Part shown: piece after piece, positions 1 to 57,507 of the stretch
How the letters are laid out: every line of letters starts with the position of its first letter
How positions within the stretch are numbered: position 1 is the stretch's first letter
Source: Nitriliruptoraceae bacterium
GTDB lineage: Bacteria > Actinomycetota > Nitriliruptoria > Nitriliruptorales > Nitriliruptoraceae
Length of the DNA stretch: 57,507 nucleotides
Assembly (NCBI GenBank): GCA_007133465.1
Contig: SLMP01000140.1
Coordinates: 1-57,507 of the forward strand
Direction: 5' to 3'
Position numbers and translations under genes: made by a program
The notes under the pieces: generated by a model
Told to the model about the DNA's origin: nothing
Databases searched by the model: none
Seen by the model: only the letters and a program-made list of their open reading frames with translations

Positions 1-1259
1 GACGAGCTGGACGACGACGAGCTGGACGACGACGAGCTGGAGGTCGAAGAGCTGGAGGTCGAGGAGCTGGAGGTCGAAGAGCTGGACGGCGACGACGAAC
101 TCGACGACGAGCTGGACGACGACGAGCTCGCGGCCGTCTGACGGGCCGCCTCACGATCCGCTGCCGCTTGCCGCTCGGCCTCCCGCTGACGGGCGGCCTC
201 ACGATCCGCTGCCGCCTGCCGCTCCGCGTCGCGCTGACGCGTCGCCTCACGCTCCGCCGCGGCCACGCGCTCCGCCTCGCGCTGACGATCGGCCTCGGCT
301 CGACGAGCGGCCTCGGCCTGACGTTGCTGCTCCGCCTCGCTGGCACGTTCCGCCGCTGCCTGCTGACGCGCTCGCTCCGCTGCCGCCTCCTGCTCGCGAC
401 GCGCCTGGTCCGCTGCCAGCTGCCGCTCGCGCTCCGCGGCGGCGGCTTCCTCGCGGGCGCGCTCCTCCGCGGCGGCCCGCTCACGGGCGCGCTCCTCCGC
501 CTCGCGGCGGGCGCGCGCGACGGCCTCGCGCCGCTCCAGCTCCTGGGCGACCAGGGCCTCACGCTGCTGGTCGAGGCGACCCTCCTCGAGCACGGTGAGC
601 TGCACCGCGCCGTCGAGCGAGGCCTGCAACTCGTAGAGCTCCTCCTCGAACCCGTCGAAGGTCGTCTGCAGCGACTCGACCGCGGCCTCGACCTCGTCGG
701 CCCGCTCCGCGGCCTGCGCCTCGAACGCGGCCAGACGCTCCTCCGCACCGGCGATCGCGGCCCGGGTCGCAGCCAGCGCCTCCAGGTCGATCAGTTGTGC
801 GTCGATCACCCGCCGCAGGGTCGCCGTCCGAGCACCGGCCTCGGTCGGGTTGTCGCTCGCCATCAGCGTGGCGAGCTCCAAGCTCGGGCCGCCCATCTTG
901 TGCAGGCGACGCACGTGGCCGGAGGCGACCGCCTGGAGCGCGTCGGCCTCCTCGGTCAGCTGCTCGAGCTCGACGACGACGTCTGCGCGCTCCGCCTCGA
1001 CCGCCTCGAGCTCCTCGACGGCGACGTTGTAGACCTCGACGACGCGGCTGATCTCCTGCTCGATCTCCGCGAGCCGTGCCTCCTGCTGTTCCTTCGCGGT
1101 CCGCAGCTCGCGGGCCTCGCGCCGTGCCTCCTCCAGTGCCGTCCGGTCGAGCTGGTCCTCCACGTCGATCGGCTGCGCGCCGACGGGGATCACCGTGGTC
1201 CCGATCATCGCGACGAGGAGCAGGGAGACGGCAGGCACACGCAGGCGGGAACTGGGCAC
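1..1259 (-). CDS. Secreted coiled-coil cell-wall protein with poly-Ser linker (N-terminal part)
   Basis: The gene runs off the left edge, so only the N-terminal 420 or so residues are visible. The GTG start at 1259 has GAGG upstream and is followed by a signal peptide: basic start, hydrophobic core, then an AQ-type cleavage near residue 28. After that comes a long Glu/Ala/Arg/Gln-rich coiled coil (about residues 30-375) and a linker of about 42 residues, 38 of them Ser with a few Thr and one Pro. The distal coiled coil contains 16-residue repeats. This layout is typical of the N-terminal half of actinobacterial NlpC/P60 or M23 peptidoglycan hydrolases of the RipA/PcsB kind, but the catalytic domain, if any, lies outside the window, so the enzyme class is inference. 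A TATCCT -10-like box lies at 1314-1309 on the minus strand. Confidence 0.75.
   Translation of the reverse strand, partial: MPSSRLRVPAVSLLLVAMIGTTVIPVGAQPIDVEDQLDRTALEEARREARELRTAKEQQEARLAEIEQEISRVVEVYNVAVEELEAVEAERADVVVELEQLTEEADALQAVASGHVRRLHKMGGPSLELATLMASDNPTEAGARTATLRRVIDAQLIDLEALAATRAAIAGAEERLAAFEAQAAERADEVEAAVESLQTTFDGFEEELYELQASLDGAVQLTVLEEGRLDQQREALVAQELERREAVARARREAEERARERAAAEERAREEAAAAERERQLAADQARREQEAAAERARQQAAAERASEAEQQRQAEAARRAEADRQREAERVAAAEREATRQRDAERQAAADREAARQREAERQAAADREAARQTAASSSSSSSSSSSSSPSSSSTSSSSTSSSSTSSSSSSSSSSSSS
139..282 (-). repeat. 48-base tandem repeats in the coiled-coil gene
   Basis: Two nearly identical 48-base units (139-186 and 187-234) and a more diverged third (235-282) lie in frame. 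Each encodes 16 residues rich in Gln, Arg, Glu and Ala. The period is a whole number of codons, so copy number could change without a frameshift. Confidence 0.7.
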
Positions 1260-1517
1260 AGCGAACCTCAGAGCGGGGGCGGGGGAGAGGTGTCGAGCGA
1301 CGGCACGGAGGATAGAGCACGGCCGCCTGGCCGTGGCCATACGCTCACGGCCGCGCGTCCCTCGCACGACGAGGTCCCGAACGGCCCCATCAGCGGATGC
1401 CCTTCGGCCCCCGCCGGCGCGCCACGTGCCCCTGCTCCGTCGCTCGGTACGGTGCTCGTTGCCGCCGGAAGCCACGGCTGCGCCACCCCTTGACGGTATC
1501 TCGATGGACGTCAGCCC

Positions 1518-1832
1518 GTGAGCCATTCTCCCTTCGCCCCGTCCCAACACCAGGCGGTCACCGCACACCTCGCCGACGAGCACGCCGGCGAGTTGCTGCT
1601 GCTCGCCCGTGCGTTCGGTGGCGGCGAGGAGCTGACCCGGGTCGCCCTGGTCGGCTTCGACCACGACGGCATCGACCTGCTCGTCGGGAGCGGCGACGTC
1701 CCCGATCGGCCACTGTGGGTGCCGTTCCCGCACCGGCTGACCACCCCGCAGCACCTCGACCGGCAGCTCGCGCTACTCGTGCGCACGGCTCGACACGCCC
1801 TCGGGCTCCCGCCGGGGGACGACCCGACGTGA
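1518..1832 (+). CDS. DUF2470 (heme-utilisation-type) domain protein
   Basis: 104 residues. The N-terminal part carries a His-Leu-Ala-Asp-Glu-His motif and a helix ending in LLARAFGG, followed by a beta-rich FDHDGIDLLV segment and a C-terminal helix. This is the pattern of the DUF2470 domain, which is usually the C-terminal domain of HugZ-type or FMN-binding split-barrel proteins. Here it stands alone, without the split barrel, so a direct enzymatic role is doubtful. The GTG start has no strong Shine-Dalgarno. It lies upstream of metY with a 207-base gap, which argues against tight coupling. Confidence 0.6.
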   Translation: MSHSPFAPSQHQAVTAHLADEHAGELLLLARAFGGGEELTRVALVGFDHDGIDLLVGSGDVPDRPLWVPFPHRLTTPQHLDRQLALLVRTARHALGLPPGDDPT

Positions 1833-1950
1833 GCCCGTGGCGCCCGGGGCCGCCGGCGGACGGCGGGCGTGGCACCGATGTTCTCACCGTTGTCCCTCCG
1901 CTCGACGTCGGCCCGCGGGCCCCGCTCGCCTAGCGTCACCCGCCTCCCCC

Positions 1951-2002
1951 CGACGGACCGTCCCGGCCCACCGATCCGACGGACCGTCGTCGACGGACCA
2001 TC
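1951..2002 (+). repeat. Three copies of a 12-base motif upstream of metY
   Basis: CGACGGACCGTC occurs at 1951-1962 and 1977-1988, and CGACGGACCATC at 1991-2002. All are in the same orientation, and the last ends 37 bases before the metY GTG. They could be regulator half-sites or a leader structure. I see no SAM riboswitch that I can name. Confidence 0.5.
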
Positions 2003-2039
2003 CCCGCACCGACGAACCCGCACCGCAAGGAGCGCCCCC

Positions 2040-3356
2040 GTGAGCGCAGACCCGAGCGCCTGGTCGTTCGACACCCGCCAGATCCACGCCGGCGCCTCGC
2101 CCGACCCGACGACCGGGTCGCGAGCGACGCCGATCTACCAGACGACGTCCTACGTCCTGGGCGACACCGAGCGCGCCGCGAACCTGTTCGCGCTCGCCGA
2201 GCCCGGCAACATCTACACGCGCATCATGAACCCGACCACCGACGTGGTCGAGCAGCGCGTCGCCGCGCTCGAGGGCGGGGTCGCGGCCGTGGCGCTGGCG
2301 TCCGGCCAGGCGGCGGAGACCCTCGCGATCCTCAACCTCGCGCAGACCGGCGACCACCTCGTCTCCTCGGCGTCGCTGTACGGCGGGACCTACAACCTGT
2401 TCCGCTACACGCTGCCCAAGCTCGGCATCGAGACCACCTTCGTCGAGGACCCGGACGACCCCGACGCCTGGCGTGCCGCCGTCCGCCCGAACACCAAGGC
2501 GTTCTACGGCGAGTCGATCGGCAACCCGAAGATCGACGTGCTCGACATCGCCACGGTCGCGGAGGTCGCGCACGAGCACGGCGTGCCGCTGATCATCGAC
2601 AACACCATCGCGACGCCCTACCTGATCCGACCGCTCGAGCACGGCGCGGACATCGTCGTGCACTCGGCGACCAAGTTCCTCGGCGGGCACGGCACCGCGA
2701 TCGCCGGCGTCGTCGTCGACGGCGGCCGCTTCGACTTCGGCGCGAACGCCGAACGGTTCCCCGGGCTGACCACCCCCGACCCGTCGTACCACGGACTCAA
2801 CTACTGGGAGGCGCTCGGCAACGACAACGCCGCCTACGCGGTCAAGCTGCGGGTGCAGCTGCTGCGTGACCTCGGGCCGGCCATCTCGCCGCACAACGCC
2901 TTCCTGATCCTGCAGGGCATCGAGACGCTGAGCCTGCGCATGGAGCGCCACGTCCGCAACGCGCAGCGGATCGCCGAGTGGCTGGAGGGCCACGAGGCGG
3001 TCGACCGGGTCTGGTACGCCGGCCTGCCGTCGAGCCCGTGGCACGCCAACGCCCAGCGTTACACCCCGAACGGCGCCGGCGCGATCCTGTCGTTCGAGCT
3101 GCACGGCGGCGGCGACGCCGGCAAGCGCTTCGTCGACGGCGTGGAGCTGTTCAGCCACCTCGCGAACATCGGCGACGTCCGGAGCCTGATCATCCACCCG
3201 GCCTCGACGACCCACTCGCAGCTGACCCCCGAGGAGCAGCGCTCCACGGGCGTGACCCCGGGGCTGGTCCGCCTGTCGGTGGGCCTCGAGGGGGTCGACG
3301 ACCTCATCGCCGACCTCGAGGCCGGCTTCCACGCCGCCGAGGACCGCACGACGTGA
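2040..3356 (+). CDS. metY: O-acetylhomoserine sulfhydrylase
   Basis: 438 residues, full length for the Cys/Met-metabolism PLP family. It converts O-acetylhomoserine and sulfide to homocysteine in the cytoplasm. The PLP lysine is K212 in [10 protein letters not shown]. The YTRIMNPTT motif near residue 60 and the SGQAAET loop are typical of the MetY branch. The reading frame is open further upstream, but the GTG at 2040 is chosen because AAGGAG lies about 8 bases before it and because homologues start with the FDTRQIHAG region. It is followed 79 bases later by metX, which makes its substrate, so the pair forms the direct sulfhydrylation route to methionine. Confidence 0.95.
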
Positions 3357-3435
3357 CCCCACCGAGCCCTCGGCTCCCCGCGTCCCGGCCGTCGCCTCGC
3401 AGCGGCGGCCGGCGTCGCGCTGCGTGGACCCCGCG

Positions 3436-4596
3436 ATGAGCGCCCGTCTGCGGGCGAGCGGCGCCTGGCGTGAGGGCGACCCGATGGGACGGCGGCATCT
3501 CGTCGAGGTGGGTCCGCTGACGCTCGAGCGCGGGGGGGAGCTCCCGAAGGTCCGGGTCGCGTACGAGACCTGGGGGCGGCTCGCGCCGGACGGCGGCAAC
3601 GCCGTGCTGGTCCTGCATGCGCTGACCGGCGACAGCCACGTCATCGGCGCCGTCGAACCGGGCCACCCGACCCCGGGCTGGTGGGACCTCCTCGTCGGGC
3701 CGGGCCGGGCGGTCGACACCGACCGCTGGTTCGTGGTGGCGCCGAACGTGCTCGGCGGCTGTCAGGGCACGACCGGGCCGTCCTCGCCGGCACCGGACGG
3801 CCGGCCGTGGGCGTCCCGCTTCCCCGCCCTGACGATCCGTGACCAGGTCGAGGTCGAACGCCGGCTGGCCGACCACCTCGGCATCGAGGCGTGGGCCCTC
3901 GCGGTCGGCGGGTCGATGGGCGGGATGCGCGTCCTCGAGTGGGCGGTCGGCCACCCGGACCGGGTCCGGTCGATCGCGGCGTTGGCGGTCTCGGCGACGG
4001 CGACCGCCGACCAGATCGCGCTGCAGACCATCCAGCTGCACGCCGTCCGTTCCGACCGGCACTTCCTCGGCGGCGACTACCTGCTGGACTGGGCCGACGA
4101 CCCGTACGCGCCGGGGCCGCACACGGGGCTCGCGCTGGCTCGACGGCTCGCGCACTGGAGCTACCGCAGCCGGGAGGAGTTCCACCTGCGCTTCGGCCGG
4201 GCGGCGCAGCAGGGCGAGGACCCGTTCTCCGGCGGGCGCTTCGCCGTCGAGTCCTACCTCGACCACCATGGCACGAAGCTCGTCCGCCGGTTCGACGCCG
4301 CCAGCTACGTCGTGCTGACCGACGCGATGAACACGCACGACGTCGGACGCGGCCGCGGCGGGATCCACGCGGCGCTCGATCGGTACCGCGGCTGCGGGCC
4401 GGTCCTGGTGGCCGGCGTCGACAGCGACCGGCTCTACCCGCTGGAGGAGCAGCATGCGCTGGCACACCTGCTCGGGGTCCCGGGCGAGCGCGCCAGCGTG
4501 ATCCGCTCGCCCCACGGGCACGATGCGTTCCTGATCGAGCACCGCCAGGTCGGGCGGCTGCTCACCGACCTGCTCCGCCGGTTGCCGAGCCGGTAG
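3436..4596 (+). CDS. metX: Homoserine O-acetyltransferase
   Basis: 386 residues from the ATG at 3436, an alpha/beta hydrolase fold protein that acetylates homoserine with acetyl-CoA. The catalytic triad is visible: S160 in GGSMGG, D331 in VDSDRLYP and H362 in HGHDAF. The SGAWREGDP segment near the N-terminus is typical of actinobacterial MetX, so the start must lie before it. An in-frame GTG at 3424 is an alternative, and the better-spaced ATG at 3484 would cut off the conserved segment. It probably shares a transcript with metY. The downstream gene is convergent, 47 bases away. Confidence 0.93.
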   Translation: MSARLRASGAWREGDPMGRRHLVEVGPLTLERGGELPKVRVAYETWGRLAPDGGNAVLVLHALTGDSHVIGAVEPGHPTPGWWDLLVGPGRAVDTDRWFVVAPNVLGGCQGTTGPSSPAPDGRPWASRFPALTIRDQVEVERRLADHLGIEAWALAVGGSMGGMRVLEWAVGHPDRVRSIAALAVSATATADQIALQTIQLHAVRSDRHFLGGDYLLDWADDPYAPGPHTGLALARRLAHWSYRSREEFHLRFGRAAQQGEDPFSGGRFAVESYLDHHGTKLVRRFDAASYVVLTDAMNTHDVGRGRGGIHAALDRYRGCGPVLVAGVDSDRLYPLEEQHALAHLLGVPGERASVIRSPHGHDAFLIEHRQVGRLLTDLLRRLPSR

Positions 4597-4643
4597 GACC
4601 GGCCGTGGTGCGACGGCGGCCGGCGCGACGGCGCGCCGGCTGG

Positions 4644-5522
4644 TCAGCGCAGGAGCGCCGTGCGGACCTTGTCGAGCGCCGCGGGCGGGATCGACCGCAG
4701 GGGCGGACGGCACCACCGCTCGGTGAGCACGCCGTCGAGCTGCAGCGCCGCCTTCAACGCCGCCGGCATGGACCCGCCGACCGACGTCAGGCCAGCGGAG
4801 ACGGCGGTCAGCCGCTCCTGTCGCCGAGCCGCCTCCGCGGCATCGCCGGCGGCGACCGCGGCGTGCAGGGCCGTGACGTGCCGCTGCCTGACGTTGGCGA
4901 TCGCGGTGATCGAGCCGGCCGCGCCCGCTTCCAACGCGGCCTGCAGGCTCGGTGCGTGCCCGGTCAGGACCCCGAAGCCCTCGCCGCCGGCCGCCACGAA
5001 CGCCGCGCGCCGCGCGCTGTCGTCGGACGAATCCTTCATGCCGACGATCGCCTCGTGACCGGCGAGCTCACGGACCGCTTCCGGCGTCAGCGACGAGCCC
5101 GTCAGCTGCGGGAAGTGGTAGACGAGCAGCGCCGCGTCGGCGGTGTCGGCGATCGCGAGGTGCGCGTCGGCGAGCTCCTCGGGCCGCAGCGCCTGGATCG
5201 CCGGCGCGAGGACCAGGACGAGGTCGGCGCCCGCGGCCGCCAGCCGATCGACATCCGCCCGCACGGCAGCGACGGTCGGGCCGGAGGCGCCGGCGATCAC
5301 GGTCGCGCCGTCGGCGGCGGCGACGGCGGCTCGCGTGAGCGCGACGCGCTGCTCGGGCTCCAAGAGCGTCCCCTCGCCGGTGGTGCCGGCCACGAGCACG
5401 CCGGTGGCGCCGTCGTCGAGCGCCCGCCGGACCAGCGCGGCGAGCCCGTCGAGGTCGAGGTCGTGCGGGGACGTCAGGGGCGTGACCAGGGCCGGCAGCG
5501 AGCCGGTGGGCGCGGATGGCAC
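4644..5522 (-). CDS. Dihydrodipicolinate synthase-family aldolase/lyase
   Basis: 292 residues from the GTG at 5522, the usual length of a DapA-family TIM barrel. The frame is open upstream to 5825 but that extension has no family similarity. GTTGEG is the conserved substrate loop, the Schiff-base lysine is K163 in GMKDSS, and a tyrosine lies in YHFP. The family includes DapA itself, N-acetylneuraminate lyase and several 2-keto-acid aldolases. The YHFP instead of YNxP and the isolated context make a lysine-pathway role uncertain. It is convergent with metX. Confidence 0.8.
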   Translation of the reverse strand: MPSAPTGSLPALVTPLTSPHDLDLDGLAALVRRALDDGATGVLVAGTTGEGTLLEPEQRVALTRAAVAAADGATVIAGASGPTVAAVRADVDRLAAAGADLVLVLAPAIQALRPEELADAHLAIADTADAALLVYHFPQLTGSSLTPEAVRELAGHEAIVGMKDSSDDSARRAAFVAAGGEGFGVLTGHAPSLQAALEAGAAGSITAIANVRQRHVTALHAAVAAGDAAEAARRQERLTAVSAGLTSVGGSMPAALKAALQLDGVLTERWCRPPLRSIPPAALDKVRTALLR

Positions 5523-5892
5523 GGGTTGCCTCGCAGAGGTCGGAGCGACGGAGCGAACCGCAGCCTCGCGGGTACGACCGCCGACGTCCACTCGCGGCAC
5601 GTCGCCTCGGCGGGCGCGGCTGCTCGACGAGGCGCAGCGCGCGGAAGCGCCGGGCCGCAGCGGCGCGTCGGTCACGCCCTGCCCCGGAACCGACGAGAGG
5701 TGGGAACGAGCGAGGCTCCGATCCACGGGGGACAGACCGGAGCCTCGCTGGCCGACCGAGGTCGGCCGGGTGGTGAGCGTCAGCGTGCAGCGCCGGGGTA
5801 CGCCCTCGTCGTGAACGTGCAGCAACCGCGCGATCGCGTCGTCCCGTCATGCTGCAGCGCGCGTTTCGAGGTCGTGCCACCGGGGCGGCCGG
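5523..5892. other. Gene-free interval with two strong inverted repeats
   Basis: 370 bases between the ABC transporter operon and the DapA-family gene. I find no supported gene. The notable content is the pair of adjacent hairpins at 5709-5767. The interval is both the 3' end of the transporter operon and the leader of the aldolase gene. Confidence 0.6.
5709..5767 (-). terminator. Two adjacent hairpins, possible terminator or leader structure
   Basis: AGCGAGGCTCCG (5709-5720) pairs perfectly with CGGAGCCTCGCT (5738-5749): a 12-bp stem with a 17-base loop. Immediately next, GGCCGACC (5750-5757) pairs with GGTCGGCC (5760-5767). No U-tract follows on either strand. The position after the transporter operon suits a terminator. 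A regulatory leader for the aldolase is an equal possibility. Confidence 0.4.
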
Positions 5893-7023
5893 TCACCCCG
5901 CCGGGGCGGCCTCTCGCGCGTCCCGGTGGTCCGAGCGTTCGACCGGTCGGCCCGTCTCACCGTGGAGCAGGCAGGCGGCGAGGTGGCCCTGCGCCCTCGG
6001 ATCCGATCCCACGTCCGGCAGCGCCCCGCCACCCTCACGGCCGGGCCCGACCGGCTGCAGCACCGGGTCGACGCGCCCGCACGCCTCGAACACCTCGGGA
6101 CACCGGGTCCGGAAACGGCAACCCGACGGCGGGTCGAGCGGCGTCGGGACGTCACCGACCAGCGGGACGCGTTCCCGCTGGCGCTCCCGCACCGGGTCGG
6201 GCACCGGGATCGCGGAGAGCAGCGCCCGGGTGTAGGGATGCTGCGGCGAACGGTAGAGCGTCGCCCGGTCGGCGAGCTCGACGATCCGGCCGAGGTACAT
6301 CACCGCGATGCGGTCGGAGACGTGTTGCACGGCCGCCAGGTCGTGCGCGATGAACAGGTAGGTCAGGCCGAGGTCGCGCTGCAGCTCGGCCAGGAGGTTC
6401 ATGACCTGCGCCTGGATCGAGACGTCGAGCGCCGCGATCGGCTCGTCGCAGACGAGGAAGTCGGGCTCGCCGGCGAGTGCCCGGGCGATGCCGACCCGTT
6501 GGCGTTGCCCACCGGAGAACTCGTGGGGGTAGCGATCGGCGGCCGCGGCCGCCAGCCCCACCCGCTCGAGCAGCTCGGCGATCCTCGCCCGCCGGGCCTG
6601 CTTGCCCTGGTGCAGGTCGTGGATGTCGAGCGCCTCGCCGACGATCTCGCCGACCGGCAGCCGCGGGTCGAGCGACGCGTAGGGGTCCTGGAAGATCATG
6701 CCGGCGCGGCGCCGCCACGCCCGCAGGTCCCGGCGCGACAGGCCGCGCACGTCGGTGCCGTCGAAGTGCACGCGTCCGGCGGTCGGCTCCACGAGACGCA
6801 GGAGCGCGAGCCCCGTCGTCGACTTGCCGCAACCGGACTCCCCGACCAGGCCGAACGTCTCGCCGCGGGCCAGCGTGAAGCTCACGCCGTCGACCGCCCG
6901 CACCACCCGCCGGTCGCGTCGGCCACCGGCCGGGAAGTGGACCTCGAGATCCTCGACCTCGACCAGCGGCTCGCCGACGCGCTCGCCCGGCGCGCCGCTC
7001 CCACCCGCAGGGGACGAGCTCAT
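5893..7023 (-). CDS. Oligopeptide ABC transporter ATP-binding protein (OppF/DppF type)
   Basis: 376 residues. Walker A is GESGCGKST, the signature is [12 protein letters not shown] and Walker B is [12 protein letters not shown]. The C-terminal oligopeptide-type extension contains the cysteine-bearing CRFRTRCPE segment found in OppD/OppF and DppD/DppF proteins. The ATG at 7023 overlaps the stop of the upstream ATPase by four bases (ATGA), so translation is probably coupled. The two ATPases energise import through the two permeases encoded upstream. It is the last gene of the five-gene operon. Confidence 0.92.
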
Positions 7024-8150
7024 GAGACCACCCCCTGGTCGCGGACGTCGGGCGGCTCGACGGCGACGCGTTCGCTCGCCGCCGCGTGCCGCGCCTCCTC
7101 CTCCGGCACCATGTAGAAGCTGCGCACCCGGTGGCCGGGTGCCACCTCGCGCAGCGGCGGGCGCTCGTGTTCGCACCGCGGATCGTCACGGAACGTGCAG
7201 CGCGGGTGGAACGAGCAACCCGGCGGCAGGTCGGTCGCCGACGGCGGGAGGCCGGGGATCGCGGTCAGCTCGTCGCGGTCGAAGTCCCCGAGCACCGGCA
7301 GCGACGCGAGCAGCCCCACCGTGTAGGGGTGCCGTGGTCGTGCGAACAGTTCCTCGACGCTCGCCTGCTCCACGACCTCGCCGGCGTACATGACGAGCAC
7401 CCGGTCGGCGATCCCGGCGACGACCCCGAGGTCGTGGGTGATCCAGATCACCGCCATCCCGAGGTCGGCCTGCAGCTGACCGACGAGGTCGACGAGCTGT
7501 GCCTGGGTGGTGACGTCGAGCGCGGTGGTCGCCTCGTCGGCGACCAGGACGTCCGGTCCGCACGACAGCCCGATGGCGATCACCACGCGCTGGCGCATCC
7601 CGCCGGAGAACTGGTGCGGGTAGTCGTCGAGGCGGTGCTCCGCTCCGGGGATGCCGACCTGCCGGAGCAGGTCGACCGCCCGGTCGCGGGCATCGGCCTC
7701 CGACAGCCGGAGGTGGTGGCGCATGCCCTCCGTGAGCTGGCGGCCGATCGTGTGCACGGGGTTCAGCGAGGTCATCGGGTCCTGGAACACGAACCCGATG
7801 CGCCGGCCGCGGTAGGGCAACAGCTCCTGCTCGGAGAGCCCGATGAGATCGACCTCCCCGAGGTGGGCGGTGCCGGTCACCCGCCCGGGGGGTATCGGGA
7901 TCAGCTTCGTCAGCGCGAGCGTCGACACCGACTTGCCCGACCCCGACTCGCCGACGATCGCGAGGGTCTCGCCGCGGGCGAGGTCGTAGTCGAGCCCGCG
8001 GACCACGCGGGCGGTCCCCCGCTTGGTCCCGAAGCTGACCTCGAGGTCGCGGACGGACAGGACGAGGTCGGCGCCCCCGTCCGGACCTGCTCCGCTCGCG
8101 GCTGCGGCCGCGCCGTGGGCGCCGCCGGCGGGGGGGTGCTGACCGCTCAT
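7020..8150 (-). CDS. Oligopeptide ABC transporter ATP-binding protein (OppD/DppD type)
   Basis: 376 residues. Walker A is [10 protein letters not shown], the signature is [12 protein letters not shown] and Walker B is [12 protein letters not shown], with the H-loop in WITHDLG. The C-terminal extension has the CSFHPRCTF cysteine motif of peptide transporter ATPases. The first 30 residues are an Ala/Gly-rich tail of no known function. The start overlaps the permease gene upstream by four bases. Confidence 0.92.
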
Positions 8151-9055
8151 GCCTCGGCTCCCCGCGCCTGGATCACCGACCGCTGCCTCGGATCGAGGGC
8201 GTCACGGAGCCCGTCGCCCACCAGGTTCAGTGCCATCACGGTGAGGAAGATCGCGAGCCCCGGGAAGATGCTCATCCACCACGCACCGGTCGGGATGAAC
8301 CCCTGTGCGTCCAGCAGCATCAGCCCCCACGCCGGCCGGGGTGGCTGCACCCCGATACCGAGGTACGACAGAGCGGCCTCGGTGAGGATCGCGAAGGCGA
8401 GCGACAACGACGTCTGGACGATGATCGGTGCGGCCACGTTCGGCAGGACGTGGCGGCCGAGGATGCGCAGGTCGCTCGCGCCGAGGGACCGGGCCGCGCG
8501 GACGTAGACCTCCTCGCGCACCGACAACACCGACCCACGCACGACCCGCGCGAAGATCGGCGTGAACACGATGCCGATCGCGATCATCGTGTTGACGAGG
8601 CTCGGGGAGAGCACCGCCACGATCGCGATCGCGAGCAGCACGACCGGGAACGAGAACAGGATGTCCATCGCACGCATCAGCACGGCGTCGATCCAGCCGC
8701 CGCGGTAGCCGGCGACCAGCCCGATCGTGGTCCCGAGCACGAGCGAGATGCCGACCGCGACCGCCCCGACCTGCAGCGACACGCGGGCACCGTGGATCAC
8801 CCGGCTGAGCACGTCGCGGCCGAGCTCGTCGGTGCCGAACCAGTACGAGGCCGACGGCGGCTGCAGCCGGCGGGTGAGGTCGCTGTCGGTGTAGCCGTAC
8901 GGTGCGATCACGTCGGCGAACACCGCGGCGAGCACGAGCAGCACCAGCACGACCAGCCCGGCGGCCGCCAGCTTGTTCGACAGCAGCGCGGACCAGGTCT
9001 CCGCCCCGCGCGAGCGTGAGCGCGTGGACGGCTGCTGGAGGGTGGTGTCGCTCAC
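8147..9055 (-). CDS. Peptide ABC transporter permease (DppC/OppC type)
   Basis: 302 residues from the GTG at 9055, which overlaps the stop of the other permease in a GTGA arrangement. The first membrane helix is near residues 30-50, followed by the FGTDELGRDVLSRVIHGARVS segment, diagnostic of DppC-type permeases. The binding-protein-dependent transport motif (EAA loop) lies around VRAARSLGASDLRILGRH. It forms the membrane channel with the adjacent DppB-type protein. Confidence 0.92.
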   Translation of the reverse strand: MSDTTLQQPSTRSRSRGAETWSALLSNKLAAAGLVVLVLLVLAAVFADVIAPYGYTDSDLTRRLQPPSASYWFGTDELGRDVLSRVIHGARVSLQVGAVAVGISLVLGTTIGLVAGYRGGWIDAVLMRAMDILFSFPVVLLAIAIVAVLSPSLVNTMIAIGIVFTPIFARVVRGSVLSVREEVYVRAARSLGASDLRILGRHVLPNVAAPIIVQTSLSLAFAILTEAALSYLGIGVQPPRPAWGLMLLDAQGFIPTGAWWMSIFPGLAIFLTVMALNLVGDGLRDALDPRQRSVIQARGAEA

Positions 9056-9996
9056 GATGCGCGGATCCTCGGGTCGAGGCGGGCGTAGAGCAGGTCGACG
9101 AGGACGTTGACGACGAGGAACGCGAGGGCCATGAACAGCACGGCGCCCTGCAGGACCGGGTAGTCGCGCCGCTGGACCGAGTCGAGCGCGAGCCGCCCGA
9201 GCCCCGGCCACGCGAACACCACCTCGACGACCACGATGCCGCCGAGCAGGGTCGCGAGCTGCAGCCCGGTGACCGTCACGATCGGGATCCAGGCGTTACG
9301 CAGGACGTGGTGACGGAGGACGTAGCGTTCGGGCAGGCCCTTGGCGCGGGCGAGCCGGACGTGCTCGGCCCCCATGGCCTCCAGCACGCTCGAGCGCACG
9401 AAGCGGGTGAGGATCGCGCCGGTGACGACCCCGGCCGTGACCGCGGGGAGCACCAGTCGCCGCAGCGACTCGACCGGGTCGACCAGCGGGGAGACGTAGC
9501 CGGACGGCGGGAACCAGCCGAGGCCGCGGGCGAAGATCAGGATCAGCAGCAGTCCGAACCAGAAGTCCGGGACGGACACGCCGATCTGTGCGAAGCCCGA
9601 CGCCGCGTAGTCGATCGGCTTGCCCTGCCGGACCGCGGAGAGGATGCCGGCCGGCAGCGCGATCACGAGCCCGACGAGGAGTGCCGCCGCCGCGAGCAGC
9701 ATCGTCGCCGGCAGCCGTTCGAGGAGCGCCGCGGTCACCGGCTGGCCGGTGCGGAAGCTCACGCCGAGGTCGCCCATCGCGGCCCGGGCGAGCCAGTCGA
9801 CGTACTGGACGACGATCGGTTGGTCGAGGCCGGCTCGGGCCACCAACGCCTCGTAGAGGTCCTGGTCGAAACGGGTGCCGAGCGCGGTGCGGACCGGGTC
9901 GCCGGGGACGAGGTGGATCAGGGCGAAGACCACGATCGACACGCCGAGCAGCGCCACGAGCGCCTGGGCGGACCGTCGCAGCGCGAACCTCGCCAC
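9052..9996 (-). CDS. Peptide ABC transporter permease (DppB/OppB type)
   Basis: 314 residues from the GTG at 9996. That start is chosen over the upstream GTG at 10050 because AGGAG precedes it at good spacing and because DppB proteins typically begin with a short basic stretch before the first helix, here MARFALRR then a hydrophobic segment ending in HLVPGDP. The EAA loop is in HVRLARAKGLPERYVLRHH. The predicted topology is six helices. Confidence 0.92.
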   Translation of the reverse strand: MARFALRRSAQALVALLGVSIVVFALIHLVPGDPVRTALGTRFDQDLYEALVARAGLDQPIVVQYVDWLARAAMGDLGVSFRTGQPVTAALLERLPATMLLAAAALLVGLVIALPAGILSAVRQGKPIDYAASGFAQIGVSVPDFWFGLLLILIFARGLGWFPPSGYVSPLVDPVESLRRLVLPAVTAGVVTGAILTRFVRSSVLEAMGAEHVRLARAKGLPERYVLRHHVLRNAWIPIVTVTGLQLATLLGGIVVVEVVFAWPGLGRLALDSVQRRDYPVLQGAVLFMALAFLVVNVLVDLLYARLDPRIRAS

Positions 9997-10119
9997 ACGG
10001 GCTCCTGCTCGCTCGAGGGACGGGAGGGAGGCGGTGCTCCCTCCCGTCACCGTGCCGTCGGGGTCGGGTGCGGGAGGCGGCCGGCCGTCGGAGGCGACCG
10101 ACCGCGGCCTGGCGTGGCG

Positions 10120-11742
10120 TCAGTCGAGCCGGGTGGTGGCGAAGCGCGTCGCCTGGTCCGGGCGGGTGTCGTAGCCGGACACGTTCGGCGACCAGGCCTC
10201 GACGATGTCGGGGTTGTAGAAGTAGATGTAGCTCGCGAGGTCGACGATCCGGGTCGCGGCCTGGTCGTAGAGCTCCTTGCGGGCGTCCTGGTCCACCTCG
10301 ACCCGGGCGTCGTCGAGCAGCTGGTCGACCTCCGCGTCCTCGAAGCCATGGAAGTTGAACCCGCCGGTCGAATGGTGCTGGGCGTAGTAGAAGTCGTCCG
10401 GGTCGATGTTGCCGAGCCACCCGAGCGCGAAGGCGTCGAACTCGCCCTCGCCCTGGTCGGCGAGCCAGGTGGAGAAGTCCTCGGTGCGGATCGACACGTC
10501 GATGCCGACCTCCTCGAGCTGGCTCGAGATCACCTGCGCGGCGGTCACGGTCTCCGGGAACTCGTTGGTGACCATCAGGTCCATGCTCAGACCGCTGACG
10601 TCCGCGTCGTCGAGCAACTGCTGGGCCTGCTCGACGTCACGTCCGTAGGGGGCGTGATCGAAGTACCAGAAGCTGGTCTCCGGGATCGCGGTCTCGTTCG
10701 GGGTGGCGGCGTCGAACTTGGCGGCCTCCGCGATCGTCGCCGGGTCGAGTGCGAAGGCGATCGCGCGCCGGACCTCCGGGTCGTCGTAGGGCTCGCGCTC
10801 GTTGTTGAGCGCCAGGTACCAGTAGTCGTTGCCCGCCACGCGGCCGAGCACGAGGTCGTCGCTGCCCTCGAGCTGGTCGATCTGTTGCGGCGGCACCGAG
10901 TCGGTCCAGTCGACCTCGCCGGTCTCCAGGTTGGTGATCTTCACCGACTCGTCGGGGATGACGCGGAACTCGACGCCGTCGAGGAACGGGCCCTCACCCC
11001 AGAAGTCCTCGTTGGCCTCCAGGACCACGTTGTTGCCGGGCGAGAACGACACGAAGCGGAACGGGCCCGTACCGACGGGCTCGTCGCCGAGCGTCCCGGC
11101 CGCGATGGCCTCGGCGGGGGCGATCGCCATGCCCTTGAACGGCCCGATCTGCTCGAGCAGGTTCGGCGCGGGGCGGTTGAGCCGCAGGGTGACCGTGCGC
11201 TCGTCGGTGGCGTCGAAGGCCTCCACCGCGTCCAGGCGGAAGGCGTTGGCCCCTTCCTCCGCGATGCGCTCGAAGGAGGCGACGACGTCCTCCGAGGTGA
11301 GCTCGGACCCGTCGTGGAAGGTGACGCCCTCGCGCAGCGTGAAGGTCCAGGTCAGCAGGTCGTCGGAGGTCTGCCAGTCCTCGGCCAGCGCCGGCTCCAT
11401 CGTCAGGTCGTCACCCGGCTGGACGAGGGTGTCGTAGACGTTCTCCAGCACCGTGAACGCGAACGACGACGAGGTGGTGTGTGGGTCGAGCTGGTCCGGG
11501 TCGCCGCCGATCGCGGCGATCAGGGTCCCGCCCGTGGCCTCCGAGGCGGGCTCGTCGTCGGCGTCCGGGTCGTCGGCGTCCGGGTCGTCCGCGGGGTCGC
11601 CGTCCGCCGCGTCGGTCTCGTCGGCCGGCGGGTCGTCGACATCCACCCCCTCACCTCCTCCACAGGCCACCAGCAGCAACGTCGCGGCGGCGAGCAGGGC
11701 GAGAGTTCGGGACCGGAGGGATGGACGGCGAGGCAGACGCAC
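10120..11742 (-). CDS. Peptide ABC transporter substrate-binding lipoprotein (SBP family 5)
   Basis: 540 residues from the GTG at 11742, preceded by AAGGAG at six bases. The signal peptide ends in a lipobox, LLVAC, so Cys27 or so should be lipidated. Next comes a low-complexity acidic linker rich in Asp, Pro and Ala, encoded partly by two exact 15-base repeats (11554-11568 and 11569-11583). The mature domain has the family 5 solute-binding pattern: GGDPDQLDPH near the start, then a DWQTSDDLLTWTFTLR segment. It captures peptides outside the cell for the permeases and ATPases encoded downstream. Confidence 0.93.
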   Translation of the reverse strand: MRLPRRPSLRSRTLALLAAATLLLVACGGGEGVDVDDPPADETDAADGDPADDPDADDPDADDEPASEATGGTLIAAIGGDPDQLDPHTTSSSFAFTVLENVYDTLVQPGDDLTMEPALAEDWQTSDDLLTWTFTLREGVTFHDGSELTSEDVVASFERIAEEGANAFRLDAVEAFDATDERTVTLRLNRPAPNLLEQIGPFKGMAIAPAEAIAAGTLGDEPVGTGPFRFVSFSPGNNVVLEANEDFWGEGPFLDGVEFRVIPDESVKITNLETGEVDWTDSVPPQQIDQLEGSDDLVLGRVAGNDYWYLALNNEREPYDDPEVRRAIAFALDPATIAEAAKFDAATPNETAIPETSFWYFDHAPYGRDVEQAQQLLDDADVSGLSMDLMVTNEFPETVTAAQVISSQLEEVGIDVSIRTEDFSTWLADQGEGEFDAFALGWLGNIDPDDFYYAQHHSTGGFNFHGFEDAEVDQLLDDARVEVDQDARKELYDQAATRIVDLASYIYFYNPDIVEAWSPNVSGYDTRPDQATRFATTRLD

Positions 11743-12107
11743 GAGCGCTCCTTCACAGGCGGAGCCATCCACCCTACGAACGCCGGTCGGCGGCGGACAG
11801 TGACCGGACGGCCAGCCCCCGCGAGGCTCTTCCCTCCCCCGGGCTGTGGACGAACGTGTGGGGATGTGGATGACCACCGGCATGGAACTCCACAGGGGTG
11901 GTTGCACGCCTGTGGTTCGTGCGACGCCCCGTCCGCGGGGTGGCACCGATCGCGTGGGGGCGTCGAACCCAGCCCAACGGGCCGCCGGAGCCGAACCGAC
12001 CGTGTCGCGGCCCGTGCCCCGGCCCGTGCGGCGGTTCTCGCCGAACGTGCGGGCTCCGCCCCGGTCCCGGCTACGGTCGTCGTGACGACACGCAGGAGGT
12101 CGGCGAG
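11743..12107. promoter_or_regulatory. Divergent regulatory interval between the transporter operon and marR
   Basis: 365 bases with no supported gene. It should hold the promoters of the transporter operon (minus) and marR (plus). TGTGGACGA (11845-11853) and TGTGGATGA (11865-11873) are near-repeats 20 bases apart. An ACCACC and GGTGGT pair also flanks the next 30 bases and could be a regulator site. A TACGGT -10-like hexamer lies at 12072-12077. Confidence 0.4.
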
Positions 12108-12635
12108 GTGGCGGGCGAACAGCGAGTGACGCACCCCGCCACCGGACCTGGTGAGGTCCTCGGCCCGCCGGCCGCACCGGGCGGTCTCGACGCCCGCGGG
12201 GAGGTGCCCCTCGTCGTGCTGCTCCACGAGCTCGGCCACCACCTCCACGCCGTCGGCATCCGCTTCGCGGCCCGCGAAGCGCTGCACCCGACCGACGTGC
12301 AGGCACTGTCGGTCCTCGCGCTGGCCGGTGGGCAGCTCACGGCTGGCGAGCTCGCCCGGTCGCTGGAGCTCTCGACGGGTGCGACGACCCGGCTCGTCGA
12401 CCGGCTCGAGCAGGTCGGGCACGTCACGCGGTTCGCGGACGAGGCGGACCGCCGGCGACGGCACGTCGCGATCAGCCCGACCGCGATGGCCACCGCGGGC
12501 AGCTTCTTCGGGCAGCTGGCAACGGTGATGGAGACGGTCGTCGCGCACTACGACGAGCGGGAGCAGGCCACGATCCGGCGCTTCCTCACCGAGGTGATCG
12601 CCGTGGTCAGCGACCACGCCTCGATGGACCCCTGA
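12108..12635 (+). CDS. MarR-family transcriptional regulator
   Basis: 175 residues from the GTG at 12108, with AGGAGG eight bases before it. The frame is open upstream but carries no family similarity. The winged helix-turn-helix spans about residues 60-130: LTAGELARSLELSTGATTRLVDRLEQVGHVTR, then the wing with DEADRRRRHVAIS. The C-terminal helix would form the dimer interface. It is divergent from the oligopeptide transporter operon, which makes that operon a likely target. The ligand is unknown. Confidence 0.88.
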   Translation: MAGEQRVTHPATGPGEVLGPPAAPGGLDARGEVPLVVLLHELGHHLHAVGIRFAAREALHPTDVQALSVLALAGGQLTAGELARSLELSTGATTRLVDRLEQVGHVTRFADEADRRRRHVAISPTAMATAGSFFGQLATVMETVVAHYDEREQATIRRFLTEVIAVVSDHASMDP

Positions 12636-13653
12636 GCTGGCTCAGGCCGGCACGCCGCCCGCGGGTGCGCCACCGCGGCAGAGGGACGAACGGGTAGGCC
12701 GCGAGCGTGCGCGCCATGCCCTCCTCGAGGGGCACCCGCGGCTCCCAGCCGAGCTCCTCGCGCGCCCGGTCCGATGCGTACCCACCGGCGTGCGTGACGT
12801 ACTCCATCGAGGAAGCACTGAACGGGGGCGTGCGTCCGAGCCAGCGCCCACCGACCTCCGCGCCCACCCCCAGCGCTCGCACCACGGCCCGCGGCATGGA
12901 CGGCAGGGTCACCCCGAGGTGGCGCGCGTGGTAGCCGAAGAACGCACGGACGGGCACCGGAGGTGCCGCGAGGTTGTAGACGCGCCCGGCCGCGTGCGGC
13001 GCCGCCGCGGCCCGGACGATGCCGTCCACCACGTCGTCGACGTAGGTCGGGGACAGCCACCAGCGCCCCCCGTCGACGAGCGGCAGCAGCCCTCGCGCAG
13101 CGAGCGCGAGCGGCCGTTCGATCCACGGCTGCGACCGGACCCCGTAGATGTCGCCGGGACGCACGATCGTGGCAGCCAGCCCGTGCTCGGCCGCGACGTG
13201 CAGCACCGCGTGTTCCGCCGCGATCTTGGTGTCGGTGTAGAGACCACCGCTCGGGACCAGCGGGGCGTCCTCCGCGGTCATCGACCCCGGCGCGCAGCGG
13301 GCGCCGTAGACCGTGATCGACGAGATGTGCACGAACCGTCCGACGCCCCGGCGGGCGGCCGCGAGGGCGGCGCGCCGTGAGCCCTCGACGTTGACGGCGA
13401 CGAAGCGGGCCGGGTCGCCCGCCTCCGCGACGATCGCCGCGGTGTGGACGACGACGTCCGCGCCGGCGAACGCCTCCCAGCCCGGACCGTCGGCGGTGAC
13501 GTCGCACGGCACCCACGTGACCTCGTCGAGGTCGGGCGCCACGATGTCGAGCGCCACCACCTCGGCGCCCGTGTCGCGATAGTGGGCCGCGACGTGCGAG
13601 CCGAGGAAGCCGGCCGCACCCGTGACCGCGACGCGCAGGCGGGGTTCGCTCAC
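12607..13653 (-). CDS. NAD-dependent epimerase/dehydratase (extended SDR)
   Basis: 348 residues. GAAGFLGSH at residues 11-19 is the Rossmann nucleotide-binding motif, the active-site motif is YTDTK and a serine lies in HISSITVYG. The overall pattern resembles the extended SDRs that act on nucleotide sugars or sterols (3-beta-HSD-like). The substrate cannot be told from sequence. The 3' end overlaps the marR coding end by 29 bases, tail to tail. The gene for a small membrane protein lies 52 bases upstream on the same strand. Confidence 0.85.
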   Translation of the reverse strand: MSEPRLRVAVTGAAGFLGSHVAAHYRDTGAEVVALDIVAPDLDEVTWVPCDVTADGPGWEAFAGADVVVHTAAIVAEAGDPARFVAVNVEGSRRAALAAARRGVGRFVHISSITVYGARCAPGSMTAEDAPLVPSGGLYTDTKIAAEHAVLHVAAEHGLAATIVRPGDIYGVRSQPWIERPLALAARGLLPLVDGGRWWLSPTYVDDVVDGIVRAAAAPHAAGRVYNLAAPPVPVRAFFGYHARHLGVTLPSMPRAVVRALGVGAEVGGRWLGRTPPFSASSMEYVTHAGGYASDRAREELGWEPRVPLEEGMARTLAAYPFVPLPRWRTRGRRAGLSQLRGPSRRGR

Positions 13654-13705
13654 CGCGGTGCCACCGCCCGCGTCATGCTGCGCTCACCGCGAGATCACGC
13701 GGCGC

Positions 13706-13975
13706 TCACAGCGAGCGCGGCTCCTCCCACAGCGCCTCGTCGAGCTCCTGGTCCCGCTTGCGCTTCAGGACGAACGCCGCGGCCGCGGCCCCGAGCCCGA
13801 GCAGCACGACGAACAGCCCCGTCTTGCCGCCCTTGTCGTCGTCCGCGGTGAGGTCCTCGACCTTGTCGACCACCTGGTCGGAGAGCTGCTTGCCCTTCTT
13901 CTCGGCCTTCTTGCGCAGCGCCTCGGCCTCGGCCTCGAGCTTGTCGATCTTCTTCGCGATCTTGGACGTTCCCAC
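13706..13975 (-). CDS. Small coiled-coil membrane protein (YtxH-like)
   Basis: 89 residues from the GTG at 13975, with AAGGGA at six bases. The first 50 residues are charged and heptad-like, rich in Lys, Glu and Ala. Then one membrane helix (about residues 53-70) is followed by KRKR and an acidic tail. No family can be assigned with confidence. The layout resembles YtxH-type or apolipoprotein-like small proteins. Positive residues after the helix suggest that the C-terminus is cytoplasmic. Confidence 0.65.
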   Translation of the reverse strand: MGTSKIAKKIDKLEAEAEALRKKAEKKGKQLSDQVVDKVEDLTADDDKGGKTGLFVVLLGLGAAAAAFVLKRKRDQELDEALWEEPRSL

Positions 13976-14206
13976 GCTGGTCCCTTCCGTTGACCGTCGG
14001 GCCTGGGCCGACGGGGTTGGTTCGATGCTAGCGCCGGCCGCGCGCCGGCACCCGGCCGTCCGAACCCCGGCCTGGCGAACGCCCACGCCGGCCGTCGGTT
14101 CGCGGGCATCCCTGCGGCGAGCATCGTCGGATGACGCGACCTTGCGCGCCGAGCCGAGCCGACACCTAGCCTGTGGCCGGGCCTGTGCGCCGGAAACGGA
14201 CGGACG

Positions 14207-15874
14207 ATGAGCACGCGGACCTTCGACGGCGGCGGCAGCAGCCTCGCCACCACGATCGCGGCGCTCGAGGCGGCGAACATCCGGCTGGGGCCCGAGGACC
14301 ACGTCGTCCGCACGTCGCTCGACACCTTCGACGGGCGGCTCGCCGCCGCTGGCCTGCGGCTCGAACGCCGGTGCGGAGCCGCGGACGTGCTCGAGCTGCG
14401 CGGTCCCGACGGCGTCCCGGCACGGCTGACGCTGCCCGCAGCGACCCTGCCGACCACCGGCGGAAGCGACGCCTCCCCGGTCCGCACCGGCGTGCTGGAC
14501 CCGCGTGACCTCCCGCCCGGCCCGTTCCGTTCACGGCTGACCACCGTGACCCGCGAACGGGTCCTGGTCTCGTACCTCACGCTCGTCACGCGCCGGCGGG
14601 AGGGCGACCGACCCGGTCGCGAGGGCGCGCCGACCGTCGCGGTGGGCGTGGACCGCTGGGCGTCCCTCGCGGTCGGCAGGTACGCGACGCGCCGGGCGCC
14701 CGACCCGCACGCCCGCGACGCCCTGCAGGCGTGGACCGCCGAGGGGTGGGCGATCGCGGCGTGGACCCTGGAGGGGTGGACGCTCGAGGTCATCGAACTG
14801 CCCGGCCATCCGAAGCCCGCCGCCGAACTCGTGCGGCGAACGACCCGTCGTGGGCTGTCGTCCCACGAGGGCGACGCGCTCGACCTCGCCCTGCGCCGCG
14901 CCGGCGTCGACGCGGGCGGCTGGAAGGGACCGGCCCGGACCGCGTTGGACCGGCACGCCCCCGCGCTCCCCGGGTACCGCACGGTGCTGCGCGACCTGCT
15001 CGCCTCCCTCGAGGCCAACTGGCAGGGGACGATCGAGCACCTCGACAGCGAGTTCCTCCACCAGACGCGCATCGCCGTGCGCCGGACACGGTCCGTGCTC
15101 GCCGAGGGCCGCGGGGTGCTCCCGGTCGACGTCAGACGGGACCAGCGTGAGGCGTTCGCGTGGCTCGGCGCGCTCACGGGTCCGGCGCGTGACCTGGACG
15201 TCTACGTGGAGGGCTGGTCGCAGCTGACCTCGCCACTGCCGGCGGCGGCGGCGCGGGCGCTCGACCCGGTCCGTGACCACCTGGTCGCGCAGCGCGCCGC
15301 CGAGCACACCACCGTGAGCGCAGCGATGCGCTCCGAGCGCGCCGCGGCGGTGCTCACGGCGTGGCGGGCGTGGCTCGCGCTGTCGGACGACGCCGTGTCG
15401 GGCGGCCGCCGCGCGGACCACCCCCTCGGCGAGGTCGCCGCGACGCGCTTGCGCGAGGCCCAGGAGCAGGTGATCACCGACGGCCGCGCGATCGGGTCCG
15501 ACTCGCCACCCGAGGCGCTCCACGAGCTCCGCAAGGACGCGAAGCGCCTGCGCTATCTGCTCGAGTCCTTCGGGCCGCTCGGCGGGCGCAAGCGCCTGCG
15601 GGACATCCTCGGCCACCTGAAGCTGCTGCAGGACAACCTCGGCGAGTTCCAGGACACCCAGGTGCAGGCCGACCGGCTCCGCTCCTCCGCGGCCGAGACC
15701 GCCGGGGCGGGGCGGCTGGCGCCGGACGCGGACGCAGCGGTCGAACGCCTCGCCGGCATCCTCGAGGCGCGCGGGGCCGCGGCCCGCGACGACTTCGCCC
15801 GGTGCTTCGCGGACTACAGCGCGCGACGGACCCGCCGCACCGTGGCGGCGCTGATCGATGGGATGTCGCGGTGA
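14207..15874 (+). CDS. CYTH-like/CHAD domain protein, putative polyphosphate-binding
   Basis: 555 residues. The N-terminal 200 residues resemble a degenerate CYTH (triphosphate tunnel) domain: the SLDTFDGRLAAAGLRLERR segment matches the family pattern, but the ExExK motif is missing, so catalysis is unlikely. The CHAD domain follows, with conserved histidine helices at H285 (HQTRIAVRRTR) and H439 (HELRKDAKRLRY). CHAD domains bind inorganic polyphosphate through these basic helices. The stop overlaps the start of a ParA-type ATPase gene (GTGA), so the two are translationally coupled. Confidence 0.85.
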   Translation: MSTRTFDGGGSSLATTIAALEAANIRLGPEDHVVRTSLDTFDGRLAAAGLRLERRCGAADVLELRGPDGVPARLTLPAATLPTTGGSDASPVRTGVLDPRDLPPGPFRSRLTTVTRERVLVSYLTLVTRRREGDRPGREGAPTVAVGVDRWASLAVGRYATRRAPDPHARDALQAWTAEGWAIAAWTLEGWTLEVIELPGHPKPAAELVRRTTRRGLSSHEGDALDLALRRAGVDAGGWKGPARTALDRHAPALPGYRTVLRDLLASLEANWQGTIEHLDSEFLHQTRIAVRRTRSVLAEGRGVLPVDVRRDQREAFAWLGALTGPARDLDVYVEGWSQLTSPLPAAAARALDPVRDHLVAQRAAEHTTVSAAMRSERAAAVLTAWRAWLALSDDAVSGGRRADHPLGEVAATRLREAQEQVITDGRAIGSDSPPEALHELRKDAKRLRYLLESFGPLGGRKRLRDILGHLKLLQDNLGEFQDTQVQADRLRSSAAETAGAGRLAPDADAAVERLAGILEARGAAARDDFARCFADYSARRTRRTVAALIDGMSR

Positions 15875-16614
15875 AGGTGCTCGCAGTCGTCAGCATCAAG
15901 GGCGGGGTGGGCAAGACCGCGTCGGCGGTGAACCTCGCGTACGAGGCCAGCCGGACCGGCGCCCGGGTGCTCGTCTGGGACCTGGACGCGCAGGGATCCG
16001 CCACCTACCTGCTACGGGTCCGCCAGCGGCTGGCGGGTGGCGGCGCCCACGGCCTCGTCGCCGCCGGTGGCGAGCTCGGCCGCCACGTCCGCGCCACCAC
16101 GCACCCCGGGCTGCACGTGCTGCCCGGCGACCTGTCGTTGCGGTTCCTGGACCGCGAGCTCGACGCGGCCGGCAAGCCACGCCGACGGGTCGGCGCACTG
16201 CTGCGACCCCTGCGCGCGAGCTACGACCTCGCCGTCATCGACTGCCCGCCGGGCGCCTCGCTGGCCATCGAGAGCGTGCTGCGCGCCGCCGACGCCCTGC
16301 TCGTCCCGGTGGTCCCGACGACGCTCGCGATGCGCACGCTCGAGCAGTTCGAGCACATCGTGGCGACCCGCCGCCGGCCGCCCACGCTGCTCGCCCACGT
16401 CTCCATGCTCGATCGCCGCAAGACCCTGCAGCGACGTACGGTCGAGGAGCTCGCTGCCCGGCCCGGGACCCTCGCCACGGTCGTACCGAACGCGAGCGTC
16501 GTGGAGCGGATGGGCCCGGAGCGCGCCCCGGTCGCCGTGTTCGCCCCGCGGTCCGTGGCTGCGGCGGCCTACGAACGGCTGTGGCAGGAGCTCGCCGTGC
16601 AGCTGTGGCCGTGA
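15871..16614 (+). CDS. ParA/MinD-type ATPase coupled to a CHAD protein
   Basis: 247 residues. The deviant Walker A motif is KGGVGKT with the signature lysine K10 and the P-loop K15. Walker A' is DLDAQGS and Walker B is VIDCPPGAS. This is a complete ParA-superfamily ATPase, distinct from the Soj-type ParA at 43889. No ParB-type partner gene and no parS site lie nearby. The only coupled gene is the upstream CHAD protein. Such orphan ATPases often position cargo on the nucleoid; the cargo here is inferred to be polyphosphate. Confidence 0.88.
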   Translation: MKVLAVVSIKGGVGKTASAVNLAYEASRTGARVLVWDLDAQGSATYLLRVRQRLAGGGAHGLVAAGGELGRHVRATTHPGLHVLPGDLSLRFLDRELDAAGKPRRRVGALLRPLRASYDLAVIDCPPGASLAIESVLRAADALLVPVVPTTLAMRTLEQFEHIVATRRRPPTLLAHVSMLDRRKTLQRRTVEELAARPGTLATVVPNASVVERMGPERAPVAVFAPRSVAAAAYERLWQELAVQLWP

Positions 16615-16617
16615 CCC

Positions 16618-17389
16618 CGGGCCGAGGCAACGCGCCGGGTCGGCCTGGACGAGGACGTGGTGGGGCTGGCGGCGGACGTCCGCTACGACCTCGCCGGCGC
16701 CCCGGTCGTCCCCGGCCTCCACGACGCCCACCAGCACCTGAGCGCCCGCGGGGAGGAGCTCCGACGCTGCGACCTCTCGAAGGCGGCGGTGGCCGACCTC
16801 GACGAGCTCGCCGCCGCGCTGACCCGGTACGCGGCGGACCTGCCGGCCGATGCGTGGGTGCTCGGCGTCGGCTTCGACGACGCGAAGCTCGGCGGGCTGC
16901 CGACCAGGTCCGGCGCATCGCCCAGCTCGGCGTGGTCCCCGTGCCGCAGGCTCGCTTCCTCAGCGAGCTCGGTCACGCCTACCTCGCCGGTGTGGGACCG
17001 GATCGGCGCGCGCTGCTCTATCGGCAGCGCGCCTACCTCGACGCGGGCATCGAGGTGCCCGGGAGCTCGGACTGTCCGGTGGTCGCCGGGGCGCCGCTGC
17101 TCGGGATCCCGGCGCTGGTGACCCGCGAGCTGCCCGACGGGACGGTGCTGAACCCGGACGAGCGGCTGACCCCGCTGGAGGCGTTGCGGGCGTTCACGGT
17201 CGGCTCGGCCTACGCCGACCACCAGGAGCAGCGCAAGGGACGCCTGCGGCGCGGGATGCTCGCCGACCTGGTGGTGCTCGGTGACGGATCGGCGGCCGTC
17301 CCACCCGAGGCATCGGCGACGGCGAGGTGGTGGCGACCGTCGTCGGTAGCGAGGTCCTCCACGGGATGGGCCGGCTCGCGGGGCGGTGA
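16618..17389 (+). pseudogene. Decayed amidohydrolase (YtcJ-like) fragment
   Basis: Three pieces of one amidohydrolase can be read in different frames. The first, to about 16900, contains the metal-binding HDAHQHL after VVPGL and ends in LGVGFDDAKLGG. The second, from about 16900 to 17295, begins with DQVRRIAQLGVVPV and includes GSSDCPV and the C-terminal GMLADLVVLGDG. The third ends in VVGSEVLHGMGRLAGR at 17389. Compared with the usual 500-550 residues, the start and roughly 250 residues of the barrel are missing, with a frame change at the deletion and another near 17295. No function is expected. Confidence 0.8.
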
Positions 17390-17407
17390 GGGCATCGCCG
17401 GCGGGGG

Positions 17408-18124
17408 TCACCGGACGGCACCCCCGACGACCAGCCGCAGCACGAGCTCCAGCCCGTGCGCCGGTCCGGTCGTGCGCGGGAGCAGCAACGTCCGGATCCC
17501 GAGTTGCGCCGCCCCGCCGTCGTCGCGCCAGCTGTCACCGACCATCAGCGCCCGCTCCGGTGCCACGCCCAGCCGGTCGAGGGCGGTCGTGAAGATGACG
17601 GTGTCGGGCTTGACGACCCCGGCCTCGAAGGAGAGCACGACCTCATCGAGCAGGTCGCCGAGCCCGGCACGGTCCAGCACGACGCGCACGTCGATGCCGA
17701 CGTTGGAGACCAGCGCGGTGCGCACGCCCCGGTCGGCCAGTGCACGCAGGAGCGGGATGGTGTCGTCGTAGGGGATCCAGGTCTCGAGCATCGTGGCGTA
17801 CATCGCGTCGGCCAGCTCGAGGTCGACGTGCGGCGCTCGCTCGACCAAGGCGTCGTAGACCGACCGGTGGCTGGCCGGATCGAGGTCCCGCCGGTTGTCC
17901 GGGTCGACGTCGCGAGCCTGTTCCCAGATCCGGTCGGCCCAGGCCGTCAGCTCGGACACCTTCGCGGCACCGAGGACCTCGACCGGGTCACCGTCGCGGC
18001 CGGCGTGTTCCCAGGCCAGCGCGAGCCACGTCGCGGCGTCGCCCTGGTCCACCAGGGTCGCGTGGAAGTCGAAGAGCACGGCCTCGATCGGCTCGACGAC
18101 GGAGGGGCGGTCGGGGGCGGTCAC
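17408..18124 (-). CDS. HAD-superfamily hydrolase
   Basis: 238 residues from the GTG at 18124, which overlaps the stop of the YibE/F gene (GTGA) and has AGGAGG nine bases upstream. Motif I reads FDFHATL, so the usual second aspartate of DxD is His. Motif II is in LVSNVG, the motif III lysine in VVKPD, and motif IV is GDSWRDDGGA. The cap domain lies between residues 25 and 100. It is a phosphatase or dehalogenase-like enzyme of unknown substrate; the His substitution could change its activity. Confidence 0.85.
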   Translation of the reverse strand: MTAPDRPSVVEPIEAVLFDFHATLVDQGDAATWLALAWEHAGRDGDPVEVLGAAKVSELTAWADRIWEQARDVDPDNRRDLDPASHRSVYDALVERAPHVDLELADAMYATMLETWIPYDDTIPLLRALADRGVRTALVSNVGIDVRVVLDRAGLGDLLDEVVLSFEAGVVKPDTVIFTTALDRLGVAPERALMVGDSWRDDGGAAQLGIRTLLLPRTTGPAHGLELVLRLVVGGAVR

Positions 18125-19533
18125 GGTCGTTCGCCTCCTGCTCGGTCGCCGCTGATGTCCGCGAGGACCCCGTCCAGGTGCTCCGCCCCGATCGCGTCGA
18201 GGCTCTCTCGCAGCACCTGCCACGTGACCGCTTCCTCAGCGTCCGCGCCGCTGATGCGCGCGTCCACCGCCGCGAGCAACGCGTTCGTCGGGTCGGCCGG
18301 CGACGGCGTCCCCGGTCCGGTCGGCGTCGGTACCCGATCATTCCGGGCGCCGTGCACGAGGGCGTGGTGGTGGGCGTCGGTCCCCGTCGGCGAGCCCGTC
18401 GGCCGCCGGATCGCGACGGCGGCCGCCAACGCGGTCGTCAGCGGCACCGCCGCGATCAACCCGAGCGACCCGACGACGGTCTTGACGATCTCCTCGGCGA
18501 GCACCTCGGAGTTGAGGATCTGCGCGACCGGCAGCCCGCCCGTCGAGAACAGTACGAGCAGCGCCAGCGAGGCGCCGGCGTAGGCGAGGAACAGGGTGTT
18601 GACGACCGAGGCGATGTGGTCGCGCCCGACCTTCATCGCTCGCGCGAACAGTGCCGGCCACCGGAGCCGGGGATCGGTGTCGTGCAGCGCGAACACCGTC
18701 GATGCCTGGCTGATCGTGACATCGTCGAGCACCCCGAGCGTCGCGATGATCAACCCCGCCAGCACCAGGCCCTGCAGGTCGAGCCCGGCGACCGCGAAGC
18801 GGGCGAGGACCGCCTCCTCGGACCCGAACCCGGTGATGTGGCCACGGTCGATCACGAGCAGCGCCACGCCGATGGTCGCCGCGAGCGCGCCGGCGGTGCC
18901 GACCACGGCCGACGTGGTCATCGCGTTGAACCCGTGGCTGAGGTAGAGGGTGACGATCATGATGGCCATCGCCCCCACCATGGCGACGAGCGGCGGATCG
19001 CTGCCCGCCAGGATCGCCGGCACGACGAACCGCACGACGAGGACGAGCGAGAGCCCGAGTCCGACGAGCGAGCGCAGCCCCTGCCACCGACCGATCGCCA
19101 GGACCGCCATGACGAACAGGGCGACCACCCAGCCGAGCGTCGACAGGCGCCGGAAATCGCGCAGGTAGTACTGCGGCTCGTCGCCGACGAGCACCCCTTC
19201 GACGTCGACCCGGTCACCCATCCGAGGTTCCGGGAACACCTCGAGCGAGATCGGCGCGAGCGTGTGGACCTCACCTCTGCCTGGGCCGTCCTGCAGCTCC
19301 ACCATGATCGTCGCGATCGTGGTGGGTTCGCCGGTGAGCGGGTCCGGATCCCCGGCGGCGAGCTCGACCCAGACGATCTCCGCCGCGTGGACCCGGTCCT
19401 CGTCCAACGGCGGCACGCTCGGGAGCGCCGCCGAGGGCGGCCACAGGAGCACGAGGCCGGTCAGGGTCGCGACCAGCACGACCCCGACGAGGACGAGCAG
19501 CCAGCGGTGCAGGTGTGCCGTCCGGTCCGCCAC
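18121..19533 (-). CDS. YibE/F-family multi-pass membrane protein
   Basis: 470 residues from the GTG at 19533, preceded by GAGGAGG. One N-terminal helix (about residues 10-32) is followed by an extracellular beta-rich domain of about 100 residues, then about seven helices between residues 135 and 395. The ATLGVLDDVTISQ segment is the conserved YibE/F motif. A soluble tail of about 75 residues is rich in Pro, Thr and acidic residues. The family is linked to transport, but its substrate is not established. It is coupled to the HAD gene downstream. Confidence 0.85.
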   Translation of the reverse strand: MADRTAHLHRWLLVLVGVVLVATLTGLVLLWPPSAALPSVPPLDEDRVHAAEIVWVELAAGDPDPLTGEPTTIATIMVELQDGPGRGEVHTLAPISLEVFPEPRMGDRVDVEGVLVGDEPQYYLRDFRRLSTLGWVVALFVMAVLAIGRWQGLRSLVGLGLSLVLVVRFVVPAILAGSDPPLVAMVGAMAIMIVTLYLSHGFNAMTTSAVVGTAGALAATIGVALLVIDRGHITGFGSEEAVLARFAVAGLDLQGLVLAGLIIATLGVLDDVTISQASTVFALHDTDPRLRWPALFARAMKVGRDHIASVVNTLFLAYAGASLALLVLFSTGGLPVAQILNSEVLAEEIVKTVVGSLGLIAAVPLTTALAAAVAIRRPTGSPTGTDAHHHALVHGARNDRVPTPTGPGTPSPADPTNALLAAVDARISGADAEEAVTWQVLRESLDAIGAEHLDGVLADISGDRAGGERP

Positions 19534-19692
19534 GCACGCCTCCTCGGGTCGACGGTCGAGCGGTGGGCCGTTCCGGTCGCGCACCCTACCGACGAGGCAT
19601 CCCGCCACCGGCCACCAGCTCGCGCCCAGCCGCTGCCCGTCTGGACGTCTGCGTCTCGGCCACCCGGACGCACCGACCCTCGGCGCCGGAGA

Positions 19693-20934
19693 TCACGACG
19701 GTCCGTCGGTCCGCCCCCCATCGAGGTCGTCGTCGCTGGCGAGCGCCACGACGACGTCCCGCACGAACGTCGGGGTGTCCAGCCGATCGCCGTACCGCTC
19801 GCGCAGCTGGGTCATGCGGTACCGCACGGTCTGTGGGTGGACGACGAGGTACTCGGCCACGGCACCGCGCCGGCCCTGGTGCAGGTACCAGGCACGCAGC
19901 GTCGCGGCCAGCCGCTCGGCGGTGGCGGGGCGCAGGTCGGCCAACGGTGCCAGGATCTGCACGCGCAGGTCGGCGAGCGCCTCCGGGTCGGCGCCGACCA
20001 CCAGCGCGGTCAGCCGCTGTTCGGTGTCGACCAGGACCCCGCTCTCCAGGGGAGCGAGCGCCGCGGTGCGCACGGCTCGGTCGAACGACGATGACGCGTC
20101 GGTCCAGGGCCGGGTCGGCCCGACGATGGCGGCCCGGCCCCGGAGGGCTCGCAACAGGTCGGCACGCCGGGGGGCGGCGTCGGGGACCAGCAGCGCCCCG
20201 GTCTCCGCGGGGAGGGGGCCGTCCGCGAGGTCGTCGCTGAGCACGAGGACCCGGGCGTCGAACAACGCGGTGGCGTCGTGCACCCGCGCGGCCGGGAGCA
20301 GCACCGCGGTCAACGTGGTGGGAGGGACCCACCGGGCACGTTCGGCACGGGCGGCGAGACGGTCGGCGGGTTCGCCGGCGAGCAGCGCCAGCCCGAGTTC
20401 GGCGAGGTGGCGCGCCCGGACCCGTCCGGTGGCCGCGAGTTCCGCGGCGTGACCGGCGACGCTGGCGGCCGAGAGCTCGTCGATGTAGGCGAACACGAGG
20501 GCGGCAAAGGTGGCCACGTCGGCCGCAGGCAGCCCGTGCCGGACCGCCGTGTCGGCCTGCTCGTGCCACGCGACCCGGGCACCGACCCGGTACGCCGCCA
20601 GCAGGGCGTCCACGCTGCGGTCGCTCCGCGCCTCCACCCGGCCGAGCTCGTACGCACCACGAACGGCCGCATCGAGCGCCGCGGCCGGGTCGCGGTCACC
20701 GGTTCCGGCGGCCAGGCGGAGGAACGCCGCGAGTGCCATCTGCACCCCCGAGGCGATCCCGGTCGCCATCTCCCGGCTCAGGGTGTCCCCGTACTGGGGC
20801 ACCTCCGCGGTCACCGCAGCGATCGTCCGATCGGCGACGTCCGGCACCTGCGTGTGCAGGGCCGCGATCACCTCGGGACCGAGCCCGAGGGCGCGGGCGC
20901 TCTCCGCGATCTCCGCGGCGGAACCGTGGGGCAT
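19693..20934 (-). CDS. PucR/CdaR-family transcriptional regulator
   Basis: 413 residues. The last 60 contain the PucR-type helix-turn-helix: LRAWYLHQGRRGAVAEYL, then VHPQTVRYRM and an arginine-rich recognition helix. The middle has the GGDEF-like sensory region and the first 180 residues are helical. It is divergent from an acyl-CoA synthetase gene, with 158 bases between them, so it may control that gene. The ligand is unknown. Confidence 0.88.
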   Translation of the reverse strand: MPHGSAAEIAESARALGLGPEVIAALHTQVPDVADRTIAAVTAEVPQYGDTLSREMATGIASGVQMALAAFLRLAAGTGDRDPAAALDAAVRGAYELGRVEARSDRSVDALLAAYRVGARVAWHEQADTAVRHGLPAADVATFAALVFAYIDELSAASVAGHAAELAATGRVRARHLAELGLALLAGEPADRLAARAERARWVPPTTLTAVLLPAARVHDATALFDARVLVLSDDLADGPLPAETGALLVPDAAPRRADLLRALRGRAAIVGPTRPWTDASSSFDRAVRTAALAPLESGVLVDTEQRLTALVVGADPEALADLRVQILAPLADLRPATAERLAATLRAWYLHQGRRGAVAEYLVVHPQTVRYRMTQLRERYGDRLDTPTFVRDVVVALASDDDLDGGRTDGPS

Positions 20935-21092
20935 GATCCTGTTCCCGGAGAACAGCTGATCGACGATCTCTCACCCCGATGGGGCAAGCACCTGTTCCCT
21001 CCACGGTCCATCCTAAAGGTGCGCCGGACCGTGCGCGCGCAGCGATGCCGCCGCCGCGTCCGCCCCGCCCCCCACCTCAGGAAGGCTTCGCC

Positions 21093-22958
21093 GTGCCGTC
21101 TCCCGTCACCGACGCTGCACCACCGCCCTCGTTGCACCCCCTGCGAACCGTCACCGGCCCCCCGCTGCGGACGCTTCCGGCACCGCACCTGCTCGCCGCG
21201 CTCTGGCGCTGGGCCGACCGCGAGCCGGACCGTCCGCTGCTGTCCGCACGCGACGGCGAGCACTTCCGCGCGCTGACCGCGGGCCAGGTCCGGAGCACCG
21301 TCCGGGCGCTCGCCGCCGGGCTGATCGGCCTCGGCGTCGCCCCGGGCGACCGGATCCTGCTGCTCTCGCGCACGCGCCGCGAGTGGGTGCTGCTCGATCA
21401 CGCGATCCTGGCGGCCGGAGCGGTCACGGTGCCCGTCTACGACACCGCGTCGGCGTCACAGATCGCGACGATCCTGGCCAACAGCGGCGCCCGCGTGGCC
21501 CTCGTCGAGACGGCCGAGCAGCGCGAGGTGGTGGTCCGCGCGGCGGGGAGCGCAGCAGCCCTCGACCACACCCTGGTGATCGAGGAGGGGGCGCTGGACC
21601 GCCTCCAGGCCGGTGGGGTCGCCCACGTCGACGAGGTCGATGCGCGCCTCGCCGAACTCCGAGGGGAGGACCTGGCCGCGGTGCTGTACTCGTCGGGCAC
21701 CACCGGCGAGCCGAAGGGCTGCGAGCTGACCCACGGCAACCTCACCGCCAACGTGCGCCAGACCGTCGAGCAGGTGCCGGAGCTGTTCACGCCTGGTGCT
21801 CGGACGCTCGCGTTCCTCCCGCTGGCGCACGCGCTCGGCCGGATGCAGGTGCATGCCGCGATCGACCAGGGGGTGGAGGTCGCCATCGCGACGGACCTCG
21901 ACCGGCTCACCGAGGAGCTGCCGCTGGTGCAGCCGACCTTCCTGGTCGTCGTGCCGAGGCTGCTCGAGAAGGTCTTGGCCGGGGCGCGCAGCAAGGCACA
22001 GGACGCGGGGCGCGTCAAGATCTTCGACCGCGCCATGGACATCGCGCAGCGGGTCTCGGACGGGCGCCGCAACGGCACGCGGGTCTCGCTCGGCACGAGG
22101 TTGCAGCACCGGCTGTTCGATCGGCTGGTCTACCGCCGGCTCCGCGACGCGCTCGGCGGGCAGGTCGGCGCCGTGATCTGTGGCGGAGCGGCGTTGGCCC
22201 CGGAGATCGGGCGACGCTTCGACGGCATCGGCATCCCGGTCCTGGAGGGGTTCGGCGCCACCGAGACCGCACCCATCGTCGCGGGCGGGCCGTTCGACCC
22301 CCTGCACCACGGCACGGTCGGACGCCCCTACCCGGCGACCACCATCCAACTCGCCCAGGACGGGGAGATCCTGGTCCGAGGCCCCCAGGTCTTCCGCGGC
22401 TACCGCGGTGACCCGGACGCCACCGCGGCAGCACTCCGTGACGGCTGGTACCACACCGGCGACCTCGGCGCGGTGACCGGGGACGGTCACCTGCGGATCG
22501 TCGGCCGCAAGAAGGACATCCTCATCACGGCCGGCGGCAAGAACGTCGTCCCGGGCCCGCTCGAGGACCGCATCCGCGCGCACCCGCTCGTGGAGGAATG
22601 CGTCGTGGTCGGCGAGCAGCGGCCGTACGTGACCGCCATCATCTGGCTGGACCTGGCGGCAGCAGCGCGGCTGCTCGCCGACGACGGTATGGCGACGACG
22701 GGCCCGGCGGCTGACGGCGAGGCGGGGAGCGGTCGCCTGACCCCCGAGGCCGAACGGCTGCTGCGCTCGCACCTCGACGACGCCGTCGCGGACGCCAACC
22801 GGACGGTCTCGCGCGCCGAGTCGATCGGTCGCTACACGATCGCCGACGAAGTGCTCAGCCTGGCCGCCGGGTCGCTGACGCCGACCACCAAGGTCCGTCG
22901 CGCCGTCGTGCTGGAGCACTTCGCTGCCGACATCGAACGGCTCTACGCCGCCCGCTGA
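21093..22958 (+). CDS. Long-chain fatty-acid--CoA ligase (AMP-binding)
   Basis: 621 residues from the GTG at 21093, with AGGAAGG upstream; the longer open frame from 20979 is not supported. The AMP-binding motif is YSSGTTGEPKG, the A5-type motif is GFGATET, GWYHTGDLG follows, and the C-terminal catalytic lysine region reads GGKNVVPGPLEDR. It activates fatty acids to acyl-CoA at the membrane or in the cytoplasm, in the FadD15-like group that contains bacterial long-chain enzymes. A GNAT gene follows 35 bases later. Confidence 0.92.
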   Translation: MPSPVTDAAPPPSLHPLRTVTGPPLRTLPAPHLLAALWRWADREPDRPLLSARDGEHFRALTAGQVRSTVRALAAGLIGLGVAPGDRILLLSRTRREWVLLDHAILAAGAVTVPVYDTASASQIATILANSGARVALVETAEQREVVVRAAGSAAALDHTLVIEEGALDRLQAGGVAHVDEVDARLAELRGEDLAAVLYSSGTTGEPKGCELTHGNLTANVRQTVEQVPELFTPGARTLAFLPLAHALGRMQVHAAIDQGVEVAIATDLDRLTEELPLVQPTFLVVVPRLLEKVLAGARSKAQDAGRVKIFDRAMDIAQRVSDGRRNGTRVSLGTRLQHRLFDRLVYRRLRDALGGQVGAVICGGAALAPEIGRRFDGIGIPVLEGFGATETAPIVAGGPFDPLHHGTVGRPYPATTIQLAQDGEILVRGPQVFRGYRGDPDATAAALRDGWYHTGDLGAVTGDGHLRIVGRKKDILITAGGKNVVPGPLEDRIRAHPLVEECVVVGEQRPYVTAIIWLDLAAAARLLADDGMATTGPAADGEAGSGRLTPEAERLLRSHLDDAVADANRTVSRAESIGRYTIADEVLSLAAGSLTPTTKVRRAVVLEHFAADIERLYAAR

Positions 22959-22993
22959 CGGATGACGACCAGACCCCCCGAGGAGGCTCGACC

Positions 22994-23869
22994 ATGACGA
23001 CACGATCCGCGACCGCCCCGTCGCACCTCGCTCCCGAGGTGGTGGCTCCCGGCGGGTGGCAGCGTCACCCGACACTCCGCGACGGGACCGCGATCCTGCT
23101 GCGCCAGATCCGGCCGGAGGACCGTGACCGGCTCGCGGCGGGACTGCGCGAGCTCTCATCCGCCTCCCGTTACCTGCGCTTCCACGAGGACCTGGCCGAG
23201 TTCACCCCGGAGCAGCTGACCTACCTCACCGAGGTCGACCACGTCGATCACGAGGCGATCGTCGCGATCGACCTCGACCGGCCGGGCCAGCCGGGGATCG
23301 GGGTCGCCCGCTTCATCCGTGACCCCTACGAGCGGCAGGTCGCGGAGGCGGCGGTCACCGTCGCCGACCGGTACCAGGGGCAGGGGGCCGCGACCCTGCT
23401 CCTCGGCGCGCTCGCCGCCCGAGCACGCGAGGAGGGCATCACGGTGTTCCGCCATTTCGTGCTCACCCGCAACGCCGCGATGCTGGAGGTCTTCGACCAC
23501 CTCGGCGCGTCCCGCGAGCTGGAGGCCGACGGCCTGTGGCGGGTCGACCTGGCGCTGCCGAAACGAGCCAGTGACCTGCCCGACTCACCCGCTGGTCGGG
23601 CGTTCCTTGCAGCCGCGAAGGAACGGTTCCGGTGCACCGACCTGCTCCGTCCGGTGCACCGCCTGCTGCCCTTCGGTGCGGCGTCCCACCCGGACCAGCT
23701 CGTCGCCTGGGAGGAGCCGGAGGAGCGTGGCGACGACCTCGCCCGGTGGCTCGCCGACCGCGATCACCGCGCGATCCAGTGGCCCGGGGCGATGCCCTCC
23801 GACCACCCGAGTGAGGGCAGCGCCGGCGAGCACGTCGCAGACGGGGCGCGTGGGCCAAGGAGGACGTGA
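22994..23869 (+). CDS. GNAT-family N-acetyltransferase
   Basis: 291 residues. The GNAT core runs from about residue 28 to 185, with the acetyl-CoA loop in VADRYQGQGAATLL and RNAAMLEVFDHLGASRE near its end. This type resembles the acetyltransferase domain of protein-acetylating enzymes of the Pat group. The ATG is preceded by GAGGAGG. The last five codons and the stop lie inside a duplicated tRNA-Ile 3' end (23850-23880), so the C-terminus was probably changed by the insertion event. Confidence 0.85.
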   Translation: MTTRSATAPSHLAPEVVAPGGWQRHPTLRDGTAILLRQIRPEDRDRLAAGLRELSSASRYLRFHEDLAEFTPEQLTYLTEVDHVDHEAIVAIDLDRPGQPGIGVARFIRDPYERQVAEAAVTVADRYQGQGAATLLLGALAARAREEGITVFRHFVLTRNAAMLEVFDHLGASRELEADGLWRVDLALPKRASDLPDSPAGRAFLAAAKERFRCTDLLRPVHRLLPFGAASHPDQLVAWEEPEERGDDLARWLADRDHRAIQWPGAMPSDHPSEGSAGEHVADGARGPRRT

Positions 23870-23880
23870 CCTCCGACCTC
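23850..23880 (+). repeat. Partial copy of the tRNA-Ile 3' end (att-like repeat, left)
   Basis: This matches 24778-24809 in the same orientation. The acceptor and most of the T arm are present: an identical 16-base block, then one substitution and one missing base, then CCTCCGACCTC. The T-loop is broken and there is no anticodon arm, so it is not a tRNA gene. It looks like the remnant of an attachment-site duplication. Confidence 0.75.
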
Positions 23881-23937
23881 CCAGCCCATGCCGCCGCGTC
23901 TCGGCAGCGTGCGGTTGGGAGCGAGCCTCCCCCAGCG

Positions 23938-23956
23938 GTATCACGCGTGATACAGT
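23938..23956 (+). promoter_or_regulatory. Palindromic operator and extended -10 of the antitoxin gene
   Basis: GTATCACGCGTGATAC (23938-23953) is a perfect 16-base palindrome. TG-A-TACAGT (23948-23956) forms an extended -10 element inside and just after it. The ATG lies seven bases after the -10, with no Shine-Dalgarno, so the transcript is probably leaderless. An autorepressor would sit directly on the -10. Confidence 0.6.
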
Positions 23957-23963
23957 CCGTTCC

Positions 23964-24206
23964 ATGAGCGCACCCGAGGTCAGCATCCGTGAGCTCCGCA
24001 ACCACGGCGGCGACGTGGTCGATCGTGTGGCGGCCGGAGAACGCCTCACGGTGACCCGGTCAGGCAAGCCGGTCGCTGAGCTCCACCCGGTGGGTCGACC
24101 GGCCGTCAAGGCGGAGGTTCTGCTCGAGCGGTGGCGCCGTCTTCCTCACCTCGCTTCTGACCGGCTTCGCGAGGACCTGGACGAGCTCCTCGACCCGTCG
24201 CTGTGA
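23964..24206 (+). CDS. Phd/YefM-family antitoxin
   Basis: 80 residues. The N-terminal Phd/YefM fold is clear: VSIRELRNHGGDVVDRVAAGERLTV then TRSGKPVAEL. The C-terminal 30 residues are charged and helical and should wrap the toxin. The frame is open upstream in the GNAT region, but the ATG at 23964 fits the family start and the promoter. The gene overlaps the toxin start by four bases. It should neutralise the PIN toxin and repress its own promoter through the palindrome at 23938. Confidence 0.88.
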   Translation: MSAPEVSIRELRNHGGDVVDRVAAGERLTVTRSGKPVAELHPVGRPAVKAEVLLERWRRLPHLASDRLREDLDELLDPSL

Positions 24207-24643
24207 CGACGCCGGAGGACCGGCCGGCACGCGGCCTGTTGGACACCAGCACGCTGATCCTGCTGCCGCAGCTCCGGGAGGCCACGGCGCTGCCTGTCGA
24301 ACCGCTCATCTCGACCATCACGCTGGCAGAGCTGTCCGTCGGTCCCCTCGTTGCTCGCACGGAGCCCGAACGAGCCGCGCGGCAAGCCCACCTGCAGCAG
24401 GCCGAAGCCGACTTCGACCCCCTGCCCTTCGATGCGGCTGCGGCGCGGGCGTTCGGCCAGATCGCGGCCTCCCTGCGCCGGGCCGGACGCAAGCCCGCGG
24501 CGCGGTCCTACGACGCGATGATCGCGGCGGTCGCGGTCGCGAAGGACCTGCCGCTCTACACCTGCAACCCCGGCGACTTCGCCGCCATCGAGCAACTCCA
24601 CGTCATCGACGTGCCCCACCCTGGCACCCGATCACGGCATTGA
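24203..24643 (+). CDS. vapC: PIN-domain toxin (VapC family)
   Basis: 146 residues from the GTG at 24203, overlapping the antitoxin stop. The acidic residues of the PIN ribonuclease site are visible: Asp in LLDTSTLI, Glu in TLAELSVGP, and two Asp in the YDAMIAAVA and NPGDFAAI segments. VapC toxins cleave RNA, often tRNA. A chromosomal module between tRNA-derived repeats suggests that it stabilised a former mobile segment. Confidence 0.88.
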   Translation: MTTPEDRPARGLLDTSTLILLPQLREATALPVEPLISTITLAELSVGPLVARTEPERAARQAHLQQAEADFDPLPFDAAAARAFGQIAASLRRAGRKPAARSYDAMIAAVAVAKDLPLYTCNPGDFAAIEQLHVIDVPHPGTRSRH

Positions 24644-24777
24644 ACTGAGACGAGCCCTCGGGCACGTCCGATCGCTCGTCATGGCGGAAACGCCCGTAGG
24701 AGACCCCGCCGGGTCTGCGCCATCGGCCGCGGTCGTGCGCGTGCGCGGGCCGTCACGCTGACCTGCGGAAAGGCACG

Positions 24778-24853
<76 letters not shown>

Positions 24854-24965
24854 GGACCTTCCACGGCCTCGGCCGCGGCGCGGCAGCGTAGCGAGCAGCC
24901 GCCGAGGTGGCGAACGAGGCCACCTGCCGGGCGATCGGGCACCGCAGGGGACCGCCGCCGCGCGG

Positions 24966-25535
24966 TCACCGTTCGGCGAACAGCTCGTCGCCGTCGCTGC
25001 GGCTGGGCACGGAGGGGTCGGGGACGCGTGAGGCCTCGAGGGCGGGGCCGTTCGCCGTTGCCGGGCGCTGTTGGGGCTGGGTCGTCGAGACGTCCGCGCG
25101 TGGCGGCGACGGCGGCCGGCTGATCGGTCCCGAGCCCGGCCCCGACGCCGCAGCCTGCGCGACGCGGTTGGATCCCGGTTCGGTGCGCAGGGGCGTGTCG
25201 TCCACCACCCCGAGCACGATCCCGCCGGTGAGGTCCGCGATCAGGTTGTGCAGGAACGCGAGGAAGACCAACACCGCCGTCTGGACCACGGCCCACAGCA
25301 ACCCGAGCAGCAGCAAGGCCTGGAACAGCCCCGAGGCCGACACCGCACAGCTGGCGAAGCCGACCTCGAGTGCGATCTCGCAGGCCTGCTCGACCAGCTC
25401 GAGGCGATCGACGATGAACCAGACGACGCCCATGACGAGCAGGAAGACCGCCAGCAGCACGAGGTTCGCGACGGCCCCGAACTTCAGCACCGACCAGGGG
25501 TCGAGGCGCTTGATGGCCATGCGGCGACGAGCCAC
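24966..25535 (-). CDS. DUF3566 membrane protein
   Basis: 189 residues. The start MARRRMAIKRLDPWSVLKFG is typical of DUF3566, the family of Rv0007-like proteins encoded next to gyrA across actinobacteria. Two or three membrane helices lie between residues 20 and 110. The 75-residue tail is Pro/Ser/Gln-rich and disordered. Its function is unknown; the conserved position suggests a role near cell division or the envelope. It follows gyrA by 26 bases. Confidence 0.88.
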   Translation of the reverse strand: MARRRMAIKRLDPWSVLKFGAVANLVLLAVFLLVMGVVWFIVDRLELVEQACEIALEVGFASCAVSASGLFQALLLLGLLWAVVQTAVLVFLAFLHNLIADLTGGIVLGVVDDTPLRTEPGSNRVAQAAASGPGSGPISRPPSPPRADVSTTQPQQRPATANGPALEASRVPDPSVPSRSDGDELFAER

Positions 25536-25561
25536 GGCATCTCCTGACAGGCACGAGGATG

Positions 25562-28294
25562 CTACTGGTCCTCGTCGGATTCGGGGTCGGTGCGGTTCCG
25601 GTCGCGTGCCCCGTGTTCGCTGCCGCCGGGGTCACCAGACGGCTCGGCGAGATCGTTCGGCGAGATCCCGGAGGTCGCCGGGCCGGCCGTCGTCGGGCCA
25701 GTGGTGAGCGGGTCTGTCGTCGGCTCCGGCTCGTCCACCTCGTCCTCGAGCACCATCGCGACCCCGATCACGCTGGCGTGTTGACCCGGGCGCATCAGCG
25801 ACACCCCCTGGGTGTCCCGACCCAGCGGTCGCACGTCCGCGAGGTCCATGCGGATCAGGGTGCCGGTGTCGGTCACGAGCAGGATCTCCGCCTCGTAGGG
25901 CACGACGAGCGCGCCTGCCAGCCGCCCACGGGCCGGGGTCACGCGGGCGGCGATGCGCCCGCGCCCGCCGCGGTGCTGGACCGTGAACTGCTCGAGCATC
26001 GTGCGCTTGCCGAAGCCGCGCTGCGTGACGACGAGCAGGTACCGGTCCTGGTCCTCCTCCTCGTTCGGTACGGCGGCCATCGCGAGCACCTCGTCCCCCG
26101 TGTCGAGGCGCATGCCACGCACCCCTGCGGCGGTGCGGCCCATCGCGCGGACATCGCTCTCCGGGAACCGGATCGCGAGCCCGCCGCGCGAGACCAGCAT
26201 GAGGTCACGACTCCCGTGGGTGACGGCGACGCCGATCAGCTCGTCGTCCAGCCGCAGGTCGATCGCGATCAGCACGCTGCGGGGGGAGTCGAAGGCTGCC
26301 AGCCGCGTGCGCTTCACCGTGCCGCGCCTGGTCGCGAAGACGAGGTAGCGATCCGCGTCGAACTCCTGCAGCGCCATCATCGCGGCGACGGTCTCGCCCT
26401 GCTCGAGCGCGAGGCCAGGCACGTTCGCGACGTACACGCCCTTGGCCGCGCGCGACTTCTCCGGCACCTGGTAGGTCTTGATGCGGTAGACCCGCCCCCG
26501 GTTGGTGAACACCAGCAGGTGGTCGTGGGTCGAGCAGGTCAGCAGCACGGCGACGAGGTCGTCCTCCTTCATGTCCGTGCCGCGCACGCCGCGGCCGCCG
26601 CGCCGCTGGGTGCGGAACGCGTCGACCGGGGTGCGCTTGACGTAGCCGGCGCGGGTCAGGGTGACGACGACGTCGTCGACCGGGATGAGGTCCTCGACGG
26701 TCATCGCGCCGTCGTCGGGGATGATGCGCGAGCGCCGCTCGTCACCGAACCGGTTGCGGATCTCCGCGAGCTCGTCCTTGATGATGGCGCGGATCCGCGC
26801 CGGGTCGGCCAGGATCGCCTCGAGCTCGGCGATCAACGCGACGAGCTCGTCGTGCTCGTCCTGGATCCGCTGGCGCTCGAGCGCCGCGAGCCGACGCAGC
26901 TGCATGTCGAGGATCGCCTGCGCCTGCACCTCGGAGAGCTCGAAGCGGGTCATCAACTCGCCCTTGGCGACGTCCGCCGAGGCACTGCCGCGGATCAGCT
27001 CGATGATCTCGTCGATGTGGTCGAGCGCGATCAGCAGGCCGGCGAGGACGTGCGCCCGCTCCTGCGCCTTGCGCAGCCGGTAGCGGGTCCGCCGGGTGAT
27101 GACGTCGACCTGGTGGGCGACGTAGTGGGTCAGCGCCTGGTCGAGCGTGAGCGTGCGCGGGATCCCGTCGACCAGCGCGAGGAGGTTGACCCCGAAGCTG
27201 TCCTGCAGCTGGGTGTGCTTGTAGAGCTGGTTGAGTACGACCTGGGCGTTCGCGTCGCGCTTGAGGTCGATGACGATGCGCATGCCTTCACGCGACGACT
27301 CGTCACGCAGGTCCGCGATCCCGGTGATCACCTTGGTGTTGACCAGCTGAGCGATCTTCTGGGTCAGGGTGGCCTTGTTGACCATGTAGGGGATCTCGGT
27401 GACCACGATGCGCTCGCGATCGCGACCACGTTCGGGCTCCTCGATCGTGCACACCGCGCGGACCTTGATGGAGCCGCGCCCGGTCGTGTAGGCGTCGTAC
27501 GCGCCCTGGTTGCCGAGGATCAGCCCGCCGGTCGGGAAGTCCGGCGCCGGCAGGTAGCCCATCAGGTCGACGGCCGTCAGCGTCGGCTCGTCGATCAGCG
27601 CGACGGTGGCGTCGATCAGCTCGCGGAGGTTGTGGGGCGGGATGTTGGTGGCCATCCCGACCGCGATGCCGGTCGCCCCGTTGGCCAGCAGGTTCGGGAA
27701 CCGGGCCGGCAGGACGACCGGCTCCTCCTCGTAGCCGTCGTAGTTCGGGACGCGGTCGACGGTCTCCTCGTCGATGTCGCGCAGCAGCTCCATCGCGAGC
27801 CGGGAAAGGCGGGCCTCGGTGTAGCGCATGGCGGCGGCCGGGTCGCCGTCGACCGACCCGAAGTTGCCGTGCCCGTCGATCAGCTCGTAGCGGATCGAGA
27901 AGTCCTGGCCCATCCGCACGAGCGCGTCGTAGATCGCCGAGTCGCCGTGCGGGTGGTACTTCTTCATCACGTCGCCGACGGCGGACGCGCACTTGCGGTA
28001 CGGCCGGTCCGGGCGCAGGCCGGTCTCGTCCATCGAGTACAGGATCCGCCGGTGGACCGGCTTCAACCCGTCCCGGACATCCGGCAGGGCGCGGCCGACG
28101 ATCACCGACATGGCGTAGTCGAGGTAGGACGAGCGCATCTCGTCCTCGATCACGACGGGCTCCACGCGGGCGGCGAGCACGCCACCGGTCTCGTCCAGCG
28201 GCGTGCCGTCCTCGGCTCGCGCGATCGGGTCGCCCGGAGTGGGTTCCGGCGTGCCGGGGACGGGGGGGTCGGTGGGAGGCAGCTCGTCGGGCAC
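25562..28294 (-). CDS. gyrA: DNA gyrase subunit A
   Basis: 910 residues from the GTG at 28294, with AAGGA eight bases upstream. The first 40 residues are a Pro/Asp/Glu-rich extension not found in E. coli GyrA. The winged-helix domain contains the quinolone-resistance region [15 protein letters not shown], with wild-type Ser and Asp, and the catalytic tyrosine Y158 in AMRYTEARL. The C-terminal beta-pinwheel has its GyrA box in [11 protein letters not shown] 60-residue acidic tail ends the protein. It forms gyrase with GyrB. Confidence 0.98.
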
Positions 28295-28366
28295 GTGGCG
28301 GTCCTTGTCGGATCACGGTGGGACGGTGGTGGCGGGGCGGTCGCCGGGGGAGACCGGCGGAGGGGG

Positions 28367-28633
28367 TCAGCGCTCGGGACGTTCCTCCGGCGGATCGGCG
28401 GGGGAGCCGTCGGGGCGGTCGGGGGGGCCGGGGAAGCGCGGCTCGACCGGCGCCGTGTGGAAGCTCTCCGCACGACGGGACGCTCCCCACAGCAGCAGCC
28501 CGGCGAGCACCGCGGCGACCACGCCCGCGAGCACCGCGCCGGTCGGGTCGAAGCCGAGGAACACCCCGAGCCCGGCCACGGCGGCGAAGGCGATCACCAC
28601 CGCCAGGAGTACGGCACGCAACGTGCGGTCCAT
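28367..28633 (-). CDS. Small two-helix membrane protein between gyrB and gyrA
   Basis: 88 residues. Two membrane helices (about residues 6-28 and 32-50) are followed by a Pro-rich tail ending in charged residues. No family is recognised. It lies four bases after the gene for another small membrane protein, inside the gyrB-gyrA block. Coding support comes from this tight packing and the helical pattern rather than from homology. Confidence 0.6.
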   Translation of the reverse strand: MDRTLRAVLLAVVIAFAAVAGLGVFLGFDPTGAVLAGVVAAVLAGLLLWGASRRAESFHTAPVEPRFPGPPDRPDGSPADPPEERPER

Positions 28634-28637
28634 CCTC

Positions 28638-28844
28638 TCAACCCTCCCCTTCGTCCGATCGGCGCCGTCGCGACACCGCGATGACCGCGAGCACCACGAG
28701 TCCGGGCAGACCCGCCGCAGCCGCGATCACCACCAGCTCCGAGGTGGCGCCGACGTCCGCGCGCAAGAGCTCGGGTGCCATCGCGACGACGGCGATCGCG
28801 AGGGCCGCGAACCCGGCCAACACCCACAGCAACGCACGGCCCAC
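28638..28844 (-). CDS. Small two-helix membrane protein after gyrB
   Basis: 68 residues. It begins MGRALLWVLAGFAALAIAV and has a second helix near residues 38-58 that ends in SRRRR. The start lies directly after the gyrB stop (one base between), so translational coupling is likely. No family is recognised. Arg-rich residues after the second helix suggest that the C-terminus is inside. Confidence 0.6.
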   Translation of the reverse strand: MGRALLWVLAGFAALAIAVVAMAPELLRADVGATSELVVIAAAAGLPGLVVLAVIAVSRRRRSDEGEG

Positions 28845-28845
28845 C

Positions 28846-31242
<2,397 letters not shown>

Positions 31243-32172
31243 TCACCCGCCCTCGAGCTCGTCCACCGTGCGCGGCCAGTCGTCCTTCAGCAGACGCGAC
31301 AGGCTCCGGTCGGCGAGCAGCCGGCCGCCGGTCTGGCACCGGGGGCAGTAGTTGGTCTCGTTGCTCGCGTAGCGGATCCGCTGCACCTCGGTCCCGCAGT
31401 CGGGGCAGGGCTGGCCGTGCCGTCCGTGGACCGAGAAATCTGGCCGGAACGCCGTGACCTCGGTGGGGAAGCGATCACCTGTGGCCTCGCGCAGCCGTGC
31501 GACCCACCCGCGCAGAACCACCCGTGTGGCGGCATGTAGCGCCGCCACCTCGGGGTCGACGAGGTCGTGGGTGCGGCGCACTGGGGAGAGACGGGCGGCG
31601 TGGAGGATCTCGTCGCTGTAGGCGTTGCCGATGCCAGCGAAACGACGGGGGTCGGTCAGGGCCCGCTTGACCGTGCGGTTCTCGACCGTCAGCCGCTCCC
31701 GGAAGGTGGCGAGGTCGGCGTCGAGGGGCTCGACACCGCCGCGGTCGTGCTCGGCCAGCCCCGCCTCGCCACGGACCACGTGCAGCGACGCGCGGCGGGT
31801 GGTGCCGGCCTCCGTGACGACGAGGGTACCGCCCTCCGCCTGCGGGGCCCCGGGGGCGGAGACGTCGAACGCGGCCAGGCCGATGCGTCCCGGCAGCTTG
31901 CTGCCGAACGGCAACCACCGCAGCCGGCCCGCGATCATCAGGTGCAGGACGAGGAACAGGGGCTCGTCATCGTCGTACGGCTCGAGCTCGACGACCAACC
32001 GTTTGCCGAGCCGGCGCAACCCGGTGACGCGCCGGCCATGGGCTGCGTCGAGCGGCGGGTCGTAGGTGCGCAGCAGCGAGATCCCGACCACGCGGCTGCG
32101 CACCAGGGTGGCGTCGAGCAGCCGCGACCGGAGCGCGGCGAGGTAGTCCTCGAGGTCGGGGAGCTCGGGCAT
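31243..32172 (-). CDS. Fpg/Nei-family DNA glycosylase
   Basis: 309 residues. It starts MPELPDLE, with the catalytic Pro2 and Glu3. RRLGKRLVVEL carries the conserved lysine, FAGIGNAYSDEILHAARLSP is the helix-two-turn-helix, and the C-terminal zinc finger has two CxxC pairs (CPDC and CPRC). It removes oxidised bases and nicks the abasic site. MPELPDLE rather than MPELPEVE leaves open whether it is Fpg or Nei type. It lies six bases after the TlpA-like gene and 363 bases before gyrB. Confidence 0.88.
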   Translation of the reverse strand: MPELPDLEDYLAALRSRLLDATLVRSRVVGISLLRTYDPPLDAAHGRRVTGLRRLGKRLVVELEPYDDDEPLFLVLHLMIAGRLRWLPFGSKLPGRIGLAAFDVSAPGAPQAEGGTLVVTEAGTTRRASLHVVRGEAGLAEHDRGGVEPLDADLATFRERLTVENRTVKRALTDPRRFAGIGNAYSDEILHAARLSPVRRTHDLVDPEVAALHAATRVVLRGWVARLREATGDRFPTEVTAFRPDFSVHGRHGQPCPDCGTEVQRIRYASNETNYCPRCQTGGRLLADRSLSRLLKDDWPRTVDELEGG

Positions 32173-32178
32173 CGCGGC

Positions 32179-32850
32179 TCAGGCGGGGCCGCCGGCGACG
32201 GCGTCCGCGAGCACCTGGATCTGGTCGACGGGCAGCATCCCGGCCGCCCGGGCGACGACCTGCCCCTGCGCGTCCAGCCCGACCCAGAACGGGGTGGCCG
32301 TCAGGCCGTAGGCGCTGGCGACCGACCCGTCGGCGTCGTCGACCAGCACCGGGTACTCGAAGCCCTCCGACTCGAACCACTCGTCGGGCGGCCAGTTCGG
32401 TCGGGTGTCGTCGAGGCCGGTGGACACCGCGACCAGGGCGACGTCCTCCCGGAGCCCACCCTCGGCGAGCCACGGGGAGACCGATCGGAGCTCCTCCTGG
32501 CAGGCGGGGCACCACGACGCCATGAACATGAGCAGCTGCGGCGTGCCTGGCTCGCCGATCGTGACCGGGGTGCCGTCGAAGTCCGCACCGGTGACGACGG
32601 GCGCCTGACTGCCGACCTCGGGGTCGTTCGGTTGGTCCTGCCCTCCGGGGGCGAGCGGTTCGCCCTCGATGGCCGGGTTGCCGGCGAGGTCCTCGGTGGT
32701 CACCCGCGAGCCGCGCTCGCCGGTGGACAGCACCGCGATGCCGACGATGAAGGCGAGGACCACGAGGCCGCCGATCGCCAGCAACAGGCGCTGGCGCCCC
32801 TGCCCGTCCGGCGTCGACGTCGTGCGCTTGGAGGTGGTGGAACTCGACAC
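32179..32850 (-). CDS. Membrane-anchored thioredoxin-like protein (TlpA/AlkA-Red type)
   Basis: 223 residues. One membrane anchor (about residues 21-42) is followed by an exported linker and a redoxin domain with the active-site motif WCPAC. The cis-proline lies in LTATPFWVG. CPAC and the exported location fit a TlpA/ResA-type thiol-disulfide exchange protein. A DsbB-type gene lies 81 bases upstream on the same strand, so the two may form an oxidising pair. Confidence 0.85.
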   Translation of the reverse strand: MSSSTTSKRTTSTPDGQGRQRLLLAIGGLVVLAFIVGIAVLSTGERGSRVTTEDLAGNPAIEGEPLAPGGQDQPNDPEVGSQAPVVTGADFDGTPVTIGEPGTPQLLMFMASWCPACQEELRSVSPWLAEGGLREDVALVAVSTGLDDTRPNWPPDEWFESEGFEYPVLVDDADGSVASAYGLTATPFWVGLDAQGQVVARAAGMLPVDQIQVLADAVAGGPA

Positions 32851-32931
32851 AGGACGCTCCGTTCGCTGTGGTGCGGTGTCGCGGTGGGGGAAGGTACGGG
32901 CGCCGCGACCAGCGCGGCGGGGCTCGACGGC

Positions 32932-33450
32932 TCAGCGCGCGTCGGTGGTCGCCGGGCGGGCGACGAGCGTCAGCACGATGATGGCGAGGAACCCGATGAG
33001 CGCCATCGTCGGCAGGGTGAGGAACCCGAACTCCTCCACCCAACGGATGCTGCACGGGGCGGTCGGGTCGCACGGGCCGGCAAGGGCCGGGTTGCGTTCG
33101 ATCACGATGTGCCAGACGGCCACGGCGGCGCCGATGGCGGCGATCGGGACGGCCGTCAGCCACACCCGCCGGTCGTGTCGCACGGCCGCCACGCCGAGGA
33201 TCAGCGTCAACGGGTACATCGCGATCCGCTGGTACCAGCACAGCGCACACGGCAGGTAGCCGGCCACCTCGGACAGGTACAGCGAGCCGCCGGTGGCGAC
33301 CGCCGCGATCGCGGTGGCGAGCGGCAGCGCGACGTCGTCTCGCAACCACGCCGGCACGCGCCCACGGGCCAGCGCGACGACCCCGCCGACGGCCACGACG
33401 AGGGCCATCAGCGCGAGCAGGCCGAAGATGCGCTCGAGGACAGGGGTCAC
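32932..33450 (-). CDS. DsbB/BdbC-type disulfide oxidoreductase
   Basis: 172 residues with four or five membrane helices. The first cysteine pair is CALC, in the LPCALCWYQRIAMYP motif of DsbB/BdbC. The second pair is in GPCDPTAPCS. It should pass electrons from an extracytoplasmic thiol protein to quinones. The gene is on the same strand as the TlpA-like protein and lies in the replication gene block, upstream of gyrB. Confidence 0.9.
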   Translation of the reverse strand: MTPVLERIFGLLALMALVVAVGGVVALARGRVPAWLRDDVALPLATAIAAVATGGSLYLSEVAGYLPCALCWYQRIAMYPLTLILGVAAVRHDRRVWLTAVPIAAIGAAVAVWHIVIERNPALAGPCDPTAPCSIRWVEEFGFLTLPTMALIGFLAIIVLTLVARPATTDAR

Positions 33451-33545
33451 GATGCTCCCGCGCAGGTGGTGGGGAAGAGTGGTGCGGATGCGTCACAGGG
33501 TGCCACGTCGCCGCGTCGCCGTGACGCCGCCGGCTCGGAACGGTG

Positions 33546-34061
33546 TCAACGGGGCGGTCCTGCCCGCCCGCCGGCGCTACCCGCGCCCGGGTCGCCGCGG
33601 CCCCGTTTCGGATCGCGCTCCAACGGTCCGACCACGATGCGCACCTCGCGGACCCTGACCGCGCCGAGCAGGTCGTTCGCGTTGGCCTGGAGCTGGGTGT
33701 GGAGATAGCGCAGCTGGGTCGCCCACGCCTGGCTCTCCGCCCGCACGACGAGGCAGCCGCCGGCGAGCCGGACGGGCTCACAACGCTCGGCGAGCTGCGG
33801 CCCGACGAGGTCGGTCCACCGGTCCGCCAACGTGGCCGCGTGCAGCCGCTCACCCCAGCCGCGTCGCTGCAGGAGACCGGCCAGCGTGTCCCCGACGGCG
33901 GTGGGCGCGCGCAGCCGGCGCACGCCGTCGGTGTCCTCCTCCTCGACCGTCCAGTCGTCATCCGTGGGCGGGCTCGGGTCGAAGGCCGCACGGTCCTGCC
34001 GTTGGCGCTGCCGCGCCTGCCGGCGCCGAAGCCGCGCGTAGGGGTCGTCCGCTCGGTTCAC
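33546..34061 (-). CDS. DUF721 (DciA-like) protein
   Basis: 171 residues. The DUF721 domain covers about residues 55-145, with WTDLVGPQLAERCEPVRLAGGCLVV and SQAWATQLRYLHTQL. The N-terminus is Arg/Gln-rich and the C-terminus is a Gly/Arg-rich tail. The family includes DciA, the ancestral replicative helicase operator. The ATG overlaps the recF stop by four bases (ATGA). Its place after recF is conserved in actinobacteria. Confidence 0.88.
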   Translation of the reverse strand: MNRADDPYARLRRRQARQRQRQDRAAFDPSPPTDDDWTVEEEDTDGVRRLRAPTAVGDTLAGLLQRRGWGERLHAATLADRWTDLVGPQLAERCEPVRLAGGCLVVRAESQAWATQLRYLHTQLQANANDLLGAVRVREVRIVVGPLERDPKRGRGDPGAGSAGGRAGPPR

Positions 34062-35227
34062 GCCGCGCCCGCCTCGCCGGCGGGGCGCGGACGCAACCGG
34101 CTGACGCCGTCCTCGACCGTCACCTCGACGCGGGCCCCCGTGAGCGGGACGTCCTCCTCGACCGCGGCCGTGACCAGCACCTGGTCGAACCGGGCGCAGG
34201 CGGCCGCGAGACGTTGCCGGCGGGTCGTGTCGAGCTCGGCGAAGACGTCGTCGAGCAGCACGATCGGCCGGTCACCGACCTCCGCGAGGACCTCGTAGCT
34301 CGCGAGCTTGAGCGCGAGCGCCAGCGACCACACCTCCCCGTGGGACGCATACCCGCGGGCCGGCAGCGCACCGATCGTCAGGTCCAGGTCGTCGCGATGA
34401 GGACCGACGAGGGTCATGCCACGAGCGCGCTCGTCGTCCTCCACCTCCAGCAGGGCACCGCGCAGCGCGGCCGCGACCTCGGCCGGCGCCGGCACGGCCC
34501 CACCGTCGTCGGGCAGCGGCCCCGCCGAGCACCGGTACGCCAGCCCGATCGCCTCCGGGCGGTCGGCGAGGTCCCGGTAGGCGCGGTCCGTCGGGGCCGC
34601 GAGCGCCCGGACGGCGGCCACCCGCGCAGCGACGACCTGGGTGCCATAGGTCACGAGTTGCTCGGTCCACACCTCGAGGGTGCTGCTCGCGGCGCTCCGC
34701 GCGCGCGGCGAGAGCCCCCGAGCCTGCTTGAGCAGCTGGTTGCGCTGGCGCAGGGCCCGGTCGTACTCGGCGCGGGCCGCGGCGTACGCGGGACGGCGCT
34801 GGCTGAGCAGGTCGTCGAGGAACCGTCGCCGCTCCCCCGGATCCCCGCGCACGATCGCGACGTCCTCGGGTGCGAACAGCACCACCCGCAGCACCCCGAG
34901 CGCCTCCGCGGCCCGGCGCACGTCCTGCCCATCGACCCGCGTGCGGGTCCGTCGGCCCGAGCCGACCTCGAGCTCGAGCGTCCGGCGCCGCGACGCGTCG
35001 GTCTCCAGCTCCGCGCGGATCGCGCCCACCTCGGCTCCCAGGCGGACGAGCGGCGCATCGCTCGCGACGCGGTGGGACCCGCCCGTCGCGGCCCGGTTGA
35101 TCGCCTCGAGGAGGTTGGTCTTGCCCTGCGCGTTCGGCCCGATCAGGACGGTGACCCCGGGGGCGAACTCCAGGGTCGCGTGGTCGTAGGACCGCACGTC
35201 GGTCAGGCCGAGCCGCCGCAGCAACAC
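34058..35227 (-). CDS. recF: DNA replication and repair protein RecF
   Basis: 389 residues. Walker A is GPNAQGKTNLLEAI near residue 30, the signature is in the middle, and Walker B is VLLDDVFAELD near the C-terminus. It loads RecA at gaps with RecO and RecR. It starts 25 bases after the dnaN stop. Confidence 0.95.
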   Translation of the reverse strand: MLLRRLGLTDVRSYDHATLEFAPGVTVLIGPNAQGKTNLLEAINRAATGGSHRVASDAPLVRLGAEVGAIRAELETDASRRRTLELEVGSGRRTRTRVDGQDVRRAAEALGVLRVVLFAPEDVAIVRGDPGERRRFLDDLLSQRRPAYAAARAEYDRALRQRNQLLKQARGLSPRARSAASSTLEVWTEQLVTYGTQVVAARVAAVRALAAPTDRAYRDLADRPEAIGLAYRCSAGPLPDDGGAVPAPAEVAAALRGALLEVEDDERARGMTLVGPHRDDLDLTIGALPARGYASHGEVWSLALALKLASYEVLAEVGDRPIVLLDDVFAELDTTRRQRLAAACARFDQVLVTAAVEEDVPLTGARVEVTVEDGVSRLRPRPAGEAGAA

Positions 35228-35252
35228 CAGCGCGCCCTCCCGACGACCGCGA

Positions 35253-36365
35253 CTAGCTGATCTTCATCGGCATGAGCAGGTAGCTGAGGTCGTCGACCAC
35301 GTCGTCGGCGGCGTGCGGACGCAGCACCGCGGGCTTGAGCCCGTCCCGCAGTTCGATGCGGATGCCCTCCGTCCCGGTCGCCTCGAGTCCGGCGAGCAGG
35401 AACCCGGGGTTGAACGCGATCGTGAGGCCCTCGCCGTCGATCTCGGCTGGCAGCGCCTCGGCGGCGTCGCCCATCTCCTGGTTGGTGGCCTGCAGGTCGA
35501 TCGAGCCGTCACCGAACGTCAGGCTCACCGGGGTGTTGGACTGGCCCATCGCCACGATCGCGACCCGCTGGAGTGCCTCCACGAGGGCAGCACGGTCGAC
35601 GGTCACCCCGGTCTCGAACGCGTCGGGCAGCAGCGCCTCGTAGTTCGGGAAGTTGCCCTCGATCAGCTTCGTGGTCAGTCGGCGCTCACCGAACAAGAAC
35701 GACGCCTGGCCCGGCTCGAACACCACCGTGACCTCCCCGCCGACCTCCGCCGCACCCTTCGCGGCCTCCTGCAGGGAGCGGGCCGGGACGAGCGCCTCAC
35801 CGTCGATCGCCTGGTCCCACGCGAGCGAGCGGACCGCCAGCCGGTAGCTGTCGGTCGCCGCGGCGGTCAGGCGTCCCTCGGCGGCCTCGAGCTTCACGCC
35901 GGTCAGCACCGGGCGCCCCTCGTCCGACGAGGCCGCGCGGGCCACCTGGCTGACCAGCCGAGCGAAGGCGTCCGCCTTGACGACGCCCTGCGGGGCGTCC
36001 TCCGACGGCGTCGCGAGCGTCGGGAAGTCGTCGACCGCCATCCCGCGGACGTGGAAGGTCGCCCGTCCGCAGGTGATCTCCACGCGGTCGGGCTCACCGC
36101 TGAGCTCCACCGGGGCCTGGGGGAAACGCGCGACCAGTTGCGCGAGCAACCGGCCGGGCAGCAGCACCCGACCGGGTTCGGCGATCTTGATCGGGATGCT
36201 GATCTCCGCCGCCACCTCGAGATCGGTGGCGCGGCAGGTCAGCTTGCCGTCCGCTGCCTCGAGCAGCACGCCGGAGAGGGCGGGCAACGTGACCCGTGCT
36301 CCGACGGTGCGGGTGGCCCAGGCGATCGCATCGGCGAACTCCCCTCGGTCGGCTCGGAACTTCAC
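35253..36365 (-). CDS. dnaN: DNA polymerase III beta subunit (sliding clamp)
   Basis: 370 residues from the GTG at 36365, preceded by GAGGAGG at about eight bases. The frame is open upstream to 36437, but the family start is MKFRADRGEF. Three clamp domains are present, with VDDFPTLA and the C-terminal YLLMPMKIS typical of actinobacterial DnaN. It is read away from the probable oriC toward recF. Confidence 0.97.
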   Translation of the reverse strand: MKFRADRGEFADAIAWATRTVGARVTLPALSGVLLEAADGKLTCRATDLEVAAEISIPIKIAEPGRVLLPGRLLAQLVARFPQAPVELSGEPDRVEITCGRATFHVRGMAVDDFPTLATPSEDAPQGVVKADAFARLVSQVARAASSDEGRPVLTGVKLEAAEGRLTAAATDSYRLAVRSLAWDQAIDGEALVPARSLQEAAKGAAEVGGEVTVVFEPGQASFLFGERRLTTKLIEGNFPNYEALLPDAFETGVTVDRAALVEALQRVAIVAMGQSNTPVSLTFGDGSIDLQATNQEMGDAAEALPAEIDGEGLTIAFNPGFLLAGLEATGTEGIRIELRDGLKPAVLRPHAADDVVDDLSYLLMPMKIS

Positions 36366-36846
36366 GTGGCTCCCTCCTCGGACCGGCGGGCTGACCCTGG
36401 TCCCTCGAGCGTCGTCAGCCGACGCGGGCTTGTCCACACGACCGAAGAAGAACCTGCTTCTTCTCGGTCAACTCCGTGGTCGTAATAGGCCCTGTGCATA
36501 CTGTGGACCGACCGGGATCCTCGCAGGTCAGGAGCGTTGCGAGGCTTGTGTGCCGCGTGTGGGTGGCCATCCCGTCCGTCCCCAGCGCGACGGATCACAC
36601 GGCGGTGGTTCCACCGGCGCGCACGATCGTCCCCGCCTCGTCCCCCGACCGTCCCCAACCGCGTGGCCAGGGTCGTCCCCGACGCGTCCCCCGCGGCGGC
36701 GTCCCCGTCCACGGTCGAGGCGCGTCCATCCCCACCTCGATCGCCTCGTCCCCCGGTTGTCCCCAGGGTGCTCCCCGGCGTCGTCCCCCGGGCCGACCCG
36801 CGCCTCGCCGGGGTGGGCTCTCCTCGCTGCGTCACCCGTGGGGTCG
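36366..36846. other. Probable chromosomal origin (oriC) between dnaN and dnaA
   Basis: 481 gene-free bases between dnaN and dnaA, the usual actinobacterial origin position. TTGTCCACA (36430-36438) is a perfect DnaA box. TGTGCATAC (36493-36501) and TGTGGACCG (36502-36510) are weak boxes. From 36576 to 36789 there are twelve GTCC-centred 9-mers, mostly NNGTCCCCN. A purine-rich inverted repeat, GAAGAAG (36444-36450) with CTTCTTC (36457-36463), is one of the few AT-richer spots and might help unwinding. Confidence 0.75.
36576..36789 (+). repeat. Array of DnaA-box-like 9-mers in oriC
   Basis: Related 9-mers around NNGTCCCCN start at 36576, 36627, 36638, 36649, 36673, 36684, 36699, 36705, 36722, 36746, 36757 and 36781, all in one orientation. 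Differences of 11 and 24 recur. Most differ from TTGTCCACA by C for A at position 7. TTGTCCCCA at 36757 is the closest. Confidence 0.65.
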
Positions 36847-38847
36847 TCACGCGCTGCGTGCCCGGGTCTTGATGCGGTTGGTCAGCTCGTGGACCTGGTT
36901 GTAGATCGTGCGCCGCTCCTGCATCAGCCCGGCGATCTTCGACTTCGCGTGCATCACGGTGGTGTGGTCACGGCCTCCGAACGCCTTGCCGATCCGGGGC
37001 AGGGACAGGTCGGTCAGCTCGCGCGTCAGGTACATGGCGATCTGGCGGGCGTTGACCAGCTGTCGGCTGCGCGACGGCGAGCACAGGTCCTCGGTGGTCA
37101 GCGAGAAGTAGGCCGCCACCTCGTCCATGATGAGCTGGACGGAGATCTCCTGGTCGCGGTCGTCGGGGAAGAGGTCTTTGAGCACCGCCTCGGCGAGCTG
37201 CGCGTCCGCCGGGGCGCGCTGCAGGCTCGCGAAGGCCGACACCCGGATGAGGGCACCCTCGAGCTCACGGATGTTCGATTCGACCTTCGACGCGATCAGC
37301 TCCAGGACCTGCGGCTGGACCCCGAGCCGATCGGTCTCGCACTTCTTGCGCAGGATCGCGATACGGGTCTCGAGGTCGGGTGGCTGCACGTCGGTCATCA
37401 GCCCCCACTCGAACCGGCTGCGCAGCCGGTCCTCGAGGCGCGCGATCTGCTTGGGCGGGCGGTCGCTCGAGATGACGATCTGCTTCTCCGCGTTGTGCAG
37501 CGCGTTGAAGGTGTGGAAGAACTCCTCCTGCGTGCGCTCCTTCTGCTGCAGGAACTGGATGTCGTCGATCAGCAGCACGTCGACCTGGCGGTAGGTGCGC
37601 TGGAAGCGAGGGATCCCGTCGTCGCGGATCGCGTTGATGAACTCGTTGGTGAACTGCTCGGTGGTCACGTAGCGGACCGCCAGCCGTGGGTAGAGGTTGC
37701 GGACGTAGTGCCCGATCGCGTGCAGCAGGTGGGTCTTGCCGAGCCCGGCTCCCCCGTAGATGAAGAGCGGGTTGTAGGACTTGGCCGGCGATTCCGCGAC
37801 GGCGGTCGCGGCGGCGTGCGCGAACCGGTTCGACGCGCCGATCACGAAGTCGTCGAACGAGTACTTCGGGTTGAGTTGGGAGTAGGGCTCCGCTTCGTCC
37901 ACGGGGGGCCGGCGCTCGGGCAGGGACACGATCGGGCCGTCCGGGCGACCGGGTGCCTGCAGCGGGACGTCGTTCGGCCATGCGCGGCCCGGGGCGGAGC
38001 CGTGGCGCCCGTCGGCGCTCCGGTCGTCGTGCGGTCGCTCGTCGGGCTGGCCGGCGGCGGGGTACCCCGTGCGGTGCCTCCCTTCGGGGGACGGGCCGGT
38101 CGATGCAGGGACGTGTTCGGTCGGCGCCGAGGCCGCCGCCGGACGCTGCTCCACCGGGGTGTGGTAGCCCGCGAGCGCCGAGCCGTCGGGCGGTGGGCCG
38201 TAGCCGGCTGCCGGCGCGACATCGACCGGCTGGCTCGCACCGTAGGGATCGGCGGGAGGCGGGCTGCCTGGTGCTTCGGCACGGTGGACCGGGTTGATCT
38301 CGCCGAACGGATCCGTGTGCATCGATCCGTGGGGGTCGGGGACCACGGGTCCCGAGGATGCCGATGCAGGGTCGTGGCGGGGGTGGTGCGCTGCGTCCTC
38401 GGGACCACCTCGAGCAGGGCTCGCGCCCTGCTGATCCTGTCGCTGGGGGTGCGATCCCTGGCGGTCGGCCGGGGCGAGGCCAGCTGCGGCAGAACCCGGG
38501 GCGGAGGCGGCGACACGCGCGGGGTCCGCCTGCCCGTCGCGGCCGTCGATCGTCGTCGAGTTCTCGCCGGCGTAGGGCTCCGGACGGGTCTGCACGGTGA
38601 TGACGACCGTCAGCGGCCGGTCCGCCGCGTCGGACAGCGCCTGCTGGATCTTCGCGCCACAGCTGCGCTCGAGCCACTCGCGTGCGAACGCGTGGGGGCT
38701 CGCGACGATGACGGTGTCCTCGCTGAAGCCGACCGGATGGGTGGCGAGCAACCAGCCCCGTTGCACCGGCGAGGCGACGGTCCGCATCACCCCGCGCAGG
38801 CTCTCGCTCCAGAGGGTCTCGAGATCGAGCGTCGAGGCTGATGACAC
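36847..38847 (-). CDS. dnaA: Chromosomal replication initiator DnaA
   Basis: 666 residues from the GTG at 38847, with AGGAG at five to six bases. Domain I covers about residues 4-85. Domain II is an unusually long linker of about 230 residues, rich in Pro, Gly, Ala, His and Asp. Domain III starts near residue 326 ([12 protein letters not shown]), with K371 in the Walker A motif GGAGLGKTH and Walker [11 protein letters not shown]. Domain IV has the DnaA-box-binding signature [10 protein letters not shown]. It is transcribed toward oriC and dnaN. Confidence 0.98.
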
Positions 38848-39463
38848 GCCGCCACTCCTCACCGTCGGGTCGGTGCCCCCAGGCACCGTACTCGTGCGTT
38901 GGCGGCACACCGCCGCCCGTTCCCGTCCCCGCGTCGGATCGCCAGCGTCTCGACCTGGCCGTTCCCTGTCCACAGGAACGTCCACAGATGTGGATAGGCC
39001 GTGTCACCAGCGATGCGCGCGGCGCAGGACCGCGGTGGGGAAGGTCCATCGGCCGTGACCCGACCAAAGGGGGACGGGCCCCGGTGACGTCGCCGACCCC
39101 GCTCTCGAGGTCGTCGCCGTCGTTTGAGGGACGGCCGGGGACCGTACACGTCCCGGCCACGGCGTGGCAACCGTTGCGTTGCGAAGCGACCTGCACGCTC
39201 GCGTTGGTGGTCTCGTGCTCGCGCGGCAACCGCGGGATTTCGTGGCGGGGGAGCTCTCGGCCCGTCGCGGGAACTCTCACCGGCGGACCCGGTTGCCGTC
39301 CCTGCGAACGGACGGGTACGCTCCGCGCACTCCGTCGCACCGGTGCAGGTCCGCGTCGCCCGCCCCCACAACCTCGGTTCGTTGGGGGTGCTGTGCGCCG
39401 CCCCGTTGGGTCCGCTCCACGCCGCGTGCACTCATCCACCCCGATCCTCGGGAGGCATCCGTC
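38848..39463. promoter_or_regulatory. dnaA-rpmH divergent regulatory interval with DnaA boxes
   Basis: 616 bases without a supported gene. CTGTCCACA (38966-38974), ACGTCCACA (38978-38986) and the inverted TGTGGATAG (38989-38997) form a tight cluster of DnaA boxes about 120 bases before the dnaA start. They could serve in dnaA autoregulation or as an outer part of the origin. A TACGGT hexamer (38890-38885, minus) may be the dnaA -10. Confidence 0.55.
39293..39322 (+). promoter_or_regulatory. Candidate promoter of the rpmH operon
   Basis: TTGCCG (39293-39298) and TACGCT (39317-39322) are separated by 18 bases, on the strand of rpmH and 142 bases before its start. It is the best match to a housekeeping promoter that I see in this interval. 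Confidence 0.4.
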
Positions 39464-39601
39464 GTGTCGAAGCGCACCTTCCAGCCGAACAACCGTCGCC
39501 GCGCGAGGAAGCATGGCTTCCGCGCCCGCATGAGCACCCGGGGCGGCCGCGCCATCATCCGCAACCGTCGCCGCCGCGGTCGCGCCACGCTGTCGGCCTG
39601 A
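39464..39601 (+). CDS. rpmH: 50S ribosomal protein L34
   Basis: 45 residues starting at a GTG with GGAGG upstream. It has the L34 pattern: [18 protein letters not shown], then [10 protein letters not shown] and an Arg-rich end. It is the first gene of the rpmH-rnpA-yidD-yidC-jag arm. Confidence 0.97.
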
Positions 39602-39606
39602 CGGCC

Positions 39607-39954
39607 GTGGCGACGGCCACCGTCGAGCGCTTGCGTGACGGCCGCGAGATCGCGGCCGTCCTACGCGCTCGCCCCCAGCGCGCAGGCCGGTTGGTCGTCG
39701 TCCACCTGCGTTCCCGGGAGGACGAGGCGGTGCGCCTGGCCGTCGTCGCCTCACGGAAGGTCGGGTCGGCGGTCGCCCGCAACCGAGCGAAGCGCCTGCT
39801 GCGCGAAGCCGCTCGTCAGGTCGCGTGGCGTCCCGGCACCGACGTCGTCCTGGTGGCGCGAGCGGCGTGCGCCGACGCCGACCGGGGATCGGTGGGTGGG
39901 GAACTCCTCGACCTGGCCACCCGCCTCGATGCGGTCGGTGGGCCGCGATCGTGA
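39607..39954 (+). CDS. rnpA: Ribonuclease P protein component
   Basis: 115 residues from the GTG at 39607. The RNR-type motif [15 protein letters not shown] is the family signature. It assists the RNase P RNA in tRNA 5' maturation. It starts five bases after the rpmH stop, with no good Shine-Dalgarno, so coupling to rpmH is likely. The stop overlaps yidD. Confidence 0.95.
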
Positions 39955-40355
39955 CCGCGCACACGGAGCCGCCCGCGGTCGCGCCACCTGGCGAGGTGGC
40001 GGTCGGCGAGCACGATGGGCCGAGCGGGTTCTCGACATCTTTCGATGCCTCTCGGTCACGTGGCGAGGCGACCGCCGGGTCGACGACGGGGCCGTCCGCG
40101 CCGGCGGCACCTCCGGCGGACGGGCATCGTCGCTCCCCGCTGGCGTGGTTGCTGCTGCGTCTCGTCGCGCTCTACCGCGCGACGGCACCGTTCCGTGCCC
40201 CACGGTGCCGGTTCCACCCCACCTGTTCGACCTACGCGGTCGTGGCGATCGAACGGCACGGCGCACGCCGCGGCAGCTGGCTCGCCCTGCGCCGACTCGG
40301 CCGCTGCCACCCCTGGAACCCCGGGGGCGTCGACCACGTCCCGCCGAGGAAGTAG
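39951..40355 (+). CDS. yidD: Membrane protein insertion efficiency factor YidD
   Basis: 134 residues. The family core is the C-terminal 80 residues, with [19 protein letters not shown] and RCHPWNPGG. The N-terminal 55 residues are a Pro/Gly/Ser-rich extension absent from most YidD proteins. The GTG at 39951 overlaps the rnpA stop. An internal start would remove the extension, and I cannot exclude this. Confidence 0.9.
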
Positions 40356-40361
40356 GAACCC

Positions 40362-41648
40362 GTGATCGACACCGTCCTCAACGGCTTCGAAGCCGCGCTG
40401 ACCTTCCTGCACGACCTCTTCGAACCGGCCTTCGGGATCCACAGCTGGGGCTGGGCGATCATCGCCCTGACCCTGGTCGTGCGTATCGCGCTGCTGCCGC
40501 TGGCCATCAAGCAGACCCGGTCGATGCGGGCGATGCAGGCGCTGCAGCCGCAGATCAAGGAGCTGCAGAAGAAGTACAAGGTCGATCGTGACCTGATGCG
40601 CAAGGACCCGGAGCAGTACAAGGCGAAGAAGGCCAAGCTCAACGAAGAGATGATGGCCCTCTACCAGCGCGAGGGTGCCAATCCGGCCGCCAGCTGTCTG
40701 CCGCTGCTGGCGCAGGCGCCGATCTTCCTGGCCCTGTTCTACACGCTGCGGCGAGCCGGGCAGACCGACGGGGACCTGCTCGGTGCACCGTTCTACTTCT
40801 TCACCCGGTACGTCCCGGAGGAGGGCCTCGCCGGGATCGTCAGCGCCGCCGGCTGGCCGGGCTGGCTGCTGATCATCCTGATGTCCGGGACGATGTTCGT
40901 CACCCAGAAGCAGATGATGGCGCGGACCGCCGCCTCGCCGGGCGCCGACAGCAACCCGATGGCGCAGCAGCAGAAGATCCTGCTGTACGTGATGCCGGGG
41001 TTCCTCGCCGTCATCTCCTTCCAGTTCCCTCTGGGCATCCTGCTCTACTGGGTCACGACCAACTTCTGGCAGGTCGCGCAGCAGTGGATCATCCTGCGCG
41101 AGGTCCAGCACGAGGTCGAGGAGGGCACCCTCGCGGACAAGCCGGGCGGTGGGGCCGCGGCCCGGTGGATGCGCAACCGTCGCAACCGCTCCGAGGACGT
41201 TGCGGAGGAGGGCGGTTCACCGGCGCCTCGCCGTATCTCGCCCGGTGCGTCCTCCGGGAAGAAGCCGGTACCGCCGACGACCGGATCCGGCCGTTCCGAT
41301 CGGAAGGGTCGCGACGAGCCGAAGGCCACCCCGAAGGACGACGCGGGGTCCGGCAGCGCGGCCGACGAGACCGGCTCGCCGTCGGGCGCCGGTGACGACC
41401 GCGCGCGGGAGGGTTCGGCACCCACCGACGGGCCCGCCGACGCGCCCGATCCAACCGACGGAGCGGGCCACGCCGACGGAGCGGGCCACGCCGACGGAGC
41501 GGGCCACGACGGTGACCCTGGCAAGGGCGGGTCGAACCGGGCAGCGCCCGGTGGCTCGACGACCAACGGCGCGGTGCCCGACGGTGATCCGTCGACGCCG
41601 CGGCGGGAGCACCTACCACGACGGCGCCGTGGCGGGTCGTCCGACTGA
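40362..41648 (+). CDS. yidC: Membrane protein insertase YidC
   Basis: 428 residues. The conserved YidC/Oxa1 core covers about residues 1-250: the first helix (SWGWAIIALTLVVRIALLPL), a hydrophilic hairpin (MRAMQALQPQIKELQKKY), and further helices with LLAQAPIFLALFY. The last 170 residues are a soluble acidic tail containing three DGAGHA-type repeats (residues 366-383). Long tails occur in YidC of other bacteria and can bind ribosomes, but this one is acidic rather than basic. Confidence 0.95.
   Translation: MIDTVLNGFEAALTFLHDLFEPAFGIHSWGWAIIALTLVVRIALLPLAIKQTRSMRAMQALQPQIKELQKKYKVDRDLMRKDPEQYKAKKAKLNEEMMALYQREGANPAASCLPLLAQAPIFLALFYTLRRAGQTDGDLLGAPFYFFTRYVPEEGLAGIVSAAGWPGWLLIILMSGTMFVTQKQMMARTAASPGADSNPMAQQQKILLYVMPGFLAVISFQFPLGILLYWVTTNFWQVAQQWIILREVQHEVEEGTLADKPGGGAAARWMRNRRNRSEDVAEEGGSPAPRRISPGASSGKKPVPPTTGSGRSDRKGRDEPKATPKDDAGSGSAADETGSPSGAGDDRAREGSAPTDGPADAPDPTDGAGHADGAGHADGAGHDGDPGKGGSNRAAPGGSTTNGAVPDGDPSTPRREHLPRRRRGGSSD
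41457..41510 (+). repeat. 18-base tandem repeats in the YidC tail
   Basis: Three copies of an 18-base unit (41457-41474, 41475-41492, 41493-41510) encode DGAGHA, DGAGHA and DGAGHD. The third differs by one base. The unit length keeps the frame. Confidence 0.85.
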
Positions 41649-41660
41649 CGAGGAGATGGT

Positions 41661-42569
41661 GTGAGCAACCTCAAGACCGAGGCAGCAGCCGAGCACGTCG
41701 ACGACGCGTTCGCCACCACGCTGGCGGACGTGCTGGACTGTGACGAGCAGGACGTCGAGGTCCGGATCGAGGCACCCGGGATCGCTGAACTCCGGGGACG
41801 ATGGCGCGTCACGGTGTCGTTCGAGGCCGATCCCGCGCCCGCGGCGCCCACCACCGACCGCGACGAGGGCTCGGAGACGGACGCTCCCGGCGACGACCTC
41901 GACCGCGAGGTGCCGGAGGTCCCTGCTGCGGCCAGCGCGTCGCCGCTCGCCGCCCGCGACGACGCGACCGGCACCGACGAGGCGCTCGCCGACCGCGACG
42001 AACCTGCGGCAGGGTCGGCCGAGGACCGCGAGGACGACACGGGCACCGCGGACGCCGACGGACCCTCGGATGGCGAGGGCGGGGCGGGCGACCATGACAC
42101 CGAGGACGCTGTCGACGCCCTCGAGGAGGAAGCCGAGGCGGCGGCGGACTTCGTCGAGGGGTTGCTCGACGCGCTCGATCTGCCCGGTGACCTGCGCATC
42201 AAGTACGGGGACGACCACGCCGAGGTCGAGGTCATCGACGTCGGCAGCGGCGCCTTGATCGGTCGGCGTGGGCAGACCCTGGAGGCGATCCAGGAGCTGC
42301 TGCGGTGCTCGCTCCAGCGAGAGTTCCAGCGTCGCGCCCGCGTGAAGGTCGACGTGGAGGGCTACCGATCCCGGCGACTCGAGAAGCTCCTCGAGAAGGC
42401 CGACGAGGCCATCGACGCCGTGCTCGACACCGGGGACGCCGAACGCCTCGAACCGATGGACGTGTTCGAACGGAAGGCGGTCCACCACCGGGTCGCCAAG
42501 GTGGACGGACTGAACAGCCGGAGCCAGGGCCGTGAGCCGGCGCGGCGGGTCATCATCGAGCGCGACTGA
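41661..42569 (+). CDS. jag: Jag/KhpB KH-R3H RNA-binding protein
   Basis: 302 residues from the GTG at 41661. The Jag-N domain covers about residues 1-55, followed by an acidic linker of about 100 residues, then the KH domain with GALIGRRGQTLEAIQELL and the R3H domain ending near REPARRVIIERD. It binds RNA and is linked to cell elongation in firmicutes. It follows yidC by 12 bases. Confidence 0.93.
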   Translation: MSNLKTEAAAEHVDDAFATTLADVLDCDEQDVEVRIEAPGIAELRGRWRVTVSFEADPAPAAPTTDRDEGSETDAPGDDLDREVPEVPAAASASPLAARDDATGTDEALADRDEPAAGSAEDREDDTGTADADGPSDGEGGAGDHDTEDAVDALEEEAEAAADFVEGLLDALDLPGDLRIKYGDDHAEVEVIDVGSGALIGRRGQTLEAIQELLRCSLQREFQRRARVKVDVEGYRSRRLEKLLEKADEAIDAVLDTGDAERLEPMDVFERKAVHHRVAKVDGLNSRSQGREPARRVIIERD

Positions 42570-42833
42570 CACGCGTCGAGCGCGTGCAATGCCGACCTCA
42601 CGGGGTGCCGGTACCGCGTCGCTCGTCCGACCTCCGCCGGCTGCGGCGGGGAGATCTCCGGTCGTGCGAGGCCGTGGTCCAGCTGGCCTCGGTCCACGGA
42701 GCCGCGGTATCGAGGACGTGTGTGCGCCGGTGAGAGCCGCTGCGGGCGGAGTGCCCGGGCGTCCCGTTCGGATCCTCGCGGGGGCAGGGCCGGAGGGGCG
42801 TCTCGCCTGTGCGGCCATCACGGTAGGAGGCGA

Positions 42834-42849
42834 TGTTCCACGTGGAACA
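42834..42849. promoter_or_regulatory. parS site 1
   Basis: TGTTCCACGTGGAACA is a perfect 16-base palindrome, differing from the consensus TGTTTCACGTGAAACA at one symmetric pair. It should bind the ParB encoded at 44776. The surrounding 20-base context is shared with site 2. Confidence 0.93.
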
Positions 42850-43124
42850 CGCGGCGGGGCGGTCGACTGGCTGAGGTCGTCGGGATCCGTCGTCGACAGG
42901 TCGGTGGCCGTCGCGGGGTGCCCCAGGGCGGTCCAGCACCCCAGCGATCGCGCAGTGCTCTCCGGTTGGGGACCGTCGTCAGCGCAGGAAGGGCGGATGG
43001 TCGGGCGGATGAACGCCGGTCGGGTCCCGGTTGCCACGCGCAGGGAGCACCGACAGGGGGCGCCGCCAGGAGGACGACACCCCGACGGAACGGGTCGAGC
43101 CGCTCGTGCGCTCTTCTCGCTCGA

Positions 43125-43140
43125 TGTTCCACGTGGAACA
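43125..43140. promoter_or_regulatory. parS site 2
   Basis: An identical copy of the 16-base palindrome at 42834, 291 bases away and 46 bases before rsmG. ParB bound here could also affect the rsmG-parA-parB promoter. Confidence 0.93.
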
Positions 43141-43172
43141 CCGTAGGACGCGGGCGGGCCGCCGACCAGCGG

Positions 43173-43178
43173 TAGGCT
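43173..43178 (+). promoter_or_regulatory. -10 element of rsmG, possibly leaderless
   Basis: TAGGCT lies seven bases before the rsmG GTG, and no Shine-Dalgarno is present. The predicted start of transcription coincides with the start codon. No clear -35 is visible. Confidence 0.5.
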
Positions 43179-43185
43179 CTCCCCC

Positions 43186-43800
43186 GTGATCACCGAGTCC
43201 GCGCCCGTCGTCGCCGACCGCCTCGAGCGGTTCGCGCAGTTGGTGGCCGACTCCCCGCACAACCTGGTGTCCAAGCGTGCGCGGGCGGAACTGCTGACGC
43301 GGCACGTTCCCGAGGCGGTTGCGGTGGCGACGCTCCTGCCACAGGGGACGGGCCGGCTCCTCGACGTCGGATCGGGGGGCGGCTTCCCGGGGATGGTCAT
43401 CGCGATCGTGCGTCCAGAGCTCCAGGTCCACCTGCTCGACGCGACGGCCAAGAAGACCGCCTTCCTCCGGAGCGCCTCGGCTGCACTGGGCGTGGACGTC
43501 ACCGTCCACACCGGTCGAGCCGAGGAGTTGGTCCGTACCGAGCTCGGCGGGAGCTTCGACCTCGTCACGGCACGGGCGGTCGCGCCGCTCGCCCGCCTGC
43601 TGCCGTGGACGATCCCGTTCCTCCGCCCTGGCGGCGTGCTGTGTGCGATCAAGGGCGAGCGGTGGGAAGAGGAGTTGGAGGCGGCCGCGTCCCTGCTGGG
43701 CCGGCTGGGCGCGAGACTCCTCGCGACCCCGGATGATCTCCCCGAGTCGGGACCGGACGCGGTGGCTCCGCGCGTCCTGCTGCTCTCGCGGGCCCGATGA
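43186..43800 (+). CDS. rsmG: 16S rRNA (guanine-N7)-methyltransferase RsmG
   Basis: 204 residues. The SAM-binding motif is LLDVGSGGGFPGMVIAI near residue 60, and HNLVSKR lies near the N-terminus. VTARAVAPLARLLPW is typical of the family. It methylates G527 (E. coli numbering). It sits upstream of parA, as in most actinobacteria. Confidence 0.95.
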   Translation: MITESAPVVADRLERFAQLVADSPHNLVSKRARAELLTRHVPEAVAVATLLPQGTGRLLDVGSGGGFPGMVIAIVRPELQVHLLDATAKKTAFLRSASAALGVDVTVHTGRAEELVRTELGGSFDLVTARAVAPLARLLPWTIPFLRPGGVLCAIKGERWEEELEAAASLLGRLGARLLATPDDLPESGPDAVAPRVLLLSRAR

Positions 43801-43888
43801 CGTCGATCCTCGCACCCGTTGCTCCGGGCATCGTCACGCCCCGCCCACCGCTCGGCCCTGCGGGCCAGACGCGGACGCGAGGCTGCCG

Positions 43889-44779
43889 ATGAGCCGCCGC
43901 GCCAGCGTCGTGTGCATCACCAACCAGAAGGGCGGGGTGGGCAAGACCACGACCGCGGTCTCGCTCGCCGCCGCCCTGGCCCAGCTGGGCGCGGCGACGC
44001 TCCTGGTCGACCTCGATCCCCAGGGCAATGCCACCACCGGCGTGGGGCAGCGGGTCACGGAAGGTGAGGCCAGTAGCTACGGGCTGCTCGTGGATGGACA
44101 GAGCGTGACATCCGCAGCTCGCTCGACCGAGGTCGCGAAGCTCACCATCGTGCCCTCGTCCCTGGATCTCGCGGGCGCCGAGGTGGAACTCGTCCCCGCC
44201 TTCTCCCGTGAGCAGCGGCTGCGACGGGCGCTCGATGACGCGCGCGCCGACTACGACGTGATCCTCGTCGACTGCCCGCCGTCGCTCGGCCTCCTGACGA
44301 TCAACGCCCTCGTCGCCGCCGATCAGGTGCTCGTCCCCATCCAGTGCGAGTACTACGCCCTCGAAGGACTCGGGCAGCTGCTGCGGACGGTGCAGCTCGT
44401 TGGGGACAACCTCAACCCCGACCTGATCCTCCTCGGGGTCGTGCTGACGATGTTCGATGCCCGGACCAACCTCGCACAGCAGGTCGTCGAGGAGGTCCGC
44501 GACTACTTCGGCCCGCAGGCCTTCACCACGATCATCCCGCGGACGGTGCGCCTCTCGGAAGCACCGAGCTTCGGACAGCCCATCACGGTCTTCGACCCGT
44601 CCAGCCGGGGGGCCCGGGCCTACGAGCGGCTCGCTCGTGAGGTGGCTGCGCGGCTCACGCTGCCGGTCGAGGTGCCCGAGCCGAGCCCCGTGGACCGGTT
44701 GCGGGCGCGAATCGATGCTGCGGACGACCCAAGGGACGGTCCTGCGACCCCGCGGGACGAGGAGGAGGCGCGGTCATGA
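43889..44779 (+). CDS. parA: Chromosome partitioning ATPase ParA (Soj)
   Basis: 296 residues from the ATG at 43889. The deviant Walker A is QKGGVGKTTT, with DLDPQGNAT and VDCPPSLG. It drives segregation of ParB-parS complexes over the nucleoid. The stop overlaps parB by four bases. It is a second, separate ParA-family protein from the CHAD-linked one at 15871. Confidence 0.95.
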   Translation: MSRRASVVCITNQKGGVGKTTTAVSLAAALAQLGAATLLVDLDPQGNATTGVGQRVTEGEASSYGLLVDGQSVTSAARSTEVAKLTIVPSSLDLAGAEVELVPAFSREQRLRRALDDARADYDVILVDCPPSLGLLTINALVAADQVLVPIQCEYYALEGLGQLLRTVQLVGDNLNPDLILLGVVLTMFDARTNLAQQVVEEVRDYFGPQAFTTIIPRTVRLSEAPSFGQPITVFDPSSRGARAYERLAREVAARLTLPVEVPEPSPVDRLRARIDAADDPRDGPATPRDEEEARS

Positions 44780-45801
44780 GTCGACGCAGCGGGCTCGGAC
44801 GCGGCTTGGCCGCGCTCATCCCCCCAGGCGGATCGGCACCGACCGACGCGCCGGCCCCGCCGGCGGTCGATGTCGGGCAGCAGCCGCCGGACCCGGACCC
44901 CGCGGAGCCACGCGGGACCGGTGTCCACGTCGACTCCCTCGCCGCCAGCGTCGCCGAGGTCCCGATCGATGCGCTGTCGCCCAATCCGAAGCAGCCCCGC
45001 GAGGTCTTCGACGAGGAGGAGCTCGAGGGCCTGGCCACGTCCCTCCGCGATGTCGGCATGCTGCAGCCGCTGGTCGTCCGCCCGGGCGGCGACGGCCGGT
45101 TCGAGCTGATCGCGGGGGAGCGGCGGCTGCGGGCGGCTCGGCTCGCCGGGATGGACCTGGTCCCCGTCCTGATCCGCCACACCGACGACGCCGACCTGCT
45201 CAAGGAGGCGCTCGTCGAGAACATCCACCGGGTCCAGCTCAACCCGCTGGAGGAGGCAGCCGCCTACCAGCAGCTGCTCGAGGAGTTCGGCTTCACGCAG
45301 GAGGAGCTCGCGAACCGGTTGGGCCGATCGCGCCCCGCCGTCACCAACGCGCTGCGGTTGCTGTCGCTGCCCCTGAGCGTCCAGCGTCGGGTGGCCGCGG
45401 GGGTGCTGAGCGCCGGGCACGCCAAGGCCCTGCTCGCGATCGACGACCCGGAGCTGCTCGGCCGGCTTGCCGACCGGGTCGTCAGGGAGGGACTGTCGGT
45501 GCGTGCGACCGAGGAGCTCGTCCGGGTCCGCGTCCTCGACGGTCCGGAGGACACGCGTCCCCGGCGACGACCACAGCGTGCGACCGCACCTGGCCTGGTC
45601 GAACTCCAGGACGACCTGTCCGACGCGCTGATGACCCGGGTTCGGATCTCCATGGGGGCCCGCAAGGGCAAGCTCACCATCGACTTCACGACCGTCGACG
45701 ACCTCGAACGCATCGTCGGCGTGATCGCCGAGGGCCTCGGTGCCACCTCCGGCGACGCCGGCGCGGAGCCGTCGACCCCACGCGGGTCAGGCGACCGCTG
45801 A
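44776..45801 (+). CDS. parB: Chromosome partitioning protein ParB
   Basis: 341 residues. The N-terminal segment SRRSGLGRGLAALI is typical of ParB and includes the ParA-stimulating region. PNPKQPREVFDEEELEGL and the CTP-binding GERRLRAAR motif follow, then the helix-turn-helix with TQEELANRLGRSRPAVTNALRLL. It binds the two parS sites. The last 15 coding bases overlap the end of rpiA, tail to tail. Confidence 0.96.
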   Translation: MSRRSGLGRGLAALIPPGGSAPTDAPAPPAVDVGQQPPDPDPAEPRGTGVHVDSLAASVAEVPIDALSPNPKQPREVFDEEELEGLATSLRDVGMLQPLVVRPGGDGRFELIAGERRLRAARLAGMDLVPVLIRHTDDADLLKEALVENIHRVQLNPLEEAAAYQQLLEEFGFTQEELANRLGRSRPAVTNALRLLSLPLSVQRRVAAGVLSAGHAKALLAIDDPELLGRLADRVVREGLSVRATEELVRVRVLDGPEDTRPRRRPQRATAPGLVELQDDLSDALMTRVRISMGARKGKLTIDFTTVDDLERIVGVIAEGLGATSGDAGAEPSTPRGSGDR

Positions 45802-46479
45802 CCGCTGCACCTCGGTGATCTCGCCCTGCGGGTCACCGAGCAGCGCGGTGTCCGCCAGGTCGACGAACAACCCCACCGCGACCACACCGGGCAGCAGGCT
45901 CAGCGCGACCTCGGCGGCCGCCGGGTCCTCGAGCCCGCCCGGCAGCCGTGCGTCGAGGATGGCGTTGCCGTTGTCGGTCCGGTACTCCTCGTCCTCCGAG
46001 GCGCCGGTCCGCACCGTCACCTCGAACCCCCGGTGCTCGAGCTCCCGGCGGACCGGGCTGAGCGCGAACGGCACCACCTCGATCGGCAGGGCGAAGCTGT
46101 CCGCGAGCCGGTCGACGAGCTTGTCGCGGGTCGCGATGACGACGAAGCGGTCGGCCAGACCGGCCACGACCTTCTCGCGCAGGTGGGCACCCCCGCCGCC
46201 CTTGACCAGGGTCAGGTCGTGGTCGAGTTCGTCGGCGCCGTCGACGCACAGGTCCACCCGCTCGACGTCGGCTGGCTCCAGGAGCGGGATGCCGAGCTCG
46301 CGGCACCGGGCAGCGGTGTGCCGGGAGGTCGGGATCCCAGCCACGTCGAGGTGGCGGTCGGCGAGCGCGGTGAGGAAGTAGGCCACGGTGGATCCCGAGC
46401 CGAGCCCGAGCCGCATCCCGTCCTCGACGAGCGCGGCCGCTGCCTCACCAACGAGCAACTTCGACCTATCCGAATTCAT
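45787..46479 (-). CDS. rpiA: Ribose-5-phosphate isomerase A
   Basis: 230 residues. The motifs GLGSGSTVAYF, CVDGADELD and KGGGGAHLREK are those of RpiA, and together form the active site. It interconverts ribose-5-phosphate and ribulose-5-phosphate in the pentose phosphate pathway. It follows a HAD hydrolase gene by 33 bases. Confidence 0.95.
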   Translation of the reverse strand: MNSDRSKLLVGEAAAALVEDGMRLGLGSGSTVAYFLTALADRHLDVAGIPTSRHTAARCRELGIPLLEPADVERVDLCVDGADELDHDLTLVKGGGGAHLREKVVAGLADRFVVIATRDKLVDRLADSFALPIEVVPFALSPVRRELEHRGFEVTVRTGASEDEEYRTDNGNAILDARLPGGLEDPAAAEVALSLLPGVVAVGLFVDLADTALLGDPQGEITEVQRSAVA

Positions 46480-46512
46480 CTCGAGACCTTCCGCTCGTCG
46501 GTTCTCGGCCGG

Positions 46513-47385
46513 CTACGGGTCGCGCCACTGTGACAGCAGCAACGGCAGCTCTCCGAGCCCCTCGAGCGAGAGGTCCGGGGTCAGTCCGTCGGGGAGGTCT
46601 TGCAGGTGCCCCCACGGACCGCGTCGCAGCCAGCACGTCCGCCAGCCGAGCGCGGCTGCCGGGGCGATGTCGTTGTCCACCCGGTCACCGACGTAGATGG
46701 CGTCGGTCGGGTCGCTGGTGCCGGCCCGGCCGAGCACGGCGGCGAAGAACGCGGGGTCCGGCTTCTCGCTCCCCAACTCCTCCGAGGTGACGAGGTCGTC
46801 GCACGGCACGCCGAGCTCGCGGAGCTGCGCGCTGCGTCGAGCGGGCTGGTTGCCCGCGATCACGACCCGGAAGCCGAGCGACCGCAGTTCCTCGAGGCAG
46901 GGCTGGACGTCGGCGTAGACGTCCTCCGAACGGAAGCCGCCGTACCGGCGCTCGTGCTCGTCCTCGAACCGCCGCCAGTCGATGTTGGGCGCCACGTGCG
47001 GGAACACCGCCTCGTGGTCCTCGCCCTGCACGATCGCGGCACCGAGGACCGCCGCGAAGGTCAGCGGCGAGACCCCGAGGAGCCCCGCCCACACGGCCCA
47101 CACGCGGCTCTCGTCGATCAGGACCTCGCCGACGTCGAAGACGACGAGCCGGGGCGCGGGGCCGTCCGGCTCGGGCAGGCCGTCGGGGTCGACCTCGAGG
47201 TCGTCGAGGTCCTCCCGCGCCTCGAGGTCGTCGAGGTCGGCCAGCGCCTCCGCACGGTCGTTCTCGACCGTGTCCCCGGTTGCGATCCCACCCCCGGAGG
47301 GCGCATCGTCGCCGCGGGCCGGCGGGTCGCCCGCGGTCGCGTGAGGGTCGCCGGTCACCGGGTGGTCGGGGCCAGGCGTCGTCAT
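46513..47385 (-). CDS. HAD-superfamily hydrolase with acidic N-terminal extension
   Basis: 290 residues from the ATG at 47385, which overlaps the ddl stop (ATGA). The first 80 residues are Asp/Glu/Gly-rich and probably disordered. The HAD domain begins VVFDVGEVLID, where motif I reads DVG, so the second Asp is lost. IAGNQPARR and the motif III region SEKPDPAFF follow, and motif IV is YVGDRVDNDI. Its substrate is unknown. Confidence 0.85.
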   Translation of the reverse strand: MTTPGPDHPVTGDPHATAGDPPARGDDAPSGGGIATGDTVENDRAEALADLDDLEAREDLDDLEVDPDGLPEPDGPAPRLVVFDVGEVLIDESRVWAVWAGLLGVSPLTFAAVLGAAIVQGEDHEAVFPHVAPNIDWRRFEDEHERRYGGFRSEDVYADVQPCLEELRSLGFRVVIAGNQPARRSAQLRELGVPCDDLVTSEELGSEKPDPAFFAAVLGRAGTSDPTDAIYVGDRVDNDIAPAAALGWRTCWLRRGPWGHLQDLPDGLTPDLSLEGLGELPLLLSQWRDP

Positions 47386-48338
47386 GGCCGCGCTGTCGTC
47401 CGGGCGTCGCGGAGCGCGAGGTCCACGAGTCGTTCGCACAGGTCCGCGAACGCCAGGTCCGCTGCCGCTGCGGCCAAGGGGGCGAGCGAGGTGCGGGTCA
47501 GCCCCGGGCAGGTGTCGAGCTCCAACAGCCACGGCTGGCCGGCGTCGTCGACGATCAGATCGGCACGCGAGATGTGCCGGGCGCCGACCGCGTCGTAGGC
47601 CCGGGTCGCCGTCTGCTCGCACGCTTGCAGGACGGCGGGGTCGAGGCGGGCCGGCACGTGGAACTCGGTGGCCCCCGCGGTGTAGCGAGCAGCGAAGTCG
47701 TAGGCGCCCTCCTTGGGCTGGATCTCGACCGGCGGCAGCGCGTGGCCGTCCAGCACCGTGACCGCCACCTCGGTCCCGGCGACGAAGCCCTCGAGCAGCA
47801 CGGCGTCCGCATAGCTGAACGCACCGACGATCGCTTGCGGCAGACGCGCGGGTTCGTCGACGATCGTCAGCCCGAGCGAGGAGCCACCCGTGGCGGGCTT
47901 CACCACGATGGGGTGGCCGAGCTCGCCGGCGATGCGATCGACCGCAGCGGTCGCGCCCATCTCCCGGAACGCCTGCTGGGTGAGCGTGACCCGCGCGGGG
48001 ACCGCGATGCCGGCGCGTGCGAACAGGCCCTGCGCGATCGGCTTGTTCCACGCGATCGAGCTGGCCAGCACGTCGGGACCGGTGTAGGGCAGCCCGATCA
48101 GCTCGAGCAGCGACTGGATCGTGCCGTCCTCACCGGCGGAGCCGTGGAGCGCGAGGAAGGCGACGTCGAACCCGCCTTCCTCGAGGGTGCGGACGAGCGA
48201 GGCGTCCACGTCGAGGCGCGTCACCCGGTGGCCACGGTCGGCGAGCGCGTCCGCGACCCGCCCACCCGAGCGCAACGAGACCTCCCGTTCGAGCGAGATC
48301 CCCCCCGACAGGACGGCAACGGAGGTCGGGGTGGTCAT
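47382..48338 (-). CDS. ddl: D-alanine--D-alanine ligase (ATP-grasp)
   Basis: 318 residues. SGGISLEREVSLRSG is the N-terminal motif, ALHGSAGEDGTIQ follows, then VVKPATGGSSLGL and the C-terminal ATP-grasp segment. The metal-ligand region reads LELDTCPGLT instead of the usual EVNTxPGMT, so the expected Asn is D275. RADLIVD also differs from the usual RVDF. It should make the D-Ala-D-Ala dipeptide of peptidoglycan, though these changes make a different ligase activity possible. Confidence 0.88.
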   Translation of the reverse strand: MTTPTSVAVLSGGISLEREVSLRSGGRVADALADRGHRVTRLDVDASLVRTLEEGGFDVAFLALHGSAGEDGTIQSLLELIGLPYTGPDVLASSIAWNKPIAQGLFARAGIAVPARVTLTQQAFREMGATAAVDRIAGELGHPIVVKPATGGSSLGLTIVDEPARLPQAIVGAFSYADAVLLEGFVAGTEVAVTVLDGHALPPVEIQPKEGAYDFAARYTAGATEFHVPARLDPAVLQACEQTATRAYDAVGARHISRADLIVDDAGQPWLLELDTCPGLTRTSLAPLAAAAADLAFADLCERLVDLALRDARTTARP

Positions 48339-48354
48339 GTGGGTCTCCTCCGGG

Positions 48355-48387
48355 GCGTGGCGGTGGCGTGGCGGTGGCGTGGCGATG
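48355..48387 (-). repeat. 11-base tandem repeats just upstream of ddl
   Basis: GCGTGGCGGTG occurs at 48355-48365 and 48366-48376, with a one-base variant at 48377-48387. The array ends 16 bases before the ddl ATG, so it lies in its leader, before the Shine-Dalgarno. Confidence 0.8.
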
Positions 48388-48465
48388 GGTGGGCGGTGGG
48401 TGGTGGCGGCACGTGCGCGGTGGCGGTGAGGGGCGGCCAGCAGTCACCGACGTCGATGGCGTCGG

Positions 48466-49758
48466 TCAGCCGCCGAGGCCGGTCGCGCGCCCCGTGGCAC
48501 GCGGGCGGACCTGCGGCGCGTCGTCCCCGAACACCGCGTGGACGAGGGCGAGCTCCTCGTGCAGCAGCTCCCCGAGCCGGACGACGCCTTCCTCGATGCG
48601 CTCCACCTCGGGGTAGCTGAAGCACAGCCGGGCCTGTTCCCCGCCGGCGCCGTCGGCGTAGAAGCCTCGGCCCGGGACGTAGGCGACCCGATGGTTGATG
48701 GCCTTCGCGAGCAGGTCCGAGGTGTCGATGCCGCGCGGGACGGTGAGCCAGACGTAGAACGCGCCGGTCGGGACGGTCCAGCTGATCCCGGCTGGCATCT
48801 CGTGCGCGAGCGCGCGCAGCATCGTGTGGGCCTTGGTGCGGTAGACCGCCTGGAAGCGTTCGATCTGCTCGCGCCACGGCTGGGTGGCGAGCCAGCGCTC
48901 GACGATCATCTGCGTGAGGTTCGACGGGCACAGGTCGCCGGCCTCGCGCAGCAGGATCAGCTTGTCGCGGATGGGGCGGGGCGCGGCGATCCAGCCGGTC
49001 CGCACCCCCGGGGCGAAGGTCTTCGACACCGTGCCGACATAGATCACCCGGTCGGGCACGAGCGAGCGCAGCGACGGGAAGGTCTTGCCGTCGAAGTCGA
49101 GCAGGCCGTAGGGGTTGTCCTCGACCAGCAGCAGGTCGCGCGTCTCGGCGAGCTCGGCCAACCGGTGGCGCCGATCGACCGACAGGGAGACGCCGGCCGG
49201 GTTCTGGTGGTTCGGGATCGTGTAGACGAACGTCGGGCGGCGGCCCTCGGCCTCGAGCTCGTCGAGGACGTCCTCGAGCAGGTCGACCTGCATGCCGTCG
49301 GCGTCCATCGGCACGTGGCGCACGTCCGCCTGGTGGCTGGCCAGCGCACCCAGCCCGCCGACGTAGGTCGGTCCCTCCGCCAGCACGATGTCGCCGGGGT
49401 CGACGAAGCACTTGGCGATGAGCTCGAGGGCCTGCTGCCCGCCGACGGTCACGACGAGGTCGTCGGTGTGGCCCGGGACCCCTTCGTGGTGCATGACCTC
49501 GACGAGCAGTTCGCGGAGCTGCGCACGACCCTGCCCACCGCCGTACTGCAGCGCAGTCGCGCCGTCCTCCCGGATGACGGCGGCGACCACCGCCTCGACG
49601 GCGTCCATGTCCAACGCCGAGGTGTCCGGCATCCCGCCCGCGAACGACACCACCTCGGGCCGCGACGCGACGGCGAACAGCGCCCGGATCTCGGACGCGC
49701 TCATGCCACGGACCCGCGCGGCGTAGCGCTCCAGGTACGGGTCGGTGTCGAGTCGCAC
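48466..49758 (-). CDS. PLP-dependent aminotransferase (2-aminoadipate/MocR-like fold)
   Basis: 430 residues. SFAGGMPD near residue 40 and QYGGGQGRAQLRE near residue 72 are typical of the LysN-type aminotransferase group. The PLP lysine is in VSKTFAPGVRTGW. PNHQNPAG and the DNPYG aspartate are PLP and substrate contacts. There is no GntR domain, so it is an enzyme and not a regulator. The C-terminal 25 residues are Arg/Thr/Gly-rich. The substrate is not determined. Confidence 0.9.
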   Translation of the reverse strand: MRLDTDPYLERYAARVRGMSASEIRALFAVASRPEVVSFAGGMPDTSALDMDAVEAVVAAVIREDGATALQYGGGQGRAQLRELLVEVMHHEGVPGHTDDLVVTVGGQQALELIAKCFVDPGDIVLAEGPTYVGGLGALASHQADVRHVPMDADGMQVDLLEDVLDELEAEGRRPTFVYTIPNHQNPAGVSLSVDRRHRLAELAETRDLLLVEDNPYGLLDFDGKTFPSLRSLVPDRVIYVGTVSKTFAPGVRTGWIAAPRPIRDKLILLREAGDLCPSNLTQMIVERWLATQPWREQIERFQAVYRTKAHTMLRALAHEMPAGISWTVPTGAFYVWLTVPRGIDTSDLLAKAINHRVAYVPGRGFYADGAGGEQARLCFSYPEVERIEEGVVRLGELLHEELALVHAVFGDDAPQVRPRATGRATGLGG

Positions 49759-49875
49759 GAGCGGTCTCCGTCGGGACGCCGGCCGGGGCGGGAGACGGCG
49801 CCGGTAGCATCGGAGCCTAGCGAGCGCGGGTCGGCCGACCGACCGTGCTCCCCCGCGATCGGGAGGTCCTCAGGC

Positions 49876-50229
49876 ATGCGACAGCCCCCCGCGAGCCTCG
49901 TCGGGTCCGTCCTCGACCCGCGTTCGGACGTCGGCCTGCGCCAGGTCGCCGCGGCCACCGACGAGCCCGTCGAGGTGCGTGAGGTCGTCCCCGGCGAGGC
50001 GGCCGTGGACCGCTACGTGGCCCCCGGAGGCTGGCGGCGGGGGCTGGTCGGCTTCCTGATCGGGCTGCTGGCGGGCGGGGTGGTCGCCCTGCTGCTGCCG
50101 CGCGACGACGGGCCGCGCCGGCGTGACCTGCGGGCCACCGGGTCGCTGGACGCCCCCGTCGCACCGTTGCCACCGGCGGACGGAGCGGCCGCAGCGGCGG
50201 ACGCGCCGGGTGCCGCCGCACGGGACTGA
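49876..50229 (+). CDS. Small single-pass membrane protein
   Basis: 117 residues from an ATG with GGAGG upstream. The first 50 residues are soluble, one helix runs about residues 54-74 (GLVGFLIGLLAGGVVALLL), and the tail is Ala/Pro/Asp-rich after an Arg-rich stop. No family is recognised. It lies seven bases before a GNAT gene. Confidence 0.6.
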   Translation: MRQPPASLVGSVLDPRSDVGLRQVAAATDEPVEVREVVPGEAAVDRYVAPGGWRRGLVGFLIGLLAGGVVALLLPRDDGPRRRDLRATGSLDAPVAPLPPADGAAAAADAPGAAARD

Positions 50230-50236
50230 CCGACCG

Positions 50237-50917
50237 ATGACACGGCAGCTGCGGCCGCTGGCGAGCGACGACCTCGCCGTGCTGCCGGCCGGCTGCCGCA
50301 CGTGTCTGTTCTGGGAGCTCGGCACCCCGGCCCCCGACGATCGCGCCGTCGGGGTGCTCGTCGGCGCGCCACGGGAGGATCCCCCCGCCCGGCCGGTCGA
50401 GCGCAAACGCGCCTGGGTGTCCTCACGGGTACAGGACGGCGCCCCTCCGGGACGGGTCGCCCTGGTCGCCGGTGTGGTGGCCGGCTACGCGCTGTTCGGG
50501 CCGAGCCGGTCCTTCGCCCGCCGGCGTCCCCCGGTTCCCGCCACGAGCCAGGACGCCGTGCTCCTCGCGACGATGTGGGTCGACCCGGGCCACCGCGACG
50601 GGGGGATCGGCCGGCTGCTCGTCCAGGCGGCGATCAAGGAGGCGCTGCGGCTCGACCTCGCCGCGGTGGAGGCGTACGGTGATCGGCGCTTCCACGAGCG
50701 CTCATGCGTGTTGCCGGCGATGTGGCTGCTGCACGAGGGCTTCGAGGTGCACCGGGAGCACCCGCGGACACCGCTGTTCCGGATGGACGTCCGCCGTACC
50801 GTGCGGTGGGCCGGCTCCCTGGAGCACGCGCTGGAGGGGGTGCTCGAACACCTCCCCCGCCGGGGGCCCGTCCCGGTCCCCGATCGCTTCGAACGGTCGG
50901 GGCCGGTGACCGGCTGA
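50237..50917 (+). CDS. GNAT-family acetyltransferase (Rv3916c-like)
   Basis: 226 residues. The core is split by a long region: CRTCLFWELGTP near the N-terminus is characteristic of this actinobacterial group, and the acetyl-CoA loop is in HRDGGIGRLLVQAA. It ends in RMDVRRTVRW. The same gene lies between parB and cwlM in Mycobacterium (Rv3916c). The substrate is unknown. Confidence 0.85.
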   Translation: MTRQLRPLASDDLAVLPAGCRTCLFWELGTPAPDDRAVGVLVGAPREDPPARPVERKRAWVSSRVQDGAPPGRVALVAGVVAGYALFGPSRSFARRRPPVPATSQDAVLLATMWVDPGHRDGGIGRLLVQAAIKEALRLDLAAVEAYGDRRFHERSCVLPAMWLLHEGFEVHREHPRTPLFRMDVRRTVRWAGSLEHALEGVLEHLPRRGPVPVPDRFERSGPVTG

Positions 50918-50986
50918 GCCGACCGCCACAGACGACCGCCACAGCCGACGCCGTCCCAGCCGACGAGCCCGACCCGAGAGGTGACC

Positions 50987-52318
50987 GTGCGCGCCTACGG
51001 CGAGCTGCTGGCCCACCGGGCCGCGCGGTGGCCGTTGCTGACCTCGACGCTCGCGCGCCTGACGCCGGGGATGATCGTGCTGGCCCTGGTCTACCTGCTC
51101 CGTGACGGGGGGTACAGCTTCACCGCCGTCGGGGTGGTCACGGCCGCGCACCAGATCGGGGTCGGACTCGGCTCGCCGCTGCAGGGCCGGCTGGTGGACC
51201 GCTTCGGGCAGCGGGCCGTGCTCGTCCCCGACGCCGCCCTCTACCTCGCCGGCACGGTGGCGATCGCGACGCTGGTGCCGCAGGGTACCTCGCTGCCGAT
51301 CCTCGTCGCGGTGGCCGTCGCGGCCGGGGCCGTGTTCCCCCCGGTCACGCCGTGCTCGCGGGTCCTGCTCTCCGGGTTGTTCCCGAGCGGTCGGCTGCGC
51401 GAGGCGGCCTTCGCCCTGTCGTCGATCGCGGTGGAGCTCGGCTTCATCCTCGGACCACTGGTCGCCGTGGCGGTACGCGCGAGCATGGGAGCCGGCGCCG
51501 CGGTCGTGGGCGCCGGACTCCTCGCCGCCGCTGGCGCCCTCGGCTACGCGGCGACCGGTGCCGCCGCCGACGTGCCCCGCCGCGATCGGTCGGTGCCGCG
51601 CGTCGGGGCGCTGCGGTCCGGGGGGGTGCGCGTGATGGTCCTGGCGCTCGGGTGCATCGCGGTCGCGTTCGGGATCCTCGACGTCGTGGTCCCGGCCGTC
51701 GCCGAGTTCGCCGGCCGGCAGGCCGCCGCCGGCCCGCTGATCGCGAGCATCGCCACCGGCAGCCTGCTCGGCGGGCTCGTGTACGGGTCGCGGGTGTGGC
51801 CGGGTTCCGCGGTGACCCGGTTGCGGGTCCTCACCGCCGGGTTCACGGTCGGGTTGCTCGCGATCCCGTTGTCGCTCGGGTCGCTCCCGACGTTCGCCGT
51901 CGGTCTGTTCGTCGGCGGGCTGTTGCTCGGCCCGACCATGATCTGCGCGTTCCAGTTGATCGACGACCTCGCCCTCGCCGGGACCCAGACCGAGGCGCAA
52001 GCCTGGACCCAGACCGCGGTGACCTTCGGGGTGGCCGCGGGCGCGAGCCTCGCCGGCGCGGCCATCGACACGCGCGGGCCGGCGGCGGCCTTCGTCGTCG
52101 GGGCGTTGTGCCTCGGGCTCGGCGCCCTCGTCGTGAACCTCCGGCCGGCGCAGCTCGGCAGCGCCGTGCGCGGCTCCGATGCCGCCCTCGCGCAGGCAGC
52201 GGTCGACACCACCCGTGCGCCGATGCCGAGCGAGACGACCCGCCCGGCGACGCCGAGCGATGCCCCGGCGCTGCTCAGCCGACCGGAACAGGCGCCGGCG
52301 AGCCCACCAGGAACGTGA
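50987..52318 (+). CDS. MFS transporter
   Basis: 443 residues from the GTG at 50987, with AGAGG at five bases; a GTG at 50981 is the alternative. It has about twelve membrane helices. The loop GSPLQGRLVDRFGQR is the motif A region between helices 2 and 3. The C-terminal 50 residues are a soluble Pro/Thr-rich tail. The substrate is unknown. Its 3' end overlaps the end of cwlM by 44 bases, tail to tail. Confidence 0.88.
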   Translation: MRAYGELLAHRAARWPLLTSTLARLTPGMIVLALVYLLRDGGYSFTAVGVVTAAHQIGVGLGSPLQGRLVDRFGQRAVLVPDAALYLAGTVAIATLVPQGTSLPILVAVAVAAGAVFPPVTPCSRVLLSGLFPSGRLREAAFALSSIAVELGFILGPLVAVAVRASMGAGAAVVGAGLLAAAGALGYAATGAAADVPRRDRSVPRVGALRSGGVRVMVLALGCIAVAFGILDVVVPAVAEFAGRQAAAGPLIASIATGSLLGGLVYGSRVWPGSAVTRLRVLTAGFTVGLLAIPLSLGSLPTFAVGLFVGGLLLGPTMICAFQLIDDLALAGTQTEAQAWTQTAVTFGVAAGASLAGAAIDTRGPAAAFVVGALCLGLGALVVNLRPAQLGSAVRGSDAALAQAAVDTTRAPMPSETTRPATPSDAPALLSRPEQAPASPPGT

Positions 52319-53360
52319 CCATCGCGTCAGTCAGCCCGGTCGCGACGAGCCGCTGGTAGACCGGGTCGGCGAGCGCACGGCCCTCCTGCGGATGTGACAG
52401 GTAGCCGGGCGAGATGAGCGCCGCAGGCGCCCGGGACTCGAGCAGGATCGCGGTCGTCGCCGGGTGCACCCGGCAGTCGGCGGTCCCGGTCAGCTCGACG
52501 ATCCGGTCGACCGCCAGCTGCGCGAGCGTGCGCCCCCGGTCGGAGGTGTCGAGCACCGTGCCGAAGTGGAAGCCGGCGACCCCGCAGGCGAGCGGTGAGG
52601 CATGACCGTCGAGGTGGACCGACAGGATCGCCTCGACGTCCTCCGCGTTCGCGTGAGCGGCGCGTTCGGTGGGGGTGGGGGAGGTGCTCGGGCCGCGGCT
52701 CAGCACGACGTGGGCGCCGAGCGCCGACAGCTGGCCCTCGACGAGTGCGGCGATCCGCCAGGTGACCTCGTGCTCGCGGATGCCGTCGGGTCCGGTCAGG
52801 CCGGGGTCGGCGACGCTGTGCCCGGGGTCGACCATGACGCGCGCGCCGGCGACCGACAGCCGCGGGGGCCGGCGCAGCGCCTCACGCTCCCGGACCGCCA
52901 CCACCGAGGCGACCTGGTGACGCCGCTGCAGCCGCCGGAGCAGGTCGACGGTGGCCGGACCGGCGATCCCGTCGACGTCGAGCCCGACGTTGAGCTGGAA
53001 CTCGCGGACCGCGTCGAAGGTCTGGGGGCCGTAGAGCCCGTCCTCGTAGCCGGCGTCGAAGCCGAGGCGGGTGAGCCGGCGCTGCAGGTCCTGGACGTCG
53101 TCGCCGTGCAGCAGCGGCCGGGTCACGTACAGCATGCGGTCACCCAGGTGGTACGACGCGCCGATCAACGCGCGCCAGGTGTCGTCCCCGACCATGCCGT
53201 CCGCGGTGAGGCCGCGCGTCTGCTGGAAGGCCCGCACGGCGGCGCGGGTCCCCTGGGCGAAGACCTCGATGTCGTCCGGGCACGCGTGGCCGAGGTCCCC
53301 GAGGCGGCGCTGGAGGTCCTCCACCTCGGGACCGACGTGACCCAGCCCGAACGGTTCCAT
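52275..53360 (-). CDS. cwlM: CwlM-like peptidoglycan-binding amidase-fold protein
   Basis: 361 residues from the ATG at 53360. Two PG_binding_1 domains cover about residues 5-65 and 80-145. The Amidase_3 fold follows, with the Zn-ligand-type VDPGHS, a Glu in REHEVT and His in SVHLDGH. The usual catalytic Glu of the PAxLVExGF segment is S317 (PAALISPGYLSH). There is no signal peptide. These features and its place next to trxA, trxB and the GNAT gene match CwlM, a cytoplasmic regulator of MurA in mycobacteria. Confidence 0.88.
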   Translation of the reverse strand: MEPFGLGHVGPEVEDLQRRLGDLGHACPDDIEVFAQGTRAAVRAFQQTRGLTADGMVGDDTWRALIGASYHLGDRMLYVTRPLLHGDDVQDLQRRLTRLGFDAGYEDGLYGPQTFDAVREFQLNVGLDVDGIAGPATVDLLRRLQRRHQVASVVAVREREALRRPPRLSVAGARVMVDPGHSVADPGLTGPDGIREHEVTWRIAALVEGQLSALGAHVVLSRGPSTSPTPTERAAHANAEDVEAILSVHLDGHASPLACGVAGFHFGTVLDTSDRGRTLAQLAVDRIVELTGTADCRVHPATTAILLESRAPAALISPGYLSHPQEGRALADPVYQRLVATGLTDAMVTFLVGSPAPVPVG

Positions 53361-53497
53361 GGCCGTGCAGCCTATGCCCCGCGGGCCGGCGCGCCGACCG
53401 CGGGGAACGAGCGGCGGGGCCACGGCGCCGCGACGCGGACCGCGGGGAGCGAGCGGTGAGGTCGCGGCGCACCGGCGCGGATGCACGGGAGACGCCA

Positions 53498-54118
53498 TCA
53501 CGGGATCGCGAGCGTCCAGGCGTCACCGCTCGGGGTGAAGCCGAGGCGTTCCAGGTAGCGCCGGTGGACCGAGGTGTCGGCCCCCGTCGTCACGGTGCGG
53601 ATCCCCCGGGTCGCGAACGGCCCGTGCGGCCCGAACACGTGGGCGCCGGCCTGGAAGTCGCGGTGGGCCGGGACGACGTAGTCGAGGTCGACGACCGCGG
53701 TGCCGTCCCCCGGGGCGCGGACGAGCACGGCGCCGACCGGCTGCGCGTCGCGCAGGACGACGAAGGCGACGTGGTCGTCACGGACCCCGTCGAAGTGGGG
53801 CTGGGACCGGGCGATGTCGTCCGCGTGGAAGCGGAGGAACCGGGGCAGGTAGACCCCATCGGTCGGCCACTCGACGACCTCGAAGTACGATTCCGCGGCC
53901 CGCTCGCGCCACATCTTCCACAGGTAGTACACGTCGATGACGACGATCGCGCCGTTGGTGAACACGACCGGCGCGGAGTCGATCAGCACGCCGTAGAGGG
54001 TGAAGACGAAGGCGCCGACGAGGTTGATGACCCGCAGCTTCAGCACCGAGGCCATCAGCAGGCTGAGGACGATCAGTGCCGAGGCGAGGTAGCCGATCAG
54101 CTCCACGACGTCGGGCAA
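53498..54118 (-). CDS. YgjV-like membrane domain fused to a GNAT-like domain
   Basis: 206 residues. The first 75 residues have three helices in a YgjV-like pattern (ELIGYLASALIVLSLLM, then LRVINLVGAFVFTLYGVLI). The last 110 residues resemble a small acetyltransferase fold, with VVLRDAQPVGAVLV and an HRRYLERLGFTP segment near the end. It lies between trxA and cwlM, where Mycobacterium has no gene. Its function is unknown. Confidence 0.75.
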   Translation of the reverse strand: MPDVVELIGYLASALIVLSLLMASVLKLRVINLVGAFVFTLYGVLIDSAPVVFTNGAIVVIDVYYLWKMWRERAAESYFEVVEWPTDGVYLPRFLRFHADDIARSQPHFDGVRDDHVAFVVLRDAQPVGAVLVRAPGDGTAVVDLDYVVPAHRDFQAGAHVFGPHGPFATRGIRTVTTGADTSVHRRYLERLGFTPSGDAWTLAIP

Positions 54119-54304
54119 CGACGCGCCTTTCGCGGGGCCCGCGACCGCCGACAGCGGACCCGGACGACGATCCTGCGAGCCTACTGGGACGGGTCGTCAC
54201 GGCGTGGAGCGGCTCGTGACGCGCCACCGCCCGGCGGCACGGACCGGGTGCACCGGGCCCACGCGACACCGGGCGGTGGCGCGCTGGTGGGGTCGTGCGC
54301 AGGC

Positions 54305-54628
54305 TCAGCCGACGTAGGCGGCGAGGTCCTTCAACAGCGCGGCCTTGCCCTTCGCGCCGACGATGCGCTTGTCGGGCTGGCCGTCCTTGAACACCAGCAG
54401 GGTCGGGATCGACATGATCCCGTACTGGCGCGCGGTGCCCGGGTTCTCGTCGACGTTGAGCTTGACGACCTTCAGCGCCTCGGCCTGCTCGGAGGCGATC
54501 TCGTCGACGATCGGGCTGACCATGCGGCACGGTCCGCACCACTCGGCCCAGAAGTCCACGAGCACGGGCTTGTCCGAGGCGAGCACCTCGGCGTTCCAGT
54601 CGGCGTCGGTCACGGGGGTGGCGCCCAT
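54305..54628 (-). CDS. trxA: Thioredoxin
   Basis: 107 residues, the standard length. WCGPC is the active site and the cis-proline is in SIPTLLVF. It reduces cytoplasmic disulfides and is recharged by the TrxB encoded upstream. AAGGAT precedes the ATG. A TACCCT -10-like element lies near 54688 on the minus strand. Confidence 0.97.
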   Translation of the reverse strand: MGATPVTDADWNAEVLASDKPVLVDFWAEWCGPCRMVSPIVDEIASEQAEALKVVKLNVDENPGTARQYGIMSIPTLLVFKDGQPDKRIVGAKGKAALLKDLAAYVG

Positions 54629-54715
54629 GCGGCGATCCTTCGGGTCGGCAGCAGCGGCAGCCTGCCGCTGGGTCGGTCGGAGAGGGTAGGGGCCCGTGCC
54701 GGGGCCACCGGCGTC

Positions 54716-55786
54716 CTACAGGTCCGCGGTGGTCGGCTCGGCCGCCGGTGGCGCGGCCACGACGTCGCTGGCGCCGGCGAGGTAGCGCTCCGCGTCGATC
54801 GCGGCGCGGCAGCCGGTCCCCGCGGCGGTCACCGCCTGGCGGTAGGTGTGGTCCATCACGTCGCCGCAGGCGAACACGCCCGGGACGTTGGTGGCGGTGG
54901 TCGGTTCGTCGACGACGAGGTAGCCCTCGTCATCGGTGTCGAGCACCCCCGCGAACAGCCAGGTGTTCGGGATGTGGCCGATCGCGAGGAACAGCCCGTC
55001 GGCGGGCAGGTCCCGCTGCTCACCGGTGACCGTGTCGGTCAGCGTGAGCGACGACAGCAGCCCGTTCTCGCCGTTGACGCGCGAGACGGTCGCGTTCCAG
55101 ACGAACTCGACCTTGTCGTTCTTGAACGCGCGCTCCTGGAGGATCACCGACGCACGCAGCGCTTCGCGGCGGTGCACGACGGTCACCTTGGAGGCGAACT
55201 TCGTCAGGAAGATCGCCTCCTCCATCGCGGAGTCGCCGCCGCCGACGACCACGACGTGCTTGTCGCGGAAGAAGAACCCGTCGCAGGTCGCACAGGCGGA
55301 GACGCCGGCACCCCACAGCTCGTCCTCGCCTGGGACGTCCAGCCGGCGGGGCTTCGCGCCGGTCGCGACGATCAGGGAGCGGGTCTGGATGGTCTCGCCG
55401 GAGGCGGTCGTGAGGGTGATCGGCTGCTGTTCGACGTGCGCCTCGACGATGTCCTCGGTCACGTACCGGGTGCCGAACCGGGCGGCCTGCTGCCGCATGT
55501 TCTGGATCAGCTCCGGGCCCATGATCCCGTCCGGGAACCCGGGGAAGTTCTCCACGTCGGTCGTCAGCGTCAACTGGCCGCCGGTCGGCCCGCCGTCGAC
55601 GACCCCTTCGACCAGCACCGGTTCGAGGTTCGCGCGCGCCGCGTACAGCGCCGCGGTGAGCCCGGCGGGGCCGGACCCGACGATCACCACCTCGTGGATC
55701 CGGTCGAAGAGCGCGCGCTCCGTCGCAGGGTCGGTGCCGGGGTCGCTGGCGGTGGCGTCGTTCGACAGGGTGATCGGGAGGGACAT
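54716..55786 (-). CDS. trxB: Thioredoxin reductase
   Basis: 356 residues from the ATG at 55786. The FAD motif is GSGPAGLTAALYAARA, the redox motif is CATC in SACATCDGFFF, and the NADPH motif is GGGDSAMEEA. The first 30 residues are a short extension. The frame is open upstream through three 15-base repeats, but those encode only a Pro/Ser/His-rich run. It transfers electrons from NADPH to TrxA. Confidence 0.96.
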   Translation of the reverse strand: MSLPITLSNDATASDPGTDPATERALFDRIHEVVIVGSGPAGLTAALYAARANLEPVLVEGVVDGGPTGGQLTLTTDVENFPGFPDGIMGPELIQNMRQQAARFGTRYVTEDIVEAHVEQQPITLTTASGETIQTRSLIVATGAKPRRLDVPGEDELWGAGVSACATCDGFFFRDKHVVVVGGGDSAMEEAIFLTKFASKVTVVHRREALRASVILQERAFKNDKVEFVWNATVSRVNGENGLLSSLTLTDTVTGEQRDLPADGLFLAIGHIPNTWLFAGVLDTDDEGYLVVDEPTTATNVPGVFACGDVMDHTYRQAVTAAGTGCRAAIDAERYLAGASDVVAAPPAAEPTTADL

Positions 55787-55801
55787 GCGTGACCTCGTCG
55801 C

Positions 55802-55846
55802 GGGAGACAGGTGGATGGGAGACGGGTGGATGGGAGACGGGTGGGT
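55802..55846 (-). repeat. 15-base tandem repeats upstream of trxB
   Basis: GGGAGACAGGTGGAT (55802-55816), GGGAGACGGGTGGAT (55817-55831) and GGGAGACGGGTGGGT (55832-55846) lie directly before the trxB start region. They are probably in its leader. Confidence 0.85.
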
Positions 55847-55982
55847 CGCGGGGGCGGTCCGGCGCATCGGTCCGCGGGCGGTCCGCGGCCGCCGCGCGTG
55901 TCGTGGGGGGCAACGAGGGTCGCGCGGCGGACATTCCCGCCCCCCGTGCCCGGTGGCACGGTCCGCGCGTGCGCCGGCCCCC

Positions 55983-55988
55983 TATCCT
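55983..55988 (+). promoter_or_regulatory. -10 element of the B-box protein gene, possibly leaderless
   Basis: TATCCT lies six bases before the GTG at 55995, and no Shine-Dalgarno is present. This matches the spacing seen at rsmG and the antitoxin gene. Confidence 0.45.
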
Positions 55989-55994
55989 CGCGGC

Positions 55995-56606
55995 GTGAGC
56001 GCCTCCACCCCCACCTGCCCCCGCCACCCGGACGTGGAGACACGGCTGGCGTGCTCAGCGTGCGCGACCCCGATCTGCCCGGACTGCGGCCACGAGGCGG
56101 TGATCGGCTACCAGTGCCCCGACTGCGCCCGGCCGTCAACCGGCGACGCATCCGGCCCCCCCGCCGGGCAGCGGTCGTCGACCTCCCGTCGAGGTGGTGG
56201 GTTCAACCCCTTCGGCGGGGCGCGCACCGGGGGTGGACGTCAGGGGACCCGGCCGGGGGGCGGCCACGACGGTGCCCGCCTGCCGACGGCGGTCGGGACG
56301 CGGGCGACGGTCGTCGGGCTCGCCGCGGCGGTGGTCGGTGGGCTCGTGCTCGGGCCCGTGCTCGCGCAAGGTGCGCTGTTCCTGCTGTCGTCGGGGGTCG
56401 TCGGCTGGTTGGTCGCCCGGGCGGTGTTCTGGGCCGCCGAGGAGCGCAGCTCGGCCTACCTGCGGGCGCTCGCGCTGACCTGCGCCGGGTTCACCGTGGC
56501 CGTGGGCCTCGTCGTCGCCAGCACCACCGCCGCACCTGCGGGTGCGCGGTTGCTGGCGTACCCGGCGGCGATCTACGGCGGCTGGATCTGCGTCCGCGCA
56601 CGCTGA
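55995..56606 (+). CDS. B-box-type zinc-binding membrane protein
   Basis: 203 residues. The first 45 residues have a run of paired Cys and His (CPRHPDVETRLACSACATPICPDC, with a last CPDC near residue 40), resembling the B-box zinc fold seen at the N-terminus of actinobacterial rhomboid proteins. A Gly/Arg-rich linker follows, then three or four membrane helices (residues 100-200). No rhomboid serine motif is visible. The function is unknown. Confidence 0.75.
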   Translation: MSASTPTCPRHPDVETRLACSACATPICPDCGHEAVIGYQCPDCARPSTGDASGPPAGQRSSTSRRGGGFNPFGGARTGGGRQGTRPGGGHDGARLPTAVGTRATVVGLAAAVVGGLVLGPVLAQGALFLLSSGVVGWLVARAVFWAAEERSSAYLRALALTCAGFTVAVGLVVASTTAAPAGARLLAYPAAIYGGWICVRAR

Positions 56607-56650
56607 CGCGCCCCTCGGGGGCCGGTCGCGCCGCGTCGCGCCCGTGTTGG

Positions 56651-57507
56651 TCAGCGTTCGGCGGCGGCCAGGACGCGACAGTCGTCACGGGCGACGACCC
56701 ACACCTGCGACCCGGTGAACCGGTCGGTGGCGTCGGGGACCACCAGCACGTACGCCACGGCGGGCTCGTCGTCGAAGGTCACGAGCTCCACGTAGGCGGG
56801 GATCGCCGGGGCGTCGGCCGGACGTTCGGTGGTCAGCACCGGGGTGAGGCAGCCGCTCACGGCCGTGCGCTCGGCGGGCAGCAGCGCGAGCAGCGCCGCG
56901 CCGGGGTCGGGGGTCGCCGCTGGCCCGCTCGGGTCGTCCGACGCGACCCCGGTGTCGAGATCGATCGTGGCGCCGAGCTCCGCGGCCCAGCGCTCGGCGA
57001 GCACCGTCCCCTCCCGCTCGCCCAGCCGCTCGCCCGCGAGCGTCCGCGCGGCGGGGACGGCGAGCAGGTCGTCGACCTCGCCCCGTGCGAGCGCGCGGCC
57101 GCTCGGCACGACCTCGGGGCCCGTCACGCCGGCCCCGGCGTCCTCGGCAGCCGCCACCTCGGCGCCGTCGTCCTCCTCGGCGAGCGCGCCGCCCGCGGTC
57201 TCCTCGGGGGCGCCCTCTGCGGCCTCCTCGTCGAGGACGTCGCGATCGCTCATCGGGCCGACGTCGTCCACGGCGTCCTCGGCGTGCTGTTCGCCGGCGT
57301 CGTCGAACACCTCCACGTCCCCGGAGGCCACCTCCGCGGCGTCGTCGGCGCCGAACGGGCTGACGACGCTCACGGCGACCACGAGCAGCAGCAACGAGGC
57401 GGCGACGCCCCCGAGCGCGGGCACCCAGCGCCAGCCACGGGTCCCGCTCGCCCGGGCCTCGCGGCGGGCGCGTGCGGCAGCTGCTTCGTCGGCGGCGATG
57501 CGCTCCA
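56651..57507 (-). CDS. Single-pass membrane protein, anti-sigma-factor-like position (partial)
   Basis: The gene runs off the right edge. The visible part starts with an Ala/Arg-rich cytoplasmic segment, one membrane helix (VPALGGVAASLLLLVVAVSVV in frame), an acidic Glu/Asp/Ala-rich stretch, then an extracytoplasmic domain of about 150 residues. In Mycobacterium the anti-sigma factor RsmA gene lies here beside trxB. No zinc-finger motif is visible in this part, so the assignment rests on context and topology only. Confidence 0.55.
   Translation of the reverse strand, partial: ERIAADEAAAARARREARASGTRGWRWVPALGGVAASLLLLVVAVSVVSPFGADDAAEVASGDVEVFDDAGEQHAEDAVDDVGPMSDRDVLDEEAAEGAPEETAGGALAEEDDGAEVAAAEDAGAGVTGPEVVPSGRALARGEVDDLLAVPAARTLAGERLGEREGTVLAERWAAELGATIDLDTGVASDDPSGPAATPDPGAALLALLPAERTAVSGCLTPVLTTERPADAPAIPAYVELVTFDDEPAVAYVLVVPDATDRFTGSQVWVVARDDCRVLAAAER

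Follow-up and report, generated by a model that had tools for sequence, protein, structure and literature searches.

In the McdA-McdB system, the gene of a ParA-family ATPase lies beside that of its cargo-binding partner, the cargo is an organelle-like body, and neither ParB nor parS is involved. The gene pair described here resembles it in these respects, but its cargo would be polyphosphate (polyP), the phosphate store of the cell, its adaptor would be a folded protein with a triphosphate-tunnel (TTM/CYTH) and a CHAD domain (TTM-CHAD) instead of McdB, and its ATPase shares about 19% identity with the McdA of Cyanothece. The closest ATPase fold is that of the ParABS (Soj/Spo0J) systems, from which the pair differs by having neither ParB nor parS and by a ParA that falls in a separate clade from the Soj of the same cell. 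As for the placement of polyP itself, P. aeruginosa spaces its granules on the nucleoid with AlgP (PMC9239181), which we count against a positioning role for our pair. The spacing of granules on the nucleoid is what we propose here too, but AlgP is a histone-H1-like tether without an ATPase (PMC9239181, PMC13052382). According to a 2025 review, AlgP is the only polyP granule positioner identified, and whether positioning needs energy remains to be seen (PMC13052382).

Relatives of the putative adaptor have also been described. The CHAD protein of Chlorobium tepidum (CtCHAD, PDB 6QVA/6QV7/3E0S) and the phosins are of the same long CHAD type, with the same six central polyP residues. The published study treated CtCHAD as a binding domain, and a word search of that paper (PMC6537752) returned no ParA protein. 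In Acidithiobacillus, a folD-ppk-parA-CHAD cluster also places CHAD and parA beside PPK1; it was reported as gene context only, and its parA was called a plasmid/chromosome partition gene (PMC10892726, PMC6416229). The open-access literature that we searched proposes no granule function for parA-CHAD-ppk, and a recent report outside it is possible. The inorganic triphosphatase ygiF of E. coli (PDB 5A60) is a TTM-CHAD protein with the same domain order. It differs from the protein studied here, whose TTM domain lacks the ExExK motif and whose CHAD is of the long form. To our knowledge, ygiF has no ParA partner.

Two overlapping genes in a Nitriliruptoraceae genome

The window, i.e., the whole stretch of DNA that was analysed, covers 57,507 nucleotides of a contig from a Nitriliruptoraceae bacterium. 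The features used below are the following.

14207..15874, + strand: TTM-CHAD gene, 555 aa, ATG start (open reading frame, Pfam CHAD, AlphaFold2 model)
14207..14911, + strand: N-terminal TTM/CYTH-fold domain, residues 1 to about 230-235 (Foldseek; ExExK unconserved)
14930..15865, + strand: long CHAD domain, residues 242-553 (PDB match, Foldseek, residue conservation)
15871..15874, + strand: GTGA, 4-nt overlap of the CHAD stop and the ParA start (sequence)
15871..16614, + strand: ParA-type ATPase gene, 247 aa, GTG start (Pfam AAA_31, AlphaFold2, best Foldseek match Soj/ParA)
15898..15918, + strand: deviant Walker A KGGVGKT, residues 10-16, signature lysine K10 (conservation)
15979..15993, + strand: Walker A' DLDAQ, with D37 and D39 (conservation)
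43889-44779: chromosomal ParA, beside parS-like sites
44806-45801: chromosomal ParB, with ParB_N, HTH and ParB_C domains (Pfam)

The initial annotation had reported that the two genes share a GTGA, and the coordinates, reading frames and overlap all proved exact. Of the 66 linked loci, which come from many phyla, at least 41 overlap by exactly four nucleotides (36 listed, and five more in which the CHAD match extends to the start of ParA), so that of the window is not a chance event. The pair was said to lack a ParB partner and a parS site, and indeed none is present near 14-17 kb. The window has just two parS-like palindromic 16-mers (TGTTCCACGTGGAACA, two mismatches; zero expected by chance), at 42834 and 43125. 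They belong to the separate chromosomal ParA-ParB-parS set that the annotation had also claimed, which we located in the same window at 42.8-45.8 kb. The closest named relatives of the pair are from Nitriliruptoraceae (Actinomycetota), both in the ParA profile search and in the tree.

Just 3' of ParA, positions 16657-17400 contain a seemingly broken amidohydrolase-like gene, with parts in two frames and an Amidohydro_3 match that spans only 68 residues. On the other side, divergent from the CHAD gene, 13706-13975 (- strand) encodes an 89-residue protein that starts with a charged, helix-like segment and contains a hydrophobic stretch; it had no Pfam match.

The adaptor candidate combines a degenerate TTM domain with a polyP-binding type of CHAD

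The Pfam CHAD domain (PF05235) matches residues 260-492 (E 5.6e-53), and the AlphaFold2 model, made with 57 sequences in the alignment, has a mean pLDDT of 91.9. Calling the product a CHAD protein was thus right for this domain and overlooked a degenerate TTM domain at the N-terminus, which Foldseek detected on the model. As modelled, this domain has the tunnel fold of TTM/CYTH triphosphatases; it matches many TTM structures, among them thiamine triphosphatase, CyaB/class IV adenylate cyclase and the tunnel domain of yeast Vtc2p, with E-values in the 1e-4 range. Pfam CYTH matched the N-terminal half of none of the 57 TTM-CHAD members, and sequence profiles alone would therefore miss the domain. 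The catalytic ExExK of the first strand is not conserved: the window TTM domain has none, and any ExExK/R within the first 70 residues occurs in 4/57 proteins, at unrelated positions. This loss of the motif in the sequences suggests that the tunnel of TTM-CHAD is probably catalytically inactive as a triphosphatase. Stand-alone short CYTH/TTM-like proteins are encoded divergently beside several actinobacterial pairs (L075:1-579, L036:1188-1661, L077:3909-4418); that of L036, the only one tested, fell short of Pfam significance at E 0.001.

The best PDB match of the CHAD domain is the C. tepidum protein (6qv7/6qva, E 2e-40, Foldseek TM-score of 0.90 on the target). Its polyP binding is experimental, the complex with polyP is PDB 6QVA, and the central-site residues mutated by Lorenzo-Orts et al. 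were H253, R256, R260, R296, R418 and Y419 (PMC6537752). All six have conserved equivalents in the window (H285, R288, R292, R328, R449 and Y450), which are kept in 56-57 of the 57 TTM-CHAD relatives; in the window CHAD, the outer basic patch is retained only in part. The proposal that this CHAD binds polyP is thus backed by every one of the residues that bind it experimentally in C. tepidum. Other CHADs sit on polyP granules in vivo, according to the passage of PMC6537752 that cites Tumlirsch and Jendrossek 2017.

The termini of these proteins bear on how they might reach an ATPase. Among the 57 TTM-CHADs, the first 20 residues have a mean net charge of -1.0; the model of the window protein places them in a folded domain. 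At the other end, the last 20 carry a slight positive charge (mean +2.5). We looked in all 57 for the classical basic activation peptide at the N-terminus and did not find it. The known ParA/MinD partners are reported to work via an N-terminus that is disordered and positively charged (PMC10241942). Since the 57 TTM-CHADs have no such basic disordered N-terminus, their contact with ParA likely differs from that of the known partners, and we infer that either the TTM domain or the C-terminal end is a candidate for it. We found no reading frame fusing CHAD and ParA among the loci inspected.

The ATPase keeps the fold and the ATP-cycle residues of ParA

The window ATPase matches Pfam AAA_31 (E 2.1e-28). 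Its AlphaFold2 model (pLDDT 95.0) has the ParA fold, with Foldseek TM-scores of 0.84-0.91 to the best ParA/Soj structures at 21-34% sequence identity; BcsQ is also among the structural matches. The deviant Walker motif, described as complete at the outset, is so: KGGVGKT, the DxD motif (D37/D39) and Walker B D124 are all present, and K10, K15, T16, D37, D39 and D124 are invariant in 62/62 ParA relatives. The residue after D39 is A40, where the usual form of the DxD motif has a proline.

The evidence on DNA contacts is mixed. When Caulobacter ParA (CcParA) is mapped by eye, R183 occupies the position of R195 and is kept in 59/62 relatives, whereas the position of R224, also mapped by eye, is mostly D, V or A among the 62. 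Both Caulobacter arginines are conserved DNA contacts, and one of them thus lacks a counterpart here, which we counted against positioning. Other basic residues are common among these relatives (R182, K184, R188, R213, R218).

The pair recurs in distant phyla

Among 60 relatives, two families of the class have CHAD directly upstream of ParAs that share 46-72% identity with that of the window. Running a profile of the ATPase alone against GTDB species genomes gave 80 named ParA loci from eight phyla: Actinomycetota, Pseudomonadota (alpha, beta, gamma), Acidobacteriota, Chloroflexota, Dormibacterota, Calditrichota, Thermodesulfobacteriota and Bacteroidota. TTM-CHAD is directly upstream, on the same strand, in 54 of the 80, usually with a 4-nt overlap. 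The sole Bacteroidota locus of this set (L128) is outside the 54; in a sample of its phylum, TTM-CHAD was present in 43/198 genomes and ParA was next to it in 19 of the 20 loci fetched. The C. tepidum protein itself fits the pattern: the CHAD of locus L217 matches the crystallised one at 100% identity along 312 residues, and the next gene is ParA. In a separate gammaproteobacterial sample, ParA was present in 34/239 genomes, with CHAD upstream in 22 of 30 loci inspected. The initial annotation had taken confinement to close relatives as evidence against its proposal; instead, the pair is found again in phyla far from one another. The distribution is patchy, and some members of the ParA clade have no family-type CHAD, which we counted against positioning. 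In the phylum of L128, the pair is often flanked by solute-binding lipoprotein-like genes, both divergent upstream and downstream (L205, L207, L212 and other loci).

A maximum-likelihood tree of 112 rows places every TTM-CHAD-adjacent ParA in one clade of 87 rows (support 98/98, with a bootstrap not fully settled), separate from Soj, including the cell's own, and likewise from the ParAs of pnp/dapB blocks. Those members that have no adjacent CHAD are scattered inside the clade, as expected if linkage was ancestral and sometimes lost. The ParAs of L015-L020 (38-44% identical), from the same family, were considered as further members; they are encoded in a pnp/dapB block that has no CHAD, and the tree places them outside the clade. 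Loci L045-L051 also encode a ParA-like ATPase 38-44% identical (e.g., L045:9646-10353), without CHAD, in the order pnp, M16 protease, dapB, (zincin), ParA and RNase Z-like, and with a gene for a bacterial PPR-repeat protein close by. This may be one more unassigned ParA.

When the two genes are split, they tend to stay in the same genome

Among 25 genomes searched in which a clade ParA has no family CHAD upstream, 23 have CHAD elsewhere, and in 13 of these it is a full-length TTM-CHAD at another locus (490-640 bits). No consistent gene upstream of such ParAs emerged as an alternative adaptor, CHAD being mostly elsewhere in the genome. In three loci of Halomonadaceae, a shorter CHAD is convergent with ParA. 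In one actinobacterial family (L061, L063), a clade ParA overlaps by 4 nt a class V aminotransferase-like gene, not CHAD. In methanotrophs with split pairs (L081, L084, L095, L112), ParA precedes a large gene that by eye is glycogen phosphorylase-like, which concerns a different storage polymer.

Across 397 actinobacterial genomes, CHAD was found in 14 (at least 380 bits), ParA in 19 (E at most 1e-70) and both in 12, always adjacent. The figures for 239 gammaproteobacteria are 30, 34 and 23, with 21 adjacent. Co-occurrence has Fisher p-values of 1.6e-16 (actinobacteria) and 6e-18 (gammaproteobacteria), which ignore shared ancestry; the cut-offs were set once the lists had been seen, and linked pairs served to build the profiles, a choice that favours such members.

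Genes in compact genomes often overlap by a few nucleotides, and one might regard the two genes as chance neighbours or as an operon of passive hitch-hikers with no shared function. Adjacency in eight phyla, among ParAs whose identity falls to about 40%, and co-occurrence when the genes are split leave this explanation with a negligible probability: barring gross sampling error, these counts refute it.

Phosphate genes in the neighbourhood of the pair

Pfam annotation of 244 genes flanking the linked named loci revealed five PPK1, four PPK2 and 11 histidine phosphatases. Judged from typical gene counts, well under one PPK would be expected by chance among 244 genes. Read from sequence, several unlinked TTM-CHADs are beside SixA-, PstS- and PstC-like genes, and an acidobacterial one is in a block with PPK1-, PPX-, PstB- and PhoU-like genes. 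The genome of the window carries PPK1 on another contig.

This abundance of polyP and phosphate-uptake genes could also suit a ParA that acts as a nucleotide-dependent regulator or assembly factor of a polyP-handling complex (TTM-CHAD with PPK, PPX or SixA), controlling synthesis or breakdown and leaving the granules unmoved. BcsQ, which serves cellulose synthase, would be the model and is among the structural matches of ParA, and the TTM domain derives from the fold of phosphate-chain hydrolases. However, the ParA structure matches Soj/ParA best, all of its ATP-cycle residues are kept along with a basic DRRK patch, no polyP enzyme is encoded near several of the linked loci, and the absence of the TTM catalytic motif leaves no obvious enzyme to regulate. 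We therefore consider a regulatory role rather unlikely.

The direction of action might even be reversed, with polyP-loaded TTM-CHAD acting via ParA on the nucleoid or chromosome and making chromosome organisation or division responsive to phosphate status. Relatives of ParA do act on chromosomes, and the window pair is about 20 kb from dnaA (on our own reading) and parAB. Yet a complete ParA-ParB-parS set exists separately in the same window, and the linked pairs inspected are not generally beside dnaA or parB and are enriched near phosphate genes, which makes this scenario improbable.

A candidate partition system for polyP granules

We are almost certain that TTM-CHAD and ParA are partners. 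The direct basis is gene coupling, deep conservation, co-occurrence, fold and conserved polyP-binding residues. The link of this partnership to polyP is strong, and we regard it as very probable. The initial suggestion that CHAD is the polyP-binding adaptor of the ATPase gains from conservation across phyla, co-occurrence of unlinked genes, polyP genes in the neighbourhood and a crystallised member encoded beside ParA. By analogy with other ParA/MinD cargo systems, the pair should work as one of them, and positioning of polyP granules on the nucleoid is its most likely function, a reading that we hold with reasonable confidence. Given its presence in distant phyla, the pair probably spreads or segregates polyP granules, as related ATPases spread carboxysomes. 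We lean, by a little, towards the broader view of a widespread ATP-driven partition system with the polyP granule as cargo and a degenerate TTM/CHAD protein as adaptor.

In such a dedicated two-component system, TTM-CHAD would coat polyP via the CHAD pore and its basic surface and serve as cargo adaptor. The ATP-bound ParA dimer would bind this adaptor on the nucleoid, the adaptor would stimulate ATP hydrolysis, and ParA would then let go, such that granules would be spaced along the nucleoid and shared between daughter cells. We infer all four elements of this scheme, namely contact between TTM-CHAD and ParA, stimulation of the ATPase, nucleoid binding by ParA and movement of the granules.

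If true, polyP would have its first known positioning machine that depends on energy, and ParA a partner that does without the usual basic peptide at the N-terminus. The pair is a named and testable candidate polyP machine in several cultured species. A set of ParA ATPases that would otherwise be labelled chromosome partition proteins would gain a cargo, and TTM-CHAD proteins, one of which has already been crystallised with polyP, would gain a role.
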